Assembly: GCA_020627945.1 (NCBI GenBank)
Contig: JAHDFW010000002.1
Location: 24,219 to 76,094, forward strand
Reading direction: 5' to 3'
From: Cytophagales bacterium
GTDB lineage: Bacteria > Bacteroidota > Bacteroidia > Cytophagales > JAHDFW01
Length of the DNA: 51,876 bases
A model generated the notes under the pieces. That model was not told where the DNA came from and ran no database searches. It worked only from the letters and a program-made list of their open reading frames with translations. How positions within the stretch are numbered: position 1 is the first letter of the stretch; the number at the start of each line of letters is the position of its first letter. The translations under genes and the position numbers were made by a program. Shown here piece after piece: positions 1-51,876 of this stretch.

Positions 1-43
1 CCATGAGCACCGTTAAAAAAATTATAAATCCTTTATTTTTCAT
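1..43 (-). CDS. N-terminus of probable SecDF translocase subunit (partial)
   Basis: A reading frame on the minus strand starts with ATG at 43 and runs out of the window. The 14 visible residues are MKNKGFIIFLTVLM: a short polar start (MKNKG) followed by a hydrophobic helix. From memory, Bacteroidota SecDF proteins typically begin MQNKG followed by such a helix. If correct, this is the fused SecD-SecF subunit that uses the proton gradient to help Sec export. The fragment is too short to prove the family; another membrane protein is possible. Confidence 0.4.
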   Translation of the reverse strand, partial: MKNKGFIIFLTVLM

Positions 44-176
44 TTTTGTTAAGTTAAATCAATTCCTAAAAATTGAATTGAATATATTTTGTTGATTTAA
101 ATGATTCCATTGATTACATCACAATACCACAATATCACGTTCTAAAACACGAACGTACATAACGGTAATGCTAACG

Positions 177-207
177 TGAATACAAATAAAACGTGTATTT
201 GTATTCA
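177..207. repeat. 12-bp inverted repeat (hairpin)
   Basis: TGAATACAAATA (177-188) and TATTTGTATTCA (196-207) are perfect inverted arms around a 7-nt loop. The element lies just past the stop of the small minus-strand gene ending at 221. It could end that transcript, but no T-run follows on the minus strand, so a classic intrinsic terminator is not shown. Confidence 0.55.
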
Positions 208-220
208 AATAAGAAACTTG

Positions 221-583
221 CTAGGGGGCGTTTATGGAAAGGATTCGGGAGAACATTACCCGAAAAAACCTAGTAGTAGAAACTATCAATACCGGCTTAA
301 CAGTCTCATTCTCCAACTTAAATTCCACAAAATGATTGAATACATATTTGGAAAAGTCATCAAACTCAACTGCAAAAATCGACAGTGTAGCTTCAAAATT
401 AAGATTCGAAATGGAAGGAACTGACTTTTGCTCTTCTTTGTTATTAGAAACCTCTTTTTGGGTTTCAACAGAAGACTTAGGCAACATGGTGTTCACATAA
501 CCTTTAGCCAATACAGATGTTAATAGCACCAATATCAAGCTAAATGCTCGTACAAACCTTCCTATGTTAAACTTTTCAGTCAT
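221..583 (-). CDS. Small membrane-anchored or exported protein of unknown function
   Basis: A 120-residue protein that I do not recognise. It has a basic start (MTEKFNIGRFVRAF), a hydrophobic stretch at about residues 14-27 that could be a signal peptide or signal anchor, then a polar, charged linker rich in E, K, S and N (about 35-58). The C-terminal half is mixed hydrophobic and charged and ends in a basic FFRVMFSR stretch. It lies between udk and the probable secDF, on the same strand, 47 nt beyond the udk stop codon. An antisense frame at 176-424 is shorter and has no recognisable sequence, so the minus-strand call is preferred. No enzymatic motif is visible. Confidence 0.6.
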   Translation of the reverse strand: MTEKFNIGRFVRAFSLILVLLTSVLAKGYVNTMLPKSSVETQKEVSNNKEEQKSVPSISNLNFEATLSIFAVEFDDFSKYVFNHFVEFKLENETVKPVLIVSTTRFFRVMFSRILSINAP

Positions 584-630
584 TTATCCCATTTAGAAAC
601 GGCGAAAATAAACTAATTATTGCTAAATCC

Positions 631-1245
631 CTACAATTTTGTTTTCAGATACGTAGAAACCACATCTAAGGCCGTGCTAAAATCCTTATTATTCTGTACA
701 ACAATATCAGATTCATGTTTAAATGGTTCTATATATTTAGCATACGTAGGTGCCACATGTTCTGTATAACGATAAAGTACGTCATCCAGATCGTAACCAC
801 GTTCCATATTGTCTCGCACAATCCGCCTCTTCAGTTTAACATGCTCATTTGCGTCTACAAATACTTTCAGGTCAAAAAACTCAGATAACACATCAAAGTA
901 AAAAACAAAAATCCCTTCAACTATAATAATCGGTGCTGGGTTGATTAGTATCTTATCTGGGACCTTATTTGGGTTATTGAAGGTGTATTCAGTTAGTTCT
1001 ATCGTTTCGTTTTGTGTTAAGCGATCTAAATCTTTTGCCATTCTACCATGATCAATACAACTTGGGAGATCAAAGTTTGTAACTCCATTACGATCAATCT
1101 GCTGCTCCTCTTTTGGCTTATAATAATTATCTTGAGAAAGAAGACATACCGAACCATTATTAAATCGTTCTACTAAATGCTTCACAAAATATGTTTTTCC
1201 TGAGGCACTCCCCCCTGTAATTCCTACTATAAATGGTTTTGTCAT
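631..1245 (-). CDS. udk: Uridine kinase
   Basis: Phosphorylates uridine and cytidine to UMP and CMP in the cytosolic pyrimidine salvage pathway. The 204-residue protein carries the P-loop GGSASGKT at residues 11-18 and the family segments SQDNYYKP, NFDLPSCID and IIIVEGIF, followed by the RRIVRD arginine segment that acts as the lid. The start is placed at ATG 1245 because MTKPFIVGITGG aligns with the normal family N-terminus; an in-frame ATG seven codons upstream would add residues not usual in the family. Length is normal. It lies between rdgB and the small unknown gene, all on the minus strand. Confidence 0.93.
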   Translation of the reverse strand: MTKPFIVGITGGSASGKTYFVKHLVERFNNGSVCLLSQDNYYKPKEEQQIDRNGVTNFDLPSCIDHGRMAKDLDRLTQNETIELTEYTFNNPNKVPDKILINPAPIIIVEGIFVFYFDVLSEFFDLKVFVDANEHVKLKRRIVRDNMERGYDLDDVLYRYTEHVAPTYAKYIEPFKHESDIVVQNNKDFSTALDVVSTYLKTKL

Positions 1246-1335
1246 GGTACTGGCTTTGAGTTGCAAATCTTTAAATTTTTCCTAATAAATCCTAACGTGT
1301 TGTTTTGTATAAAACACAAAACACATTTTAACCCG

Positions 1336-1917
1336 CTATTTCCCACTCAAAAACTGAAGCAATAACTGCGTCGCTTTTCCTCTATGACTAATTTTATTCT
1401 TTTCGTCCAAACTCATTTCGGCAAAAGTAATTTCATAATTAGCAGGTTTAAATATAGGGTCATAGCCAAAACCATGGTCACCTTTAAGTACTTCTACTAT
1501 TTCTCCTTCTACTACACCATCGAACTGATGTTGTTCATGTTCTCCTAATATCAAAGATATTACGGTTCTAAATCTAGCCTTTCGATCATTTTTACCAGAA
1601 AGATTTCTCAACAACAAATCTATATTATCCAAATTGTTCTTTTGTGGCCCCGCATATCGGGCTGAATAAACTCCTGGTTCATTATTAAGCGAATACACTT
1701 CTAGACCTGTATCATCCGCAAAGCAAGGAATTCTATATTTGTCCCAAACATATTGAGCTTTCAAGAGCGCATTGCCTTCTAACGTATCCGCAGTCTCTGG
1801 AATATCTTCAAAACAACCTATATCATGTAATCCTTTAACGTTGAAACCATGAGGTTCCAAGAGCTTATTAATCTCTATTAATTTGTTCTTATTTCCTGTA
1901 GCAAAACAAAGTTCCAT
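1336..1917 (-). CDS. rdgB: XTP/dITP pyrophosphatase (RdgB/HAM1 family)
   Basis: Hydrolyses non-canonical purine triphosphates (ITP, dITP, XTP) to monophosphates and PPi, which keeps them out of DNA and RNA. The 193-residue protein starts MELCFATGNKNKL, with the family ATGNKNK signature at residues 6-12. It also has the FADDTGLEV active-site segment, PGVYSARYAG, FGYDPIF and the C-terminal KNKISHRGKA motif. The start is taken at ATG 1917; the longer frame from 1962 would prefix a hydrophobic segment that runs into the hairpin at 1951-1980 and is not typical of the family. Confidence 0.93.
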   Translation of the reverse strand: MELCFATGNKNKLIEINKLLEPHGFNVKGLHDIGCFEDIPETADTLEGNALLKAQYVWDKYRIPCFADDTGLEVYSLNNEPGVYSARYAGPQKNNLDNIDLLLRNLSGKNDRKARFRTVISLILGEHEQHQFDGVVEGEIVEVLKGDHGFGYDPIFKPANYEITFAEMSLDEKNKISHRGKATQLLLQFLSGK

Positions 1918-1950
1918 AAATCCTTTAATTGTAATGAGCACAAAAATAAA

Positions 1951-1980
1951 AATCGGGATCAATATATATTGACCCCGATT
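1951..1980 (-). terminator. Intrinsic terminator after the 2021-3841 gene
   Basis: AATCGGG-A-TCAATA and TATTGA-C-CCCGATT form a stem with one mismatch. On the minus strand it is followed by TTTTTATTTTTG, a good T-run. It lies 41 nt past the stop of the T9SS cargo gene. Confidence 0.75.
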
Positions 1981-2020
1981 CTAAATAAATTTTCTTCTTA
2001 TAAGAAGAGTTCAATTGGTT

Positions 2021-3841
2021 TTACTTTACGATAAGTTTCTTAACGTAATTCTGAGTACCGTTAGATAACTTAACCATATAAACACCAGACATCATTTCAT
2101 CCAGTTCAATTTCAACATTATTAGCATAAGAAATATTTTCTTTTGATTTGATGGTTCTTCCTGTCAAATCTAATAGCTCGAGACTAAGGTTAGAAAGATT
2201 GCTGTTGTTACCTAAAGCAACAGTAACTTTGTTTTCCGCTGGATTTGGATAAAGTTGGAAGTCTTTGCTTAACTCCTCTTCTACACCAACAGTTTCTGGG
2301 AATGTTCCAAAGTTGATGGTAATACCATAATAGTATCCACCTCCTGTCCAGAATTGATCAGATGGAATCCAGTTTGGACGTTCCGCAGCAGTAACAAACG
2401 ATCTTCCTTCAATATAGTCCGTGTTCGACCCAAGGATACCAGAACTTAATCCACCTTCAATCTCAACCAATCCTACCATATATACACCTTCATCTAAGAT
2501 TTCGTGTCTTCTAAAATGTAAGTAGAACACAGAATCTTGGTCATCTGGCATACCCGCAAATGAAGTAATTGTATCCGTTCTAATGGTATCACCAAAGACA
2601 TTGAATTGTAATTCATCCCACTTAGCAATATAACCATAAAAACTTGCTCCAGGTGATGTACCTCTCACCAAAATTTCCATTTGCTTAATTGTATCAGGAG
2701 TATACATATTAAAGAGGTTACCAAATGTCACATCCGTAAAACCGTTTTGAGGTTGGAAACCTGTATTTGCTGTAAACACACTTGAGTATCTAGATTCATC
2801 AACATAAAATGCCTTAGTTGCCACCATATTATCCGGAGGATAAAAATCAGTTGAATCCATATCAACAGAAAGTTCAATAGCATAAAACCCTGTATCGAAA
2901 GGAACAAACGGAGTTGTAAATGTCACAGGCTTTTCATTAAATGCATTAATATTAGTTACTTCCTCATCAGCAGTAGCATTATTTGGAACAACATTATAAG
3001 TTGCGGTAGCTGAAGGAATGGAAACAGAACCATTATTTTCGATGGTTCCAGTAATATTAAAACCTTGGAAAGAAGCTTGTTTCAAAGGAATCACCTTATA
3101 AGGTGAAAATTCAGAACCAGGGTTGGCAGCTGTAAGGTTGTATTGCGGTATAATTTTACCACCTTCAACACATAATCTAATATTCCAGTTATAATCATAA
3201 TCTGGGTTTATATCTCCCAATTGACCGATATCGCCACCATCTTCCCACCAGGCACCTCTATCTCTAACCATCGGTCCTTCACCAGCTCCCATTGGAAACC
3301 CTCCAGAACCGTTAGCTACACTTTGGAAAATTTTAACTCTTAGCAAATAAGTAGTATCTCTATTGATCGCTAAAGAAGAATCGAAATAAATTTCATTCCA
3401 ACCTAGTATCGTAATATCAGAAGTTACATTTTTAGAGTAAAGTGCACTGTCTCCGATAATAAGATTTCCTCCTACTGTAACTTCACTTCCCTCATACAAT
3501 TCTAAATAAATACTATCATAAGCAGGTTCAGCTAAGTCTGTTGTAGAATCAATAAAAATTCTCGCTCCAACAAATGTAGATGTATCTTCAAAAAAGGCAA
3601 GATCAGATTGATCGATAAAAATCATAGCAGACCATTCACCTGTTCCAAAACCAAATCTAGTAATATTATCACCATCATAATTTAAGGTTTGAGCACAGGA
3701 AGGGGGTGCTTTAGAAATTGCTGGACCTGTACCCAATGGATAATCCATAAAGTAACTTTTCTTTTGTTCTGCTTGTCCATAAGAAGCTAGAACTGCCCCA
3801 AGACAAACAATCAGGGACAAAATTTTGTAAACTTTCTTCAT
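2021..3841 (-). CDS. Exported protein with T9SS type A C-terminal sorting domain
   Basis: A 606-residue exported protein. The signal peptide (MKKVYKILSLIVCLGAVLASYGQA) ends near residue 24. The central part is beta-rich; around the middle NNGSVSIPSATATYNVVP resembles CARDB-like immunoglobulin folds. The last ~80 residues form a T9SS sorting domain with the usual YPNPAENKVTVAL start, a DLTGR turn, SGVYMVKL and the final KKLIVK. The start is placed at the second Met (ATG 3841), which gives a standard signal peptide. It is thus expected to cross the outer membrane by T9SS and be released or surface-anchored. It lacks the adhesin module of the next three genes. The specific role is not known. Confidence 0.88.
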   Translation of the reverse strand: MKKVYKILSLIVCLGAVLASYGQAEQKKSYFMDYPLGTGPAISKAPPSCAQTLNYDGDNITRFGFGTGEWSAMIFIDQSDLAFFEDTSTFVGARIFIDSTTDLAEPAYDSIYLELYEGSEVTVGGNLIIGDSALYSKNVTSDITILGWNEIYFDSSLAINRDTTYLLRVKIFQSVANGSGGFPMGAGEGPMVRDRGAWWEDGGDIGQLGDINPDYDYNWNIRLCVEGGKIIPQYNLTAANPGSEFSPYKVIPLKQASFQGFNITGTIENNGSVSIPSATATYNVVPNNATADEEVTNINAFNEKPVTFTTPFVPFDTGFYAIELSVDMDSTDFYPPDNMVATKAFYVDESRYSSVFTANTGFQPQNGFTDVTFGNLFNMYTPDTIKQMEILVRGTSPGASFYGYIAKWDELQFNVFGDTIRTDTITSFAGMPDDQDSVFYLHFRRHEILDEGVYMVGLVEIEGGLSSGILGSNTDYIEGRSFVTAAERPNWIPSDQFWTGGGYYYGITINFGTFPETVGVEEELSKDFQLYPNPAENKVTVALGNNSNLSNLSLELLDLTGRTIKSKENISYANNVEIELDEMMSGVYMVKLSNGTQNYVKKLIVK

Positions 3842-3895
3842 AATCAACTAAAATTAGTACGGTAAATTTACAAACGGAAGGTTTGTAATCAAAAA

Positions 3896-3920
3896 AAGAA
3901 GCAGGTTATTCCTGCTTCTT
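3896..3920 (-). terminator. Intrinsic terminator after the 3946-5817 gene
   Basis: AAGAAGCAGG and CCTGCTTCTT form a perfect 10-bp stem with loop TTATT. On the minus strand it is followed by a run of T. It lies 26 nt past the stop codon of the first adhesin-like paralogue. Confidence 0.85.
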
Positions 3921-3945
3921 TACAATTTTGTCTTAAGAATGTTTA

Positions 3946-5817
3946 TTACTTCAAGACCACTTTCTTCGTTGCAGTGTGTTCTCCATTCGATATTTCCACA
4001 AAATAAACACCTGAATCAAATTCGGACAAATTAAGTTCAACTCTTGTTCTTCCCAACAAATTATCATTCTCCAAAAGATTTCTACCCGTAATATCTCGAA
4101 CGATCAATTGTTTTGCTTTAAAACTTTCTTCTATCTGTATAAATGCCACATCATTTACTGGATTAGGGTATACTTTAATCGCGGATGACAAATCATGATT
4201 AGGTTGCACACCATTAAACAACATCATTTCAAGGCTTATCGGCCAAGTGGTTAAGACAGGTTGACCGTTCGTATACTGATACAATTCAGAATTCGCAAAC
4301 GGCGTCGTAACCTCTTCTACTCCTGCTTGATAAGTTACTGCATGAATCCCGCTGTTTCCTGAAGACCAATTACCAAAAAAATCTCTAAAACCTAAAATTC
4401 CAATAGAAAGAGCATCAACATTAGCTTCTTCTACAACACAAACCACAAAATTTCCATTATGCTCGAACCCTAAACCGCCAAATGGTTCAAAATCATATAC
4501 TAATGTATGAATTGATCCATCATCATATCCAGTAGGAACCAAGATTACATCACTTGTAAAGATTGGCTTAACCTCTTGCCCTATTGTATTAAACGCATTA
4601 TCATACTCATAAACTTCTACCCAAGTTCTTTGCCCAGTAGATTTAGGAGCTACTTGCACTTGAACATTTTTTATTCGGTTCAACGATCCTTGAGTATTTA
4701 GATTAAAAGAAGCTCCATATAGAACTTTGTTTACTGATTCTCCACTGGGCCCCTGAAGTAAAGGAGGAAGATTAATATAATTATCAGCAGTAACTCTAGT
4801 ATTACCAGTAACACCTTGAAACACATCGTTTCCTGACGAACTCATTAAATCATAATATACCGGTTCGACTCTACCATACCACGTATTCCCAACTCTTACT
4901 GCGTTATTTCTGGAAGCCATGTTGTTTACCGGTATATCATCTGTCTGATCTATGGTTACATTTACTTCTAAGTCATAAGAAGTAAGTAGCATCGGATCTG
5001 TAACTTCCCATATTCCTCTTGTTGTTATTTGACTTCCAACTTGAAGTACCGAACTATTCTCTTCCACAAAATTATCTGTTTGCTGACTTACTGTAAGATC
5101 TGAAACAAAACCACCAATAGGCTCAATACCTGCATTTTCTAAGGTCAATGCATAAGGGAATTTTGGCAATTGCTCTGGCGGATAAAAACCTAACATGCTA
5201 AAACCATAAGTTTCTACATCCAAACTATTAACTTGAATATCAAATAAAACAGGTTTTCCAATTCGAATATCGTCTATTGCTATTAACTCTTGAGCAGTAG
5301 TGGAATGGTGAAACACCAAGTACACCTTTTTATCTATATAATCCTTAAATGGAACGACAACTTTATTATGTTGTCCTAATCCATCACCAACTTCTTTAAT
5401 AATCAATTCTCCGTTAGTTAGGATATCATTCACCGAAGTCGGTAAAGTATCCATCACATATACGTCATGCGGATCTAAATAAGCACCGCTGCTATTTACA
5501 TTAAACCAAAAGTAACTAAGTTCTATATCTTTATCTTGAACTCCAGTTAAATCAATTTCTGGAGAAATTAGAAAATTATCTGACGTAAAGTTTGCACCAT
5601 TTCGCCATGAATAAGAGACCGCACAACCCACGCTATAATTCCCATATTGAGTATTATGTTGCCAATCAGGGGCGTTTGCGGTAGCACCTTGCATGGTGGT
5701 CCAACCTTGATTTAAAAAGTTTGGATCTTCAAAATCTTCGGAATAAACACTCTGCGAATTAACAGAATAAGAAATCAAACAACACAGGACAAAAGCTAAA
5801 TAGTACAGTTTTTTCAT
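3946..5817 (-). CDS. T9SS-exported adhesin-like protein, tandem paralogue 1
   Basis: A 623-residue exported protein. The start is taken at ATG 5817 (MKKLYYLAFVLCCLISYSVNSQ), which gives a clean signal peptide; the longer frame from 5886 would put an extra hydrophobic tract in front. Residues ~25-190 match the cleaved-adhesin/choice-of-anchor-J pattern: YSEDFEDPNF, SDNFLISPEIDL, LSYFWFNV, YLVFHHS and a closing AIDDIRIG. A long beta-rich middle is shared with the two following paralogues (VETYGF, FPYALTLENAG, TTWPISLE). The T9SS sorting domain starts at VYPNPVND and ends in TKKVVLK. Binding to glycans or other surface polymers is a guess from the fold. Its own terminator lies downstream. Confidence 0.88.
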   Translation of the reverse strand: MKKLYYLAFVLCCLISYSVNSQSVYSEDFEDPNFLNQGWTTMQGATANAPDWQHNTQYGNYSVGCAVSYSWRNGANFTSDNFLISPEIDLTGVQDKDIELSYFWFNVNSSGAYLDPHDVYVMDTLPTSVNDILTNGELIIKEVGDGLGQHNKVVVPFKDYIDKKVYLVFHHSTTAQELIAIDDIRIGKPVLFDIQVNSLDVETYGFSMLGFYPPEQLPKFPYALTLENAGIEPIGGFVSDLTVSQQTDNFVEENSSVLQVGSQITTRGIWEVTDPMLLTSYDLEVNVTIDQTDDIPVNNMASRNNAVRVGNTWYGRVEPVYYDLMSSSGNDVFQGVTGNTRVTADNYINLPPLLQGPSGESVNKVLYGASFNLNTQGSLNRIKNVQVQVAPKSTGQRTWVEVYEYDNAFNTIGQEVKPIFTSDVILVPTGYDDGSIHTLVYDFEPFGGLGFEHNGNFVVCVVEEANVDALSIGILGFRDFFGNWSSGNSGIHAVTYQAGVEEVTTPFANSELYQYTNGQPVLTTWPISLEMMLFNGVQPNHDLSSAIKVYPNPVNDVAFIQIEESFKAKQLIVRDITGRNLLENDNLLGRTRVELNLSEFDSGVYFVEISNGEHTATKKVVLK

Positions 5818-5876
5818 AATAGTAAATTTTATGTAACTTCCTAAGATACAAAATTTACTGCTAATTACAAATAAAA

Positions 5877-5902
5877 AAAGGAGCAAGTTTCCTTGCTCCT
5901 TT
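5877..5902 (-). terminator. Intrinsic terminator after the 5930-7810 gene
   Basis: AAAGGAGCAAG (5877-5887) and CTTGCTCCTTT (5892-5902) form an 11-bp perfect stem with a 4-nt loop. On the minus strand a T-run follows. It lies 28 nt past the stop of paralogue 2. Confidence 0.87.
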
Positions 5903-5929
5903 CATCTAAGTTTAATTTTAAGTACGTTA

Positions 5930-7810
5930 TTATTTAACGATTAGCTTTTTAACGGCTTTGTTTTCACCATCTGTAAACTCTACAAAGTAGATTCCTTTGT
6001 CGTACTGCTCAGCGTTAATATTAACAATTTTTTGTCCTTTAACATTCTCGTTAGCCATAACTCTTCCAGCAACATCTGTAATTCTCATTGATGTTGGGTT
6101 AAAGTCTCCAGAGATTGTAATGTGTGCTACACCTTCAGTTGGGTTTGGATAAACTTCAATAGCATGTGACATATCAAAATTCTCTTCAATTCCAGTAGCA
6201 TTAGCTACTCTCAAGCTAATAGGCCATGTAGTACGGATAGACTCTCCAGTAGAACCAATTACATAAAGTAAAGAGTTGTTAAAAGGAGTAGTAGTAGGCA
6301 CTCCAGTAGTAGAAGTATAATTAATAGCGTGTAAACCACTATTGTTTGCAGACCAGTTAGTAAAGAAATCACGGAATCCTAATAATCCAATAGATTCGAA
6401 TTCAGAGTTTCCTTGCTCAACCACACATACAATATACTTACCTGGGTTTTCGATTGCTAAACCTCCTTGATCCACGAAATCGTAAATCAACATATGGATG
6501 TTTCCATCATCGAATCCAGCAGGAATTTGAATAGTATCACTAACTAATACAGGCTCGATTATATCTCCAATAGTATTTAAAGCCTTGTCGTAATCATAAA
6601 TTTCAATCCAAGTATTTTGACCTGTTATTTTAGGAGCTACCATTGCTTCAACTTGAGTAATACTAGTTTTAGTATTAAAGCTAAAGCTACCTCCAAACAT
6701 CACTTTATTTACTTGCTCTCCATTTGGTCCACCTAAGAAAGACTGAATATTTTGGTAACGATCAGCAGTAAATCTTGTGAAACCTAAAAGTCCACTATAC
6801 AAATCGAAATCTGGAAGATATTCCATTACATTGTAATACGCCGTATCAATCCTTGTATACCAGTCGCTTGAAGTACTAATTACATATTGTTCTGATAAGC
6901 TATTATTCGTTTGAATTTTATCGTTTGAGTCAATTGCTACCGTTACATCCATGGTATATTGTTGATCGGCTTCAGGCCCAAGTAGCTCCACGAATCCACG
7001 TGAAGTAATAGAATCGCCTGGTCGCATAAACGCAGTATTCGATAAATTAAAGTCTCCTTGAAACAAATTCAATTCGGCATCTACCTCAAATCCTCTAAAA
7101 CTTTCTACACCAACATTTTCAACGGTAATTGCGTATGGGAATTTAGGAGTTTGTTCATACGGGTAATAACCAAGAACTCCAAATCCATAAGTCTCAACGT
7201 CAATTGAAGATAATGCAATATCATACAACGCAGGCTCATCGATGCTAATATCATCTAAAGCCAAAACGTGCTGATCATACGCATTGTGATGGAAAATCAA
7301 GAAAATTGAATCTTCTCCTTTATAATCTCTGAAATCTATTTCTACTTTATTCCAAGTACCAGCTCCATCACCAATCTCTTTGTGCAGTCTTACAGCACTA
7401 TCGATAATTTCACCAATCGAGTCTGGTCTACCAAACATGATAAACAAATCGTGTCCATCCACAAACTGTCCACCATAATCTCTGTTAAACCAGTAGTAAG
7501 TAAGGTTTACTTTACCTAATGTCACATTAGACATATCTATCTGAGGAGAAACTAAATAATTATCTGCTCTATAGATATTATTGTTACTCCAAGAGTAAGA
7601 CGTGGCTGCACCATCTCCATAGTTCCCATAACCAGTCTCTTGAGCCCAGTTTGGAGAAGTTGCTGTATCCGTCTGGAATACGGTCCACCCCGTGCTAAAA
7701 ATGTTGCTACTAAAATCATCACTAAAAACAGGTTGAGCATTCACACTTCCTGCCCATATAACTGCCATAGCAACCGTGAAAATTTTTACCCAAGTAAATT
7801 TACTTTTCAT
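5930..7810 (-). CDS. T9SS-exported adhesin-like protein, tandem paralogue 2
   Basis: A 626-residue exported protein with a signal peptide ending near SVNAQ (residue ~26). The N-terminal module again has FSDDFSSN, RADNYLVSPQIDM, LTYYWFN, IFLIFHHNAYDQ and ALDDISID, as in cleaved-adhesin/choice-of-anchor-J domains. The middle region is clearly homologous to paralogue 1 (for example VETYGFGVLGYYPYEQ against VETYGFSMLGFYPPEQ, and LLGFRDFF). The T9SS sorting domain starts VYPNPTEGV and ends KKLIVK. Each gene of the array has its own terminator or a gap of more than 100 nt, so these look like separately transcribed duplicates. The ligand is unknown. Confidence 0.88.
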   Translation of the reverse strand: MKSKFTWVKIFTVAMAVIWAGSVNAQPVFSDDFSSNIFSTGWTVFQTDTATSPNWAQETGYGNYGDGAATSYSWSNNNIYRADNYLVSPQIDMSNVTLGKVNLTYYWFNRDYGGQFVDGHDLFIMFGRPDSIGEIIDSAVRLHKEIGDGAGTWNKVEIDFRDYKGEDSIFLIFHHNAYDQHVLALDDISIDEPALYDIALSSIDVETYGFGVLGYYPYEQTPKFPYAITVENVGVESFRGFEVDAELNLFQGDFNLSNTAFMRPGDSITSRGFVELLGPEADQQYTMDVTVAIDSNDKIQTNNSLSEQYVISTSSDWYTRIDTAYYNVMEYLPDFDLYSGLLGFTRFTADRYQNIQSFLGGPNGEQVNKVMFGGSFSFNTKTSITQVEAMVAPKITGQNTWIEIYDYDKALNTIGDIIEPVLVSDTIQIPAGFDDGNIHMLIYDFVDQGGLAIENPGKYIVCVVEQGNSEFESIGLLGFRDFFTNWSANNSGLHAINYTSTTGVPTTTPFNNSLLYVIGSTGESIRTTWPISLRVANATGIEENFDMSHAIEVYPNPTEGVAHITISGDFNPTSMRITDVAGRVMANENVKGQKIVNINAEQYDKGIYFVEFTDGENKAVKKLIVK

Positions 7811-7950
7811 ACTACATTAAACTAAGATTTCAAATTTTATTACTGTTGAGTGTTAAATACCACACTCAAATCCATTGTGCAAATAACACCTTTTTTAAAC
7901 AAAAACCAAAACATTTAACAATGATCTTACTAAACTTTTGGACATTTCTA

Positions 7951-9789
7951 TCAACGCCTAATTAAACGTGAAGTAATGGTAGAAAGTTCATATTCCAATG
8001 TTATGTTATAAATACCTGATGGTAATTTACTCAAATCAACTTCCTCTAACTCTGAACCCTTATTTTGATAAGATTTATTAAAAACGATTCTTCCCATAAC
8101 ATCTTGAATATACATTTGTTTCAGCTGTTTTGAATTATCCAGTTGCAGATATGTTATCCCTGTGGTTGGATTAGGAAATATTGCATGCTTCGACATCTGT
8201 TCTTTAAAACCTACTGCATCTTGAACCACAAGGCTAATTGGCCATGTAGTAAATACATCAATTAAAGAAATTGTGGACAACTCTAAATCGGTAAAATCAG
8301 TACTTATTTCTCCCATAGAAGATATATATTCCACACTATACATGCCATTGTTGGAGGCTGACCAATCTTGGTTTACGTCTCTATATCCAAGAATCCCAAG
8401 TGCCTTTTCTTGAGAATTAGCTTCTTCTACAACACAAACCACATATTTCCCTGGATCTTCAACCACGACACCTCCAAAATCTGCGAAATCATAAATCATT
8501 TCATGAATTTCACCATCATCAAAATTAGCAGGCACCTGAATAATAGCACTTTCATAAATTGGTTCTATCGATGGAGTTGACAAATTCATTGCATCTTCAT
8601 ATTTATAGATTTCAACCCAAGTATTTTGACCTGTTCCTTGAGGTGCTACCATTACCGAAATTTGACTAATATTAGTTTTACCATTAAAGTTAAAGCTTGA
8701 ACCATAACGAATCTTCGTTAAATCCTCACCGCTAGGGCCAGAGGTTGTAACATCTACTATTCTATCTGCTGCCACACCCAAGTCCCGATCGACATATACA
8801 TCTGGAGTTTCTTCGACCATAGCACCAAAAAATGACGTGTCAACTCTGGAATACCAATTATCACTGGTTCTTAATACAAATTGATTACTAACGGCATTAT
8901 TAAAATTGTAGCCCTCTATAGAATCAATATATACAGTTACGTCCATCTCATACGTTTCATTAGCAACAGGATTCATTAAATTTATTTCTCCACTCGCCAC
9001 CAAAGTGTCTCCTGCAGGAATGGTTTCATCTCCAAAAATGAAGGCTGCAGATTGATTAGGTCTCAAATCCATTTGGATATTGTAGCCCGTAAAATCCTTT
9101 GTACCTTCATTAAAAATTTCCACGCTACAAGTTAATGGAGGTAAATGCACCGCAGGTATTGATCCAAATCTGCCAAATCCTAAACGGTCGATATTCACAC
9201 TACCAATGGCCGCTTCAAAATCTGGAATTTCATGCAACAACACGTCATCAATAGCCAAATATTGTTGATCTACTTCGTTATGTCTAAAAATCACATATAC
9301 CGAATCTTCTCCAATATATGAGGTGAAATCAATCGCCACCTTATTATATGTACCTAAACCATCTCCTTCTATTCGAATAAGATGAATAGCACTATCCAAA
9401 ATTTCCTGAACAGAATCTGGCTTGGATAGCATAATATACAAATCATGCGCATCGGGGAAGTTCCCTTCGTTTGGACCATTGCTCCAATAATAGGTAAATT
9501 CTAATGTCGAGGCGCTTACTGCACTTAAATCAATCAATGGAGTTACCAAGAAATTATCGGCATTATATGCTACGTCATCCCAGGAATAAGAAATAGCACA
9601 ACCTGGTTGAAAATTACCTTTATCTGCATCATTCCCCCAATCTGGTGAAGTTGCTGAATCTCCCTGCCAAAATGTCCAACCACCAGAAGTCAAAGTTCCA
9701 CTTTCAAAATCATCAACGAAGACTGGTTGGGCTTTTGAAATCAATGTTAATGTTAGGATCGACACCAATACAAGTACTATTCTATTCAT
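7951..9789 (-). CDS. T9SS-exported adhesin-like protein, tandem paralogue 3
   Basis: A 612-residue exported protein: signal peptide MNRIVLVLVSILTLTLISKAQ, then FVDDFESG, NADNFLVTPLIDL, LEFTYYWSN, YVIFRHNEVDQQY and AIDDVLLHE, the same adhesin-type module as its two neighbours. The middle shares GFGRFG, WYSRVDTSFF, GQNTWVEIY, VCVVEEAN and TTWPISL with them but is more diverged. The C-terminus starts IFPNPTTGITYLQL and ends SRLIRR instead of the usual KKxxVK, so the sorting domain is recognisable with an atypical last few residues. No terminator is seen in the 140 nt downstream. Confidence 0.86.
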   Translation of the reverse strand: MNRIVLVLVSILTLTLISKAQPVFVDDFESGTLTSGGWTFWQGDSATSPDWGNDADKGNFQPGCAISYSWDDVAYNADNFLVTPLIDLSAVSASTLEFTYYWSNGPNEGNFPDAHDLYIMLSKPDSVQEILDSAIHLIRIEGDGLGTYNKVAIDFTSYIGEDSVYVIFRHNEVDQQYLAIDDVLLHEIPDFEAAIGSVNIDRLGFGRFGSIPAVHLPPLTCSVEIFNEGTKDFTGYNIQMDLRPNQSAAFIFGDETIPAGDTLVASGEINLMNPVANETYEMDVTVYIDSIEGYNFNNAVSNQFVLRTSDNWYSRVDTSFFGAMVEETPDVYVDRDLGVAADRIVDVTTSGPSGEDLTKIRYGSSFNFNGKTNISQISVMVAPQGTGQNTWVEIYKYEDAMNLSTPSIEPIYESAIIQVPANFDDGEIHEMIYDFADFGGVVVEDPGKYVVCVVEEANSQEKALGILGYRDVNQDWSASNNGMYSVEYISSMGEISTDFTDLELSTISLIDVFTTWPISLVVQDAVGFKEQMSKHAIFPNPTTGITYLQLDNSKQLKQMYIQDVMGRIVFNKSYQNKGSELEEVDLSKLPSGIYNITLEYELSTITSRLIRR

Positions 9790-9830
9790 AATGAATAAGT
9801 TTAAAATTGCAGATAAACAGTAAAAATAAC

Positions 9831-9848
9831 GGATTATACTAATAATCC
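9831..9848 (-). terminator. Possible terminator after the radical SAM gene
   Basis: GGATTAT-ACTA-ATAATCC is a 7-bp stem with a 4-nt loop, 15 nt past the stop of the gene ending at 9863. On the minus strand GTTATTTTTA follows. The stem is short and AT-rich. Confidence 0.45.
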
Positions 9849-9862
9849 CTAATCGGGAATAA

Positions 9863-10894
9863 CTAGCCCCACACTTTGACTCCTTCTGTGCAGTTTTTAC
9901 AAATATCTATGTGTTTACGACCATTTAGCAAAGTTGTTCGAAACTTATTGTAAGATTCTCCTCTCCAGATTTGTTTAAAACCTTGCTCATTTATATCGCC
10001 TAAAACGTGTTGAGCATCTTTATCGAAGCAACAAGGAACAATTTTACCATCCCAAGTCATTACGCAAGCATGCCACATTCTCCAGCACTTATCCTCTAAT
10101 TTGTTCTTTAAAACATAGGTATCATCTTCCTGCTTCTTATACCTACTGTAATAATCGATGGTAGGTATTAATGGAGAACCGTTTTTGTAATTATAAATTT
10201 GAGCTGTTTTAAAACCTATGTGATCTACTCCGAATTCATTGGCTAATTTACGAGCATCTTCTATCTGATGTTCGTTAGGTTTCACCACCAAGAATTGAAA
10301 CATAATATAAGGTGTGGATGACTTCAACTTCTTTTTTGCTTCAACTATGTTTTTAGTTCCTTCTAACACTTTTTCCAATGATCCTCCAATTCTGTAGGAT
10401 TGATAAGTTTCTTGAGTTGTTCCGTCTATGGAAATAATTAGCTTATCTAACCCTGACTTAACGGTCTTTTCGGCATTTTCTTCATTTAAATAATGTGCAT
10501 TTGTGGAAATAGTGGTGTAAATTTTCCTATTATCTGCTATTTCAATAAGCTCAAAAATATCACGATTCAAAAAAGGCTCTCCTTGAAAATATAAGGTAAC
10601 GTAACTTAATGTAGATTTTAACTGGTCCGTAAGACTTCTTAACAATCGCGGTTCTAACATCCCTGTGGGACGTGTAAAAGATCGCAATCCACTTGGGCAT
10701 TCTGGACATCTCAAGTTGCAAGAAGTAGTTGGTTCTACCGAAATCGCAATTGGGAGTCCCCAGCTAATATTCTTTTTTAGCAATGAGGAAATATTGAAAC
10801 TAAGCCACACTTTAAACATATTGAACAACCTTATAAACGACATTTTAGAAATGTAGTTGAGTTGATCTTTACGTTGCGCGCTCAGTTTCATCAT
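9863..10894 (-). CDS. Radical SAM protein with C-terminal SPASM domain
   Basis: A 343-residue (two adjacent Met starts) radical SAM enzyme. The [4Fe-4S]/SAM motif CNLRCPEC gives C59, C63 and C66. The barrel continues with TLYFQGEPFLN, TISTNAHYL and LIISIDGTTQETYQSYR. The C-terminal SPASM region has the cysteine groups CWRMWHAC, PCCFD and CKNC, expected to hold auxiliary Fe-S clusters. SPASM enzymes often modify peptides or carry out dehydrogenations, but general members of this group in Bacteroidota have no assigned substrate. No small precursor peptide gene is visible next to it. It lies between hslU and the T9SS adhesin array on the same strand. Confidence 0.87.
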   Translation of the reverse strand: MMKLSAQRKDQLNYISKMSFIRLFNMFKVWLSFNISSLLKKNISWGLPIAISVEPTTSCNLRCPECPSGLRSFTRPTGMLEPRLLRSLTDQLKSTLSYVTLYFQGEPFLNRDIFELIEIADNRKIYTTISTNAHYLNEENAEKTVKSGLDKLIISIDGTTQETYQSYRIGGSLEKVLEGTKNIVEAKKKLKSSTPYIMFQFLVVKPNEHQIEDARKLANEFGVDHIGFKTAQIYNYKNGSPLIPTIDYYSRYKKQEDDTYVLKNKLEDKCWRMWHACVMTWDGKIVPCCFDKDAQHVLGDINEQGFKQIWRGESYNKFRTTLLNGRKHIDICKNCTEGVKVWG

Positions 10895-10943
10895 GCAAAC
10901 GCAATTTACGAATTCATTTGTTCGAAATCGCTGCTAAAATATT

Positions 10944-12326
10944 TTATAATATGTACTGGCTTAAGTCTTTGTTCTTAACCATATCAGAAAGCTTAGATTC
11001 CACCATTTCTTTTGTAACAACTAATTTAGAATCTGGAGGAATTGTATCTGGAATTTCGAATAAAAACTCATTCAACAGTCTACTCATAATAGTATGAAGT
11101 CTTCTTGCTCCAATATTTTCAACTTCTTGGTTTACTTGATGAGCTAAATCCGCAATAGCCTGCAGTGAATCATCTTCAAAGGTTAAATCTACTTTTTCAG
11201 ATCCCATTAACGCAGCATATTGCTTTGTTAATGCATTTTTAGGTGTTTTTAAAATCTGATAGAATTCTTTATTAGTAAGACTTTCCAATTCTACTCTAAT
11301 TGGAAACCTACCTTGCAACTCTGGAATTAAATCGGAGGGTTTTGAAACATGAAAAGCTCCAGCGGCAACAAACAATACGTGATCAGTATTTACTGTTCCA
11401 TATTTGGTATTTACCGTTGATCCTTCTACTATAGGTAACAAATCTCTTTGAACACCTTCCCTACTAACATCTGCTCCTCCTTGCTTATTACTTTTGGCGA
11501 TTTTATCAATTTCATCTACAAAAATAATTCCTGTGTTCTCTGCTTTATGAATGGCAATTTCTTTCACTTCCTCCATATCGATAAGTTTGTCCGCTTCCGC
11601 TTCCATTAGGATTTTCTTGGCATCCTTAATTTTAACTTTTCGCTTCTTATTTTTGGAAGGCATCATGTTGCCTATCATATCCTGAATTCCCAAAAGAGAA
11701 GATTCATCAATTCCAGGAGGCGCTACCATACCAATCGCTGATGCACCTGATTGCTTCACATCAATTTCGATCATTCGATCATCTAACTCCCCATTTCTGA
11801 TTTTATCTCTAAACTTCTCTCTAGTTTTTTCATTCATCTCCACATCCGAAATTGAAGATGTATCTCCATTGTCCGCCACAGCGTATGTACTTGTGGATGG
11901 ATTCTTAATAGGAGGAATTAGAATGTCGAGAATTGCATCTTCTACCAGTTGCTCAGCTTTCTCTTTTACTTCCGCTTGTTTACTATTTTTAACCAACTTA
12001 ACGGAGTGTTCAACAAGATCGCGGACCATGCTTTCCACATCTCGTCCTACGTATCCTACTTCAGTAAATTTAGAAGCCTCTACTTTCGCAAATGGAGCAT
12101 CTGCCACACTAGCCAATCGCCTAGCAATTTCAGTCTTTCCCACACCTGTGGAACCGATCAACAAAATATTGTTAGGTACTATATCCTTTTGAATGTCATC
12201 AGGAGCATTCATTCTTCTCCAGCGATTTCTTAAGGCGATGGCTACATTTTTCTTAGCATCGTGTTGACCTATTATATATTTATCTAGCTCTTCAACTATT
12301 TGTTTTGGAGTAAGAAATTCGTTCAT
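10944..12326 (-). CDS. hslU: ATP-dependent protease ATPase subunit HslU
   Basis: AAA+ unfoldase of the HslUV (ClpYQ) protease. The 460-residue protein has the N-terminal TPKQIVEELDKYIIGQ segment, Walker A GSTGVGKT at 58-65, the KVEASKFTEVGYVGRDVE pore segment, a variable I-domain (about residues 120-245), Walker B IIFVDEIDKIA and sensor segments ELQGRFPIRVEL and IGARRLHTIM. It ends LSQYIL, the conserved C-terminal tail that docks into HslV. The peptidase gene hslV is not in this window, so the two subunits are not adjacent on this side; porQ lies upstream and the radical SAM gene downstream. Confidence 0.96.
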   Translation of the reverse strand: MNEFLTPKQIVEELDKYIIGQHDAKKNVAIALRNRWRRMNAPDDIQKDIVPNNILLIGSTGVGKTEIARRLASVADAPFAKVEASKFTEVGYVGRDVESMVRDLVEHSVKLVKNSKQAEVKEKAEQLVEDAILDILIPPIKNPSTSTYAVADNGDTSSISDVEMNEKTREKFRDKIRNGELDDRMIEIDVKQSGASAIGMVAPPGIDESSLLGIQDMIGNMMPSKNKKRKVKIKDAKKILMEAEADKLIDMEEVKEIAIHKAENTGIIFVDEIDKIAKSNKQGGADVSREGVQRDLLPIVEGSTVNTKYGTVNTDHVLFVAAGAFHVSKPSDLIPELQGRFPIRVELESLTNKEFYQILKTPKNALTKQYAALMGSEKVDLTFEDDSLQAIADLAHQVNQEVENIGARRLHTIMSRLLNEFLFEIPDTIPPDSKLVVTKEMVESKLSDMVKNKDLSQYIL

Positions 12327-12360
12327 ATTATTCTAATAAATTCTCTTCTACACTATTCAC

Positions 12361-13428
12361 TTATCTTCTGACCAAGTCTAAATCTTGCTTACGCCTTCTT
12401 CCAAAAATTTGGTCCGTATTCATCGAAATACTTATATAATCTGGTCTACCAGCAAATTGATAGAAAATCTTACCGTATTCGATGGTCATTTTTCTTGTTT
12501 TTACTCTTAATCCCCAAGAGAATCCTGCTCCTCCAGATCGATTAAGCTTTAACTCTTTTCTACGCATAAAACTATAACCTAACCTAAAGGCCATAGTTCG
12601 ACTCAGTTTCAATTCTCCTGCAAAATTCAAATGTCTCAAAACTTTATCGCCAAGCGTCGAAGTTGGAACAATTAGCGTGTCACATGTAAAATCTGGACAT
12701 ACAGGAGTTGGATCAAGGTAAGTTATATTAAACCGTTGCAAGTCTCTTAAGGTTATTGTCATTTTCAAGGGCATGTGCTCAGGTTTAAATGTTATACCCG
12801 CATTTACTTGAAAAGGTAAAGGGCTATTATTTGTGCTATTGTATCGTTTAAACTGAACTCCTGCATTTCGAACCACCATTCCTATGGTCAAATCGCGCTC
12901 AGGATGTTTAAATGTAACACCTACATCTGTCATTAATCCAAAAGAAAAAAAACGTTCTATTAACGATTGTGCATACTTTGCATTTACACCTATGGTATAG
13001 TTGCCTATAGTATGAGCTTTAGTTAGATATATTGCTGTTTCATTCCCATAAAATATTCCTTGTCCCACTCCAGTCTCATCGGTACGATCCATTTTCTCGT
13101 ATGACAAGTTCTGAATACCAATTCCATAATCTCCTAAAGCATTACTTTTTGCCGCGTAGTTCAATGAACTGTATTTTACACCTGGAATATAAAACGACTC
13201 ACTAAACTGTATTTCGTGATACATTTGGCTATTCAGGGAAGCTGGATTTTGACCTATTGTCCCTACATTTTCATCTGCCGTGGAAACAAGAATTCCACCT
13301 AGTGCAGCAGTTTTAGCATTATGCGGTATATTTAAATACTGATGCGAACTGCTTCCTCCCAACTGACTAAAAGCCAAGTGGGTTACAGGCAAAAGTGCAA
13401 ATATTAAGATGGATCTTAAAAGGTTCAT
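12361..13428 (-). CDS. porQ: Type IX secretion system protein PorQ
   Basis: A 355-residue outer-membrane beta-barrel type protein with a signal peptide (MNLLRSILIFALLPVTHLAFSQ). The mature start GGSSSHQYLNIPHNAKTAALGGILVSTADENVGTIGQNPASL matches the PorQ/PorV-type pattern (GG..Y..L..P..A...ALGG......D......NPA). Repeated amphipathic strands run to the C-terminus. In characterised T9SS, PorQ works with PorU, PorV and PorZ in the cell-surface complex that processes and attaches cargo. The start is taken at ATG 13428; an ATG five codons upstream is also possible. It lies between lon and hslU on the same strand. Confidence 0.85.
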   Translation of the reverse strand: MNLLRSILIFALLPVTHLAFSQLGGSSSHQYLNIPHNAKTAALGGILVSTADENVGTIGQNPASLNSQMYHEIQFSESFYIPGVKYSSLNYAAKSNALGDYGIGIQNLSYEKMDRTDETGVGQGIFYGNETAIYLTKAHTIGNYTIGVNAKYAQSLIERFFSFGLMTDVGVTFKHPERDLTIGMVVRNAGVQFKRYNSTNNSPLPFQVNAGITFKPEHMPLKMTITLRDLQRFNITYLDPTPVCPDFTCDTLIVPTSTLGDKVLRHLNFAGELKLSRTMAFRLGYSFMRRKELKLNRSGGAGFSWGLRVKTRKMTIEYGKIFYQFAGRPDYISISMNTDQIFGRRRKQDLDLVRR

Positions 13429-13469
13429 TTTTTCATTCAACATTCCTCAAAAACGGAAATTTACGTTAT

Positions 13470-15947
13470 TTATTCCTTTTTTGAAGAATTTTCTTCCAGT
13501 TCAAATTTCTTAGCGGACTTTACTTTGTTGTTTAGCACTGCTGCCTCCAAAACGTCACTAACATTTTTTACGTAATGAATGTTCAAACCTTTAATATAAT
13601 CTGGATTTATATCTTCAACATCCTTTTCATTTTTGTAGCACATCACTACATCTTTAATCCCCGCACGTTTAGCTGCTAAAATCTTCTCTTTTATTCCACC
13701 TACCGGAAGTACCGCTCCTCTCAACGTGATTTCTCCAGTCATGGCAAGCTTTGGTTTAATGGCTCTTTGAGTATATAAAGAAGTTAGAGCAGTAAAAATA
13801 GTTATACCAGCAGAAGGTCCATCCTTAGGAACTGCTCCTTCTGGAAAATGAAGATGTAAATCGTATTGGTCGTACAACCTATGATCTATTCCCAATTCAG
13901 AAGACATTGCCTTGAGGTGAGAAAGTGCTGTCATTGCAGATTCCTTCATCACATCTCCGAGTTGACCTGAAATCGTCAATTTACCTTTCCCTTTGTTAAG
14001 GCTTGACTCTATAAATAAAATATCACCACCTACCGAAGTCCAAGCTAGTCCCGTTGCAACACCTGCAACATCACTATTTTGATACATATCTAGATCGAAG
14101 CGTTCTTTACCCAGAATTTCTATTACATCGTTCTTCTTCAATGACTTATTATAATCCTGCTCCAAGGCAACATTCTTCGCAACGTTCCTAACTACCGAAC
14201 CGATTTGCTTTTTTAATCCACGTACACCCGACTCTCGTGTATATCCTTCAATTATCTTCTTGATAGCATCTTGCCCAAAACGAACATCGGACTTTGTAAG
14301 CCCATGTTCGTTAACTTGTTCTGGAACTAAATGTTTCTTGGCAATTTCCAATTTCTCTTCCATTGAATAACCATTGATCTCGACAAGTTCCATTCGATCT
14401 AACAATGCAGGTTGAATGGTATTTAAACTATTTGCCGTAGCTATAAACATCACTCTAGATAAGTCAAACCCAACTTCTAAGTAGTTATCCATGAACTCAT
14501 TATTTTGCTCTGGATCTAACACTTCTAACAAAGCTGAAGAGGGATCACCTTTAAAGTTAGCACCAACCTTGTCTATCTCATCCAAAACAAATACAGGATT
14601 AGACGTTTTAGCTTTCTTAATGCTTTGAATAATTTTTCCAGGCATTGCTCCAATATAGGTCTTTCGATGACCACGAATTTCAGCTTCATCATGCAGTCCA
14701 CCAAGCGACAGTCTTACATACTCACGTCCTAAAGCTTTTGCAATAGACTTACCAAGAGATGTTTTCCCAACACCAGGAGGTCCATGAAAGCACAAAATTG
14801 GAGCCTTCATGTCGTTTTTAAGTTTAAGTACCGCCAAATACTCAATAATTCTCTCTTTAACCTTCTCTAACCCAGAATGATCTGAATCAAGTACTTTTTG
14901 AGCCTTTTTTAAATCAAACTTATCTTTAGTGAATTTCCCCCAAGGCAAATCAACAAATAGCTCAAGGTAATTCATGGCTACAGGATATTCTGGGGTCTGA
15001 GGGTTTAATCTCCCAAGCTTATCTAATTCCTTGTCAAAGTGCTCCTGAATTTTCTTCCCCCACTTCTTTGATGAGGCCTTCTTCCTTAGCTCTTCAACTT
15101 CCTTTTCTGGACCGTCGAATCCTAACTCATCCTGAAGAACCTTAATTTGCTGCCTAACAAAATAGTCTCTTTGTTGTTGATCAATATCAACATGCACCTT
15201 TGACTGAATTTCACTTTTGAATTCCAATAATTGAAGTTCTTTATCCATCAATTGCAACAAAGTAGTAGTTGCTTCTATCCATGTTCTACACTCAAGTAGT
15301 TGTTGCTTATCAGAAACTTCTGCGTTAAGATTTGAACAAAGAAAGTAGGTTAAGAAACTTGGACTTTCAATGTTATTTAGAGCTACTTGTGCCTCCTTTG
15401 GTATATCAGGGTTAAGATTAATAATCTTCCCTGCCGTTTCCTTCATTGTTCTTATTGTCGCAAGAATCTTTTTATCCTTAGCAGAAGGAATATCTTCTGT
15501 AAGCAAATTAACTTTAGCTTTAAGATATGGAACGGTTGCACTTAATTCTCCAACTTCAAATCTTCTTCTACCTTGAATAATAATTGTGGTATTCCCATTT
15601 GGCAACACCAACATTTTTATGATTTTGGCAACCGTACCAACTTTATAGGTATCATCTAAGGTAGGATCTTCGGCTTTAACATTCTTTTGAGCAAGCACAC
15701 CAATAATTTTATCGGAATGATATGCATCTTTAACCAAGTCTATTGATTTCTTCCTCGCCACGGTTATTGGAATAATTACCCCTGGAAATAACACTGTATT
15801 TTTAACAGGTAATATTGGCAGTTCTTCTTTGTACTGCTCATCATTACTTATTTCCTCTTCTTCTGGGGGCACTATAGGAATTAATTCTCCATGCTCCTCT
15901 ATTATACCGTCAGACAATAAATCCCCTAATAATCTGTTATAGCTCAT
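13470..15947 (-). CDS. lon: ATP-dependent protease Lon
   Basis: Cytosolic AAA+ serine protease that degrades misfolded and regulatory proteins. It is about 825 residues long, in the order: acidic N-terminal extension, LON substrate-binding domain from [19 protein letters not shown], coiled-coil region, Walker A GPPGVGKT near residue 390, Walker B VFVLDEID, and the C-terminal protease domain with KDGPSAG (Ser near 706) and the Lys in [14 protein letters not shown] (near 750) as the catalytic dyad. The start is set at ATG 15947; a TTG two codons upstream is in frame but unneeded. It is divergent from the PorE-like gene, so their promoters share about 170 nt. Confidence 0.97.
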
Positions 15948-16069
15948 ATCCAATATGGTGACAAAATGACATTCACACTAAGCTAATAATGCCTAGTTAC
16001 GTGTGGTATATACAATGGTCAATAGGTGTGCCAAAGAAAAAAATATGTCAGATTATGCCAATACTTTAT

Positions 16070-16077
16070 TACTTTTG
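16070..16077 (+). promoter_or_regulatory. -7 box for the PorE-like gene
   Basis: TACTTTTG matches the Bacteroidota consensus TAnnTTTG and lies about 40 nt upstream of the ATG at 16118. No TTG is found at the expected -33 spacing, so the site is only partly supported. Confidence 0.5.
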
Positions 16078-16117
16078 TACAATTATTGAAATTACTACAA
16101 GAAATCTAGACAGCCCT

Positions 16118-18151
16118 ATGCGGTTTGTATCAAAATACGTATCACTAAGCTTTTCTCTCATTTTTACGATTCTGTTCGCGTTTTCGGTTAATGCGCAAAT
16201 AGAAGATTTTGATGGTGGGGATAGTTTGGTAAATCCTAATGGATTGGTTGAAATGGCTACCATTGACACTAATGCATACATTAATCCGTTTGGTAAAGAT
16301 TATCAGATGGACTTCCCAAACCTTAATAGAGTTAGGTATTATTCTAATCCTAACAAGATTAAGAAGATTAGGAAGTTGATGAAAAATAAAAAGTATGACA
16401 AATTGCTTCCTGTGTTGGAGGAATATGTCCGCCTTTTTGGGATAGACAACTTCTATAAGGATACAAAGATGATCTGGCTTCTTGGCCAACTTCAAGAAAA
16501 ACAAGGACTTTTAAGTGAGGCTAAATCTACATATCGATTAGCCATGAATCATCACCTGAATAATATTAAGCAATTAAGGAATGAGTTTGATACTCTTACG
16601 GCGATGGATAAGGACTACTATGTAGACTTGGACTATTATTATGATCTTATTGAGCTAAGAAGAAAAATTGACACGCTGCACGTGCCTAGAAGAGTAAATG
16701 TGAACATGGGTAAAGCTGTAAACTCAAAAGCAGAAGATTACGGTCCATACATGAACAATGATAATAATAAATTGATCTTTACTTCGAAACGTAATTATCA
16801 AGGAGCTAAAGACGAAGCTAATGAGGACTTATTCTACTCTGTTTATGATTATGGGTATTGGACTGAGGCTAAACCAATGGGCTATCCTATAAATAGTAAA
16901 CATAATGAAGGTTCTGCAACTTTGAGTGCCGATGGTACCACTTTGTACTTTAGTAGATGTAACTGTTTAAGGTGTGATGGAGATTGTGACATTTTCAGAT
17001 GTGATTTACAGGCGGATGGCAATTGGGGTGAAGTCCGTAACTTAGGAAGTAGAATAAACTCAAAATATTGGGATTCACACCCAACATTATCTCCAAGCGG
17101 TGATACATTATTTTTCTCTTCATCAAGACCTGGAGGATTTGGAGGAACCGATATTTACTTCAGTACCAAAACAGCTGATGGAGACTGGGGGCCAGCCGAA
17201 AACATGGGGCCAATTATTAATACTAAAGCGAGCGAGGTAAGTCCATACTACCACCCTAAGCATGACGTATTATATTTTAGTTCGAACGCGTCCAATCGTA
17301 GTGTAAACTATGGAGGTTTTGATATTTACAGAACTCATATGATTTTTGGTAAGTGGAGAGAACCTAAGAACCTTGGTCCATTAATTAATGGAGAAGGAGA
17401 TGAATATTACTTTACGATTGACAGAGACTCTAAGAAAATTTACTTCGCGAAGTCAAAGAAAAAAGATCTTAAAAATCTGGATCTGTATTCATATGACTTG
17501 CCTATGGATGCTCATCCTTTAGCGACCACTAAACTTACAGGGTTTATTCGAGATGATGAAACTGGAAACCCTTATGAAGGAATTGTAACGGTAATTGACC
17601 TTGACAATTCGATTGAGGTAACTCCAAAAAATATTAGACCAGACGGCTCATATGAATTTGACCTTATTGACGACAACAACTATCTAATGGTTATTCAAGG
17701 TAAAGACTTCTTCCGAATTGAGAAGCAGTTTAGCTTGGACGGGGACACCAAGATGGATTTTGACATTCCTAGAATTCGTGTAAACCGATTTGTATTTGAA
17801 AACATTGAATTTGAGCCTGGAAAAGCGGAGATAAAGGAAGAGATGGAAGGAGACTTGAAAAAGTTAATTGATTTTATGTTAGACAACCCTTACTTCACAA
17901 TGAAAATTTCTGGCCATACCGATTCTCAAGGGGACGAAGATGACAACATTAAACTTTCGACTGATCGTGCAGAAGCTATTAAGCAGTACTTAATGGAATT
18001 CAGTTTCTGGGAAATTGGTGATGAAAGAATAATTGCGGAAGGGCACGGAAGTTCTAAACCATTGGTTGAAGAAGAAACGGATAAAGACCGCGAAATTAAC
18101 CGAAGAGTTGAATTCGAAATCCTGAATGCTGAACCAGAACCGGATTTTTAG
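16118..18151 (+). CDS. PorE-like TPR/beta-propeller/CRD/OmpA protein (probable T9SS component)
   Basis: A 677-residue exported protein with the domain order described for PorE: a TPR-like helical region (about 70-150, with KLMKNKKYDKLLPVLEEYV and LLSEAKSTYRLAMNH), PD40/WD40-type propeller repeats (SADGTTLYFSR, SPSGDTLFFSSSRPGGFGGTDIYF, YFSSNASNRS), a carboxypeptidase-regulatory-like domain from TKLTGFIRDDETGNPYEG, and a C-terminal OmpA domain with SGHTDSQG and NRRVEFEI that would bind peptidoglycan. The start is set at ATG 16118, which gives the signal peptide MRFVSKYVSLSFSLIFTILF...NAQ; the longer frame from 15989 precedes the -7 box. PorE links the T9SS rings to the cell wall, but Bacteroidota carry several paralogues with this architecture, so the exact role is uncertain. 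No lipobox cysteine is seen. CNCLRCDGDC in the propeller is an unusual cysteine cluster. Confidence 0.8.
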   Translation: MRFVSKYVSLSFSLIFTILFAFSVNAQIEDFDGGDSLVNPNGLVEMATIDTNAYINPFGKDYQMDFPNLNRVRYYSNPNKIKKIRKLMKNKKYDKLLPVLEEYVRLFGIDNFYKDTKMIWLLGQLQEKQGLLSEAKSTYRLAMNHHLNNIKQLRNEFDTLTAMDKDYYVDLDYYYDLIELRRKIDTLHVPRRVNVNMGKAVNSKAEDYGPYMNNDNNKLIFTSKRNYQGAKDEANEDLFYSVYDYGYWTEAKPMGYPINSKHNEGSATLSADGTTLYFSRCNCLRCDGDCDIFRCDLQADGNWGEVRNLGSRINSKYWDSHPTLSPSGDTLFFSSSRPGGFGGTDIYFSTKTADGDWGPAENMGPIINTKASEVSPYYHPKHDVLYFSSNASNRSVNYGGFDIYRTHMIFGKWREPKNLGPLINGEGDEYYFTIDRDSKKIYFAKSKKKDLKNLDLYSYDLPMDAHPLATTKLTGFIRDDETGNPYEGIVTVIDLDNSIEVTPKNIRPDGSYEFDLIDDNNYLMVIQGKDFFRIEKQFSLDGDTKMDFDIPRIRVNRFVFENIEFEPGKAEIKEEMEGDLKKLIDFMLDNPYFTMKISGHTDSQGDEDDNIKLSTDRAEAIKQYLMEFSFWEIGDERIIAEGHGSSKPLVEEETDKDREINRRVEFEILNAEPEPDF

Positions 18152-18183
18152 GGTTTATTTATTGGATCATTTAAACCAATAAT

Positions 18184-18663
18184 ATGTCTAACTCATCTAA
18201 CTCATTTTTTCCATATTTAATTGGAGCCTTGGTGCTTAATTTTGCCGCGTTGGGAATAGGTGGTTTGCTTATGGACGGAGGCGTAACAAGCGACTGGTAC
18301 ACCAATGCAAATCAAGCACCATGGACGCCTCCAGGAGCAGTATTTGGCATTGCTTGGACCACTATAATGATCTGCTTCTCGGTGTATTTAGCAGGGTTAA
18401 CTAAGGTTATCAAACCGCTTAAAGTGGCCATAATTCCAATTTCTATTCAATGGATTCTGAATATCATATGGAATCCTATTTTCTTCAAATATCATCAAAC
18501 TGAACTTGCTTTGATTGCAATCCTAGCTTTAGCTGGAATCGTGATTCACATTTATAGAAAGTTCTTAAAGGAAATGGGAGCTAAAAGCTGGTTACTGATG
18601 CCTTACATTGTTTGGCTTTTGATTGCCATATCTCTTAATGCTTATTTCGTAATATACAATTAA
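18184..18663 (+). CDS. tspO: TspO/MBR family tryptophan-rich sensory protein
   Basis: A 159-residue inner-membrane protein with five predicted helices. The signature region WYTNANQAPWTPPGAVFGIAWT and the helix-4 segment QWILNIIWNPIFFK are typical of TspO. Family members bind porphyrins and other ligands and affect stress and, in Rhodobacter, pigment gene expression. It is transcribed 32 nt after the PorE-like gene, probably from the same or a nearby promoter, and ends at a bidirectional terminator. The carotenoid cluster is about 6 kb away, which is suggestive but no proof of a link. Confidence 0.9.
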   Translation: MSNSSNSFFPYLIGALVLNFAALGIGGLLMDGGVTSDWYTNANQAPWTPPGAVFGIAWTTIMICFSVYLAGLTKVIKPLKVAIIPISIQWILNIIWNPIFFKYHQTELALIAILALAGIVIHIYRKFLKEMGAKSWLLMPYIVWLLIAISLNAYFVIYN

Positions 18664-18668
18664 AAAAA

Positions 18669-18697
18669 ATGTCCTGACTCATTACAAGCCAGGACAT
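18669..18697. terminator. Bidirectional terminator between tspO and the C1 peptidase
   Basis: ATGTCCTG (18669-18676) and CAGGACAT (18690-18697) form an 8-bp stem. Seven A residues precede it on the plus strand, giving a T-run for minus-strand transcripts. On the plus side TTCTGTTTC follows. The two flanking genes are convergent. Confidence 0.8.
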
Positions 18698-18732
18698 TTC
18701 TGTTTCAATTAAATTAACCTATCGAACACCTA

Positions 18733-19941
18733 TTATTTGATGTTCAACATTTTCTTATATTTCTTAGGAATAGCATCCTTGTGAATCATGATGTTCAATG
18801 TTTTGTAACGTAAGTATGCTTCAGAAGCATAAAAGTACCCATCACAATCATTGTATTTTAATCCCCAAGAGTTCTTAATGATCCAATACTTAGTTCCGTT
18901 TTGATCTTTAACGATTCCAACGGCATGCATCCCATGGTCATCAGTAGTTTCATAATTATCATAGGCATCCTGACGAATTTCCTGAGTAATTTTCATCTCT
19001 GGTTTAGGCTCTTCAAAAGCAGTACTTTTCTTTTCTGCTCCCCCATCACTAAAGTTCTTGTTGGCACTACCTTTCACAGATAGATCCTCCAGGTTTTCTG
19101 GTACAATAGCCAGCCCATTTCTAAACGAAAACCCTTTCTCAGAAACATCAGCTCCCCAAGCAAATGTGTAACCATTCATTACCGACTGATCCATAACGTC
19201 CATAAACTCGTCTAATTTCAAGTTGTATGACTGAGCAGAAGTCCAGTTATCAGGTACAGCAATTGGAAATTTAGTGTAAAAATCTTCATGCGTAAATGAT
19301 GTAATAGACACATAATCATCCATATTCATTTCCAATGATGCTGCAAACGAAAGTGGAGTGTATTTCTTCCCTCTATACATGAACTCTTCTGGTGCCTCAC
19401 CTAAGTAGGCATCTAATACTCCAGAAATAGCATCATCCCATTGCTTAGTTAAAGAACGTTGAGGATTTTTAATAACTGCATCCATCATTGCTTTAAGAAT
19501 TTCTGCCATCTCAGCATGATTATGCGTATTAGTTCCGTAATTCAACCCTTTGTAAACCTCTTGAGGAACAATACCATACTTTTTAATTACGTGAGGAATA
19601 TCAACAAAAGCTCCGCCTTCATCAAAGTTGCTTTTACCATGCATTCTTACATACTTACGAGCCTTATCTTCATATGCCTTGCGTACAATCCACATCTCAG
19701 AAAGGTTGTGTTCCCCTTTCCCCATTCTCATAAGTTCGGACTCAATATAGGACAGAGTTGAGAAACTCCAACATGTACCTGTACGTCCTTGACTATCTAC
19801 AGGTGTTGCATCTAATAACTTAACCGTAGTAAACTCATATTTACTACCTTCCTTCTTATTGCTTTTCTTATTTTCTTGTGCAAAAGTAGACAAGGAAATA
19901 AGGATACCACAACCAAGTGCTGCTAAAATCTTCTTATTCAT
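18733..19941 (-). CDS. Secreted C1 family cysteine peptidase (bleomycin hydrolase/PepC-like)
   Basis: A 402-residue papain-fold peptidase with a signal peptide (MNKKILAALGCGILISLSTFAQ). Catalytic residues are readable: Q51 and C57 in QGRTGTCWSFS, His in DDHGMHAVGIV, and Asn in WIIKNSWGLKY. The arrangement and NEGG-like segment (here DEGGAFVDIPHVIKKYGIVP) match the bleomycin hydrolase/aminopeptidase C group, which is usually cytosolic; here the protein is predicted to be exported. The start is set at ATG 19941. No T9SS tail is present, so the protein probably stays in the periplasm. Its substrate is unknown. Confidence 0.87.
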   Translation of the reverse strand: MNKKILAALGCGILISLSTFAQENKKSNKKEGSKYEFTTVKLLDATPVDSQGRTGTCWSFSTLSYIESELMRMGKGEHNLSEMWIVRKAYEDKARKYVRMHGKSNFDEGGAFVDIPHVIKKYGIVPQEVYKGLNYGTNTHNHAEMAEILKAMMDAVIKNPQRSLTKQWDDAISGVLDAYLGEAPEEFMYRGKKYTPLSFAASLEMNMDDYVSITSFTHEDFYTKFPIAVPDNWTSAQSYNLKLDEFMDVMDQSVMNGYTFAWGADVSEKGFSFRNGLAIVPENLEDLSVKGSANKNFSDGGAEKKSTAFEEPKPEMKITQEIRQDAYDNYETTDDHGMHAVGIVKDQNGTKYWIIKNSWGLKYNDCDGYFYASEAYLRYKTLNIMIHKDAIPKKYKKMLNIK

Positions 19942-20239
19942 GTTTATTAAATTATTAACCATTTAAAACGTTGTTTCTTCCCATATCAAAACGAGAAAGC
20001 TACAAATATATACTATGTTGAGAAATATTGAGCAAGCGTCCTTATTTTAACTTTTAAAGCCGTAAACTCAATTTATGTCCAACGTATGATTGCAAGTAAT
20101 AATAATATACCAAAAGCCCTATGATCCTTTCGACCAAGGTTTTTAAGGATTCGACTAAGCGCCTTAATTAGCTAATAACAAGTGATTTCAACCTTTTAAG
20201 TACCTTCATCGGCATCTTACAAACATTTGTCGATTTATA
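19942..20239. other. Divergent intergenic region
   Basis: About 300 nt between the C1 peptidase (minus) and the LytS-like kinase (plus). I see no open frame with coding character, no tRNA and no strong hairpin. It should hold the promoter of the peptidase, but I cannot place a convincing -7 box for it. Confidence 0.5.
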
Positions 20240-20269
20240 TTGAATGATGCTGATATACTTGTTACTTTG
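20240..20269 (+). promoter_or_regulatory. Candidate promoter of the LytS-like kinase
   Basis: TTG (20240-20242), 19 nt spacer, TTACTTTG (20262-20269). This fits the Bacteroidota -33 TTG and -7 TAnnTTTG pattern with one mismatch. The ATG at 20276 follows after only 6 nt, so the mRNA could be leaderless or nearly so. Confidence 0.45.
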
Positions 20270-20275
20270 CATAGT

Positions 20276-21397
20276 ATGATTCAATATCGTAAAACCGCAA
20301 ATGAATTAATCGAACGTTTTTTTAGCAGTCGATTAGCCAGAAACATTACCTTTTGGATGTTTTTTGGGCTACTGAACATATACAACTATTCTGTACTTAA
20401 ACCTGGAAACGTATTGTCAAACCTTACTGCACTTCAACTGTTTGTGCTGTTCTCGAGTAGGTTTTTCATTTACGCGCCTCTTACGTATTTCAACAACTTG
20501 GTTCTATTACCTTTATTTTTAAACAAGGGAAAGTATATTTTGTACCTAACTAGTATAACTGCTGTGCTATTTTTAGGTTTGTATTATGTCAAATTTACGG
20601 TGATTCAAATTCAAGGTTTATTACCGCAAGAAATCGTAACAGATGTAAAAGATTTGCCCCCTGCAGCATTCTTGTTTTCACCACTCGTTTTTGTGTTAGG
20701 GTTTACCATGTCCAAATATGCTTTTGACTTTTATCTCAAACAGCGAAATACAGATAAGTTACATAAGGAAAATCTTATCAGTGAGTTGGATATATTGAAA
20801 TCTCAAATAAATCCTCACTTCCTTTTCAATGCTTTAAACACGATCTACGGGCTTTCTATTAGTCAACAACAAACTGAAACTACTTCTAACGCGGTCATTC
20901 AGTTATCGAACATTTTAAGATACAACTTATACGAATGTAATACTGATAAAGTACCCTTAGAAAAAGAAATAGAATATATCGAAAATTACCTAGAGTTTGC
21001 TAAGCTCCGAAGAAGTGATACAGCTCGAATTGACTATTCTAAAAAAGGAAACTTTAGTGGCCTACAAGTAGCTCCATTATTATTTATTCCGTTTATTGAA
21101 AATAGTTTTAAGCACGGTCCGGATAAAGCTCTGGAAAGTGGATGGGTAAATATCAGTATTAAGGTAGAAAACGACGAACTCACCTTTATTTGTGGGAATT
21201 CAAAACCTAACAATAAGGCTTCTAGCAACAATATTGACTCAGGAATAGGTCTAAATAACGTCAAAAGAAGGTTGGACCTTTTATATGGCAAAAATTACAA
21301 ACTGGTAATTAAAGAAGAAGATAATTTGTACTCTGTACTTCTGAAATTGGATTTACAACAATCAAAGCAAAACAAATGGCGATCAATTGCATCATAA
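20276..21397 (+). CDS. LytS-type sensor histidine kinase
   Basis: A 373-residue inner-membrane kinase. Four hydrophobic segments fill the first ~150 residues, followed by a short coiled coil (RNTDKLHKENLISELDILKSQ) and the His_kinase domain with INPHFLFNALNTIYGL, where the His is the likely phospho-acceptor. The ATPase part has FIPFIENSFKHG (N box) and GIGLNNVKRRLDLLYG (G box). The start is set at ATG 20276; an upstream in-frame TTG coincides with the -33 element. It overlaps the response regulator gene by 22 nt, so the two are co-translated partners. The signal is not evident. Confidence 0.92.
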   Translation: MIQYRKTANELIERFFSSRLARNITFWMFFGLLNIYNYSVLKPGNVLSNLTALQLFVLFSSRFFIYAPLTYFNNLVLLPLFLNKGKYILYLTSITAVLFLGLYYVKFTVIQIQGLLPQEIVTDVKDLPPAAFLFSPLVFVLGFTMSKYAFDFYLKQRNTDKLHKENLISELDILKSQINPHFLFNALNTIYGLSISQQQTETTSNAVIQLSNILRYNLYECNTDKVPLEKEIEYIENYLEFAKLRRSDTARIDYSKKGNFSGLQVAPLLFIPFIENSFKHGPDKALESGWVNISIKVENDELTFICGNSKPNNKASSNNIDSGIGLNNVKRRLDLLYGKNYKLVIKEEDNLYSVLLKLDLQQSKQNKWRSIAS

Positions 21398-22086
21398 CAG
21401 ACGATGAACCTATAGCGCGTAGCATTCTAAAAAACTACATTGACAAAATACCTGATTTCAATTTAGTGGGGGAATGTAATAATGCTCTTGAGACCATGAG
21501 TAAACTTAAAGAACAACAGGTTGATTTGCTATTTCTGGATATTCAAATGCCTGAAATCTCTGGGTTAGAATTTTTAAAGTCTCTTTCTAATCCTCCGCTG
21601 GTTATATTCACTACTGCATACCAAGAGTACGCACTTGAAGGATATGAACTAAACGTTTGTGATTATTTGCTCAAGCCAATTTCGTTTGATCGTTTTCTAA
21701 AAGCTGCCAACAAGGCCATGGATCGTTTGAAATTAAGCACTCCACAGCCTAATGCTGTTTTAAGTAATGCTGAAACTTCTAAAGAATACACCTTCATCAA
21801 AGACAGCGATGAACTAATAAAGGTCTGGTATAAAGAAATTCTTTATATCGAAGGTTTGAAAGACTACGTTAAAGTAATTTGTGAAGATAGACGCATAGTA
21901 ACCTTAAGTACTATGAAAAACATGGAACAAATGCTTCCATCAAATTTCAAACGAATTCATAGGTCATACATTATCAACACCGATCAAATCTTATCGATCA
22001 CTGGAAACAGTGTCCGCATTGGAAAAGAACTTATATCGTACGGTAAGAGTTATAAAGAGAATTTTGATGCCTTGAAAAAGCAGTAA
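21376..22086 (+). CDS. LytTR-family response regulator
   Basis: A 236-residue DNA-binding regulator. The receiver domain has D9, D10 and the phospho-acceptor D55 in LLFLDIQMPE, then T in FTTAYQEYALEGYELNVCDYLLKP. The C-terminal LytTR domain (about 135-236) has IKVWYKEILYIEGLKDYVKV, STMKNMEQMLP and FKRIHRSYIIN. It forms a two-component system with the overlapping upstream kinase. Such pairs in Bacteroidota control local or dispersed genes; no LytTR site could be assigned by eye. It converges with the Hsp70 gene, with 2 nt between the stops. Confidence 0.93.
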   Translation: MAINCIITDDEPIARSILKNYIDKIPDFNLVGECNNALETMSKLKEQQVDLLFLDIQMPEISGLEFLKSLSNPPLVIFTTAYQEYALEGYELNVCDYLLKPISFDRFLKAANKAMDRLKLSTPQPNAVLSNAETSKEYTFIKDSDELIKVWYKEILYIEGLKDYVKVICEDRRIVTLSTMKNMEQMLPSNFKRIHRSYIINTDQILSITGNSVRIGKELISYGKSYKENFDALKKQ

Positions 22087-22088
22087 TA

Positions 22089-23930
22089 CTATTTTATTTG
22101 CTTGCCCTTCATCACTTCCGAAATAGAATGATCCATTACTCTTTCGGCTAAAGGTCTTGTATACTCTTCAAGAAGATCCATGGCTTTAAAAATCAAATCC
22201 TTGTTATTGGAAGAATAAGATTCATCTACACCTTTGACCAAGCCTAAAGTTTTCTCTTTTTCTTCATCAGAAAGTAAATGACCATGTTTCTCTACAAAGT
22301 TTTTTGCGTGGTAAACCAACTGTTCTGCTGCTGTTTTTGCCTCAATTATCATCCTTTTAGCAACATCTTCCTCCGCATTACTTATAGAATCCATCAACAT
22401 CTTCTCTACCTGACTGTCAGTTAAACCATATTGAGGTTTTACTTCTACATCCTGCTCTACACCGCTTCTCAATTCTTTGGCTTGAACTTTAAGAATTCCA
22501 TCGGCGTTTAAATAGAAGTTAATATCCACTTTTGGAAGTCCTGCGGGCATTGCCGGAATCCCCTTCAAGTCGAATTCAGCTAGCTTTCTATTTTCAGCAA
22601 CCAAATCACGCTCACCTTGATAAACAGATATTTTCATATTCACTTGTCCATCAACTTGAGTTGAATATTGACGTCCAGCTTTCGTTGGTATTTTAGAGTT
22701 ACGAGGAATAATAACATCCATTAAACCTCCCATGGTCTCGATCCCTAAAGAAAGAGGTGTAACATCCAATAACAGTACATCTGTACGATTACCAGCCAGC
22801 ACGTCAGCCTGAATAGCCGCTCCCAACGACACTACTTCATCTGGATTGATATCAGTATTAGGGGTAGCATTAAAGAATTCCTTTACGCTATCAAAAACTA
22901 ATGGTACTCGGGTCGACCCTCCTACCATAACCACTTCATCAATATCGCTAACATTCAGCTCTGCATCACTTAAGGCTGTTTTACAACAATCCAAAGTTTT
23001 TTGCACCACAGAATGAATTAGTTCGTTAAACTTCTCTCTGGTGATCTTATACCCTTCTTCATCATAGGTTTCTTGGGTACTGAGCGCTTTCTTAGCCTTT
23101 TCTGCATTCAGTCGAAGTTCCTGAGCCAAAGATTTATCCGTCTCAAAATTAGCTACATCCATCCCTTTTTCATCAAGCCAGTAGTTAATTATAGCTCGGT
23201 CAAAGTCATCTCCACCCAACCAAGTATCTCCATTGGTAGCAAGCACCTCAAATACTCCTGATTGTAAGTTAAGAATGGAAATATCAAATGTTCCTCCTCC
23301 TAAGTCGTAAACTGCGACAACTCGTTCATCATTTTGCTGATCAATTCCATATGCTAAGGAAGCTGCGGTAGGTTCATTTATGATTCTAAGCACTTCTAAA
23401 CCAGCTAATTTACCCGCATCGCGTGTTGCTTGTCTTTGTGCATCATTAAAATAGGCTGGCACCGTAATTACAACTCGATTTACTGGAGTTTTTAGCGCAT
23501 GTTCTGCTCTTTCCTTTAACTCTTTAAGAATAAACGAAGACAATTCGATTGGACTGTAGAATTTATCATCTACTTGCAATTTCACCAACTCTTCTTCTCC
23601 TCCCTCTATTACCTTATACCCTAGATAGCTTTTATACTGTTCAAGATCCTTATATGATTTCCCTAACAGCCTTTTTACAGAATAGATAGTGCGACCTGGA
23701 TCAGAAATTAAATACTCTTTAGCTTCTTCACCTACCAAAATATCTCCAGTTTCAGTAAAATGAACTATAGAAGGCACTATTGCGCCCTTTCCAGTATCAT
23801 TTATAGCAATAGTTTTACCTTCCTTGTTTACATAACTCACCATACTGTTAGTTGTTCCAAGGTCAATACCAACTATAATTTCTTCTTCCTGAATGGCCCC
23901 CATCGCCATATTGATACCTATCTTCCCCAT
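22089..23930 (-). CDS. Hsp70 chaperone, HscA-like
   Basis: A 613-residue Hsp70. The nucleotide-binding domain has VGIDLGTTNSMVSYV, VITVPAYFNDAQRQATRDAGKLAGL, YDLGGGTFDISIL and VMVGGSTRVP. The substrate-binding domain follows from DVTPLSLGIETMGG, then a short helical lid ending MKGKQIK. It lacks the EEVD-like or long Gly-rich tail of DnaK and has about 19 residues before the first phosphate loop, as in HscA. HscA proteins help Fe-S cluster transfer from IscU. No hscB or isc gene is next to it, so the HscA assignment rests on sequence alone; a second general Hsp70 is the alternative. Confidence 0.85.
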   Translation of the reverse strand: MGKIGINMAMGAIQEEEIIVGIDLGTTNSMVSYVNKEGKTIAINDTGKGAIVPSIVHFTETGDILVGEEAKEYLISDPGRTIYSVKRLLGKSYKDLEQYKSYLGYKVIEGGEEELVKLQVDDKFYSPIELSSFILKELKERAEHALKTPVNRVVITVPAYFNDAQRQATRDAGKLAGLEVLRIINEPTAASLAYGIDQQNDERVVAVYDLGGGTFDISILNLQSGVFEVLATNGDTWLGGDDFDRAIINYWLDEKGMDVANFETDKSLAQELRLNAEKAKKALSTQETYDEEGYKITREKFNELIHSVVQKTLDCCKTALSDAELNVSDIDEVVMVGGSTRVPLVFDSVKEFFNATPNTDINPDEVVSLGAAIQADVLAGNRTDVLLLDVTPLSLGIETMGGLMDVIIPRNSKIPTKAGRQYSTQVDGQVNMKISVYQGERDLVAENRKLAEFDLKGIPAMPAGLPKVDINFYLNADGILKVQAKELRSGVEQDVEVKPQYGLTDSQVEKMLMDSISNAEEDVAKRMIIEAKTAAEQLVYHAKNFVEKHGHLLSDEEKEKTLGLVKGVDESYSSNNKDLIFKAMDLLEEYTRPLAERVMDHSISEVMKGKQIK

Positions 23931-23951
23931 TTTATCTTTTTAAATATATTG

Positions 23952-23980
23952 CAAAATTAACGATAACTATCGAAGTCCAA
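23952..23980 (-). promoter_or_regulatory. Promoter of the HscA-like gene
   Basis: On the minus strand TTG (23980-23978), an 18-nt spacer and TAATTTTG (23959-23952) match the Bacteroidota -33/-7 consensus exactly. The ATG is at 23930, 21 nt downstream. Confidence 0.65.
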
Positions 23981-24081
23981 TATTGTGCTTCATTTTTTAT
24001 TTACAATTACCGTTGAGATCGTTTTTTGCACATTACAGAACATATTTTCAAATCAAGTGTACACTCGTGTTAAAAAATAAT

Positions 24082-24099
24082 TAAGTTTGTTGAAACAAA
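24082..24099 (+). promoter_or_regulatory. -7 box and overlapping inverted-repeat operator of marR
   Basis: TAAGTTTG (24082-24089) fits TAnnTTTG. TTTGTT (24086-24091) and AACAAA (24094-24099) are perfect inverted arms with a 2-nt spacer and overlap the -7 box, as expected for a repressor site. A very similar element lies on the crtI promoter. Confidence 0.5.
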
Positions 24100-24112
24100 T
24101 ATCAGCAAATCC

Positions 24113-24562
24113 ATGCGTATTGAAGAAGCTATAAAACAAGATAAATTCGGAAGTGTTTACCAAAAAGTATTTATCAACATTACTTTTACTCATAACTGGT
24201 TAAAAGACCTATACAAAGATACGTTTAAGGCATACGGGTTAACTATTCAACAATACAATGTACTAAGAATATTGAGAGGCGCATACCCCGATGTAAAATC
24301 CGCTGGGGAAATTAAATCTGTAATGATAGATAAGAGCCCTGATTTAACTAGGCTTATGGATCGATTGGTTGCTAAAGGATACGCAGAAAGAGAATTAAGT
24401 AGTACCAATCGTCGAAAAATAGATATTAAAATCACCAAAGAAGGTCTTGACCTCCTGTCTAACATGGAAGAGCAGGTTGATCTGCAGGAACGTCAACTTC
24501 ATCATCTGAGTGAAGATGAAGCAAATCAGCTGAGCGATTTACTGGATAAAATTCGAGGATAA
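24113..24562 (+). CDS. MarR family transcriptional regulator of the carotenoid cluster
   Basis: A 149-residue winged-helix protein. Helix-turn-helix: YGLTIQQYNVLRILRG then AGEIKSVMIDKSPDLTRLMDRLVAKGYAERE; wing: STNRRKIDIKITKEG. The C-terminal helix (LSEDEANQLSDLLDKIRG) belongs to the dimer interface. It stands 125 nt upstream of the merR-type gene on the same strand. A marR-merR-crt order is, as I recall, common in Flavobacteriales. It probably represses its own promoter and crtI through the TTTGTT/AACAAA element. Its ligand is unknown. Confidence 0.88.
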   Translation: MRIEEAIKQDKFGSVYQKVFINITFTHNWLKDLYKDTFKAYGLTIQQYNVLRILRGAYPDVKSAGEIKSVMIDKSPDLTRLMDRLVAKGYAERELSSTNRRKIDIKITKEGLDLLSNMEEQVDLQERQLHHLSEDEANQLSDLLDKIRG

Positions 24563-24626
24563 TCTACTAATTCAACCTTATAATTTCTTAAAATCTAATT
24601 TTTCTGTAACTTTTTCAGCCACACAT

Positions 24627-24657
24627 TTGGTGGATGAGTTTTTTTTTAGCACTTTTG
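24627..24657 (+). promoter_or_regulatory. Candidate promoter of the merR-type gene
   Basis: TTG (24627-24629), 20-nt spacer, CACTTTTG (24650-24657). It fits the Bacteroidota pattern with one mismatch in the first base of the -7 box. Confidence 0.5.
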
Positions 24658-24686
24658 TTTAATCTTTTACATGTTTAATTAAACAT
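24656..24686 (+). promoter_or_regulatory. TGTTTAA repeats and 16-bp palindrome: probable autoregulatory operator
   Basis: ATGTTTAATTAAACAT (24671-24686) is a perfect 16-bp palindrome ending 1 nt before the merR start codon. A further TGTTTAA stands at 24656-24662, 16 nt before the TGTTTAA of the palindrome, and overlaps the end of the -7 box. Matching half-sites recur upstream of crtI, so this is a candidate site for the B12-dependent MerR regulator itself. Confidence 0.55.
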
Positions 24687-24687
24687 T

Positions 24688-25578
24688 ATGAGTCAAAAGG
24701 CTATTAAAAGCGAATTTTCAATCAAGGATTTAGAAAACCTCAGCGGGGTTAAAGCACATACCATTAGGATTTGGGAAAAGCGCTATAATCTTTTGCAACC
24801 AAACAGATCGGATACGAATATTCGTAACTACGATCTAAATAATTTAACCAAGCTCCTTAATGTTTCCATTTTAAATGCGCATGGGTTTAAAATTTCTAAG
24901 ATCGCTGATCTTGGGGAGGATGAAATTATGCAGAAGGTAAAGGAATTGGTAATATCGAATAATACACACCACGCTATAAATGCTTTTAAAATAGCAATGG
25001 TTACATTCGATTCAGAACTTTTTGATAGAACCTATAATCAACTTCTTACTCAGCACTCTTTCCGTGAAATCTTTCTGGAGATCTTTGTAGAATTATTACA
25101 GCAAATGGGCTATCTATGGCAGACTAAAACCATTACGCCTGCTCAGGAGCATTTTATTTCCACTTTGATTAAGCAAAAAATATTAATAAATGTTGAGCGG
25201 ATTCAAAATGGAGGACATCGTTCTGATAAAACCTACATCTTGTTCTTACCTGTAAATGAAATCCATGACATAGGTCTTCTTTACATCCACTTTGAATTAT
25301 TACTTAAAGGACTTAAATCTATCTATCTGGGCTCCAGTGTTCCAATAGATAATCTTGCTGAAACTCAAAAAATATTCAAAAAGACTGAGTTTGTAAGTTA
25401 TTTCACAGTAGAACCTTCTATTGAAACAGTAGAAGAATACTTGCAAGAATTTGATCAAGTAATCTTGCAGGAAAGAGGAGAAAAGCTACATCTGCTGGGT
25501 AAAAATGCGATGAACACTGCTTCATTAAAGAACGTCATTAAATATCAAAGTATCCCCGAAGCTATCGAAAGCATCTAA
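24688..25578 (+). CDS. MerR-family regulator with B12-binding domain (CarH/LitR type)
   Basis: A 296-residue protein. Residues 9-75 are a MerR helix-turn-helix (SIKDLENLSGVKAHTIRIWEKRYNLLQP). Residues ~95-170 form a helical cobalamin-cap domain with W144 and E154-H155 in the W-x9-EH pattern of CarH photoreceptors. Residues ~180-290 form the Rossmann-type B12 domain with E191-I-H193-D-I-G196, matching the E-x-H-x-x-G cobalamin motif where His ligates cobalt. In CarH, adenosylcobalamin drives tetramer formation in the dark and light breaks it, releasing repression of crt genes. All key residues are retained here, so light sensing is plausible though inferred. It is followed directly by crtI. 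Confidence 0.9.
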   Translation: MSQKAIKSEFSIKDLENLSGVKAHTIRIWEKRYNLLQPNRSDTNIRNYDLNNLTKLLNVSILNAHGFKISKIADLGEDEIMQKVKELVISNNTHHAINAFKIAMVTFDSELFDRTYNQLLTQHSFREIFLEIFVELLQQMGYLWQTKTITPAQEHFISTLIKQKILINVERIQNGGHRSDKTYILFLPVNEIHDIGLLYIHFELLLKGLKSIYLGSSVPIDNLAETQKIFKKTEFVSYFTVEPSIETVEEYLQEFDQVILQERGEKLHLLGKNAMNTASLKNVIKYQSIPEAIESI

Positions 25579-25653
25579 ATGTTTAACACTTATTAAAAAA
25601 GATTAAACATTTCTTGCATTTTGTTTATCAATTAGTTTTATTTGTTAAACAAA
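25579..25653 (+). promoter_or_regulatory. crtI control region: half-sites, promoter and operator
   Basis: ATGTTTAA (25579-25586) and TTAAACAT (25603-25610) repeat the half-sites of the merR operator in inverted order, 16 nt apart. A promoter fits TTG (25614-25616), 20-nt spacer, TTTATTTG (25637-25644). TTTGTT-A-AACAAA (25641-25653) overlaps its -7 box just as the similar element does at marR. The ATG of crtI is at 25662. Two regulators acting on one promoter is the simplest reading. Confidence 0.5.
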
Positions 25654-25661
25654 TTTGCACA

Positions 25662-27140
25662 ATGGCTTTTAACACATCTATAATAGGATCAGGATTTTCT
25701 TCAGTTGCCACTGCTTGTTATTTGGCTCAAGCCGGACACACTGTTACCGTTTATGAAAAAAACGAACAGTTCGGCGGCAGAGCTAGACAATGGGAGCATG
25801 AAGGGTTCAAATTCGATATGGGACCAACATGGTATTGGATGCCTGATGTGTTTGAGCGATTCTTTGCTGATTTTAATAAAAAGATTGAAGACTATTACCA
25901 ACTAGAAAAGTTAAGTCCAGGGTATCGAGTTTATTTTGGTGAAGAAAATCATTTAGACATTTCTGACAACTACGATAAAGTAGTTCAATCTTTCGAAGAT
26001 TGGGAACCTGGAGCTGGTCAAGCCTTGCAAAAATTCATCAAAAAGGCAGGTAACAATTATGATGTTGCTATAAAGAAATTGGTTTATAAACCAGGGCTAT
26101 CTCCCCTAGAATTGGTCACCAAAGATACCATGTTTGAAGTTCCTCAGTTTCTTGGAACGATCCGTGGACATGTAAATAAGAACTTCAAGGACACGCGTCT
26201 GAAGCAAGTACTTGAATTTCCAGTACTTTTCTTAGGTGCTAAACCATCTCAGACGCCTCTTTTCTACAGCTTCATGAATTTTGCTGACCTTAAACTAGGC
26301 ACTTGGTATCCTAAAGGAGGAATGCGTTCAGTAATTGAAGGAGCAATCCAACTCGCAAAAGAATTAGGAGTCAAATTTGTAAGTAATGCGAACGTAACCG
26401 CAATTAACTCTAACCAGGGGCACGTTAGTTCATTGACCATTAATGATAAAAATATTGATTGTGATTTAGTAGTAAGTGGTGCTGATTACGCACATACCGA
26501 AACATTACTAAGTAGCAAAGATCGCAACTATAGCAGCGGATACTGGGATAAAAAATTACTGGCGCCTTCCGCACTATTGTTTTACGTAGGATTTGATAAA
26601 CCGCTGGAAAAAGTAATTCATCATACGCTATTTTTTGATGCTTCATTTGATGAACATGCCAATTCAATTTATGATGATCAGACTTGGCCTGAAAAACCTT
26701 TGTTTTATGCCAGTTTCCCAAGTAAAACAGATGACACCATAGCTCCAGTTGGAAAGGAAGCAGCTATTTTTCTAATTCCTTTAGCTCCAGACCTTGAAGA
26801 TAATGACGAGCTAAGAAGTAAATACTTTGATATTATCTTAAATCGACTTGAAAAACACACTGGTCAATCTTTGAAAGATCAAATTCTCTTTCAACGCTCA
26901 TACTGTGTCAATGATTTCAAGGAAGATTACAACTCGTTAAAAGGTAATGCTTATGGGCTAGCCAATACATTGACTCAAACAGCATTCCTCAGACCGAAAC
27001 TAAAAAGCAAAAAGCTTAAAAACTTATTCTACACTGGTCAATTGACCGTGCCGGGACCTGGTGTTCCTCCTGCATTAATTTCAGGAAAACTTGTATCAGA
27101 ACTTATCACTAACACTTTTAACAATGAAAAGTCTATTTGA
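25662..27140 (+). CDS. crtI: Phytoene desaturase
   Basis: FAD-dependent enzyme that introduces double bonds into phytoene to give lycopene or a related product. The 492-residue protein has the dinucleotide-binding motif SIIGSGFSSVATACY near residues 6-20, followed by FGGRARQWEHEGFKFDMGPTWYWMP, and the C-terminal NLFYTGQLTVPGPGVPPALISGKLVSE that closes the FAD site. The start is taken at ATG 25662, since the frame from 25614 covers the promoter. It overlaps crtB by 17 nt, so the two are co-translated. Whether it stops at lycopene or neurosporene cannot be read from sequence. Confidence 0.95.
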   Translation: MAFNTSIIGSGFSSVATACYLAQAGHTVTVYEKNEQFGGRARQWEHEGFKFDMGPTWYWMPDVFERFFADFNKKIEDYYQLEKLSPGYRVYFGEENHLDISDNYDKVVQSFEDWEPGAGQALQKFIKKAGNNYDVAIKKLVYKPGLSPLELVTKDTMFEVPQFLGTIRGHVNKNFKDTRLKQVLEFPVLFLGAKPSQTPLFYSFMNFADLKLGTWYPKGGMRSVIEGAIQLAKELGVKFVSNANVTAINSNQGHVSSLTINDKNIDCDLVVSGADYAHTETLLSSKDRNYSSGYWDKKLLAPSALLFYVGFDKPLEKVIHHTLFFDASFDEHANSIYDDQTWPEKPLFYASFPSKTDDTIAPVGKEAAIFLIPLAPDLEDNDELRSKYFDIILNRLEKHTGQSLKDQILFQRSYCVNDFKEDYNSLKGNAYGLANTLTQTAFLRPKLKSKKLKNLFYTGQLTVPGPGVPPALISGKLVSELITNTFNNEKSI

Positions 27141-27966
27141 TTCCGTATGTACCGAAATAAGTCAACTAGTGACTTCACGTTATAGCACTTCTTTTTCGCT
27201 CGCTGTAAAGATGCTTTCTCCTTCTATACAACCCGAAATCCATGCGATTTACGGATTTGTTAGATTAGCTGACGAAATTGTAGATACATTTCATGGTTAC
27301 GAACAAGAAATGTTATTAAATGAGCTAGAACAAGATTTGCAAACCGCATTAAAAAGGAAAATAAGTACAAATCCTATTTTACATTCGTTTCAAGAAACCG
27401 TTCACAAATACGGCATTGATTATGAATTAGTAGACGCATTTCTTAAAAGCATGCGCTTTGATTTGCACAAAAGCAATTATGATGATACTGCGTCCTATGA
27501 AGAGTATATTTATGGATCGGCAGATGTAGTTGGCCTTATGTGTTTAAAAGTATTCGTTGGTGGAGATCAAGAGCAGTATGATAAACTTGAGTATTCTGCT
27601 AAAAAATTGGGAAGTGCTTTCCAAAAAGTAAATTTCTTGCGTGACCTAAAGGACGACACCCTAAATTTACAACGTTCCTATTTCCCTAACTTGAAAGTGG
27701 ATTATTCTCTTACAACAGAAACAAAAGAAGCAATCATCCGTGAAATTGAACATGATTTCGATGAAGCCTACAAGGGGATTATCCAACTTCCGGTAGAAGC
27801 TAAATTTGGAGTATATACGGCGTATATCTACTATCGAAGATTATTGCAAAAGCTTAAAGAAACAAAGGCAGAAAAAATCATGGATCGCAGAATTAGAATT
27901 AGCAATCCAATCAAAATAGGACTACTTGCCCGTTCGTTTGTGAATTACAAATTGGATTTAATGTAA
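27124..27966 (+). CDS. crtB: Phytoene synthase
   Basis: Condenses two geranylgeranyl-PP to phytoene, the first committed carotenoid step. The 280-residue protein has the two Asp-rich metal/diphosphate motifs, D50-E-I-V-D54 in FVRLADEIVDTF and NFLRDLKDD, with the conserved RSYFP after the second. The start is set at ATG 27124 inside the crtI 3' end; the frame from 27091 would be longer than usual. It is translationally coupled to crtI. Confidence 0.95.
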   Translation: MKSLFDSVCTEISQLVTSRYSTSFSLAVKMLSPSIQPEIHAIYGFVRLADEIVDTFHGYEQEMLLNELEQDLQTALKRKISTNPILHSFQETVHKYGIDYELVDAFLKSMRFDLHKSNYDDTASYEEYIYGSADVVGLMCLKVFVGGDQEQYDKLEYSAKKLGSAFQKVNFLRDLKDDTLNLQRSYFPNLKVDYSLTTETKEAIIREIEHDFDEAYKGIIQLPVEAKFGVYTAYIYYRRLLQKLKETKAEKIMDRRIRISNPIKIGLLARSFVNYKLDLM

Positions 27967-27986
27967 GTAAATAGTTGAGGTAAGGA

Positions 27987-28538
27987 ATGAGGCAATTTCG
28001 ATATTTGGCAGCATTATGCTCCACATTGATTTTTTTGAATACTTCTTTAGAATTGCAAGCACAAGTTCATTTTTCATTAGACGTGAGTGAGGTTCGATCA
28101 AATTTTCTTGTAATAAATACGGAGTCTGAACTTGAAACATTTTTGGTTTCAGCAAAAACGGATACCGCGCATTTGACTCAGGCTTACTATGGAGCTGCAA
28201 AAGCCCGAATGGCCGAATTTGTATTTGCACCTTGGACTAAGTACAGCTATTTTCAGGAAGGTGTTCGAAAAATTGAACACTCCATTAAAACGGAACCTTC
28301 GTTAGATAATCACTATCTTCGTTTAATAATTCAGTTGAATTGCCCCGAATTTCTGGGTTACAACAGCAACATTAAAAATGATTTTGCGTATTTGAATTCA
28401 ATTAAGAACTGGACCAATGTTGATCCAGATCAAATTCGATTAATGATTGAATCTCTTAGCAAAGCAAGATTTGCTTCTAATTACGATAAGCAAATTAATA
28501 ATTTGAAGCAACTGTTTATGACCACACAAAAACGATAA
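27987..28538 (+). CDS. Unknown exported protein inside the carotenoid operon
   Basis: A 183-residue protein that I do not recognise. It starts with a signal peptide (MRQFRYLAALCSTLIFLNTSLELQAQ), so it is expected in the periplasm. The mature part is helical in character: DTAHLTQAYYGAAKARMAEFVFAPWTKYSYFQEGVRKIEHSI, then NHYLRLIIQLNCPEFLGYNSNIKNDFAYLNSI. The AAKARM and NHYLRL helices recall TPR-like helical pairs, but no clear repeat is seen. It lies 20 nt after crtB and 1 nt before idi, so it is transcribed with the pigment genes. A role in carotenoid or membrane handling is only suggested by position. Confidence 0.75.
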   Translation: MRQFRYLAALCSTLIFLNTSLELQAQVHFSLDVSEVRSNFLVINTESELETFLVSAKTDTAHLTQAYYGAAKARMAEFVFAPWTKYSYFQEGVRKIEHSIKTEPSLDNHYLRLIIQLNCPEFLGYNSNIKNDFAYLNSIKNWTNVDPDQIRLMIESLSKARFASNYDKQINNLKQLFMTTQKR

Positions 28539-28539
28539 A

Positions 28540-29079
28540 ATGAGCATTGATAAGAATTTAGTCGTATTGGTAAACGAACAAGATCAAGATCTTGGTACTT
28601 GTGAGAAAATGGAAGCTCACGAAAAAGGTTTATTGCACCGAGCAATATCTGTATTTGTTTTTAATGATAAAGGTGAATGGCTACTCCAACGTAGAGCTGC
28701 TACCAAATATCATTGCGGAGGGATGTGGTCTAACACATGTTGTTCCCACCCATTTTTTGGCGAAACTCCACATGAAGCAGCAAATAGACGTTTAATGGAA
28801 GAAATGGGAATGAGTACTTCCCTTCATTTTCAATTTCCGTTTCTATACAAGGCACAGGTCAACAATGACCTCATAGAACATGAATTAGATCATGTATTTA
28901 TCGGATACAGTAATGATATCCCAGTATTAAATCTTGAAGAGGTTGATCAATTTAAATATGTGAGTTCGGAAGAGCTAAGTCACCAAATGTCAACAAACGG
29001 GGATCAATTTACACCATGGTTTAGAATGCTGCATGAAAAGTTGAAAGACGTTTTAGAAACTAAAAAAATCGCTTCTTAA
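28540..29079 (+). CDS. idi: Isopentenyl-diphosphate delta-isomerase, type I
   Basis: Interconverts IPP and DMAPP to supply isoprenoid precursors. The 179-residue Nudix-fold enzyme has H27 and H33 (AHEKGLLHRA), the active-site Cys in SNTCCSHP (67-68), and the ETPHEAANRRLMEEMG Nudix segment with E87 and E88. Length and order fit type I IDI. It starts 1 nt after the preceding stop and is followed by crtZ after 6 nt, so the operon is tight. Confidence 0.95.
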   Translation: MSIDKNLVVLVNEQDQDLGTCEKMEAHEKGLLHRAISVFVFNDKGEWLLQRRAATKYHCGGMWSNTCCSHPFFGETPHEAANRRLMEEMGMSTSLHFQFPFLYKAQVNNDLIEHELDHVFIGYSNDIPVLNLEEVDQFKYVSSEELSHQMSTNGDQFTPWFRMLHEKLKDVLETKKIAS

Positions 29080-29085
29080 AGACGT

Positions 29086-29553
29086 ATGATACTTACATCA
29101 TCCATCATATTAACATTTTTAGCCATGGAAGGCGTAGCTTGGTTTACACACAAATATGTGATGCATGGTTGGTTTTGGTTTTTACACGAAGATCACCACG
29201 TAACAGACAAGCATGATGGATTCTTTGAACGAAATGACTGGTTCTTTGTATTGTTTGCAACCATGTCTATGACTGCGTATGTTTCGGCATCATTATATAA
29301 CTGGCCGATCGCGTTAGGAGTTGGAATTGGAATTTCAATATATGGGGCAACTTACTTCTTCATACATGATCTTTTTATACACCAAAGAATAAAAGTACTT
29401 CGAAATACTAATAACCCCTACTTGAAAGCCATTCGAAGAGCACATAAAATTCATCATAAGCATTTAGGTAAAGAAGAAGGAGAGTGCTTTGGAATGCTCT
29501 GGGTTCCGATGAAGTATTATAAAACCGAATTTGAACGCGCAAGACAAGTTTAA
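29086..29553 (+). CDS. crtZ: Beta-carotene hydroxylase
   Basis: Di-iron membrane hydroxylase that adds OH groups to the 3 and 3' positions of beta-carotene, giving zeaxanthin. The 155-residue protein has the His motifs HKYVMH (22-27), HEDHH (34-38), FIHDLFIH and HKIHHKH, and four hydrophobic segments. It is the last gene of the crt operon seen here. Beta-ring formation needs a lycopene cyclase, which is not in the window. A weak stem (AGTCT/AGACT) follows, but no clear terminator. Confidence 0.94.
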   Translation: MILTSSIILTFLAMEGVAWFTHKYVMHGWFWFLHEDHHVTDKHDGFFERNDWFFVLFATMSMTAYVSASLYNWPIALGVGIGISIYGATYFFIHDLFIHQRIKVLRNTNNPYLKAIRRAHKIHHKHLGKEEGECFGMLWVPMKYYKTEFERARQV

Positions 29554-29619
29554 ATTAGAGTCTTATAGTTAGACTAAATCAAAATCCGTTTTATCCCTTA
29601 CATATTTTGTAAGTACCAT

Positions 29620-29627
29620 TATCTTTG
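29620..29627 (+). promoter_or_regulatory. -7 box of purKE
   Basis: TATCTTTG matches TAnnTTTG exactly and lies 42 nt before the purK ATG. No TTG stands at the usual -33 spacing, although TTG at 29607-29609 is near. Confidence 0.5.
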
Positions 29628-29669
29628 CACCACAATAACTTACTTTAGTCTGGTACTTACGAAATAACT

Positions 29670-30818
29670 ATGAAAGCTTTCTACGACAAGGATTTTACAC
29701 TCGGAATTATTGGTGGAGGACAACTTGGACGAATGCTAATCCAATCTGGAATTGACATCAACGTGAATATGGCCGTAATGGATGGAGATCCGAATGCACC
29801 ATGCCGTAGTCTAATCGACAATTTCTTTGTAGGAAGTTTACTTGATAAACACTCTGTATTAAACTTCGGCAAAAACTGTGATGTTATAACGTTTGAGATT
29901 GAGCATATAAATGTAGATGCACTCGACGAATTAGAGAAAATGGGAAAAAAGGTATTCCCTTCAGCTAGTATTTTACGTACAGTTCAGGATAAAGGCCTTC
30001 AAAAGCAATTCTTCCTTGACAATGGTATTCCTACAGCTCCTTTTAAGTTGTACAACAACTTGGATGAAATAAAATCAAAAGCAGACGAAATAAACTTCCC
30101 CATAGTTCATAAACTTCGTAAAGGAGGTTATGACGGAGCTGGAGTAAATATTCTTAAAACTGCAGATGATTTAACGGATTCATTTGAACAACCTTCCTTG
30201 TTAGAAGACAAAGTTGATTTTGAAAAAGAAATTGCCGTTATCGTTTCACGTAATGAACAAGGCCAAATCAAAACTTTTCCAGCTGTAGAAATGGTTTTTC
30301 ATCCAGTAAGAAACTTAGTAGAATACCTGTTCTCTCCTGCTAACATTACTAGTGATATTTCTAAAAAAGCCGATGATATCGCAATTAAGCTTGCTGAAAA
30401 GTTTGACTTAGTTGGAATTCTGGCCGTTGAAATGTTTGTAACAAAAGATGGCGAAGTTCTAGTTAACGAAGTTGCTCCAAGACCACATAATAGTGGACAC
30501 CAAACTATAGAAGGAAATTGGACCAGCCAGTATGCACAACATTTAAGAGCGATTCTTAACCTACCACTTGGAGATACAGAAACCATTATACCTTCAGCAA
30601 TGGTTAATGTATTAGGAGAAGATGGACATTCTGGAGATGCAAAAATCGTAGGAATTGAAGATACTCTTACTAAAGAAGGAGTTTATGTACATATGTACGG
30701 CAAAAAAGTAACGCGTCCTTTTAGAAAAATGGGGCATGTAATTATTCTGGATAGAGATCAGGAAAAACTACATGACAAAGTTAAGTTTGTTCAGAATTCA
30801 TTGAAAGTAATTGCCTAA
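29670..30818 (+). CDS. purK: 5-(carboxyamino)imidazole ribonucleotide synthase
   Basis: ATP-grasp enzyme of purine synthesis that carboxylates AIR to N5-CAIR. The 382-residue protein begins with the family motif LGIIGGGQLGRMLIQ, then the ATP-grasp core with VHKLRKGGYDGAGV, DFEKEIAVIVSRN, VGILAVEMFVTKDGEVLVNEVAPRPHNSGH and the C-terminal HMYGK. The start fits the family. It is followed by purE after 38 nt, its partner in the pathway. Confidence 0.96.
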   Translation: MKAFYDKDFTLGIIGGGQLGRMLIQSGIDINVNMAVMDGDPNAPCRSLIDNFFVGSLLDKHSVLNFGKNCDVITFEIEHINVDALDELEKMGKKVFPSASILRTVQDKGLQKQFFLDNGIPTAPFKLYNNLDEIKSKADEINFPIVHKLRKGGYDGAGVNILKTADDLTDSFEQPSLLEDKVDFEKEIAVIVSRNEQGQIKTFPAVEMVFHPVRNLVEYLFSPANITSDISKKADDIAIKLAEKFDLVGILAVEMFVTKDGEVLVNEVAPRPHNSGHQTIEGNWTSQYAQHLRAILNLPLGDTETIIPSAMVNVLGEDGHSGDAKIVGIEDTLTKEGVYVHMYGKKVTRPFRKMGHVIILDRDQEKLHDKVKFVQNSLKVIA

Positions 30819-30856
30819 AGATCACCTAATAAAAAAATAAACCAAACATCATACAA

Positions 30857-31366
30857 ATGCCACAAGTAGGAATCATAATGGGAAGTCAATCGGACATGCG
30901 AATCATGCAAGACGCTGCCGATGTTCTTAAAGAGCTAAATGTTGACTTTGAATTGACTGTAGTATCGGCCCATCGAACTCCGGAAAGAATGTTTGACTAC
31001 GCTCAATCTGCTCATAGTCGAGGTTTAAAAGTTATAATCGCAGGTGCAGGGGGAGCAGCGCATTTACCAGGAATGGTTGCAAGTCTAACAACATTACCTG
31101 TAATAGGTGTTCCTGTAAAATCTTCTAACTCCATAGACGGATGGGATTCTGTTCTTTCTATATTACAAATGCCTGGTGGAGTACCTGTTGCAACGGTAGC
31201 TTTGGATGGTGCAAAAAACGCTGGTATTCTAGCAGCTCAAATGATTGGTGCTTTTGATTCTCAGATAAGTGAGAATATTGCTTCCTATAAAGCTAATCTA
31301 AAGAAAAAGGTAGAAGGTTCTATTCAAGAGTTAAAAAAGGATTATTCCAATAACTTCGATAACTAA
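30857..31366 (+). CDS. purE: N5-carboxyaminoimidazole ribonucleotide mutase
   Basis: Class I PurE, converts N5-CAIR to CAIR. The 169-residue protein has [10 protein letters not shown] (5-14), [11 protein letters not shown] with the catalytic His region, [16 protein letters not shown], and [36 protein letters not shown], all typical of the class I family. It lies in an operon with purK. Confidence 0.96.
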
Positions 31367-31403
31367 ATCAAATTATGTAGATTCGTAGACTTACGAATTT
31401 AAC

Positions 31404-32060
31404 ATGATACAGAAGAACACCTTAAAATTCTTAAAAGACTTAAAAAAGAATAACGATCGTGATTGGTTCAAGGCCAACAAAAAGGAATATGATCTGGCCA
31501 AAGAAGATTTTATTCAATTCACCCAGCGTTTACTTAATGGAATAGCCGAATTCGATTCTTGGGCAGCTGATCTTACCCCTAAAGATTGTATGTTCAGAAT
31601 CAATAGGGATACGAGATTTTCTAAAAACAAAGATCCGTACAAAACCAACTTTGGGGCTAATATGAGTCGAGGCGGAAGAAAATCGATGTATCCAGGATAT
31701 TATTTCCATATTGCTCCAGGCGATACTTTTGTTGCGGGAGGCATGTATAAACCAGAGTCTAAAGATTTAGCTAAAGTAAGGCAGGAAATTGACTACAACC
31801 CCTCTCCTCTTATTGATATAATTAACGATAAAGAATTCAAAAAGCTTTACGGTTCTTTAGATGGAGAACAATTAAAAACAGCACCGAAGGGATATCCAAA
31901 AGATCATGAAAACATTGACCTTTTGCGCTATAAGGGGTTCATAGTTTTTCATAGAATCGATGATAAAGATTTGCATTCCGAAGACCTTTACGAACGTTGT
32001 ATGTTAGGCCTTAAAGGTATCTTACCGCTTAATCAATATTTGAGAACTGCTTTAGATTAA
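31404..32060 (+). CDS. DUF2461 family protein (TIGR02453)
   Basis: A 218-residue cytosolic protein of a widespread family without an assigned function. Recognisable segments are TLKFLKDLKKNNDRDWFKANKKEYD, the NRDTRFSKNKDPYKTNFGA core and YYFHIAPGDTFVAGGMYKPESKDL. It lies 37 nt after purE and 5 nt before the TonB/MORN gene, and may be read with either. No catalytic residue is known. Confidence 0.88.
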   Translation: MIQKNTLKFLKDLKKNNDRDWFKANKKEYDLAKEDFIQFTQRLLNGIAEFDSWAADLTPKDCMFRINRDTRFSKNKDPYKTNFGANMSRGGRKSMYPGYYFHIAPGDTFVAGGMYKPESKDLAKVRQEIDYNPSPLIDIINDKEFKKLYGSLDGEQLKTAPKGYPKDHENIDLLRYKGFIVFHRIDDKDLHSEDLYERCMLGLKGILPLNQYLRTALD

Positions 32061-32065
32061 ATTAA

Positions 32066-33094
32066 ATGATCTTCAAAAAATTAATATGCTACGTCTTGTG
32101 TCTGTTTTTTTGTTATGCAAGTCTAGCTCAATCCAATTCTGATTCTTTCAGAACTTATTACCGCAATATCTATGGTAGCTATTGCGATTCTTCCCAAGCA
32201 TATAGCTACACCAAACTCCCTAAGGAGCTTTCAGAATTCTCTGGCGACATAAAAGAATATTACATCTCCAATAATGCTATAAAAAGAAGTATTCCTCATA
32301 TAAAAGGTAAAAAAGACGGGACAGCATTAGAGTTTTACTCAAATGGTCAAAAGAAAAGTTCCATTCCTTACGTCAATGATACGAAACAAGGAGCTTATAC
32401 AAAGTGGCATAATGACCAAAATTCTAGTATTTTAGAAAAAGGCAGTTACATTGCAGATAGTGTTTGGATGGTTGAAGAAGCTTATAACAGAAGTGGCAAA
32501 CAAATTTTAACGGATGGAAATGGACTTCTTGAACATTACTACGATAGTGGAGTCGTACGATCCTTAAGTTTTTTTAAAGACAAACTTTTAGACGGAAAAC
32601 ATGAATCTTTCTTTGATGATGGAAACTTAAGTTTATTAGGTCAATACCGTTCCGGAAAAAAAATAGGAAACTGGGTTGGGTATTATAAAAGCGGCACAAA
32701 ATATTACCAGGAAAAATATGACGAAACTGGAAACTTAATTGATGGTAAATCATGGAGAAATGGCAAAGAACGTAGTTATAAAAAACTAGAAACTCCAGCT
32801 TACCCTGAATATAGCATGAATCATTTTAGAACCCATCTAGCCTCATATTGTGGAAGAAAATATCCTCTTAAAGCAAAAAGAGAACAGATTCAAGGTACGG
32901 TATTCATCAATTTCTATATCGATAAAAAAGGAAAACCTCAAAATATCAAGGTTCTGAAAGGAATTGGTGGTGGATGCGATGAAGTCGGTATGAAAGCCAT
33001 TAAATCTTATGGCAAATGGATTCCAGCTTTTCGGCGTGGACAGCCGGTAAAACAACAATTTAGTGTTCCCATAGTGTTTAAGATTAATAAATAA
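32066..33094 (+). CDS. MORN-like repeat protein with C-terminal TonB domain
   Basis: A 342-residue exported protein with a signal peptide (MIFKKLICYVLCLFFCYASLAQ). Residues ~85-250 hold MORN-variant repeats: GTALEFYSNGQKK, GAYTKWHNDQNS, HYYDSGVVRSLSFF, GKHESFFDDGNLS, GNWVGYYKSGTKYYQE. The C-terminal ~85 residues form a TonB-type domain (GTVFINFYIDKKGKPQNIKVLKG, GMKAIKSYGKWIPAFRRGQPV, FSVPIVFKIN). Such proteins act in the periplasm, perhaps contacting outer-membrane proteins, but the partner is unknown. A paralogue follows after 60 nt. Confidence 0.85.
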   Translation: MIFKKLICYVLCLFFCYASLAQSNSDSFRTYYRNIYGSYCDSSQAYSYTKLPKELSEFSGDIKEYYISNNAIKRSIPHIKGKKDGTALEFYSNGQKKSSIPYVNDTKQGAYTKWHNDQNSSILEKGSYIADSVWMVEEAYNRSGKQILTDGNGLLEHYYDSGVVRSLSFFKDKLLDGKHESFFDDGNLSLLGQYRSGKKIGNWVGYYKSGTKYYQEKYDETGNLIDGKSWRNGKERSYKKLETPAYPEYSMNHFRTHLASYCGRKYPLKAKREQIQGTVFINFYIDKKGKPQNIKVLKGIGGGCDEVGMKAIKSYGKWIPAFRRGQPVKQQFSVPIVFKINK

Positions 33095-33154
33095 TTTATT
33101 TTGGTTTTTTATCAGACCTTAAATAGCACTATTCATTGACAAGAAGGAGAAGAC

Positions 33155-34213
33155 ATGACTACATGGAAAGGTTGGCATAGAGTTTTTTCAGGAATTTTAA
33201 TTTGTCTTATTTACTCCAATAATATTTGTGGACAAATTTTCTCTGGTCGCACACCTGGTCCTGCTCCTCCTGCCGATTCTGGATACTTCAAAGTATATTA
33301 TGATGAGCTTGGTGAAATCTGTGAACCTGAAAATGCTTATTACTATCTTATGAATCCAACTAATCTTGGACAAAAATACAAACAGATTCGAGGCTTCTAC
33401 ATGAACCATATACCACATTCGATTATGGCTTATACCGAAGATAGTGTTACCAGGCTAGTAATTGATTATTACCCCTCCGGAGCTAAAAAGGCTCAATATT
33501 TTTTGAGTCCTGAAGGACCAACTGGTCCTTATACAAACTGGCTAGACGACGACTCAAATAGTGTACAAGAAGAAGGACGATACATCAGCGATGGCAGGAT
33601 GGTTACGAAATACCATAAAAACAAATCTGGCGTAGTAACTGTGTCGAATGGTACAGGGTTTATAAAAGAATTTTACGAAAATGGCAGACTTAAAACAGAA
33701 TACAAAATTGAAGCGGGACAGGCTCATGGTCCCGTAAAGTATTATTGGGCTTCTGGTGATCTAAAATCAGAGGGCACATTTAATAAAGGGTTCCATTCTG
33801 GTGAATGGGTTGGTTATAACTACAATGGAGCCATCATTTATAGGGAGTTTTACTCTTCTTTAGGAATTCTCGAAAAAGGCATAAGTTACTACAATGGTGA
33901 GGAAATTGAGTATTTTGAAAGTTACTCTGACAATAGCAATTTTATCGAAAGCAAATACATCAATCCAAAACTGAGAAGAGAGATTTATGATCTCGTCAGA
34001 AGAACTTGGAACAATGGTGGAGGTGCATCTATTCAGGTAGGCAGAAATAAGCAAGGTGAAGTATACCTGATGAAAGTTTTATATGAATCTGTAGAAGGTT
34101 TAGGAGAACTGGTTTTTAAAGAATACAAAAATGGTACGAAACAGTCCATAACATTGAAACGAGGTATCCCAATAGAATCATGGAGCATTTATTGGTATAA
34201 TCTGACATTTTAA
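33155..34213 (+). CDS. MORN-like repeat protein, paralogue with degenerate C-terminus
   Basis: A 352-residue exported protein (signal segment VFSGILICLIYSNNICGQ). The first part and repeats parallel the preceding protein: FKVYYDELGEICEPENAYYY, VIDYYPSGAKKAQYF, FIKEFYENGRLKTEYK, GPVKYYWASGDLKSEG, GEWVGYNYNGAIIYRE. The C-terminus aligns in position with the TonB domain (IQVGRNKQGEVYLMKVLYE, KRGIPIESWSIYW) but lacks the conserved aromatic and hydrophobic ending. It may have lost TonB function or diverged to another binding role. The ATG at 33155 is preceded by AGAAGGAGAAG, a fair ribosome binding site. Confidence 0.78.
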   Translation: MTTWKGWHRVFSGILICLIYSNNICGQIFSGRTPGPAPPADSGYFKVYYDELGEICEPENAYYYLMNPTNLGQKYKQIRGFYMNHIPHSIMAYTEDSVTRLVIDYYPSGAKKAQYFLSPEGPTGPYTNWLDDDSNSVQEEGRYISDGRMVTKYHKNKSGVVTVSNGTGFIKEFYENGRLKTEYKIEAGQAHGPVKYYWASGDLKSEGTFNKGFHSGEWVGYNYNGAIIYREFYSSLGILEKGISYYNGEEIEYFESYSDNSNFIESKYINPKLRREIYDLVRRTWNNGGGASIQVGRNKQGEVYLMKVLYESVEGLGELVFKEYKNGTKQSITLKRGIPIESWSIYWYNLTF

Positions 34214-34273
34214 AGCGTTTTGTAAAAGATTTCTTAGAAGTTAGAAATAATCTAAAAATCCTTAAATTGCGAT

Positions 34274-35095
34274 ATGCATCAATTGTTAAAAATAATAACC
34301 GTTCTGATTTTAATTTCTGTAACATTGGCTGGTTGTACTTTTAAGAACTTATTCTATGATACTAGGTTCGAGAAAATATTAGAACCTAAAGTGCAGGAGG
34401 ACGAAAAAATGTATGAGTTTGAATTGACAAACTCCAAAAAGAAAACGATCCACACAGCGTTTGTCAAAAATCGGTATCAGAAACCTGTTGCAAGTGTGTT
34501 TATCCTCCACGGTGAAAAGGGCTCCGTTGCTTCTTGGCTCAAAACGTCACCTATGTATACAAGTGAAGCTTACAATTTCTACGTTTTGGACTTTCAGGGG
34601 TTTGGTGAATCTGATGGAAGTCCTTCACACAAAAAAAATATAGAAGACGCTCAAATGGCGTTCGAGCATTTTTTAAAATTGGAGGAGGTTCAAGGAACTC
34701 GAATTGTAGTCCATGGCATCTCAACAGGTGGCCATACTGCAATAAATCTAGCAAGTGCAAACCAATCGAAGATCGACGTACTAGTTCTGGAAGAAACTTA
34801 CTCCAGTCCTAAAGAACATGTTAAACTTAACGCTCAGGGAATTCAAAAACCATTTACTTTCCTTGCCAAAGACTATTTACCAGGATCTATTGCCATAAAA
34901 AACGTCACAACTCCTACATTAATCATGGCTAGTAAACAAGATAAGTTCATCCCTTACAGTGCCTCAACAACTCTTTACAATAATAGCGGTGCTGAACAAA
35001 AAGAACTTTGGGACATTGGTGGAGAACATTTGAAAGGTATGTTTATTAAACGCACCATGTATATGGAAAAATTGGCTAAATTGCTGGCCTTATAA
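34274..35095 (+). CDS. Alpha/beta hydrolase lipoprotein
   Basis: A 273-residue protein with a lipobox (SVTLAGC, C21), so it is probably membrane-anchored. The hydrolase core has VFILHGEKGSVASW (oxyanion region), the nucleophile elbow G148-I-S150-T-G152 in VVHGISTGGH, an Asp in MASKQDKFIP and His in GGEHLKG; the catalytic triad is complete. The sequence resembles alpha/beta hydrolases of the serine aminopeptidase/BAAT-like group. Its substrate is not known. It lies after the MORN gene and 34 nt before the DUF819 gene. Confidence 0.84.
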   Translation: MHQLLKIITVLILISVTLAGCTFKNLFYDTRFEKILEPKVQEDEKMYEFELTNSKKKTIHTAFVKNRYQKPVASVFILHGEKGSVASWLKTSPMYTSEAYNFYVLDFQGFGESDGSPSHKKNIEDAQMAFEHFLKLEEVQGTRIVVHGISTGGHTAINLASANQSKIDVLVLEETYSSPKEHVKLNAQGIQKPFTFLAKDYLPGSIAIKNVTTPTLIMASKQDKFIPYSASTTLYNNSGAEQKELWDIGGEHLKGMFIKRTMYMEKLAKLLAL

Positions 35096-35129
35096 CCCAA
35101 TTCTAATTCGACCACTAGGTCACTTTTGT

Positions 35130-36386
35130 ATGGAAAAGGAAGTAGTTGAACCACTTATTGAGAATAACGCCGTTGTTTTTGGACTTTTAGCATTAGCACT
35201 AGGTTTAGTCTTTTATACTTCAAACAGTAAGAATAAAGTATGGCAGGTTTTTTATAAAATCATACCAGCACTTTTGCTTTGCTATATGATACCTGCCCTT
35301 TTTCGTACACTTAACTTCGTTGACAAGGACATGGTTTCACAGCTATGGAAAGTGGCCAAAAACTTTTTCCTTCCAGCAAGTTTGGTCTTGATGACCTTAA
35401 GTACAGATATGAAAGGAATTATCAGACTTGGTCCTAAAGCGTTAGCTATGTTCTTCACTGCTACCATTGGAATTGTTCTGGGTGGACCAATCGCTGTTGC
35501 AATAATGGCGTTGATTAGTCCTGAAACTGTGGGAGGAGCAGATTTTGATGCCGTTTGGAGAGGGTTATCAACCTTAGCGGGTAGTTGGATTGGAGGTGGT
35601 GCAAACCAAACTGCAATGTTGGAAATGTATCAATTCAATCAAGAAAAGTACGCAGGTATGATTCTAGTTGACATTGTGGTTGCCAATATCTGGATGGCAT
35701 TTTTACTGTATGGAGCAGGAAAAACTGAAGCAATTGACCGATGGTTAAAGGCAGATACGTCTGCAATTGACCGTTTAAAAAGCACTATGGAAAATTATCA
35801 GGCTTCGGTACAAAAAGTGGCAACATTACCAGATTTGATATTAATAATTTCGGTTGCCTTTGGCGCAGTTGGTCTAGCTCATCTAGGAGGTGAATATATT
35901 CCAAAGCTAGTTGCAAATAACGAGCTACTTGCCGATACGGTTTTAACTAGCGGATTCTTCTGGATAGTAGTTCTAGCTACAACCGTTGGTCTAGGATTAT
36001 CTTTCACAAAAGCTCGTTCGTTAGAGGGTGCTGGAGCCTCCAAAATTGGAGGTGTTTTCATTTATATTCTAGTAGCTATCATTGGATTGAAAATGGATAT
36101 TCTTCAAATTAAAGAAAACCCTCTATTAATCTTTGTAGGATTGATTTGGATGGCATTCCATGTAGGATTACTCTTTCTTGTAGCTAAAATTATTCGCGCT
36201 CCGTTTTTCTTCTTAGCAGTAGGAAGTAAAGCAAATGTAGGAGGAGCAGCAAGTGCTCCTGTAGTAGCTTCAGCATTTCACCCTAGTTTAGCGCCAGTAG
36301 GAGTTTTACTTGCGGTACTTGGATATGCTCTTGGTACTTACGGAGCTATAATGTGTGCTGAAATGATGAGGTTGGTTGCTCCTTAA
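35130..36386 (+). CDS. DUF819 family membrane protein
   Basis: A 418-residue integral inner-membrane protein with about ten or more hydrophobic segments. Family-typical segments are LSTLAGSWIGGGANQTAMLE, LVDIVVANIWMAFLLYGAGKTEAID, and AVGSKANVGGAASAPVVASAFHPSLAPVGVLLAVLGYALGTYGA. The duplicated GGGANQ/GGAASAP pattern resembles transporters with inverted repeats. A transport role is likely from the topology but the substrate is unknown. It converges with the small lipoprotein gene, with 5 nt between the stops. Confidence 0.88.
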   Translation: MEKEVVEPLIENNAVVFGLLALALGLVFYTSNSKNKVWQVFYKIIPALLLCYMIPALFRTLNFVDKDMVSQLWKVAKNFFLPASLVLMTLSTDMKGIIRLGPKALAMFFTATIGIVLGGPIAVAIMALISPETVGGADFDAVWRGLSTLAGSWIGGGANQTAMLEMYQFNQEKYAGMILVDIVVANIWMAFLLYGAGKTEAIDRWLKADTSAIDRLKSTMENYQASVQKVATLPDLILIISVAFGAVGLAHLGGEYIPKLVANNELLADTVLTSGFFWIVVLATTVGLGLSFTKARSLEGAGASKIGGVFIYILVAIIGLKMDILQIKENPLLIFVGLIWMAFHVGLLFLVAKIIRAPFFFLAVGSKANVGGAASAPVVASAFHPSLAPVGVLLAVLGYALGTYGAIMCAEMMRLVAP

Positions 36387-36391
36387 TACAA

Positions 36392-36829
36392 TTACTCACG
36401 GACTCCCCACGAATCTACCACATCATAAACTGCAGGTCTATAACTTGAATCGGCAAGGAGTACGCTGCTTCCCTGTGCATTGTAAACATCAAATGTAAGT
36501 CGTACGGTACTATCAGTTAATTGACCAACGCCCTCAAAATAATAATCCCCTACTCTTTGGTAGTCAATTTGTAATTTTCTTCCTGCTAAATCTGCCTGCA
36601 CCTCTAAATCAGTATCGTAAAAATTACGAATCACCATTTTATCACGATTACCGTGCTTATCTAATTCAACTTTAAACGATGATTCATTCAATAACGATGA
36701 GTATTCATCAATTTTATAGGTACCCACATACAAATCACGGTCATCAATATCTTCAGACTGAAAATCACATGAGGCAAATACAAAAACAAAACTAGAAAGA
36801 ATGGCGATGGATAAGATTCGATTAATCAT
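36392..36829 (-). CDS. Small lipoprotein of unknown function
   Basis: A 145-residue protein starting MINRILSIAILSSFVFVFASC, where FASC is a plausible lipobox. The start is taken at ATG 36829; the longer frame from 36859 would add a second hydrophobic start. The mature part is beta-rich and acidic: YVGTYKIDEYSSLLNESSFKVELDKHGNRDKMVIRNFYDTD, with a lipocalin-like feel typical of Bacteroidota lipoproteins. It lies 82 nt downstream of porX on the same strand. No function can be assigned. Confidence 0.72.
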   Translation of the reverse strand: MINRILSIAILSSFVFVFASCDFQSEDIDDRDLYVGTYKIDEYSSLLNESSFKVELDKHGNRDKMVIRNFYDTDLEVQADLAGRKLQIDYQRVGDYYFEGVGQLTDSTVRLTFDVYNAQGSSVLLADSSYRPAVYDVVDSWGVRE

Positions 36830-36911
36830 AATTTTTAACATTAAAGTACAATTAATCACTAGGCAAATTTCTTGCCAATTTTCAATATTAATCCAAGACT
36901 ATAAGCACTTC

Positions 36912-38465
36912 CTATCTGTTCGAAAGTGTAATTATCGGCACCAATACTTCCTCTAATGAAACTCCTCCATGTTGGAACGTATCGTTATAGTACTTCACGT
37001 AATGATTGTAATTATTAGGGTATGCGAAAAACGAGTCATTCGTTGTAAATACAAATCGACTCGAAATATTCTGCTTTGGGAGAAACGCTTTATCTGGATC
37101 AGGAATCTCAAACAAATTACCTTTATCGTAATTCAGGTTCTTACCATGCTTATATCTTAAGTTGGTATTTACATTCTTATCCCCTACTATTTTATGTGCT
37201 CGTTTTACCCTTACCGTTCCGTGATCAGTAGAAATTACCACTTTACATTTTTGATCCGCCAAAAACTTCAAAACATCATTGAGTGTAGAATGCTCAAACC
37301 AAGTTTTGGTAAGTGACCGGTATGCAGATTCATCTGCTGCAAGTTCCTTAATCATCTTACTATCGGTTCTTGCGTGTGATAACATATCTACAAAGTTAAA
37401 CACCATCACATTCAGGTCATTAGACAACATTGGTTTTAGATTATTAACCACGGTTTTTCCTTGCTCGTGTGTGACAACTTTGTGATAAGATGTCGAAACA
37501 TTGAGGTTTCTTCTTTTCAATTGTTCATTAAGAAATTCCTCTTCCTTCAAGTTCATTCCTTCCTCGTCATTATCCTCAACCCATAAATACGGGTATTTCT
37601 TCTTCATTTCTGAAGGCATTAGACCAGAGAAAATTGCATTACGAGCATATCCTGTAGCTGTCGGTAAAATTGAGTAATAAAGTTCCTCCTCATCTATTTT
37701 AAAATATTGAGCTACTAAAGGTTCTACCGTTTTCCATTGATCATACCTAAAGTTATCAATCACGATAAAGAATACTGGGTCTTCAGATTTCAAATGAGGC
37801 AACACATATCGCTCCATCAATTTATGACTCATAGTTGGTGCGTATTCCTCTTCTTCATTCAACCATGAGATGTAGTTCTCAGCTATAAATTTAGCAAACT
37901 CACTATTCGCTTCAGACTTTTGCATAGTAAGAATTTCGGACATGCTTTTATTTAGCGTCTTATCTATCTCCAATTCCCAATACACCAATTTTCTATACAT
38001 ATCAGCCCATTCGACCTCATCTAAGTCTTCCTGAAACGCCATTCCAATATTTCGAAATTCTTGTTGGTAACTTAGGTTTGTCTTCTCAGTAACAAACTTA
38101 CGCTGATCAAGAATCTTTTTAACAGACATTAAAATCTGATTGGAATTCAGAGGTTTAATTAAATAATCATCAATTTTAGAACCAATAGCTTCTTCCATTA
38201 TATGCTCCTCTTCGCTTTTGGTAATCATTACCACTGGAGTCGTTGGAGAAAGCTCCTTAATCTGCACCAACGCCTCTAATCCTGTAATTCCAGGCATATT
38301 CTCATCCAGAAACACAATATCAAAATGTCTTTGTTGCATCATTTCAACAGCATCCAAACCACTAACTGCAGTTGTGATCGAATAGCCTTTCTCTTCAAGA
38401 AACAAGATATGCGGCTTCAACAAGTCTATTTCATCGTCTGCCCAAAGTATTTCGTGTTTTTGCAT
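36912..38465 (-). CDS. porX: Type IX secretion regulator PorX (response regulator with PglZ/alkaline phosphatase-like domain)
   Basis: A 517-residue protein. Residues 1-120 are a receiver domain with D10/D11 and phospho-acceptor D54 (IVFLDENMPG). A helical linker follows, then a PglZ/alkaline-phosphatase-type domain: IDNFRYDQW, LPTATGYARNAIFSGLMP with the catalytic Thr, NFVDMLSHAR, STDHGTVRVK and FQHGGVSLEEVLVPIITL. The metal ligands expected for the phosphatase fold (D, T, D, H, D, H, H) are all present. PorX acts with the PorY kinase and SigP in P. gingivalis to control T9SS genes and also contacts PorL. PorY is not in the window. Confidence 0.93.
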   Translation of the reverse strand: MQKHEILWADDEIDLLKPHILFLEEKGYSITTAVSGLDAVEMMQQRHFDIVFLDENMPGITGLEALVQIKELSPTTPVVMITKSEEEHIMEEAIGSKIDDYLIKPLNSNQILMSVKKILDQRKFVTEKTNLSYQQEFRNIGMAFQEDLDEVEWADMYRKLVYWELEIDKTLNKSMSEILTMQKSEANSEFAKFIAENYISWLNEEEEYAPTMSHKLMERYVLPHLKSEDPVFFIVIDNFRYDQWKTVEPLVAQYFKIDEEELYYSILPTATGYARNAIFSGLMPSEMKKKYPYLWVEDNDEEGMNLKEEEFLNEQLKRRNLNVSTSYHKVVTHEQGKTVVNNLKPMLSNDLNVMVFNFVDMLSHARTDSKMIKELAADESAYRSLTKTWFEHSTLNDVLKFLADQKCKVVISTDHGTVRVKRAHKIVGDKNVNTNLRYKHGKNLNYDKGNLFEIPDPDKAFLPKQNISSRFVFTTNDSFFAYPNNYNHYVKYYNDTFQHGGVSLEEVLVPIITLSNR

Positions 38466-38625
38466 TTAAATAATTAGTGTAATTGGGTTAAAGAAACTCC
38501 CATTTTAAGGAATCGCAATTTTGTTAAAATAATTCAATTAACGCGTACTAATTCTATTTATTGTAAGCATTCTTATGCATCCACTAATAAAAGCTTACTA
38601 TCTTAAAAGACATGGTAAAATATTA

Positions 38626-38633
38626 TATCTTTG
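38626..38633 (+). promoter_or_regulatory. -7 box of the HD phosphohydrolase-lpx transcript
   Basis: TATCTTTG is an exact TAnnTTTG match, 36 nt before the TTG start codon. No TTG at -33 is seen. Confidence 0.55.
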
Positions 38634-38669
38634 CGGCTAATTTAAAGTTCGATAAGGAAGATACCAGCA

Positions 38670-39914
38670 TTGAAAAAAAGTAAAATCATTAATGATCCTG
38701 TTTATGGATTTATAACCTTTCCTTCTGAACTGGTATTTAAAATCATAGACCACCCTTATTATCAACGACTACGGCGAATTAAGCAACTGGGGCTTACGGA
38801 TTTAGTATATCCTGGAGCTAATCATACCCGATTTCATCATGCTATTGGAGCCACTCACCTTATGAGTATTGCTCTTAATACGCTTCGCGAAAAAGGTCAT
38901 CCAATTTCCGATGAAGAATATGAAGCTTCGCTTGCCGCTATTTTACTTCATGATATAGGACACGGACCTTTCTCACATGCATTAGAATTTGGTTTACTCA
39001 CTAATGTAACTCACGAAGACATTTCATTAATCATAATGAATAGACTCAACGAAGAGTTTGGTGGAGCATTAGATTTGACAATTAAAATTTTCTCCGACAC
39101 CTATCAGAGGAAATTCTTTCATCAACTAGTTTCTGGACAACTTGACGTAGATCGACTAGACTATTTGAACCGTGATAGTTATTTCACTGGAGTAACAGAA
39201 GGGCAAGTAAGTTTTGACCGAATACTTAAGATGCTTACACTAGTAGACGATAAACTTGTAGTTGAAGAAAAAGGAGTTTATAGTATTGAAAACTTCCTTA
39301 ATGCTCGTAGACTTATGTATTGGCAAGTCTATCTTCACAAAACAGTGATAAGTGCCGAATTCATGCTCCTTCGTTGCATCCAACGAATGAAAGAACTTTA
39401 CCAAACAGGATATGATATCTACGTTCCTGAATTTTTAGAGATTTTTCTTAAGCAGGACATCAATAAAAACAGATTTGAAAACGAACGAGAACTTCTAGAT
39501 TCGTTTATCAAACTTGATGATAATGACATCTGGAGCGCAATGAAAACTTGGAAGCACTCTTCTGATACCGCGCTGGCCACCTTAAGCGAAGGCATTATGG
39601 ATCGGAAACTTTTCAAAATTGAAGTTACGAATAGCCAACTTTCCAAAACTCGATTAAAAGAAATCAGATCTCAGGTTAAGGAAGAGTTTGGAGCAAATCA
39701 GAATGAATTAGATTATCTGGTAATCAAAAGCTCATTATCTAACAACGCTTACTTACCAAAAGAAAACAATATCAACATTCTCAAAAAGAATGGAAAAGTG
39801 GTGGATGTTGCTACGGCAACTGATTTACCTAATATTACAGCTATGACCAAAACGGTAACAAAAAGTTTTGTTTGTTACCCTCGCAAAGGTCAGTTCAACA
39901 TGAAAAACAATTAG
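38670..39914 (+). CDS. HD domain phosphohydrolase, TTG start
   Basis: A 414-residue member of the HD superfamily resembling dNTP triphosphohydrolases/SAMHD1-like proteins. Metal-binding residues are in TRFHHAIGATHLM (H), LLHDIGHGPFSHALE (HD plus H) and QLDVDRLDYLNRDSYFTG (D). The start is TTG at 38670; no upstream ATG is in frame and TAAGGAAG at about 10 nt upstream looks like a ribosome binding site. It precedes lpxD by 6 nt, an arrangement common in Bacteroidota, so the three lpx genes probably share its promoter. Whether it hydrolyses dNTPs is inferred. Confidence 0.88.
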   Translation: MKKSKIINDPVYGFITFPSELVFKIIDHPYYQRLRRIKQLGLTDLVYPGANHTRFHHAIGATHLMSIALNTLREKGHPISDEEYEASLAAILLHDIGHGPFSHALEFGLLTNVTHEDISLIIMNRLNEEFGGALDLTIKIFSDTYQRKFFHQLVSGQLDVDRLDYLNRDSYFTGVTEGQVSFDRILKMLTLVDDKLVVEEKGVYSIENFLNARRLMYWQVYLHKTVISAEFMLLRCIQRMKELYQTGYDIYVPEFLEIFLKQDINKNRFENERELLDSFIKLDDNDIWSAMKTWKHSSDTALATLSEGIMDRKLFKIEVTNSQLSKTRLKEIRSQVKEEFGANQNELDYLVIKSSLSNNAYLPKENNINILKKNGKVVDVATATDLPNITAMTKTVTKSFVCYPRKGQFNMKNN

Positions 39915-39920
39915 TCTAAC

Positions 39921-40964
39921 ATGGAGTTTCCTATCAAACAAATAGCCGAAATGCTGCAGGGTACCATAGAAGGTAACTCAGAAGGAAATGTAAATAACAT
40001 TGGCAAAATAGAGTCCGCTATAGCTGGCGACTTATGCTTCCTTTCTAATCCTAAGTACGAAAAATACGTTTACGAAAGTGAAGCTACTGCAATTATTGTC
40101 AGTAATGAGTTTGAACCAAAGCAAGATATTAAAGCAACTTTGATTCGAGTAGAAGATCCGTATTTGGCTTTCTCAAGTATTCTAAAGTTCTACGAACAAC
40201 TTACTAAAGTAGCAAAAACTGGCATCGAACAACCTTCGTTTCAAGGTAATGATAGTAGTTGGGGAGAAGATGTTTATTTAGGAGCTTTTTCTTATGTTGG
40301 GGCAAATTGTAAGATTGGCAACAACGTGCAAATTTACCCACATGCCTATATTGGTGATCATTGTGAAATTGGTGACAACAGTGTGATTTATGCTGGTGCC
40401 AAAATTTATGAAAAGTGTGTTTTGGGTAAACACTGTGTTTTGCAAGCTGGAGCCGTTGTAGGAAGTCATGGTTTTGGATTTGCTCCTCAAGAAGATGGGA
40501 GTTTTCAAGCTGTTCCACAATTAGGAAATGTTATGCTTGAAGATTTTGTTGAGGTAGGTGCCAACACTACAATAGATTGTGCAACAATGGGATCTACTTT
40601 AATTAAAAAAGGCACTAAAATCGATAACCTTGTTCAAATTGCCCATAATGTTGAAATTGGGGAGAATACTGGAATAGCCGCTCAATCTGGAATTTCTGGT
40701 TCTTCAAAAATTGGAGACAAATGTATAATAGCTGGTCAAGTCGGAATCGTGGGACATATTTCCATCGCTAATGGTACTACAGTTGGTGCCCAATCTGGAG
40801 TTAGTAAGTCCATTAAACAAGAAGGAAGTTTTATTCAAGGATCACCAGCATTTGGGTATAAAGACAATCTTAAATCACAAATCATATTCCGTAAACTGCC
40901 GGAATTGAATAAACAAATACAAGAACTTAGAGAAAAAATCTTAAATTTGCCAGCCGCTGAATAA
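39921..40964 (+). CDS. lpxD: UDP-3-O-acylglucosamine N-acyltransferase LpxD
   Basis: Third step of lipid A synthesis: N-acylation of UDP-3-O-acyl-glucosamine. The 347-residue protein has an N-terminal uridine-binding domain ([24 protein letters not shown]) followed by left-handed beta-helix hexapeptide repeats ([31 protein letters not shown]), the catalytic-His region [27 protein letters not shown], and a C-terminal helix ([18 protein letters not shown]). It stands directly before lpxC-fabZ with 9 nt to the ATG. Confidence 0.96.
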
Positions 40965-40973
40965 TTGGTAGTT

Positions 40974-42365
40974 ATGATAGAAAAACAACACACAATAACA
41001 GAAGAGGTATCTCTTGAAGGGATCGGTTTACACACTGGGGAGAGTTCAACTCTTACTTTCAAACCTGCTCCTGTTGATCATGGTATAAAGTTCAAAAGAA
41101 CTGATTTAGATGAACAACCAACTATTGATGCATTAGTCGACTATGTTGTTGATGTTAGTAGAGGTACTACTCTAGAGCAAAACGGAGCTCGTGTATATAC
41201 CGTAGAGCATGTTCTAGCAGCTGTAGTTGCTTCAAGAATCGACAATATTATTATTGAGCTTACTGGCCCTGAACCTCCAATCATGGACGGTTCTTCTATC
41301 GAATTCATGAATACACTTGAATCTGTGGGAACCACTGAGCAAGATGGTATTCGCGAATACTTTGAAATTCCTGAAGGGATTTTCTATAAGGACGAAGAAA
41401 AAAATGTTGAATTAGCTGCATTGCCTTTAAATGACTACCGTATCACTGCGATGGTAGACTACAACTCACCAGTTCTTGGAAGCCAACATGCCACTTTAAA
41501 TTCATTGGATGATTTCAAAGAACATTTTGCAAACTGTAGAACTTTTTGTTTTCTGCACGAGTTAGAAGCTCTTTACAAACAAGACTTAATCAAAGGAGGT
41601 AATTTAGACAACGCTATTGTTGTTGTAGACCGAATTGTTGATGATAGCGAACTCACGCATTTATCTGAATTATTAGGTAAACCTAAAGTTCAGGTTCAAA
41701 AAGAAGGGATTCTTAATAACGTTGAGCTAAGACACACTAATGAGCCTGCAAGACACAAGTTACTTGATATCGTTGGAGATTTAGCTTTGGTAGGAAGACC
41801 GTTAAAAGCTCAAATTCTTGCAGCTCGACCAGGTCATGCCTCCAATGTTGAATTCGCTAGAATGTTGCGTAAGGCATGGTTGGCACATAGAAAAAAGAAT
41901 CAAATTAGTTTTGATCCAGCTATGCCTGCTGTGTTGGATATTAATAAAATCACGAAAACATTACCACATAGATACCCTTTTCAATTAGTTGACAAGATCA
42001 TACACATCGATCAAACTACAGTTGTAGGTGTAAAGAATGTGACAATGAATGAACCGTTCTTCCAAGGTCACTTCCCTGGAAACCCAGTAATGCCAGGTGT
42101 ATTGCAGGTAGAAGCAATGGCACAAACAGGAGGCTTATTAGTCTTGAACACAGTTCCAGATCCTGAAAACTACTGGACATATTTCCTCGGAATAGATAAG
42201 TGTCGTTTCAAGAAAATGGTTTTACCTGGGGACACGATAATCTTTGTTAGTAAATTAATTTCTCCAATTAAGCGTGGTATAGCGAAAATGTCAGGTAAGG
42301 CTTACGTTAATGGAAAGCTAGTAATGGAGGGAGAATTATCAGCTAGCATAGTTAAAAAATCATAA
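40974..42365 (+). CDS. lpxC/fabZ: Bifunctional LpxC deacetylase/FabZ dehydratase
   Basis: A 463-residue fusion. Residues ~1-305 are LpxC, the zinc-dependent UDP-3-O-acyl-GlcNAc deacetylase (EEVSLEGIGLHTGE, TVEHVLAAV, RHKLLDIVGDLALVG, with His/Asp metal ligands). Residues ~315-463 are the hotdog-fold FabZ (LPHRYPFQLVDKI and HFPGNPVMPGVLQVEAMAQTGG with catalytic His and Glu). The same fusion occurs across Bacteroidota. The start is set at ATG 40974 rather than the TTG at 40965. It links lipid A and fatty-acid supply. Confidence 0.96.
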   Translation: MIEKQHTITEEVSLEGIGLHTGESSTLTFKPAPVDHGIKFKRTDLDEQPTIDALVDYVVDVSRGTTLEQNGARVYTVEHVLAAVVASRIDNIIIELTGPEPPIMDGSSIEFMNTLESVGTTEQDGIREYFEIPEGIFYKDEEKNVELAALPLNDYRITAMVDYNSPVLGSQHATLNSLDDFKEHFANCRTFCFLHELEALYKQDLIKGGNLDNAIVVVDRIVDDSELTHLSELLGKPKVQVQKEGILNNVELRHTNEPARHKLLDIVGDLALVGRPLKAQILAARPGHASNVEFARMLRKAWLAHRKKNQISFDPAMPAVLDINKITKTLPHRYPFQLVDKIIHIDQTTVVGVKNVTMNEPFFQGHFPGNPVMPGVLQVEAMAQTGGLLVLNTVPDPENYWTYFLGIDKCRFKKMVLPGDTIIFVSKLISPIKRGIAKMSGKAYVNGKLVMEGELSASIVKKS

Positions 42366-42443
42366 ACTTCAACCTTTTAGGCTTTTTAATCGTCAGAGAA
42401 GTGAGAGCTTAAAAAAAACTTTACGCATCAAACAACTCGAGTT

Positions 42444-43223
42444 ATGAATCAACCACTTGCATACGTACACCCTCAAGCAAAAATTGCACAAAATGTAGTA
42501 ATAGAACCCTTTACTACTATTGCAAAAAATGTAATCATCGAAGAAGGTACCTGGATTGGTTCTAATGTTACTATACTTGAAGGTGCCCGTATTGGTAAAA
42601 ATTGTAAAATTTTCCCTGGTGCTGTAATATCTTCAACTCCTCAAGATCTAAAATTTGAAGGTGAAGAGACAACGGCAGAAATTGGAGATAATACTATTAT
42701 TCGAGAATGTGCTACAGTGAGTAGAGGTACAAAAGACCGTTATACTACTAAAATTGGAAAGAATTGTTTGATCATGTCATACGTACACATTGGTCACGAT
42801 TGTATTTTAGGAGATCACGTTATTTGTGTTAATGCTGTACAGCTAGCAGGGCATATCGAAATTGGAGATCATGCTATTATTGGTGGAACAAGTGCAGTGC
42901 ATCAGTTTGTGAAAATTGGAGCGCACACAATGATTTCAGGTGGGTCTCTTGTACGTAAAGATGTTCCTCCCTTCACCAAGGCAGGTCGTGATCCTTTGAG
43001 CTATATCGGAATCAATTCAATTGGTCTTCGCAGAAGAGGGTATACTTCTGAAAAAATTAATGAGATTCAGGATATCTATCGAATTCTTTATTTACGTGGA
43101 TTGAATAACAGCAAGGCTGTAGATAAAATTGAAATTGAGATGAACCCAACTGACGAACGGGATATTATCTTAGATTTCTTGCGCAGGTCAAATCGTGGAA
43201 TAATGAGAGGGTATATCAAATAA
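42444..43223 (+). CDS. lpxA: UDP-N-acetylglucosamine acyltransferase LpxA
   Basis: First step of lipid A synthesis. The 259-residue protein is a left-handed beta-helix: YVHPQAKIAQNVVIEPFTTIAKNVIIEEGTWIGSN, with catalytic His in MSYVHIGHDCILGDHVI, the GGTSAVHQFVKIG loop and a C-terminal helical domain (YIGINSIGLRRRGYTSEKINEI...NRGIMRGYIK). It completes lpxD-lpxC/fabZ-lpxA. No terminator is seen directly after it; a gap of about 600 nt follows. Confidence 0.96.
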   Translation: MNQPLAYVHPQAKIAQNVVIEPFTTIAKNVIIEEGTWIGSNVTILEGARIGKNCKIFPGAVISSTPQDLKFEGEETTAEIGDNTIIRECATVSRGTKDRYTTKIGKNCLIMSYVHIGHDCILGDHVICVNAVQLAGHIEIGDHAIIGGTSAVHQFVKIGAHTMISGGSLVRKDVPPFTKAGRDPLSYIGINSIGLRRRGYTSEKINEIQDIYRILYLRGLNNSKAVDKIEIEMNPTDERDIILDFLRRSNRGIMRGYIK

Positions 43224-43233
43224 GTCCCTTTAC

Positions 43234-43482
43234 TCATTTAAGAACATAATTCAACACTAGTATTATTCCAATAATGAGGCTAAAATCCTCAATACTTTTA
43301 ATTACTCTGGTCTTTATTATTTCCGGTGTATAAGGAAAGTTTCTCTCGTAAATCTTATCACTTCTAGAGCGCCTGACCTTTTCTTTCTTAGTTAAAACTA
43401 CCTTTCTAAGTTCATCAAAACTTGTTTCTAAGTGTATCTTTGGAATCGGTCTGCTAGAAATAAATGAGCCATTATGCGATCT
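43234..43482 (-). pseudogene. Gene remnant without start codon
   Basis: On the minus strand 82 codons are open between TAA (43485-43483) and TGA (43236-43234), with protein-like content: RPIPKIHLETSFDELRKV, KVRRSRSDKIYERNFPYTPE, IIKTRVIKSIEDF and a final hydrophobic helix SLIIGIILVLNYVLK. No ATG, GTG or TTG start lies in the first half. I do not recognise the family. It looks like the C-terminal end of a decayed gene whose 5' part is lost; a chance open frame is also possible. Confidence 0.4.
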
Positions 43483-43599
43483 TTAACTCGCTACAATTTT
43501 GAAAAACACACTATTCTTTAAACTACTGTGGATCGATCCGAATATCTGGGGAATTCATTTCTTACATAATTTAATTGCAAATAAGAAAATTGAAATCTA

Positions 43600-43647
43600 A
43601 AATCTGAAAACGACCCTAATAATCATTAGAATGTGCTTTTCAGATTT
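43600..43647. repeat. Imperfect long inverted repeat in the lpxA-desaturase gap
   Basis: AAATCTGAAAA (43600-43610) and TTTTCAGATTT (43637-43647) are perfect 11-bp arms. A second inner pair CTAAT/ATTAG lies between them. No T-run follows. The rest of the gap (43486-43779) shows no coding frame I can support. Confidence 0.5.
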
Positions 43648-43779
43648 CCAATTTTTGAATTTCGCATTTTTGGAGTTTCAGCTCTAATAAATAAAAAAGC
43701 ATATAAATATTATTTCACCACGTTTTCCGCTTGATCCACTACTACAACATCCCCATGTTGACTTTTTTCCAAAGAAAAA

Positions 43780-43802
43780 GCCCTGACATTTAACGTCAGG
43801 GC
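43780..43802 (-). terminator. Intrinsic terminator after the desaturase gene
   Basis: GCCCTGAC (43780-43787) and GTCAGGGC (43795-43802) make a perfect 8-bp GC-rich stem. On the minus strand TTTTTCTTT follows. It lies 31 nt past the desaturase stop. Confidence 0.88.
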
Positions 43803-43833
43803 TTCTTGAAAATTCTTATATCTTGATCAATGC

Positions 43834-44631
43834 TTACCAAGCATCAGGCACTATATCTTTATCCTTATCAATAACCGCCCTATTCAATTTAATAATTCTT
43901 AAAAACGATAAAATCTTAATTACAATCCAAGCTGGATCAATTTCCCACCATCTTACACCAAAGTTTGGACTATTACCTCTTCTGTGATGGTTATTGTGAT
44001 AGCTTTCTCCCCACATTAAAAAATCAACCGGTAAGAAGTTCTTAGAAGTATCTCTAACCTTAAAGTTAACATAACCATAAATGTGTGCAAACCAGTTTAT
44101 AATAACTCCGTGAAATGGTCCCATTACATAATGAATAGGCAACAACAAATACAAAAACCACCAAGAATTATCACCTGATATAGATATAAAGTAAATGTAG
44201 AACACTGAATAAAAAATCCCCCAAGCAAGACGATTAAACCAATTGTCTCCTACACGTTCCATAAAACGCCAGTATGGCAACTGTCCTAACCAACGCTCTT
44301 CAATCTCAACCTTATTGTATAAAATATTATTGTAGATAATCTTAGTTTTCCACATCATATCAAACAGGTTTTTTGAAAATTTTGGTGAGTGCACATCCTT
44401 TTCAGTATCAGGAAATGCATGATGCATTCTATGCATAATTCCATAAGCATATGGACTCAAAAAAGATGACCCCTGAAAGGCCCAAGACATCGTGTAAAAA
44501 ACCTTCTCCCAGAACTTCGACATAGTAAACATTTTATGTGCAGAGTATCTGTGATAAAAGACAGATTGGGTAAACAATGATAAGTACCAGTGCCCCCAGA
44601 AAAACAACATTATTATCCAAAAAACAGTCAT
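43834..44631 (-). CDS. Fatty-acid (acyl-CoA type) desaturase
   Basis: A 265-residue membrane di-iron enzyme that introduces a double bond into acyl chains, adapting membrane fluidity. The three histidine boxes are H27-R-Y-S-A-H32, H67-R-M-H-H71 and HNNHH in MWGESYHNNHHRRGNSP. Four or so hydrophobic segments surround them. It resembles the delta-9 acyl-CoA desaturase/OLE1-type family but is shorter than eukaryotic forms and lacks a cytochrome b5 domain. A perfect -7 box lies upstream and a terminator downstream, so it is a single-gene unit. Confidence 0.92.
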   Translation of the reverse strand: MTVFWIIMLFFWGHWYLSLFTQSVFYHRYSAHKMFTMSKFWEKVFYTMSWAFQGSSFLSPYAYGIMHRMHHAFPDTEKDVHSPKFSKNLFDMMWKTKIIYNNILYNKVEIEERWLGQLPYWRFMERVGDNWFNRLAWGIFYSVFYIYFISISGDNSWWFLYLLLPIHYVMGPFHGVIINWFAHIYGYVNFKVRDTSKNFLPVDFLMWGESYHNNHHRRGNSPNFGVRWWEIDPAWIVIKILSFLRIIKLNRAVIDKDKDIVPDAW

Positions 44632-44656
44632 AGCTATTCAATTCAATTTAGGTGGC

Positions 44657-44664
44657 CAAAGATA
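44657..44664 (-). promoter_or_regulatory. -7 box of the desaturase gene
   Basis: On the minus strand TATCTTTG (44664-44657) matches TAnnTTTG exactly and lies 25 nt before the ATG at 44631. No TTG at -33. Confidence 0.5.
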
Positions 44665-44813
44665 GTAACTATATTCCATTTAAATACGTTAAATACAATA
44701 GTTATTTGTATTTTCTACCTAAAGCCATAAAATAGTACAAATTGTTCTTGTGAAAGGACCATAAAAGCCCCCATAAAGACACATAAAGGACTAATTCAAT
44801 TTATACCTTTTTT

Positions 44814-44847
44814 TTGTCAAAGTATAAGTGAAAAACCGCTACTTTTG
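44814..44847 (+). promoter_or_regulatory. Promoter of the small exported cysteine-containing protein
   Basis: TTG (44814-44816), 23-nt spacer, TACTTTTG (44840-44847). Both elements match the Bacteroidota consensus. The leader to the ATG at 44896 is about 40 nt and very AT-rich. Confidence 0.6.
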
Positions 44848-44895
44848 TGTAAACAATTATATATTTTTTTATAACTAAACTAAATTAAAAAAATC

Positions 44896-45300
44896 ATGAA
44901 AAAATTATTATTAACTCTGATTGCTTCTGCTACTATGTTAGGTGTGACAAACGCACAATGTGGTGGTGAATTGGCTCAAAACTGTGTTGGTGCATGTGCA
45001 GGAACAAGTTCTATTACTTACACAGTAACTGCCGCTGACGTAGCTGCTAGCCCAGGACCAAATGCTAACATTTGTATCTCTGGTTTAAGTTCGTCTTTAT
45101 GCCCAAATACTGATGCTGTTGGTTCTGTTACATTAAACGGTAAAAACAGAGGAACAGTTGATTTGGAAAATGGAACTAAATCTATCAAAGCTAAAGAAGG
45201 TGACGTTATCGTTGTAAATGCTTCTTTAACTCCTTCTAACCAATCTAACGTACAGTGTATTTGGTTAGGTGAGGTTTACTATGGTATTGGCTTGGACTAA
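44896..45300 (+). CDS. Small exported protein with six cysteines, unknown
   Basis: A 134-residue protein that I do not recognise. A signal peptide (MKKLLLTLIASATMLGVTNA) is followed by a mature part of about 114 residues with cysteines at 22, 30, 34, 60, 69 and 121, enough for three disulfides. The second half is beta-rich (GSVTLNGKNRGTVDLENGTKSIKAKEGDVIVVNASL). No T9SS tail and no lipobox are present. Codons are mostly GGT, GCT, TCT, ACT and AAC, unlike the mixed usage of its neighbours, which suggests high expression. It has its own consensus promoter and strong terminator. Confidence 0.8.
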   Translation: MKKLLLTLIASATMLGVTNAQCGGELAQNCVGACAGTSSITYTVTAADVAASPGPNANICISGLSSSLCPNTDAVGSVTLNGKNRGTVDLENGTKSIKAKEGDVIVVNASLTPSNQSNVQCIWLGEVYYGIGLD

Positions 45301-45325
45301 TCCTTAAAAAATTCACTTTGAGAAA

Positions 45326-45348
45326 GCCCTGACTATAAAAGTTAGGGC
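45326..45348 (+). terminator. Intrinsic terminator after the six-cysteine protein gene
   Basis: GCCCTGAC (45326-45333) and GTTAGGGC (45341-45348) form an 8-bp stem with one G-T pair and a 7-nt loop, followed by TTTTTT. It lies 26 nt past the stop codon. Confidence 0.87.
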
Positions 45349-45409
45349 TTTTTTGTCTTCTTTAACAATTACAGGCAACCTAGCATGGCACTTGTTTCGT
45401 TATATTAAC

Positions 45410-46279
45410 GTGAAACAATTCAAACTCAACATTCCTAATCCATGTCATGAAGACTGGAACCAAATGACGGAAACTCAAAAAGGTGCTTTTTGTAAAGCAT
45501 GCTCAAAAGAAGTCCTTGATTTTTCAAAAATGACCGATGAGCAACTTATTGAACAACTAAGTCAAAATTTTAATAGCTCAGGATCTTGTGGAAGATTTAA
45601 TTCGAATCAACTCCAACGTTATTACTCCCCTATAACCTCAAAAAAACATAATTCCACAAATTGGTACATGAGACCAGTTGCTTTTTTATTTGGCATTATG
45701 GGCCTAACAATCCCTTTTGGACTAAAAGCTCAAAATGTACAAAATGCAAAGTCTGCCAAAGAAAATAAAACGGATATTCAATCCGAGAAATTCGAAATAG
45801 CTGGTATCGTAATAGATCATGAAAGCGGTGAGGCAATTCCCTACGCTTCAATCTCCATTTTTGAAGATTCCACATACCTAAGTGGATCCACTTCGGACTT
45901 CAATGGAAAATTTAGAATTAAACTGAATCGTGAACAATTTGAACAAAATAAGTTCACCATTCAATTTGGACACCTTGGATATAAAACCCTTAAAGTTAAG
46001 AACGATTTCAGTGAAGATCATTCTAAGCATGTTCAAAGTATCAAGGATTTGGTAATAGCTCTCAAAAGTGATGGTTCTACAAATATAGAGGAAGTAGAAG
46101 TAGTTGTAAATGCTGAAGATTACGTCATTAAAGTAGGCATGATAACTATGGGTCAGTATTTCCCCAACGACCAAATCCGAAGAAGTCGCTCACTTAATGA
46201 TGCTCGAAACTGGCATTATGAATTCAACGAAGAGCAGTATGGTAGGGATCGTAGAAATCATCGTACAAAAGAACATTAA
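45410..46279 (+). CDS. Membrane protein with N-terminal Cys motif and carboxypeptidase-regulatory-like domain
   Basis: A 289-residue protein if started at GTG 45410 (read as Met), giving KQFKLNIPNPCHEDWNQM; the frame also opens at TTG 45353, but that lies in the terminator. Residues 12-31 carry C-H...F-C-K-A-C with KEVLDFSKMTDEQL, a cytosolic N-terminal motif I have seen in many Bacteroidota membrane proteins. A hydrophobic segment (PVAFLFGIMGLTIPFG) at about residue 105 puts the rest in the periplasm. This part has a carboxypeptidase D regulatory-like fold (FEIAGIVIDHESGEAIPYASISIF, GSTSDFNGKFRIKL, FGHLGYKTLKV). The function is unknown. Confidence 0.72.
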   Translation: MKQFKLNIPNPCHEDWNQMTETQKGAFCKACSKEVLDFSKMTDEQLIEQLSQNFNSSGSCGRFNSNQLQRYYSPITSKKHNSTNWYMRPVAFLFGIMGLTIPFGLKAQNVQNAKSAKENKTDIQSEKFEIAGIVIDHESGEAIPYASISIFEDSTYLSGSTSDFNGKFRIKLNREQFEQNKFTIQFGHLGYKTLKVKNDFSEDHSKHVQSIKDLVIALKSDGSTNIEEVEVVVNAEDYVIKVGMITMGQYFPNDQIRRSRSLNDARNWHYEFNEEQYGRDRRNHRTKEH

Positions 46280-46351
46280 CCTTCAATTTTCTTAGACTGC
46301 AATAATAAAATTCACTTGAAAATGAAACTTTTGCAAAAATCTAACGTTATA

Positions 46352-46365
46352 GTATGCATGCATAC
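46352..46365. promoter_or_regulatory. 14-bp palindrome, probable MarR operator of the fad operon
   Basis: GTATGCATGCATAC is a perfect palindrome in the position of the missing -33 element, 11 nt before the -7 box and 41 nt before the marR start. This is where a MarR repressor or activator would be expected to bind. Confidence 0.55.
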
Positions 46366-46376
46366 CATTTTTATTA

Positions 46377-46384
46377 TATATTTG
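46377..46384 (+). promoter_or_regulatory. -7 box of the fad operon
   Basis: TATATTTG matches TAnnTTTG exactly, 22 nt before the ATG of marR. The expected -33 TTG is absent; its place is taken by the palindrome. Confidence 0.55.
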
Positions 46385-46406
46385 TAATTCGCAATTTAGA
46401 ACACCT

Positions 46407-46889
46407 ATGGATCGTAAAACTATAGACTATTATTATCGCTCAACCTGGCTTGCAATCGCCAGAATGTACACTCCAATTACAGCCCAATATGACCTTACTG
46501 TTACGGCCGTCTTGGTACTGATCAATATTGATAAGAAAAATGGGACCTCTTCTACCAAAATAGCTCCTGAAATAGGCCTCGAGCCCCGAAGTATTACAAG
46601 AGTACTTAAAAGTTTAGAAAACAAAGGACTTATTAAACGAGAAAAACTTACGAGTGATAAAAGAGAAGTTACCGTCTCACTTACTCCAGAAGGACTTGCT
46701 CAACGAAGCGTAGCGGTACGTTACATTAAACACTTTCACAACGTAGTAATGGACGAAATTCCAACTGATGATTTGGAAAGCTTTTTCAAGGTTTCAGATA
46801 AAATCAATGAACTAATTAAATCTAATAAAATATACAACGAAGAGCTTAAAAACAGTATTGAGCTCGAATATCAGTCGAATCAAGAATAA
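46407..46889 (+). CDS. MarR family regulator of the beta-oxidation operon
   Basis: A 160-residue winged-helix regulator: STWLAIARMYTPITAQYDLTVTAVLVLINIDKKNGTSSTKIAPEIGLEPRSITRVLKSLENKGLIKRE contains the helix-turn-helix, and SDKREVTVSLTPEG is the wing. It is the first gene of a marR-fadN-fadA-acyl-CoA dehydrogenase operon (13 nt to the next gene). Acyl-CoA or a free fatty acid as its effector is a reasonable guess from the context, not shown. It is different from the carotenoid-cluster MarR. Confidence 0.88.
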   Translation: MDRKTIDYYYRSTWLAIARMYTPITAQYDLTVTAVLVLINIDKKNGTSSTKIAPEIGLEPRSITRVLKSLENKGLIKREKLTSDKREVTVSLTPEGLAQRSVAVRYIKHFHNVVMDEIPTDDLESFFKVSDKINELIKSNKIYNEELKNSIELEYQSNQE

Positions 46890-46902
46890 ACAATAATCTG
46901 TT

Positions 46903-49305
46903 ATGATTAGAAGAATAAAGAAAGTTGCAATCTTAGGATCAGGAATAATGGGTTCCCGCATCGCTTGTCATTTCGCAAATATCGGAATTGAAACAATCCT
47001 TTTAGACATTATCCCTTTTGAACTTAACGAAGCCGAAAAGTCAAAAGGTCTTACCATTGAAGATAAAGTCGTTAGAAATAGAATTGTTAATGACGCTTTT
47101 AAAGCCACCCTAAAGTCTAAACCCGCTTCCTTATATCATAAAAGTTTTAAAGATCGAATTACAGTAGGTAACTTCGACGACAACCTGGATCTGATCAAAG
47201 ACGCTGATTTAATCCTCGAAGCAGTTATAGAAAACCTGGATATCAAGAAATCCCTTTTCGAAAAGGTTGAAAGGCATAGAAAGGAAGGAACGATTATAGC
47301 TTCCAACACCTCTGGAATTCCAATTCATCTTATGCTTGATGGAAGAAGTGAAGATTTTCAACAGCATTTCTGTGGAGTACATTTCTTTAACCCTCCTAGA
47401 TACCTTAAACTGTTAGAGGTCATCCCTACCCCAAAAACTAAAACAGAAGTTGTTGATTTCCTTATGGAGTATGGAGACAAGAATTTGGGTAAAAGAACAG
47501 TACTTTGTAAAGATACACCAGCATTTATTGCTAATCGCGTTGGAATTTATGCCATTCTAAAAGTTGTAGAATCAATGCAAAAACTTGGTCTTAACGTAGA
47601 CCAAATTGACAAACTTACAGGACCAGTTATTGGGAGACCAAAGTCGGCTACTTTTCGAACTTCAGATGTAGTTGGGCTTGATACATTAGCGAAAGTAGCT
47701 AACAATCTCCATGCTGGCTTAGTAAACGACGAAGCTAGAGATATTTTCAAACTTCCAGATTATATTGGAAAAATGTTGGACAACAACATGCTGGGAGATA
47801 AAACCAAGCAAGGTTTTTATAAAAAGACTAAAGATGAAAACGGTAAACGTAAAATTCTCACCCTTGATATTCAGACGTTCGAATATAACGACAAACAAAA
47901 AGTAAATTTTCCCACGCTAGGCCAAACTAAACCAATCGAAAATCTTAAAGACCGCTTCCCTATTTTATTAGGAGGAAAAGATGAGGCTGGCGAGTTCTAT
48001 AGAGATTCTTTCTTTGGCTTGTTCCAATACGTAACTAATCGCATTCCTGAAATCGCTGATGAACTGTACAAAATTGATCAAGCCATCTGCGCTGGTTTCG
48101 GATGGGAAATGGGACCATTTGAAACTTGGGATGCTGTAGGCTTAAAAAAGTCCATTAATAAAATGGAAGAAGCCGGATACACGCCTAATCAGTGGGTATA
48201 CGACATGTTAGATGCTGGATGTGAGTCTTTCTATGTAGTAGAAGACGGAAACAAAAAATACTACGACGTCACTTCAAAAAGTTATAAAGCACTTCCGGGT
48301 GGTAGCTCTTTTATCATACTCGATAACATCCGAAAAACTAATAAAGTTTGGGGGAACGCTGGCGCTACATTATTTGACATTGGAGACGGAGTATTGAATT
48401 TAGAGTTTCACACTAAAATGAATACCCTAGGGGGTGAAGTAATTTCTGCCATTAATAAATCTATTTCCATCGCTGAAGAAAACTGGAAGGGTCTTGTAAT
48501 TGGTAACCAAGCTCCTAATTTTTCTGCTGGAGCAAATCTAGCGCTCCTTCTTATGTACGCGATAGAACAAGAATACGATGAAATCAATATGATGATTGCT
48601 GCATTTCAAAAAACAATGATGCGATTAAGATATTCATCAATCCCGACTGTTGCTGCACCTCATGGAATGGCCTTAGCGGGAGGTTGTGAACTTACACTAC
48701 ACACCGACCTTATTCAAGCTGCTGCAGAAACATATACAGGTTTAGTAGAGGTAGGTGTTGGACTAATTCCTGCGGGTGGAGGAACAAAAGAACTAACACT
48801 TCGCGTTTCCGATAGAATAGAAGCTGGAGATGTAGAGTTAAACGCGTTGCAAAACTCGTTCATGCATATTGCAACGGGTAAAGTAGCTACATCTGCATAC
48901 GAGGCATTTGACATGAGAATTCTTACAGAGAAGGATCGAATCTCCATTAATAAAGATCGCCAGATTGCGGATGCAAAAAATGCGGTACTCAAAATGGTTG
49001 AAAATGGATATAATCAACCCAAACAACGTGATGACATTAAAGTACAAGGCAGGGCTGGAATGGCTTTATTTACCGCAGGTGTCATGGGTATGAGAAGGGG
49101 TAATTACATCAGTGATCATGATGTTAAAATAGCTGAAAAGATCTCCTATGTAATGAACGGCGGTGACCTATCCCAATCAACATTGGTATCAGAACAATAT
49201 TTACTGGATTTAGAAAGAGAGGCTTTCTTGTCTCTTACTGGTGAACGTAAAACCTTGGAGCGTATTCAACATATGCTAAAAACAGGTAAACCATTAAGAA
49301 ACTAA
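46903..49305 (+). CDS. 3-hydroxyacyl-CoA dehydrogenase/enoyl-CoA hydratase, FadN type
   Basis: An 800-residue bifunctional beta-oxidation enzyme. The N-terminal half is the NAD-dependent hydroxyacyl-CoA dehydrogenase (GSGIMGS at 12-18, FNPPRYLKLLEVIP, KDTPAFIANRVG), followed by a second helical domain. From about residue 490 comes the crotonase-type hydratase (VLNLEFHTKMNTL, NQAPNFSAGANLALLL, HGMALAGGCELTLHTDLI, GVGLIPAGGGTKEL). This order (dehydrogenase first) is that of B. subtilis FadN and opposite to E. coli FadB. It turns enoyl-CoA into 3-ketoacyl-CoA for the thiolase encoded next. Confidence 0.93.
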   Translation: MIRRIKKVAILGSGIMGSRIACHFANIGIETILLDIIPFELNEAEKSKGLTIEDKVVRNRIVNDAFKATLKSKPASLYHKSFKDRITVGNFDDNLDLIKDADLILEAVIENLDIKKSLFEKVERHRKEGTIIASNTSGIPIHLMLDGRSEDFQQHFCGVHFFNPPRYLKLLEVIPTPKTKTEVVDFLMEYGDKNLGKRTVLCKDTPAFIANRVGIYAILKVVESMQKLGLNVDQIDKLTGPVIGRPKSATFRTSDVVGLDTLAKVANNLHAGLVNDEARDIFKLPDYIGKMLDNNMLGDKTKQGFYKKTKDENGKRKILTLDIQTFEYNDKQKVNFPTLGQTKPIENLKDRFPILLGGKDEAGEFYRDSFFGLFQYVTNRIPEIADELYKIDQAICAGFGWEMGPFETWDAVGLKKSINKMEEAGYTPNQWVYDMLDAGCESFYVVEDGNKKYYDVTSKSYKALPGGSSFIILDNIRKTNKVWGNAGATLFDIGDGVLNLEFHTKMNTLGGEVISAINKSISIAEENWKGLVIGNQAPNFSAGANLALLLMYAIEQEYDEINMMIAAFQKTMMRLRYSSIPTVAAPHGMALAGGCELTLHTDLIQAAAETYTGLVEVGVGLIPAGGGTKELTLRVSDRIEAGDVELNALQNSFMHIATGKVATSAYEAFDMRILTEKDRISINKDRQIADAKNAVLKMVENGYNQPKQRDDIKVQGRAGMALFTAGVMGMRRGNYISDHDVKIAEKISYVMNGGDLSQSTLVSEQYLLDLEREAFLSLTGERKTLERIQHMLKTGKPLRN

Positions 49306-49342
49306 GTTACACTTTATCCAATTTAACATTAATCAAAACATT

Positions 49343-50518
49343 ATGAATGCATATATAGTAGCAGGGTTTAGATCAGCAGTTGGAAAGGCAAAAAAAGGAG
49401 GTTTCCGCTTCTATCGCCCAGATGATCTTGCCGTAGACGTAATCCAACATCTTATATCTACATTACCAAATCTAGATCCTAAAAGAATAGATGACCTAAT
49501 CGTTGGTAATGCGGTTCCTGAAGCTGAACAAGGAATGCAAATGGGTCGAATGATCTCACTACTTGCGCTTCCTCAAGACGTTCCTGGAATGATCATCAAT
49601 CGATATTGTGGTAGTGGTTTAGAGGCTATTAATATTGCAGCTGCTAGAATTCACGCAGGAATGGCCGACTGTATTATCGCTGGAGGAACAGAGTCCATGA
49701 GTTTGGTACCTGTTATGGGGCACAAAACGGTTCTAAATTATAAAATCGCACATCAGTTTCCAGACTATTACTGTAGCATGGGTGCAACGGCAGAAAATGT
49801 AGCTCATGACTTTAATATCTCTAGAGAAGATCAGGATGAATTTTCGTACAACTCTCACCAAAAGGCCATTAATGCCATTTCTGAAGGGAAATTTAAAGAT
49901 GAGATTGTTCCGGTAACCGTGGAAGAGGTTTATCTAGACGAAAAAAACAAAAAGAAAACTCGTTCTTGGATTGTTGACACCGATGAAGGGCCACGTGCTG
50001 ACACTTCAATAGAAGCATTAGGAAAGCTACGTCCTGTTTTTGCTCAAGGAGGTTCAGTTACAGCAGGAAATTCTTCCCAAACTTCCGACGGAGCAAGTTT
50101 TGTAATGGTAATGTCAGAAAAAATGGTAAATGAGTTAAACTTAAAGCCAATTGCAAGAATGATGAGTTATGCAGCTGCTGGAGTAGATCCTAGGATAATG
50201 GGAATAGGTCCAGTTGCAGCAATTCCAAAAGCCTTGGATCGTGCTGGGCTTAAACTTAGTGACATTCAACAAATTGAATTAAACGAAGCTTTTGCAGCAC
50301 AAAGTATTGCAGTAATTCGCGAGTTGAATCTAGATCCTAACATTATAAACCCAAATGGTGGAGCAATTGCATTAGGGCATCCACTAGGTTGCTCTGGTGC
50401 TAAACTTTCGGTACAACTGTTCAACGAAATGAGAAGAAGAAATCAAAAGTACGGAATGGTAACAGCCTGTGTTGGTGGTGGCCAAGGCGTTGCTGGCATC
50501 TACGAACTACTAAACTAA
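49343..50518 (+). CDS. Acetyl-CoA C-acyltransferase (3-ketoacyl-CoA thiolase)
   Basis: Cleaves 3-ketoacyl-CoA to acetyl-CoA and a shortened acyl-CoA. The 391-residue thiolase has the nucleophile C89 in [22 protein letters not shown], the LNEAFAAQ motif, [18 protein letters not shown] with the catalytic His, and the second active-site Cys in [12 protein letters not shown]. It lies 37 nt after the FadN-type gene and 42 nt before the acyl-CoA dehydrogenase, so the order matches the Bacillus fadN-fadA-fadE operon. Confidence 0.95.
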
Positions 50519-50560
50519 GACACGATAATACATTTTTGAACCTTTAAATAAATTAATAAT

Positions 50561-51876
50561 ATGGCACTAAAAGGAGGCGAATTTTTGGTAAAAGACTTGA
50601 ATGCAAAAGACATGTTCATCCCAGAAGAGTGGAATGAAGAACAAAAAATGATTGCTCAAACATGTTTGGATTTCATAGAAACTGAAATTAATCCATTATT
50701 GGATGAAATCGACAGTCAAAAGGATCCTGAACTTATGCCTTCTTTGTTGAATAAGGCTGGTGAACTGGGTCTATTAGGAACTTCTATTCCAGAAGAATAC
50801 GGCGGATTTGGAACTGATGAAAACACCTCTTTATTAGTGTCTGAAACTACTGGTCGCGGCCATTCGTTTGCTGTTGCTCTCTCTGCGCATACAGGAATAG
50901 GAACTTTACCTATCCTTTACTTTGGAAATGAAGAGCAAAAGTCAAAATACTTACCAAAATTAGCCACTGGAGAATACAAAGCTGCTTATTGCCTTACTGA
51001 ACCCGAATCAGGTTCTGATGCCAATTCAGGAAAAACTAAAGCAGTACTTTCTGAAGACGGAAAATACTATTCCATTACAGGTCAAAAAATGTGGATTACA
51101 AATGGAGGATTTGCAGATGTATTCATTGTCTTTGCCAAGATTGAAGATGACAAAAATTTAACCGGTTTCATTGTAGAAAAGGATTTCGGAGGAGTTACTA
51201 TGAATGAGGAAGAAAAGAAAATGGGAATTAAAGGTTCTTCCACACGTCAGGTCTTCTTTAACGATTGTAAAGTTCCTGTAGAAAACATGCTCTCCGAACG
51301 CCAAAACGGATTTAAAATAGCAGTAAATATTCTTAACATTGGTCGTGTAAAACTTGGAGCTGCAGCAACAGGTGGAATGAAATCTGCAATCAATCATGCC
51401 ATTAATTACTCTAACGAACGTAAACAATTCGGAACTTCTATTTCTAACTTTGGTGCTATCAAACATAAAATTGCCGAAATGGTAACCAAGACTTGGGTCT
51501 CGGAGGCAATGGTATATAGAATTGGTAAGGATATCTCTGAAAAAGCATCTGAAATTCTTGCAGAAGGAGGTGATTATGCTAAATCGAAACTTAAATCTGC
51601 AGAAGAATATGCGATAGAATGTGCTATCAGCAAAGTCTTCTGTTCAGAATCACTAGACTTCGTTGTTGACGAGGGAGTTCAAATTTATGGTGGCATGGGA
51701 TTCTCGGCAGATGCTCCTATGGACCGATCTTACAGAGACTCCAGAATCAACAGAATATTTGAGGGGACTAATGAAATCAATCGCATGCTTACGGTTGATA
51801 TGATGCTAAAAAGAGCCATGAAAGGACATATTGATCTTATGGGACCTGCCATGGCGGTAGTAGCAGAATTACAAAC
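50561..51876 (+). CDS. Acyl-CoA dehydrogenase (3' end cut by the window)
   Basis: The frame starts at ATG 50561 (MALKGGEFLVKDLNAKDMFIPEEW) and stays open for 438 codons to the end of the window. It carries the acyl-CoA dehydrogenase segments: YCLTEPESGSDANSGKT, KMWITNGGFADVF, GIKGSSTRQVFF, RKQFG, GMGFSADAPMDRSYRDSRI and FEGTNEINR, where the Glu of FEGTNEI is at the position of the catalytic base. FAD-linked; makes the first double bond in fatty-acid breakdown. Bacteroidota members with this start are about 600 residues, so roughly a quarter is missing. Antisense frame 51158-51466 is a shadow. Confidence 0.94.
   Translation, partial: MALKGGEFLVKDLNAKDMFIPEEWNEEQKMIAQTCLDFIETEINPLLDEIDSQKDPELMPSLLNKAGELGLLGTSIPEEYGGFGTDENTSLLVSETTGRGHSFAVALSAHTGIGTLPILYFGNEEQKSKYLPKLATGEYKAAYCLTEPESGSDANSGKTKAVLSEDGKYYSITGQKMWITNGGFADVFIVFAKIEDDKNLTGFIVEKDFGGVTMNEEEKKMGIKGSSTRQVFFNDCKVPVENMLSERQNGFKIAVNILNIGRVKLGAAATGGMKSAINHAINYSNERKQFGTSISNFGAIKHKIAEMVTKTWVSEAMVYRIGKDISEKASEILAEGGDYAKSKLKSAEEYAIECAISKVFCSESLDFVVDEGVQIYGGMGFSADAPMDRSYRDSRINRIFEGTNEINRMLTVDMMLKRAMKGHIDLMGPAMAVVAELQ

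Follow-up and report, generated by a model that had tools for sequence, protein, structure and literature searches.

A conserved inverted repeat upstream of merR and crtI is the probable operator of a CarH-like MerR/B12 regulator in Bacteroidota

The window analyzed in this study, a stretch of 51,876 nucleotides from a Cytophagales bacterium (GCA_020627945.1, contig JAHDFW010000002.1, positions 24,219 to 76,094 of the forward strand), carries a gene for a MerR/B12 regulator next to the carotenoid gene crtI, and the sequence TGTTTAA recurs in the control regions of both genes. The question raised by this locus is whether that recurrence marks a dedicated operator of the regulator, as an original prediction had proposed, and, if so, what the unit of recognition would be. 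The letters on which the proposal was built are all present at both genes: ATGTTTAATTAAACAT at 24671-24686, with a third TGTTTAA upstream of it at 24656, 16 nt before the copy at 24672, in front of merR, and the 8-mers ATGTTTAA (25579-25586) and TTAAACAT (25603-25610) in front of the crtI start codon. The features of the region are listed in Table 1.

Table 1. Genes and sequence elements of the merR-crtI region, numbered from the first nucleotide of the window
Feature	Position	Strand	Description
MarR-family gene	24113-24562		Directly upstream of merR
Presumed merR promoter	24626-24657	+	TTTG (24626-24629), 20 bp, CACTTTTG (24650-24657); read from sequence
Box at merR	24657-24684	none	GTTTAAT-N14-ATTAAAC, perfect
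16-bp palindrome ATGTTTAATTAAACAT	24671-24686	none	Ends 1 nt before the merR ATG (24688)
merR	24688-25578	+	CarH/LitR-like regulator, 296 aa
Box 1 at crtI	25581-25608	none	GTTTAAC-N14-ATTAAAC, perfect
Presumed crtI promoter	25614-25644	+	TTG (25614-25616), 20 bp, TTTATTTG (25637-25644); read from sequence
Box 2 at crtI	25623-25650	none	GTTTATC-N14-GTTAAAC, 1 mismatch
crtI	25662-27140	+	Bifunctional phytoene desaturase (CrtID); NF058655 above cut-off
crtB-like phytoene synthase gene	27124-27966	+	Next cluster gene; SQS_PSY match
idi, isopentenyl-diphosphate isomerase	28540-29079	+	Profile score above cut-off
crtZ-like carotene hydroxylase gene	29086-29553	+	Family assigned from sequence, without a Pfam or NCBIfam match

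The half-sites are arranged in a unit that differs from the one first envisaged. TGTTTAA at 24656 pairs with TTAAACA at 24679 (24657-24663 with 24678-24684), and the two crtI 8-mers pair with each other (25581-25587 with 25602-25608); the candidate operator unit is a 28-bp inverted repeat, GTTTAAY-N14-RTTAAAC, with the extended form TTGTTTAAY-N14-RTTAAACAA, which is referred to here as the box. At crtI, a second box lies 42 bp downstream of the first, on the presumed promoter, and tandem boxes at a distance of 42 to 44 bp also recur in relatives. The right half of ATGTTTAATTAAACAT is the right half-site of the merR box; its left half, ATGTTTAA at 24671-24678, is an additional, unconserved half-site that falls within the box spacer, creates the 16-bp palindrome and was not seen in relatives. 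This additional half-site is perhaps a third binding position. The palindrome itself was rejected as the unit, as it is unconserved in orthologues and common in shuffled sequence (a shuffled window is expected to have 1.3 perfect 16-bp palindromes, and the actual window has four), and counts of TGTTTAA proved uninformative, with 20 seen in the window against 21.6 expected and no enrichment.

The spaced dyad behaves differently. There are two perfect dyads in the window against a mean of 0.007 per shuffle, and two were never reached in 300 dinucleotide shuffles. The 80 closest regulator genes, fetched by protein similarity alone, were combined with 29 from order-mates to give 109 loci; among these, the N14 spacer occurred 35 times, against an average of 0.48 and a maximum of 10 for the other spacers from 0 to 60, and a peak at N58 represents the outer distance of tandem boxes. 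Outside the search pattern, the boxes have T at positions -1 and -2 in 93% of cases and A at +28 in 96%, which is again symmetric.

Conservation in orthologous regions, on which the original prediction had staked itself, was found at both genes. A box with at most two mismatches was present in the 130 bp before merR in 49 of the 80 loci, against about 1.2 expected, and the region upstream of crtI (after merR) contained a box with at most one mismatch in 28 of 80, where none was expected in scaled nulls; the remainder were near background. The spacing of the box upstream of merR is identical in five relative loci, and many Flavobacteriaceae have one good half-site only at merR and no good box at crtI. 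From the merR and crtI match counts, the predicted operator is kept at one place only in some clades.

In the 3.87-Mb genome to which the window belongs, a perfect box occurs exactly three times, at merR, at crtI and at a photolyase operon, each time before light-protection genes; thus, the motif also stood up when its frequency across the genome was considered. The third perfect box, which is on another contig, lies immediately upstream of a photolyase gene that heads an apparent operon with epimerase-like and CrtI/CrtD-like genes. The photolyase promoter reads TTTTG-N19-TATATTTG-TTAAAC; one half-site is inside the spacer and the other starts where the -7 element ends, at its final G. Boxes with one mismatch are located between a flavin-reductase gene and a TetR-ABC1-kinase operon, where -7 boxes are present in both directions, and before a homologue of an uncharacterized family that has perfect boxes in three relatives. 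A further box with one mismatch, which precedes a TonB-dependent-receptor-like gene, may be due to chance. Two unrelated genomes, this one and one with a weak regulator match only, also have a box-like site in front of a PspC-like gene of 72 aa. No rhodopsin match was obtained in this genome, in a search whose positive controls also stayed silent.

The predicted regulon extends well beyond merR and crtI. Twenty related genomes contained 73 perfect boxes, against 11 matches to reversed-pattern controls, and 73 of the 74 boxes in these genomes and the window's own were intergenic. Most of the 20 genomes were picked for a boxed merR-crtI region, which partly determines the counts for crtI (15 boxes) and the regulator gene (6) and not those for the other downstream genes: fasciclin-domain genes (11), TetR_C_23 genes (5), photolyase (4), flavin reductase (3), the uncharacterized family (3), GTP cyclohydrolase I (FolE) (2) and a family of 155 to 165 aa that we read as SRPBCC-like and that lacks a Pfam match (5), together with single cases that include rhodopsin. 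Within the window's own order, a box that is often doubled 44 bp apart precedes an ECF sigma gene adjoining the regulator, and others precede the regulator gene, crtI, crtZ and one rhodopsin gene.

Several observations on the targets stand somewhat apart. Fasciclin-domain lipoprotein genes, at ten loci, are the second commonest box target. At one locus, a perfect box lies 18 bp upstream of a dehydroquinate-synthase-family gene, whose product might serve as an enzyme in a sunscreen-type pathway. In two genomes, a box is located 216 to 221 bp before a primary-type sigma-70 gene; no consensus is known for the second RpoD of Dokdonia (PMC3587595), so light induction of such a second RpoD is conceivable.

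A box 17 bp before the proteorhodopsin gene of one metagenome-assembled genome prompted an independent search. Rhodopsin was found in 181 of the 399 genomes of the same order (Flavobacteriales), the 30 closest were fetched, and 25 upstream regions were analyzable. A box with at most two core mismatches was present in 17 of these 25 regions (shuffle p ≤0.03 for each of the 17), a proportion that describes the nearest relatives of a boxed rhodopsin rather than a general frequency; nearly all of these boxes lie within about 70 bp of the ATG, with one at 92. Among the genomes with a rhodopsin box, at least 14 also had a box with at most one mismatch at the regulator locus, whereas the regulator-locus box was missing in seven of the eight genomes without a rhodopsin box. 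Because the seven no-box regulators form one clade, this contrast is best read as close to a single evolutionary event. An alternative shared motif was sought in the seven no-box rhodopsin genomes and was not found.

Which protein reads the box? The merR product combines a MerR winged helix, a B12-binding_2 four-helix bundle and a Rossmann domain (Pfam MerR_1 and B12-binding_2). The best PDB matches of its AlphaFold model (pLDDT 90.5) are all T. thermophilus CarH (best Foldseek E value, 9e-14), and alignment with 5c8d showed that the B12/light motifs, W144-x9-E154-H155 and E191-x-H193-x-x-G196, are kept, as are both motifs in nearly all of the 80 closest homologues. The CarH equivalog NF052513 is still its best NCBIfam family; however, the score of 61.4 bits is far below the cut-off of 400, and for that reason we refer to the protein as CarH-like rather than as CarH.

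It can be envisioned that this regulator reads the box without B12 or light, perhaps via a partner or a redox signal, in the manner of CarA and the class II LitR proteins, which function without a B12 requirement (PMC9304148, PMC9758184). Such a reading would suit the Crocinitomicaceae relatives, where Wx9EH is replaced by Wx9ER and the boxes are perfect or nearly so, and the other box-bearing clades that have altered ExHxxG motifs; it is nevertheless unlikely for the protein studied here, given that both motifs are intact in it and in nearly all of its closest homologues. Since the Wx9ER relatives retain perfect boxes, B12/light control may be distinct from box reading and may have been altered in some lineages, such as the Crocinitomicaceae.

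The regulator's own gene is among those preceded by a box, which favors it as the reader. Five complete genomes of at least 2.5 Mb that lack the regulator had two boxes in total, of which one falls within an open reading frame, and 22 comparison genomes with the regulator, mostly from the same families, had 38 boxes (10 for the controls). TetR or MarR dimers also bind palindromes, and the box might therefore be the operator of another homodimeric regulator, such as the TetR_C_23 protein encoded beside the ABC1-kinase gene or the MarR-family protein encoded upstream of merR. TetR genes do bear the box in several genomes, and the MarR gene adjoins merR; however, the TetR homologue is absent from 11 box-bearing genomes, and a MarR gene was found near merR in none of the 80 merR-crtI loci, so that the copy in the window appears to be a local addition. 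Furthermore, CarH contacts TnnACA in its operator (PMC9304148, PMC8156234), and the half-site TAAACA fits this pattern, the TAAAC of perfect boxes being followed by A in 96% of cases. We consider recognition by another regulator to be quite improbable.

The position of the boxes relative to promoter elements bears on their function. The merR box overlaps the presumed -7 element, CACTTTTG, which is one mismatch from the Bacteroidota -7 box TANNTTTG, and the 5' leader. At crtI, the right half-site of box 2 starts at the final G of TTTATTTG, and TANNTTTG ends on a half-site G in 30 of 70 boxes, on the left half-site in 14 and on the right in 16. Two hexamers at a fixed spacing may resemble a bipartite promoter, and in order-mates the box stands directly before an ECF sigma gene, which could suggest a -35/-10-like promoter for an alternative or ECF sigma factor in place of a repressor site. 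This explanation has very little to recommend it, however, as the element is symmetric, the RpoD -7 box falls on either half-site about equally often, and boxes occur in both orientations, in tandem and at varying distances from genes. If an A+T-rich 7-mer simply recurred by chance in a genome that is itself A+T-rich, this would account for the unenriched TGTTTAA and for the palindromes common in shuffles, but such an explanation is contradicted for the rare, specific and conserved N14 dyad by the shuffles, the reversed controls and the orthologue upstream counts and can be dismissed.

We propose, with a probability of roughly 0.78, that the CarH-like MerR/B12 regulator uses GTTTAAY-N14-RTTAAAC as its operator and that it would repress its targets in the dark, release them in the light and regulate its own gene. 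The original prediction of a dedicated operator is supported, the motif being conserved and rare within the genome, with two corrections: its unit is the N14 dyad and not the compact palindrome, and the predicted regulon is wider than merR and crtI. In the scheme that we infer for the binding of the regulator to the box, for repression, for the oligomeric form and for the B12/light switch, the cobalamin-bound protein would in the dark place one DNA-binding domain on each half-site, such that a B12-bound dimer or tetramer would bridge two half-sites on one face of the DNA, 21 bp apart center to center. RNA polymerase would be blocked at merR itself as well as at crtI, the photolyase operon and further photoprotection genes; this block is proposed because the half-sites overlap the -7 element. 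Upon illumination, the Co-C bond would be broken, the protein would disassemble and the promoters would be freed. In relatives, the same operator would add the ECF sigma gene and, in Flavobacteriales, proteorhodopsin. The broader claim, that a Bacteroidota lineage of CarH-like B12 photoreceptors reads an inverted-repeat operator and directly controls photolyase, FolE, ECF or sigma-70 factors and Flavobacteriales proteorhodopsin, has about an even chance of being correct.

The genes crtI and crtB adjoin the regulator in 79 of the 80 merR loci, and a crtZ homologue is present in 75 of 80. Because the regulator is closer to its nearest Flavobacteriales proteins (59% identity) than to the best order-mate (52%), it is possible that the merR-crtI cluster (24688-29553) was acquired by horizontal transfer. 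Elsewhere in the window, positions 20240-22086 hold a histidine-kinase-like gene and, after it, a gene for a response regulator of the LytTR type, both identified from sequence only.

The proposed system is reminiscent of CarH of Thermus thermophilus and Bacillus megaterium (class I LitR), with which it shares the MerR, four-helix bundle and Rossmann B12 domains, Wx9EH and ExHxxG, the TnnACA half-site, a carotenoid target beside the regulator gene and an operator over promoter elements, the last of these being predicted here. Unlike CarH operators, which consist of three or four tandem 11-bp direct repeats, the box is an inverted repeat with half-sites 21 bp apart center to center and is sometimes doubled 42 to 44 bp apart; in addition, the regulon is wider and the protein falls far below the NCBIfam CarH cut-off. 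When the spacing of TnnACA was checked in the crtI region, CarH-style 11-bp direct repeats were not found: the motif occurs on the plus strand at 25583, 25604 and 25646 and on the minus strand at 25580, 25622 and 25643, in inverted pairs with steps of 21 and 42 bp.

Likewise, the class II LitR proteins of Pseudomonas (PplR1/PmlR2) govern a network that takes in photolyase, FolE and further light-induced genes, through two half-sites at a fixed spacing; however, their site, TGTACA-N12-TGTACA (PMC9758184), differs in half-site and spacing, and these proteins lack a complete B12 domain and are controlled by a LOV protein. At the Myxococcus PB (Pcrt) promoter, the CarA/CarH operator is also a doubled site for a repressor of a carotenoid promoter, and it was there that inverted repeats were first proposed, but the regulon consists essentially of carotenoid genes and 11-bp direct repeats were later favored for CarH proteins (PMC9304148). 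Dyad symmetry is common to the classical MerR-family operators (CueR and MerR, 21- to 22-bp dyads), although the dyad described here is wider and is not set within a 19- to 20-bp promoter spacer of the kind that those activators require (PMC5045206). MliR of Bizionia (PMC9478572), which is MerR-like, was set aside as a different protein of 109 aa without an effector domain. No CarH operator in Bacteroidota was found in a literature search that mostly did not reach subscription journals. The components belong to the known CarH/LitR kind, and it is the inverted-repeat operator that differs from those of characterized CarH proteins.

Induction of carotenoids, photolyases and proteorhodopsin by light is well documented in Bacteroidota, and none of the papers found named a regulator for them. 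The authors of a study of Chryseobacterium lacus detected neither car nor lit genes and invoked an unknown regulator for its light-induced pigments (PMC7064467), and control of the opsin promoter in Dokdonia was left unexplained (PMC3587595). With an operator defined and a candidate reader at hand, the question of this regulator becomes testable. If the proposal is true, inverted CarH-type half-sites would show B12 photoreceptor operators to be more plastic than is now known; if the broader claim also holds, a light-driven proton pump would in Flavobacteriales be switched on by a vitamin B12 light sensor.
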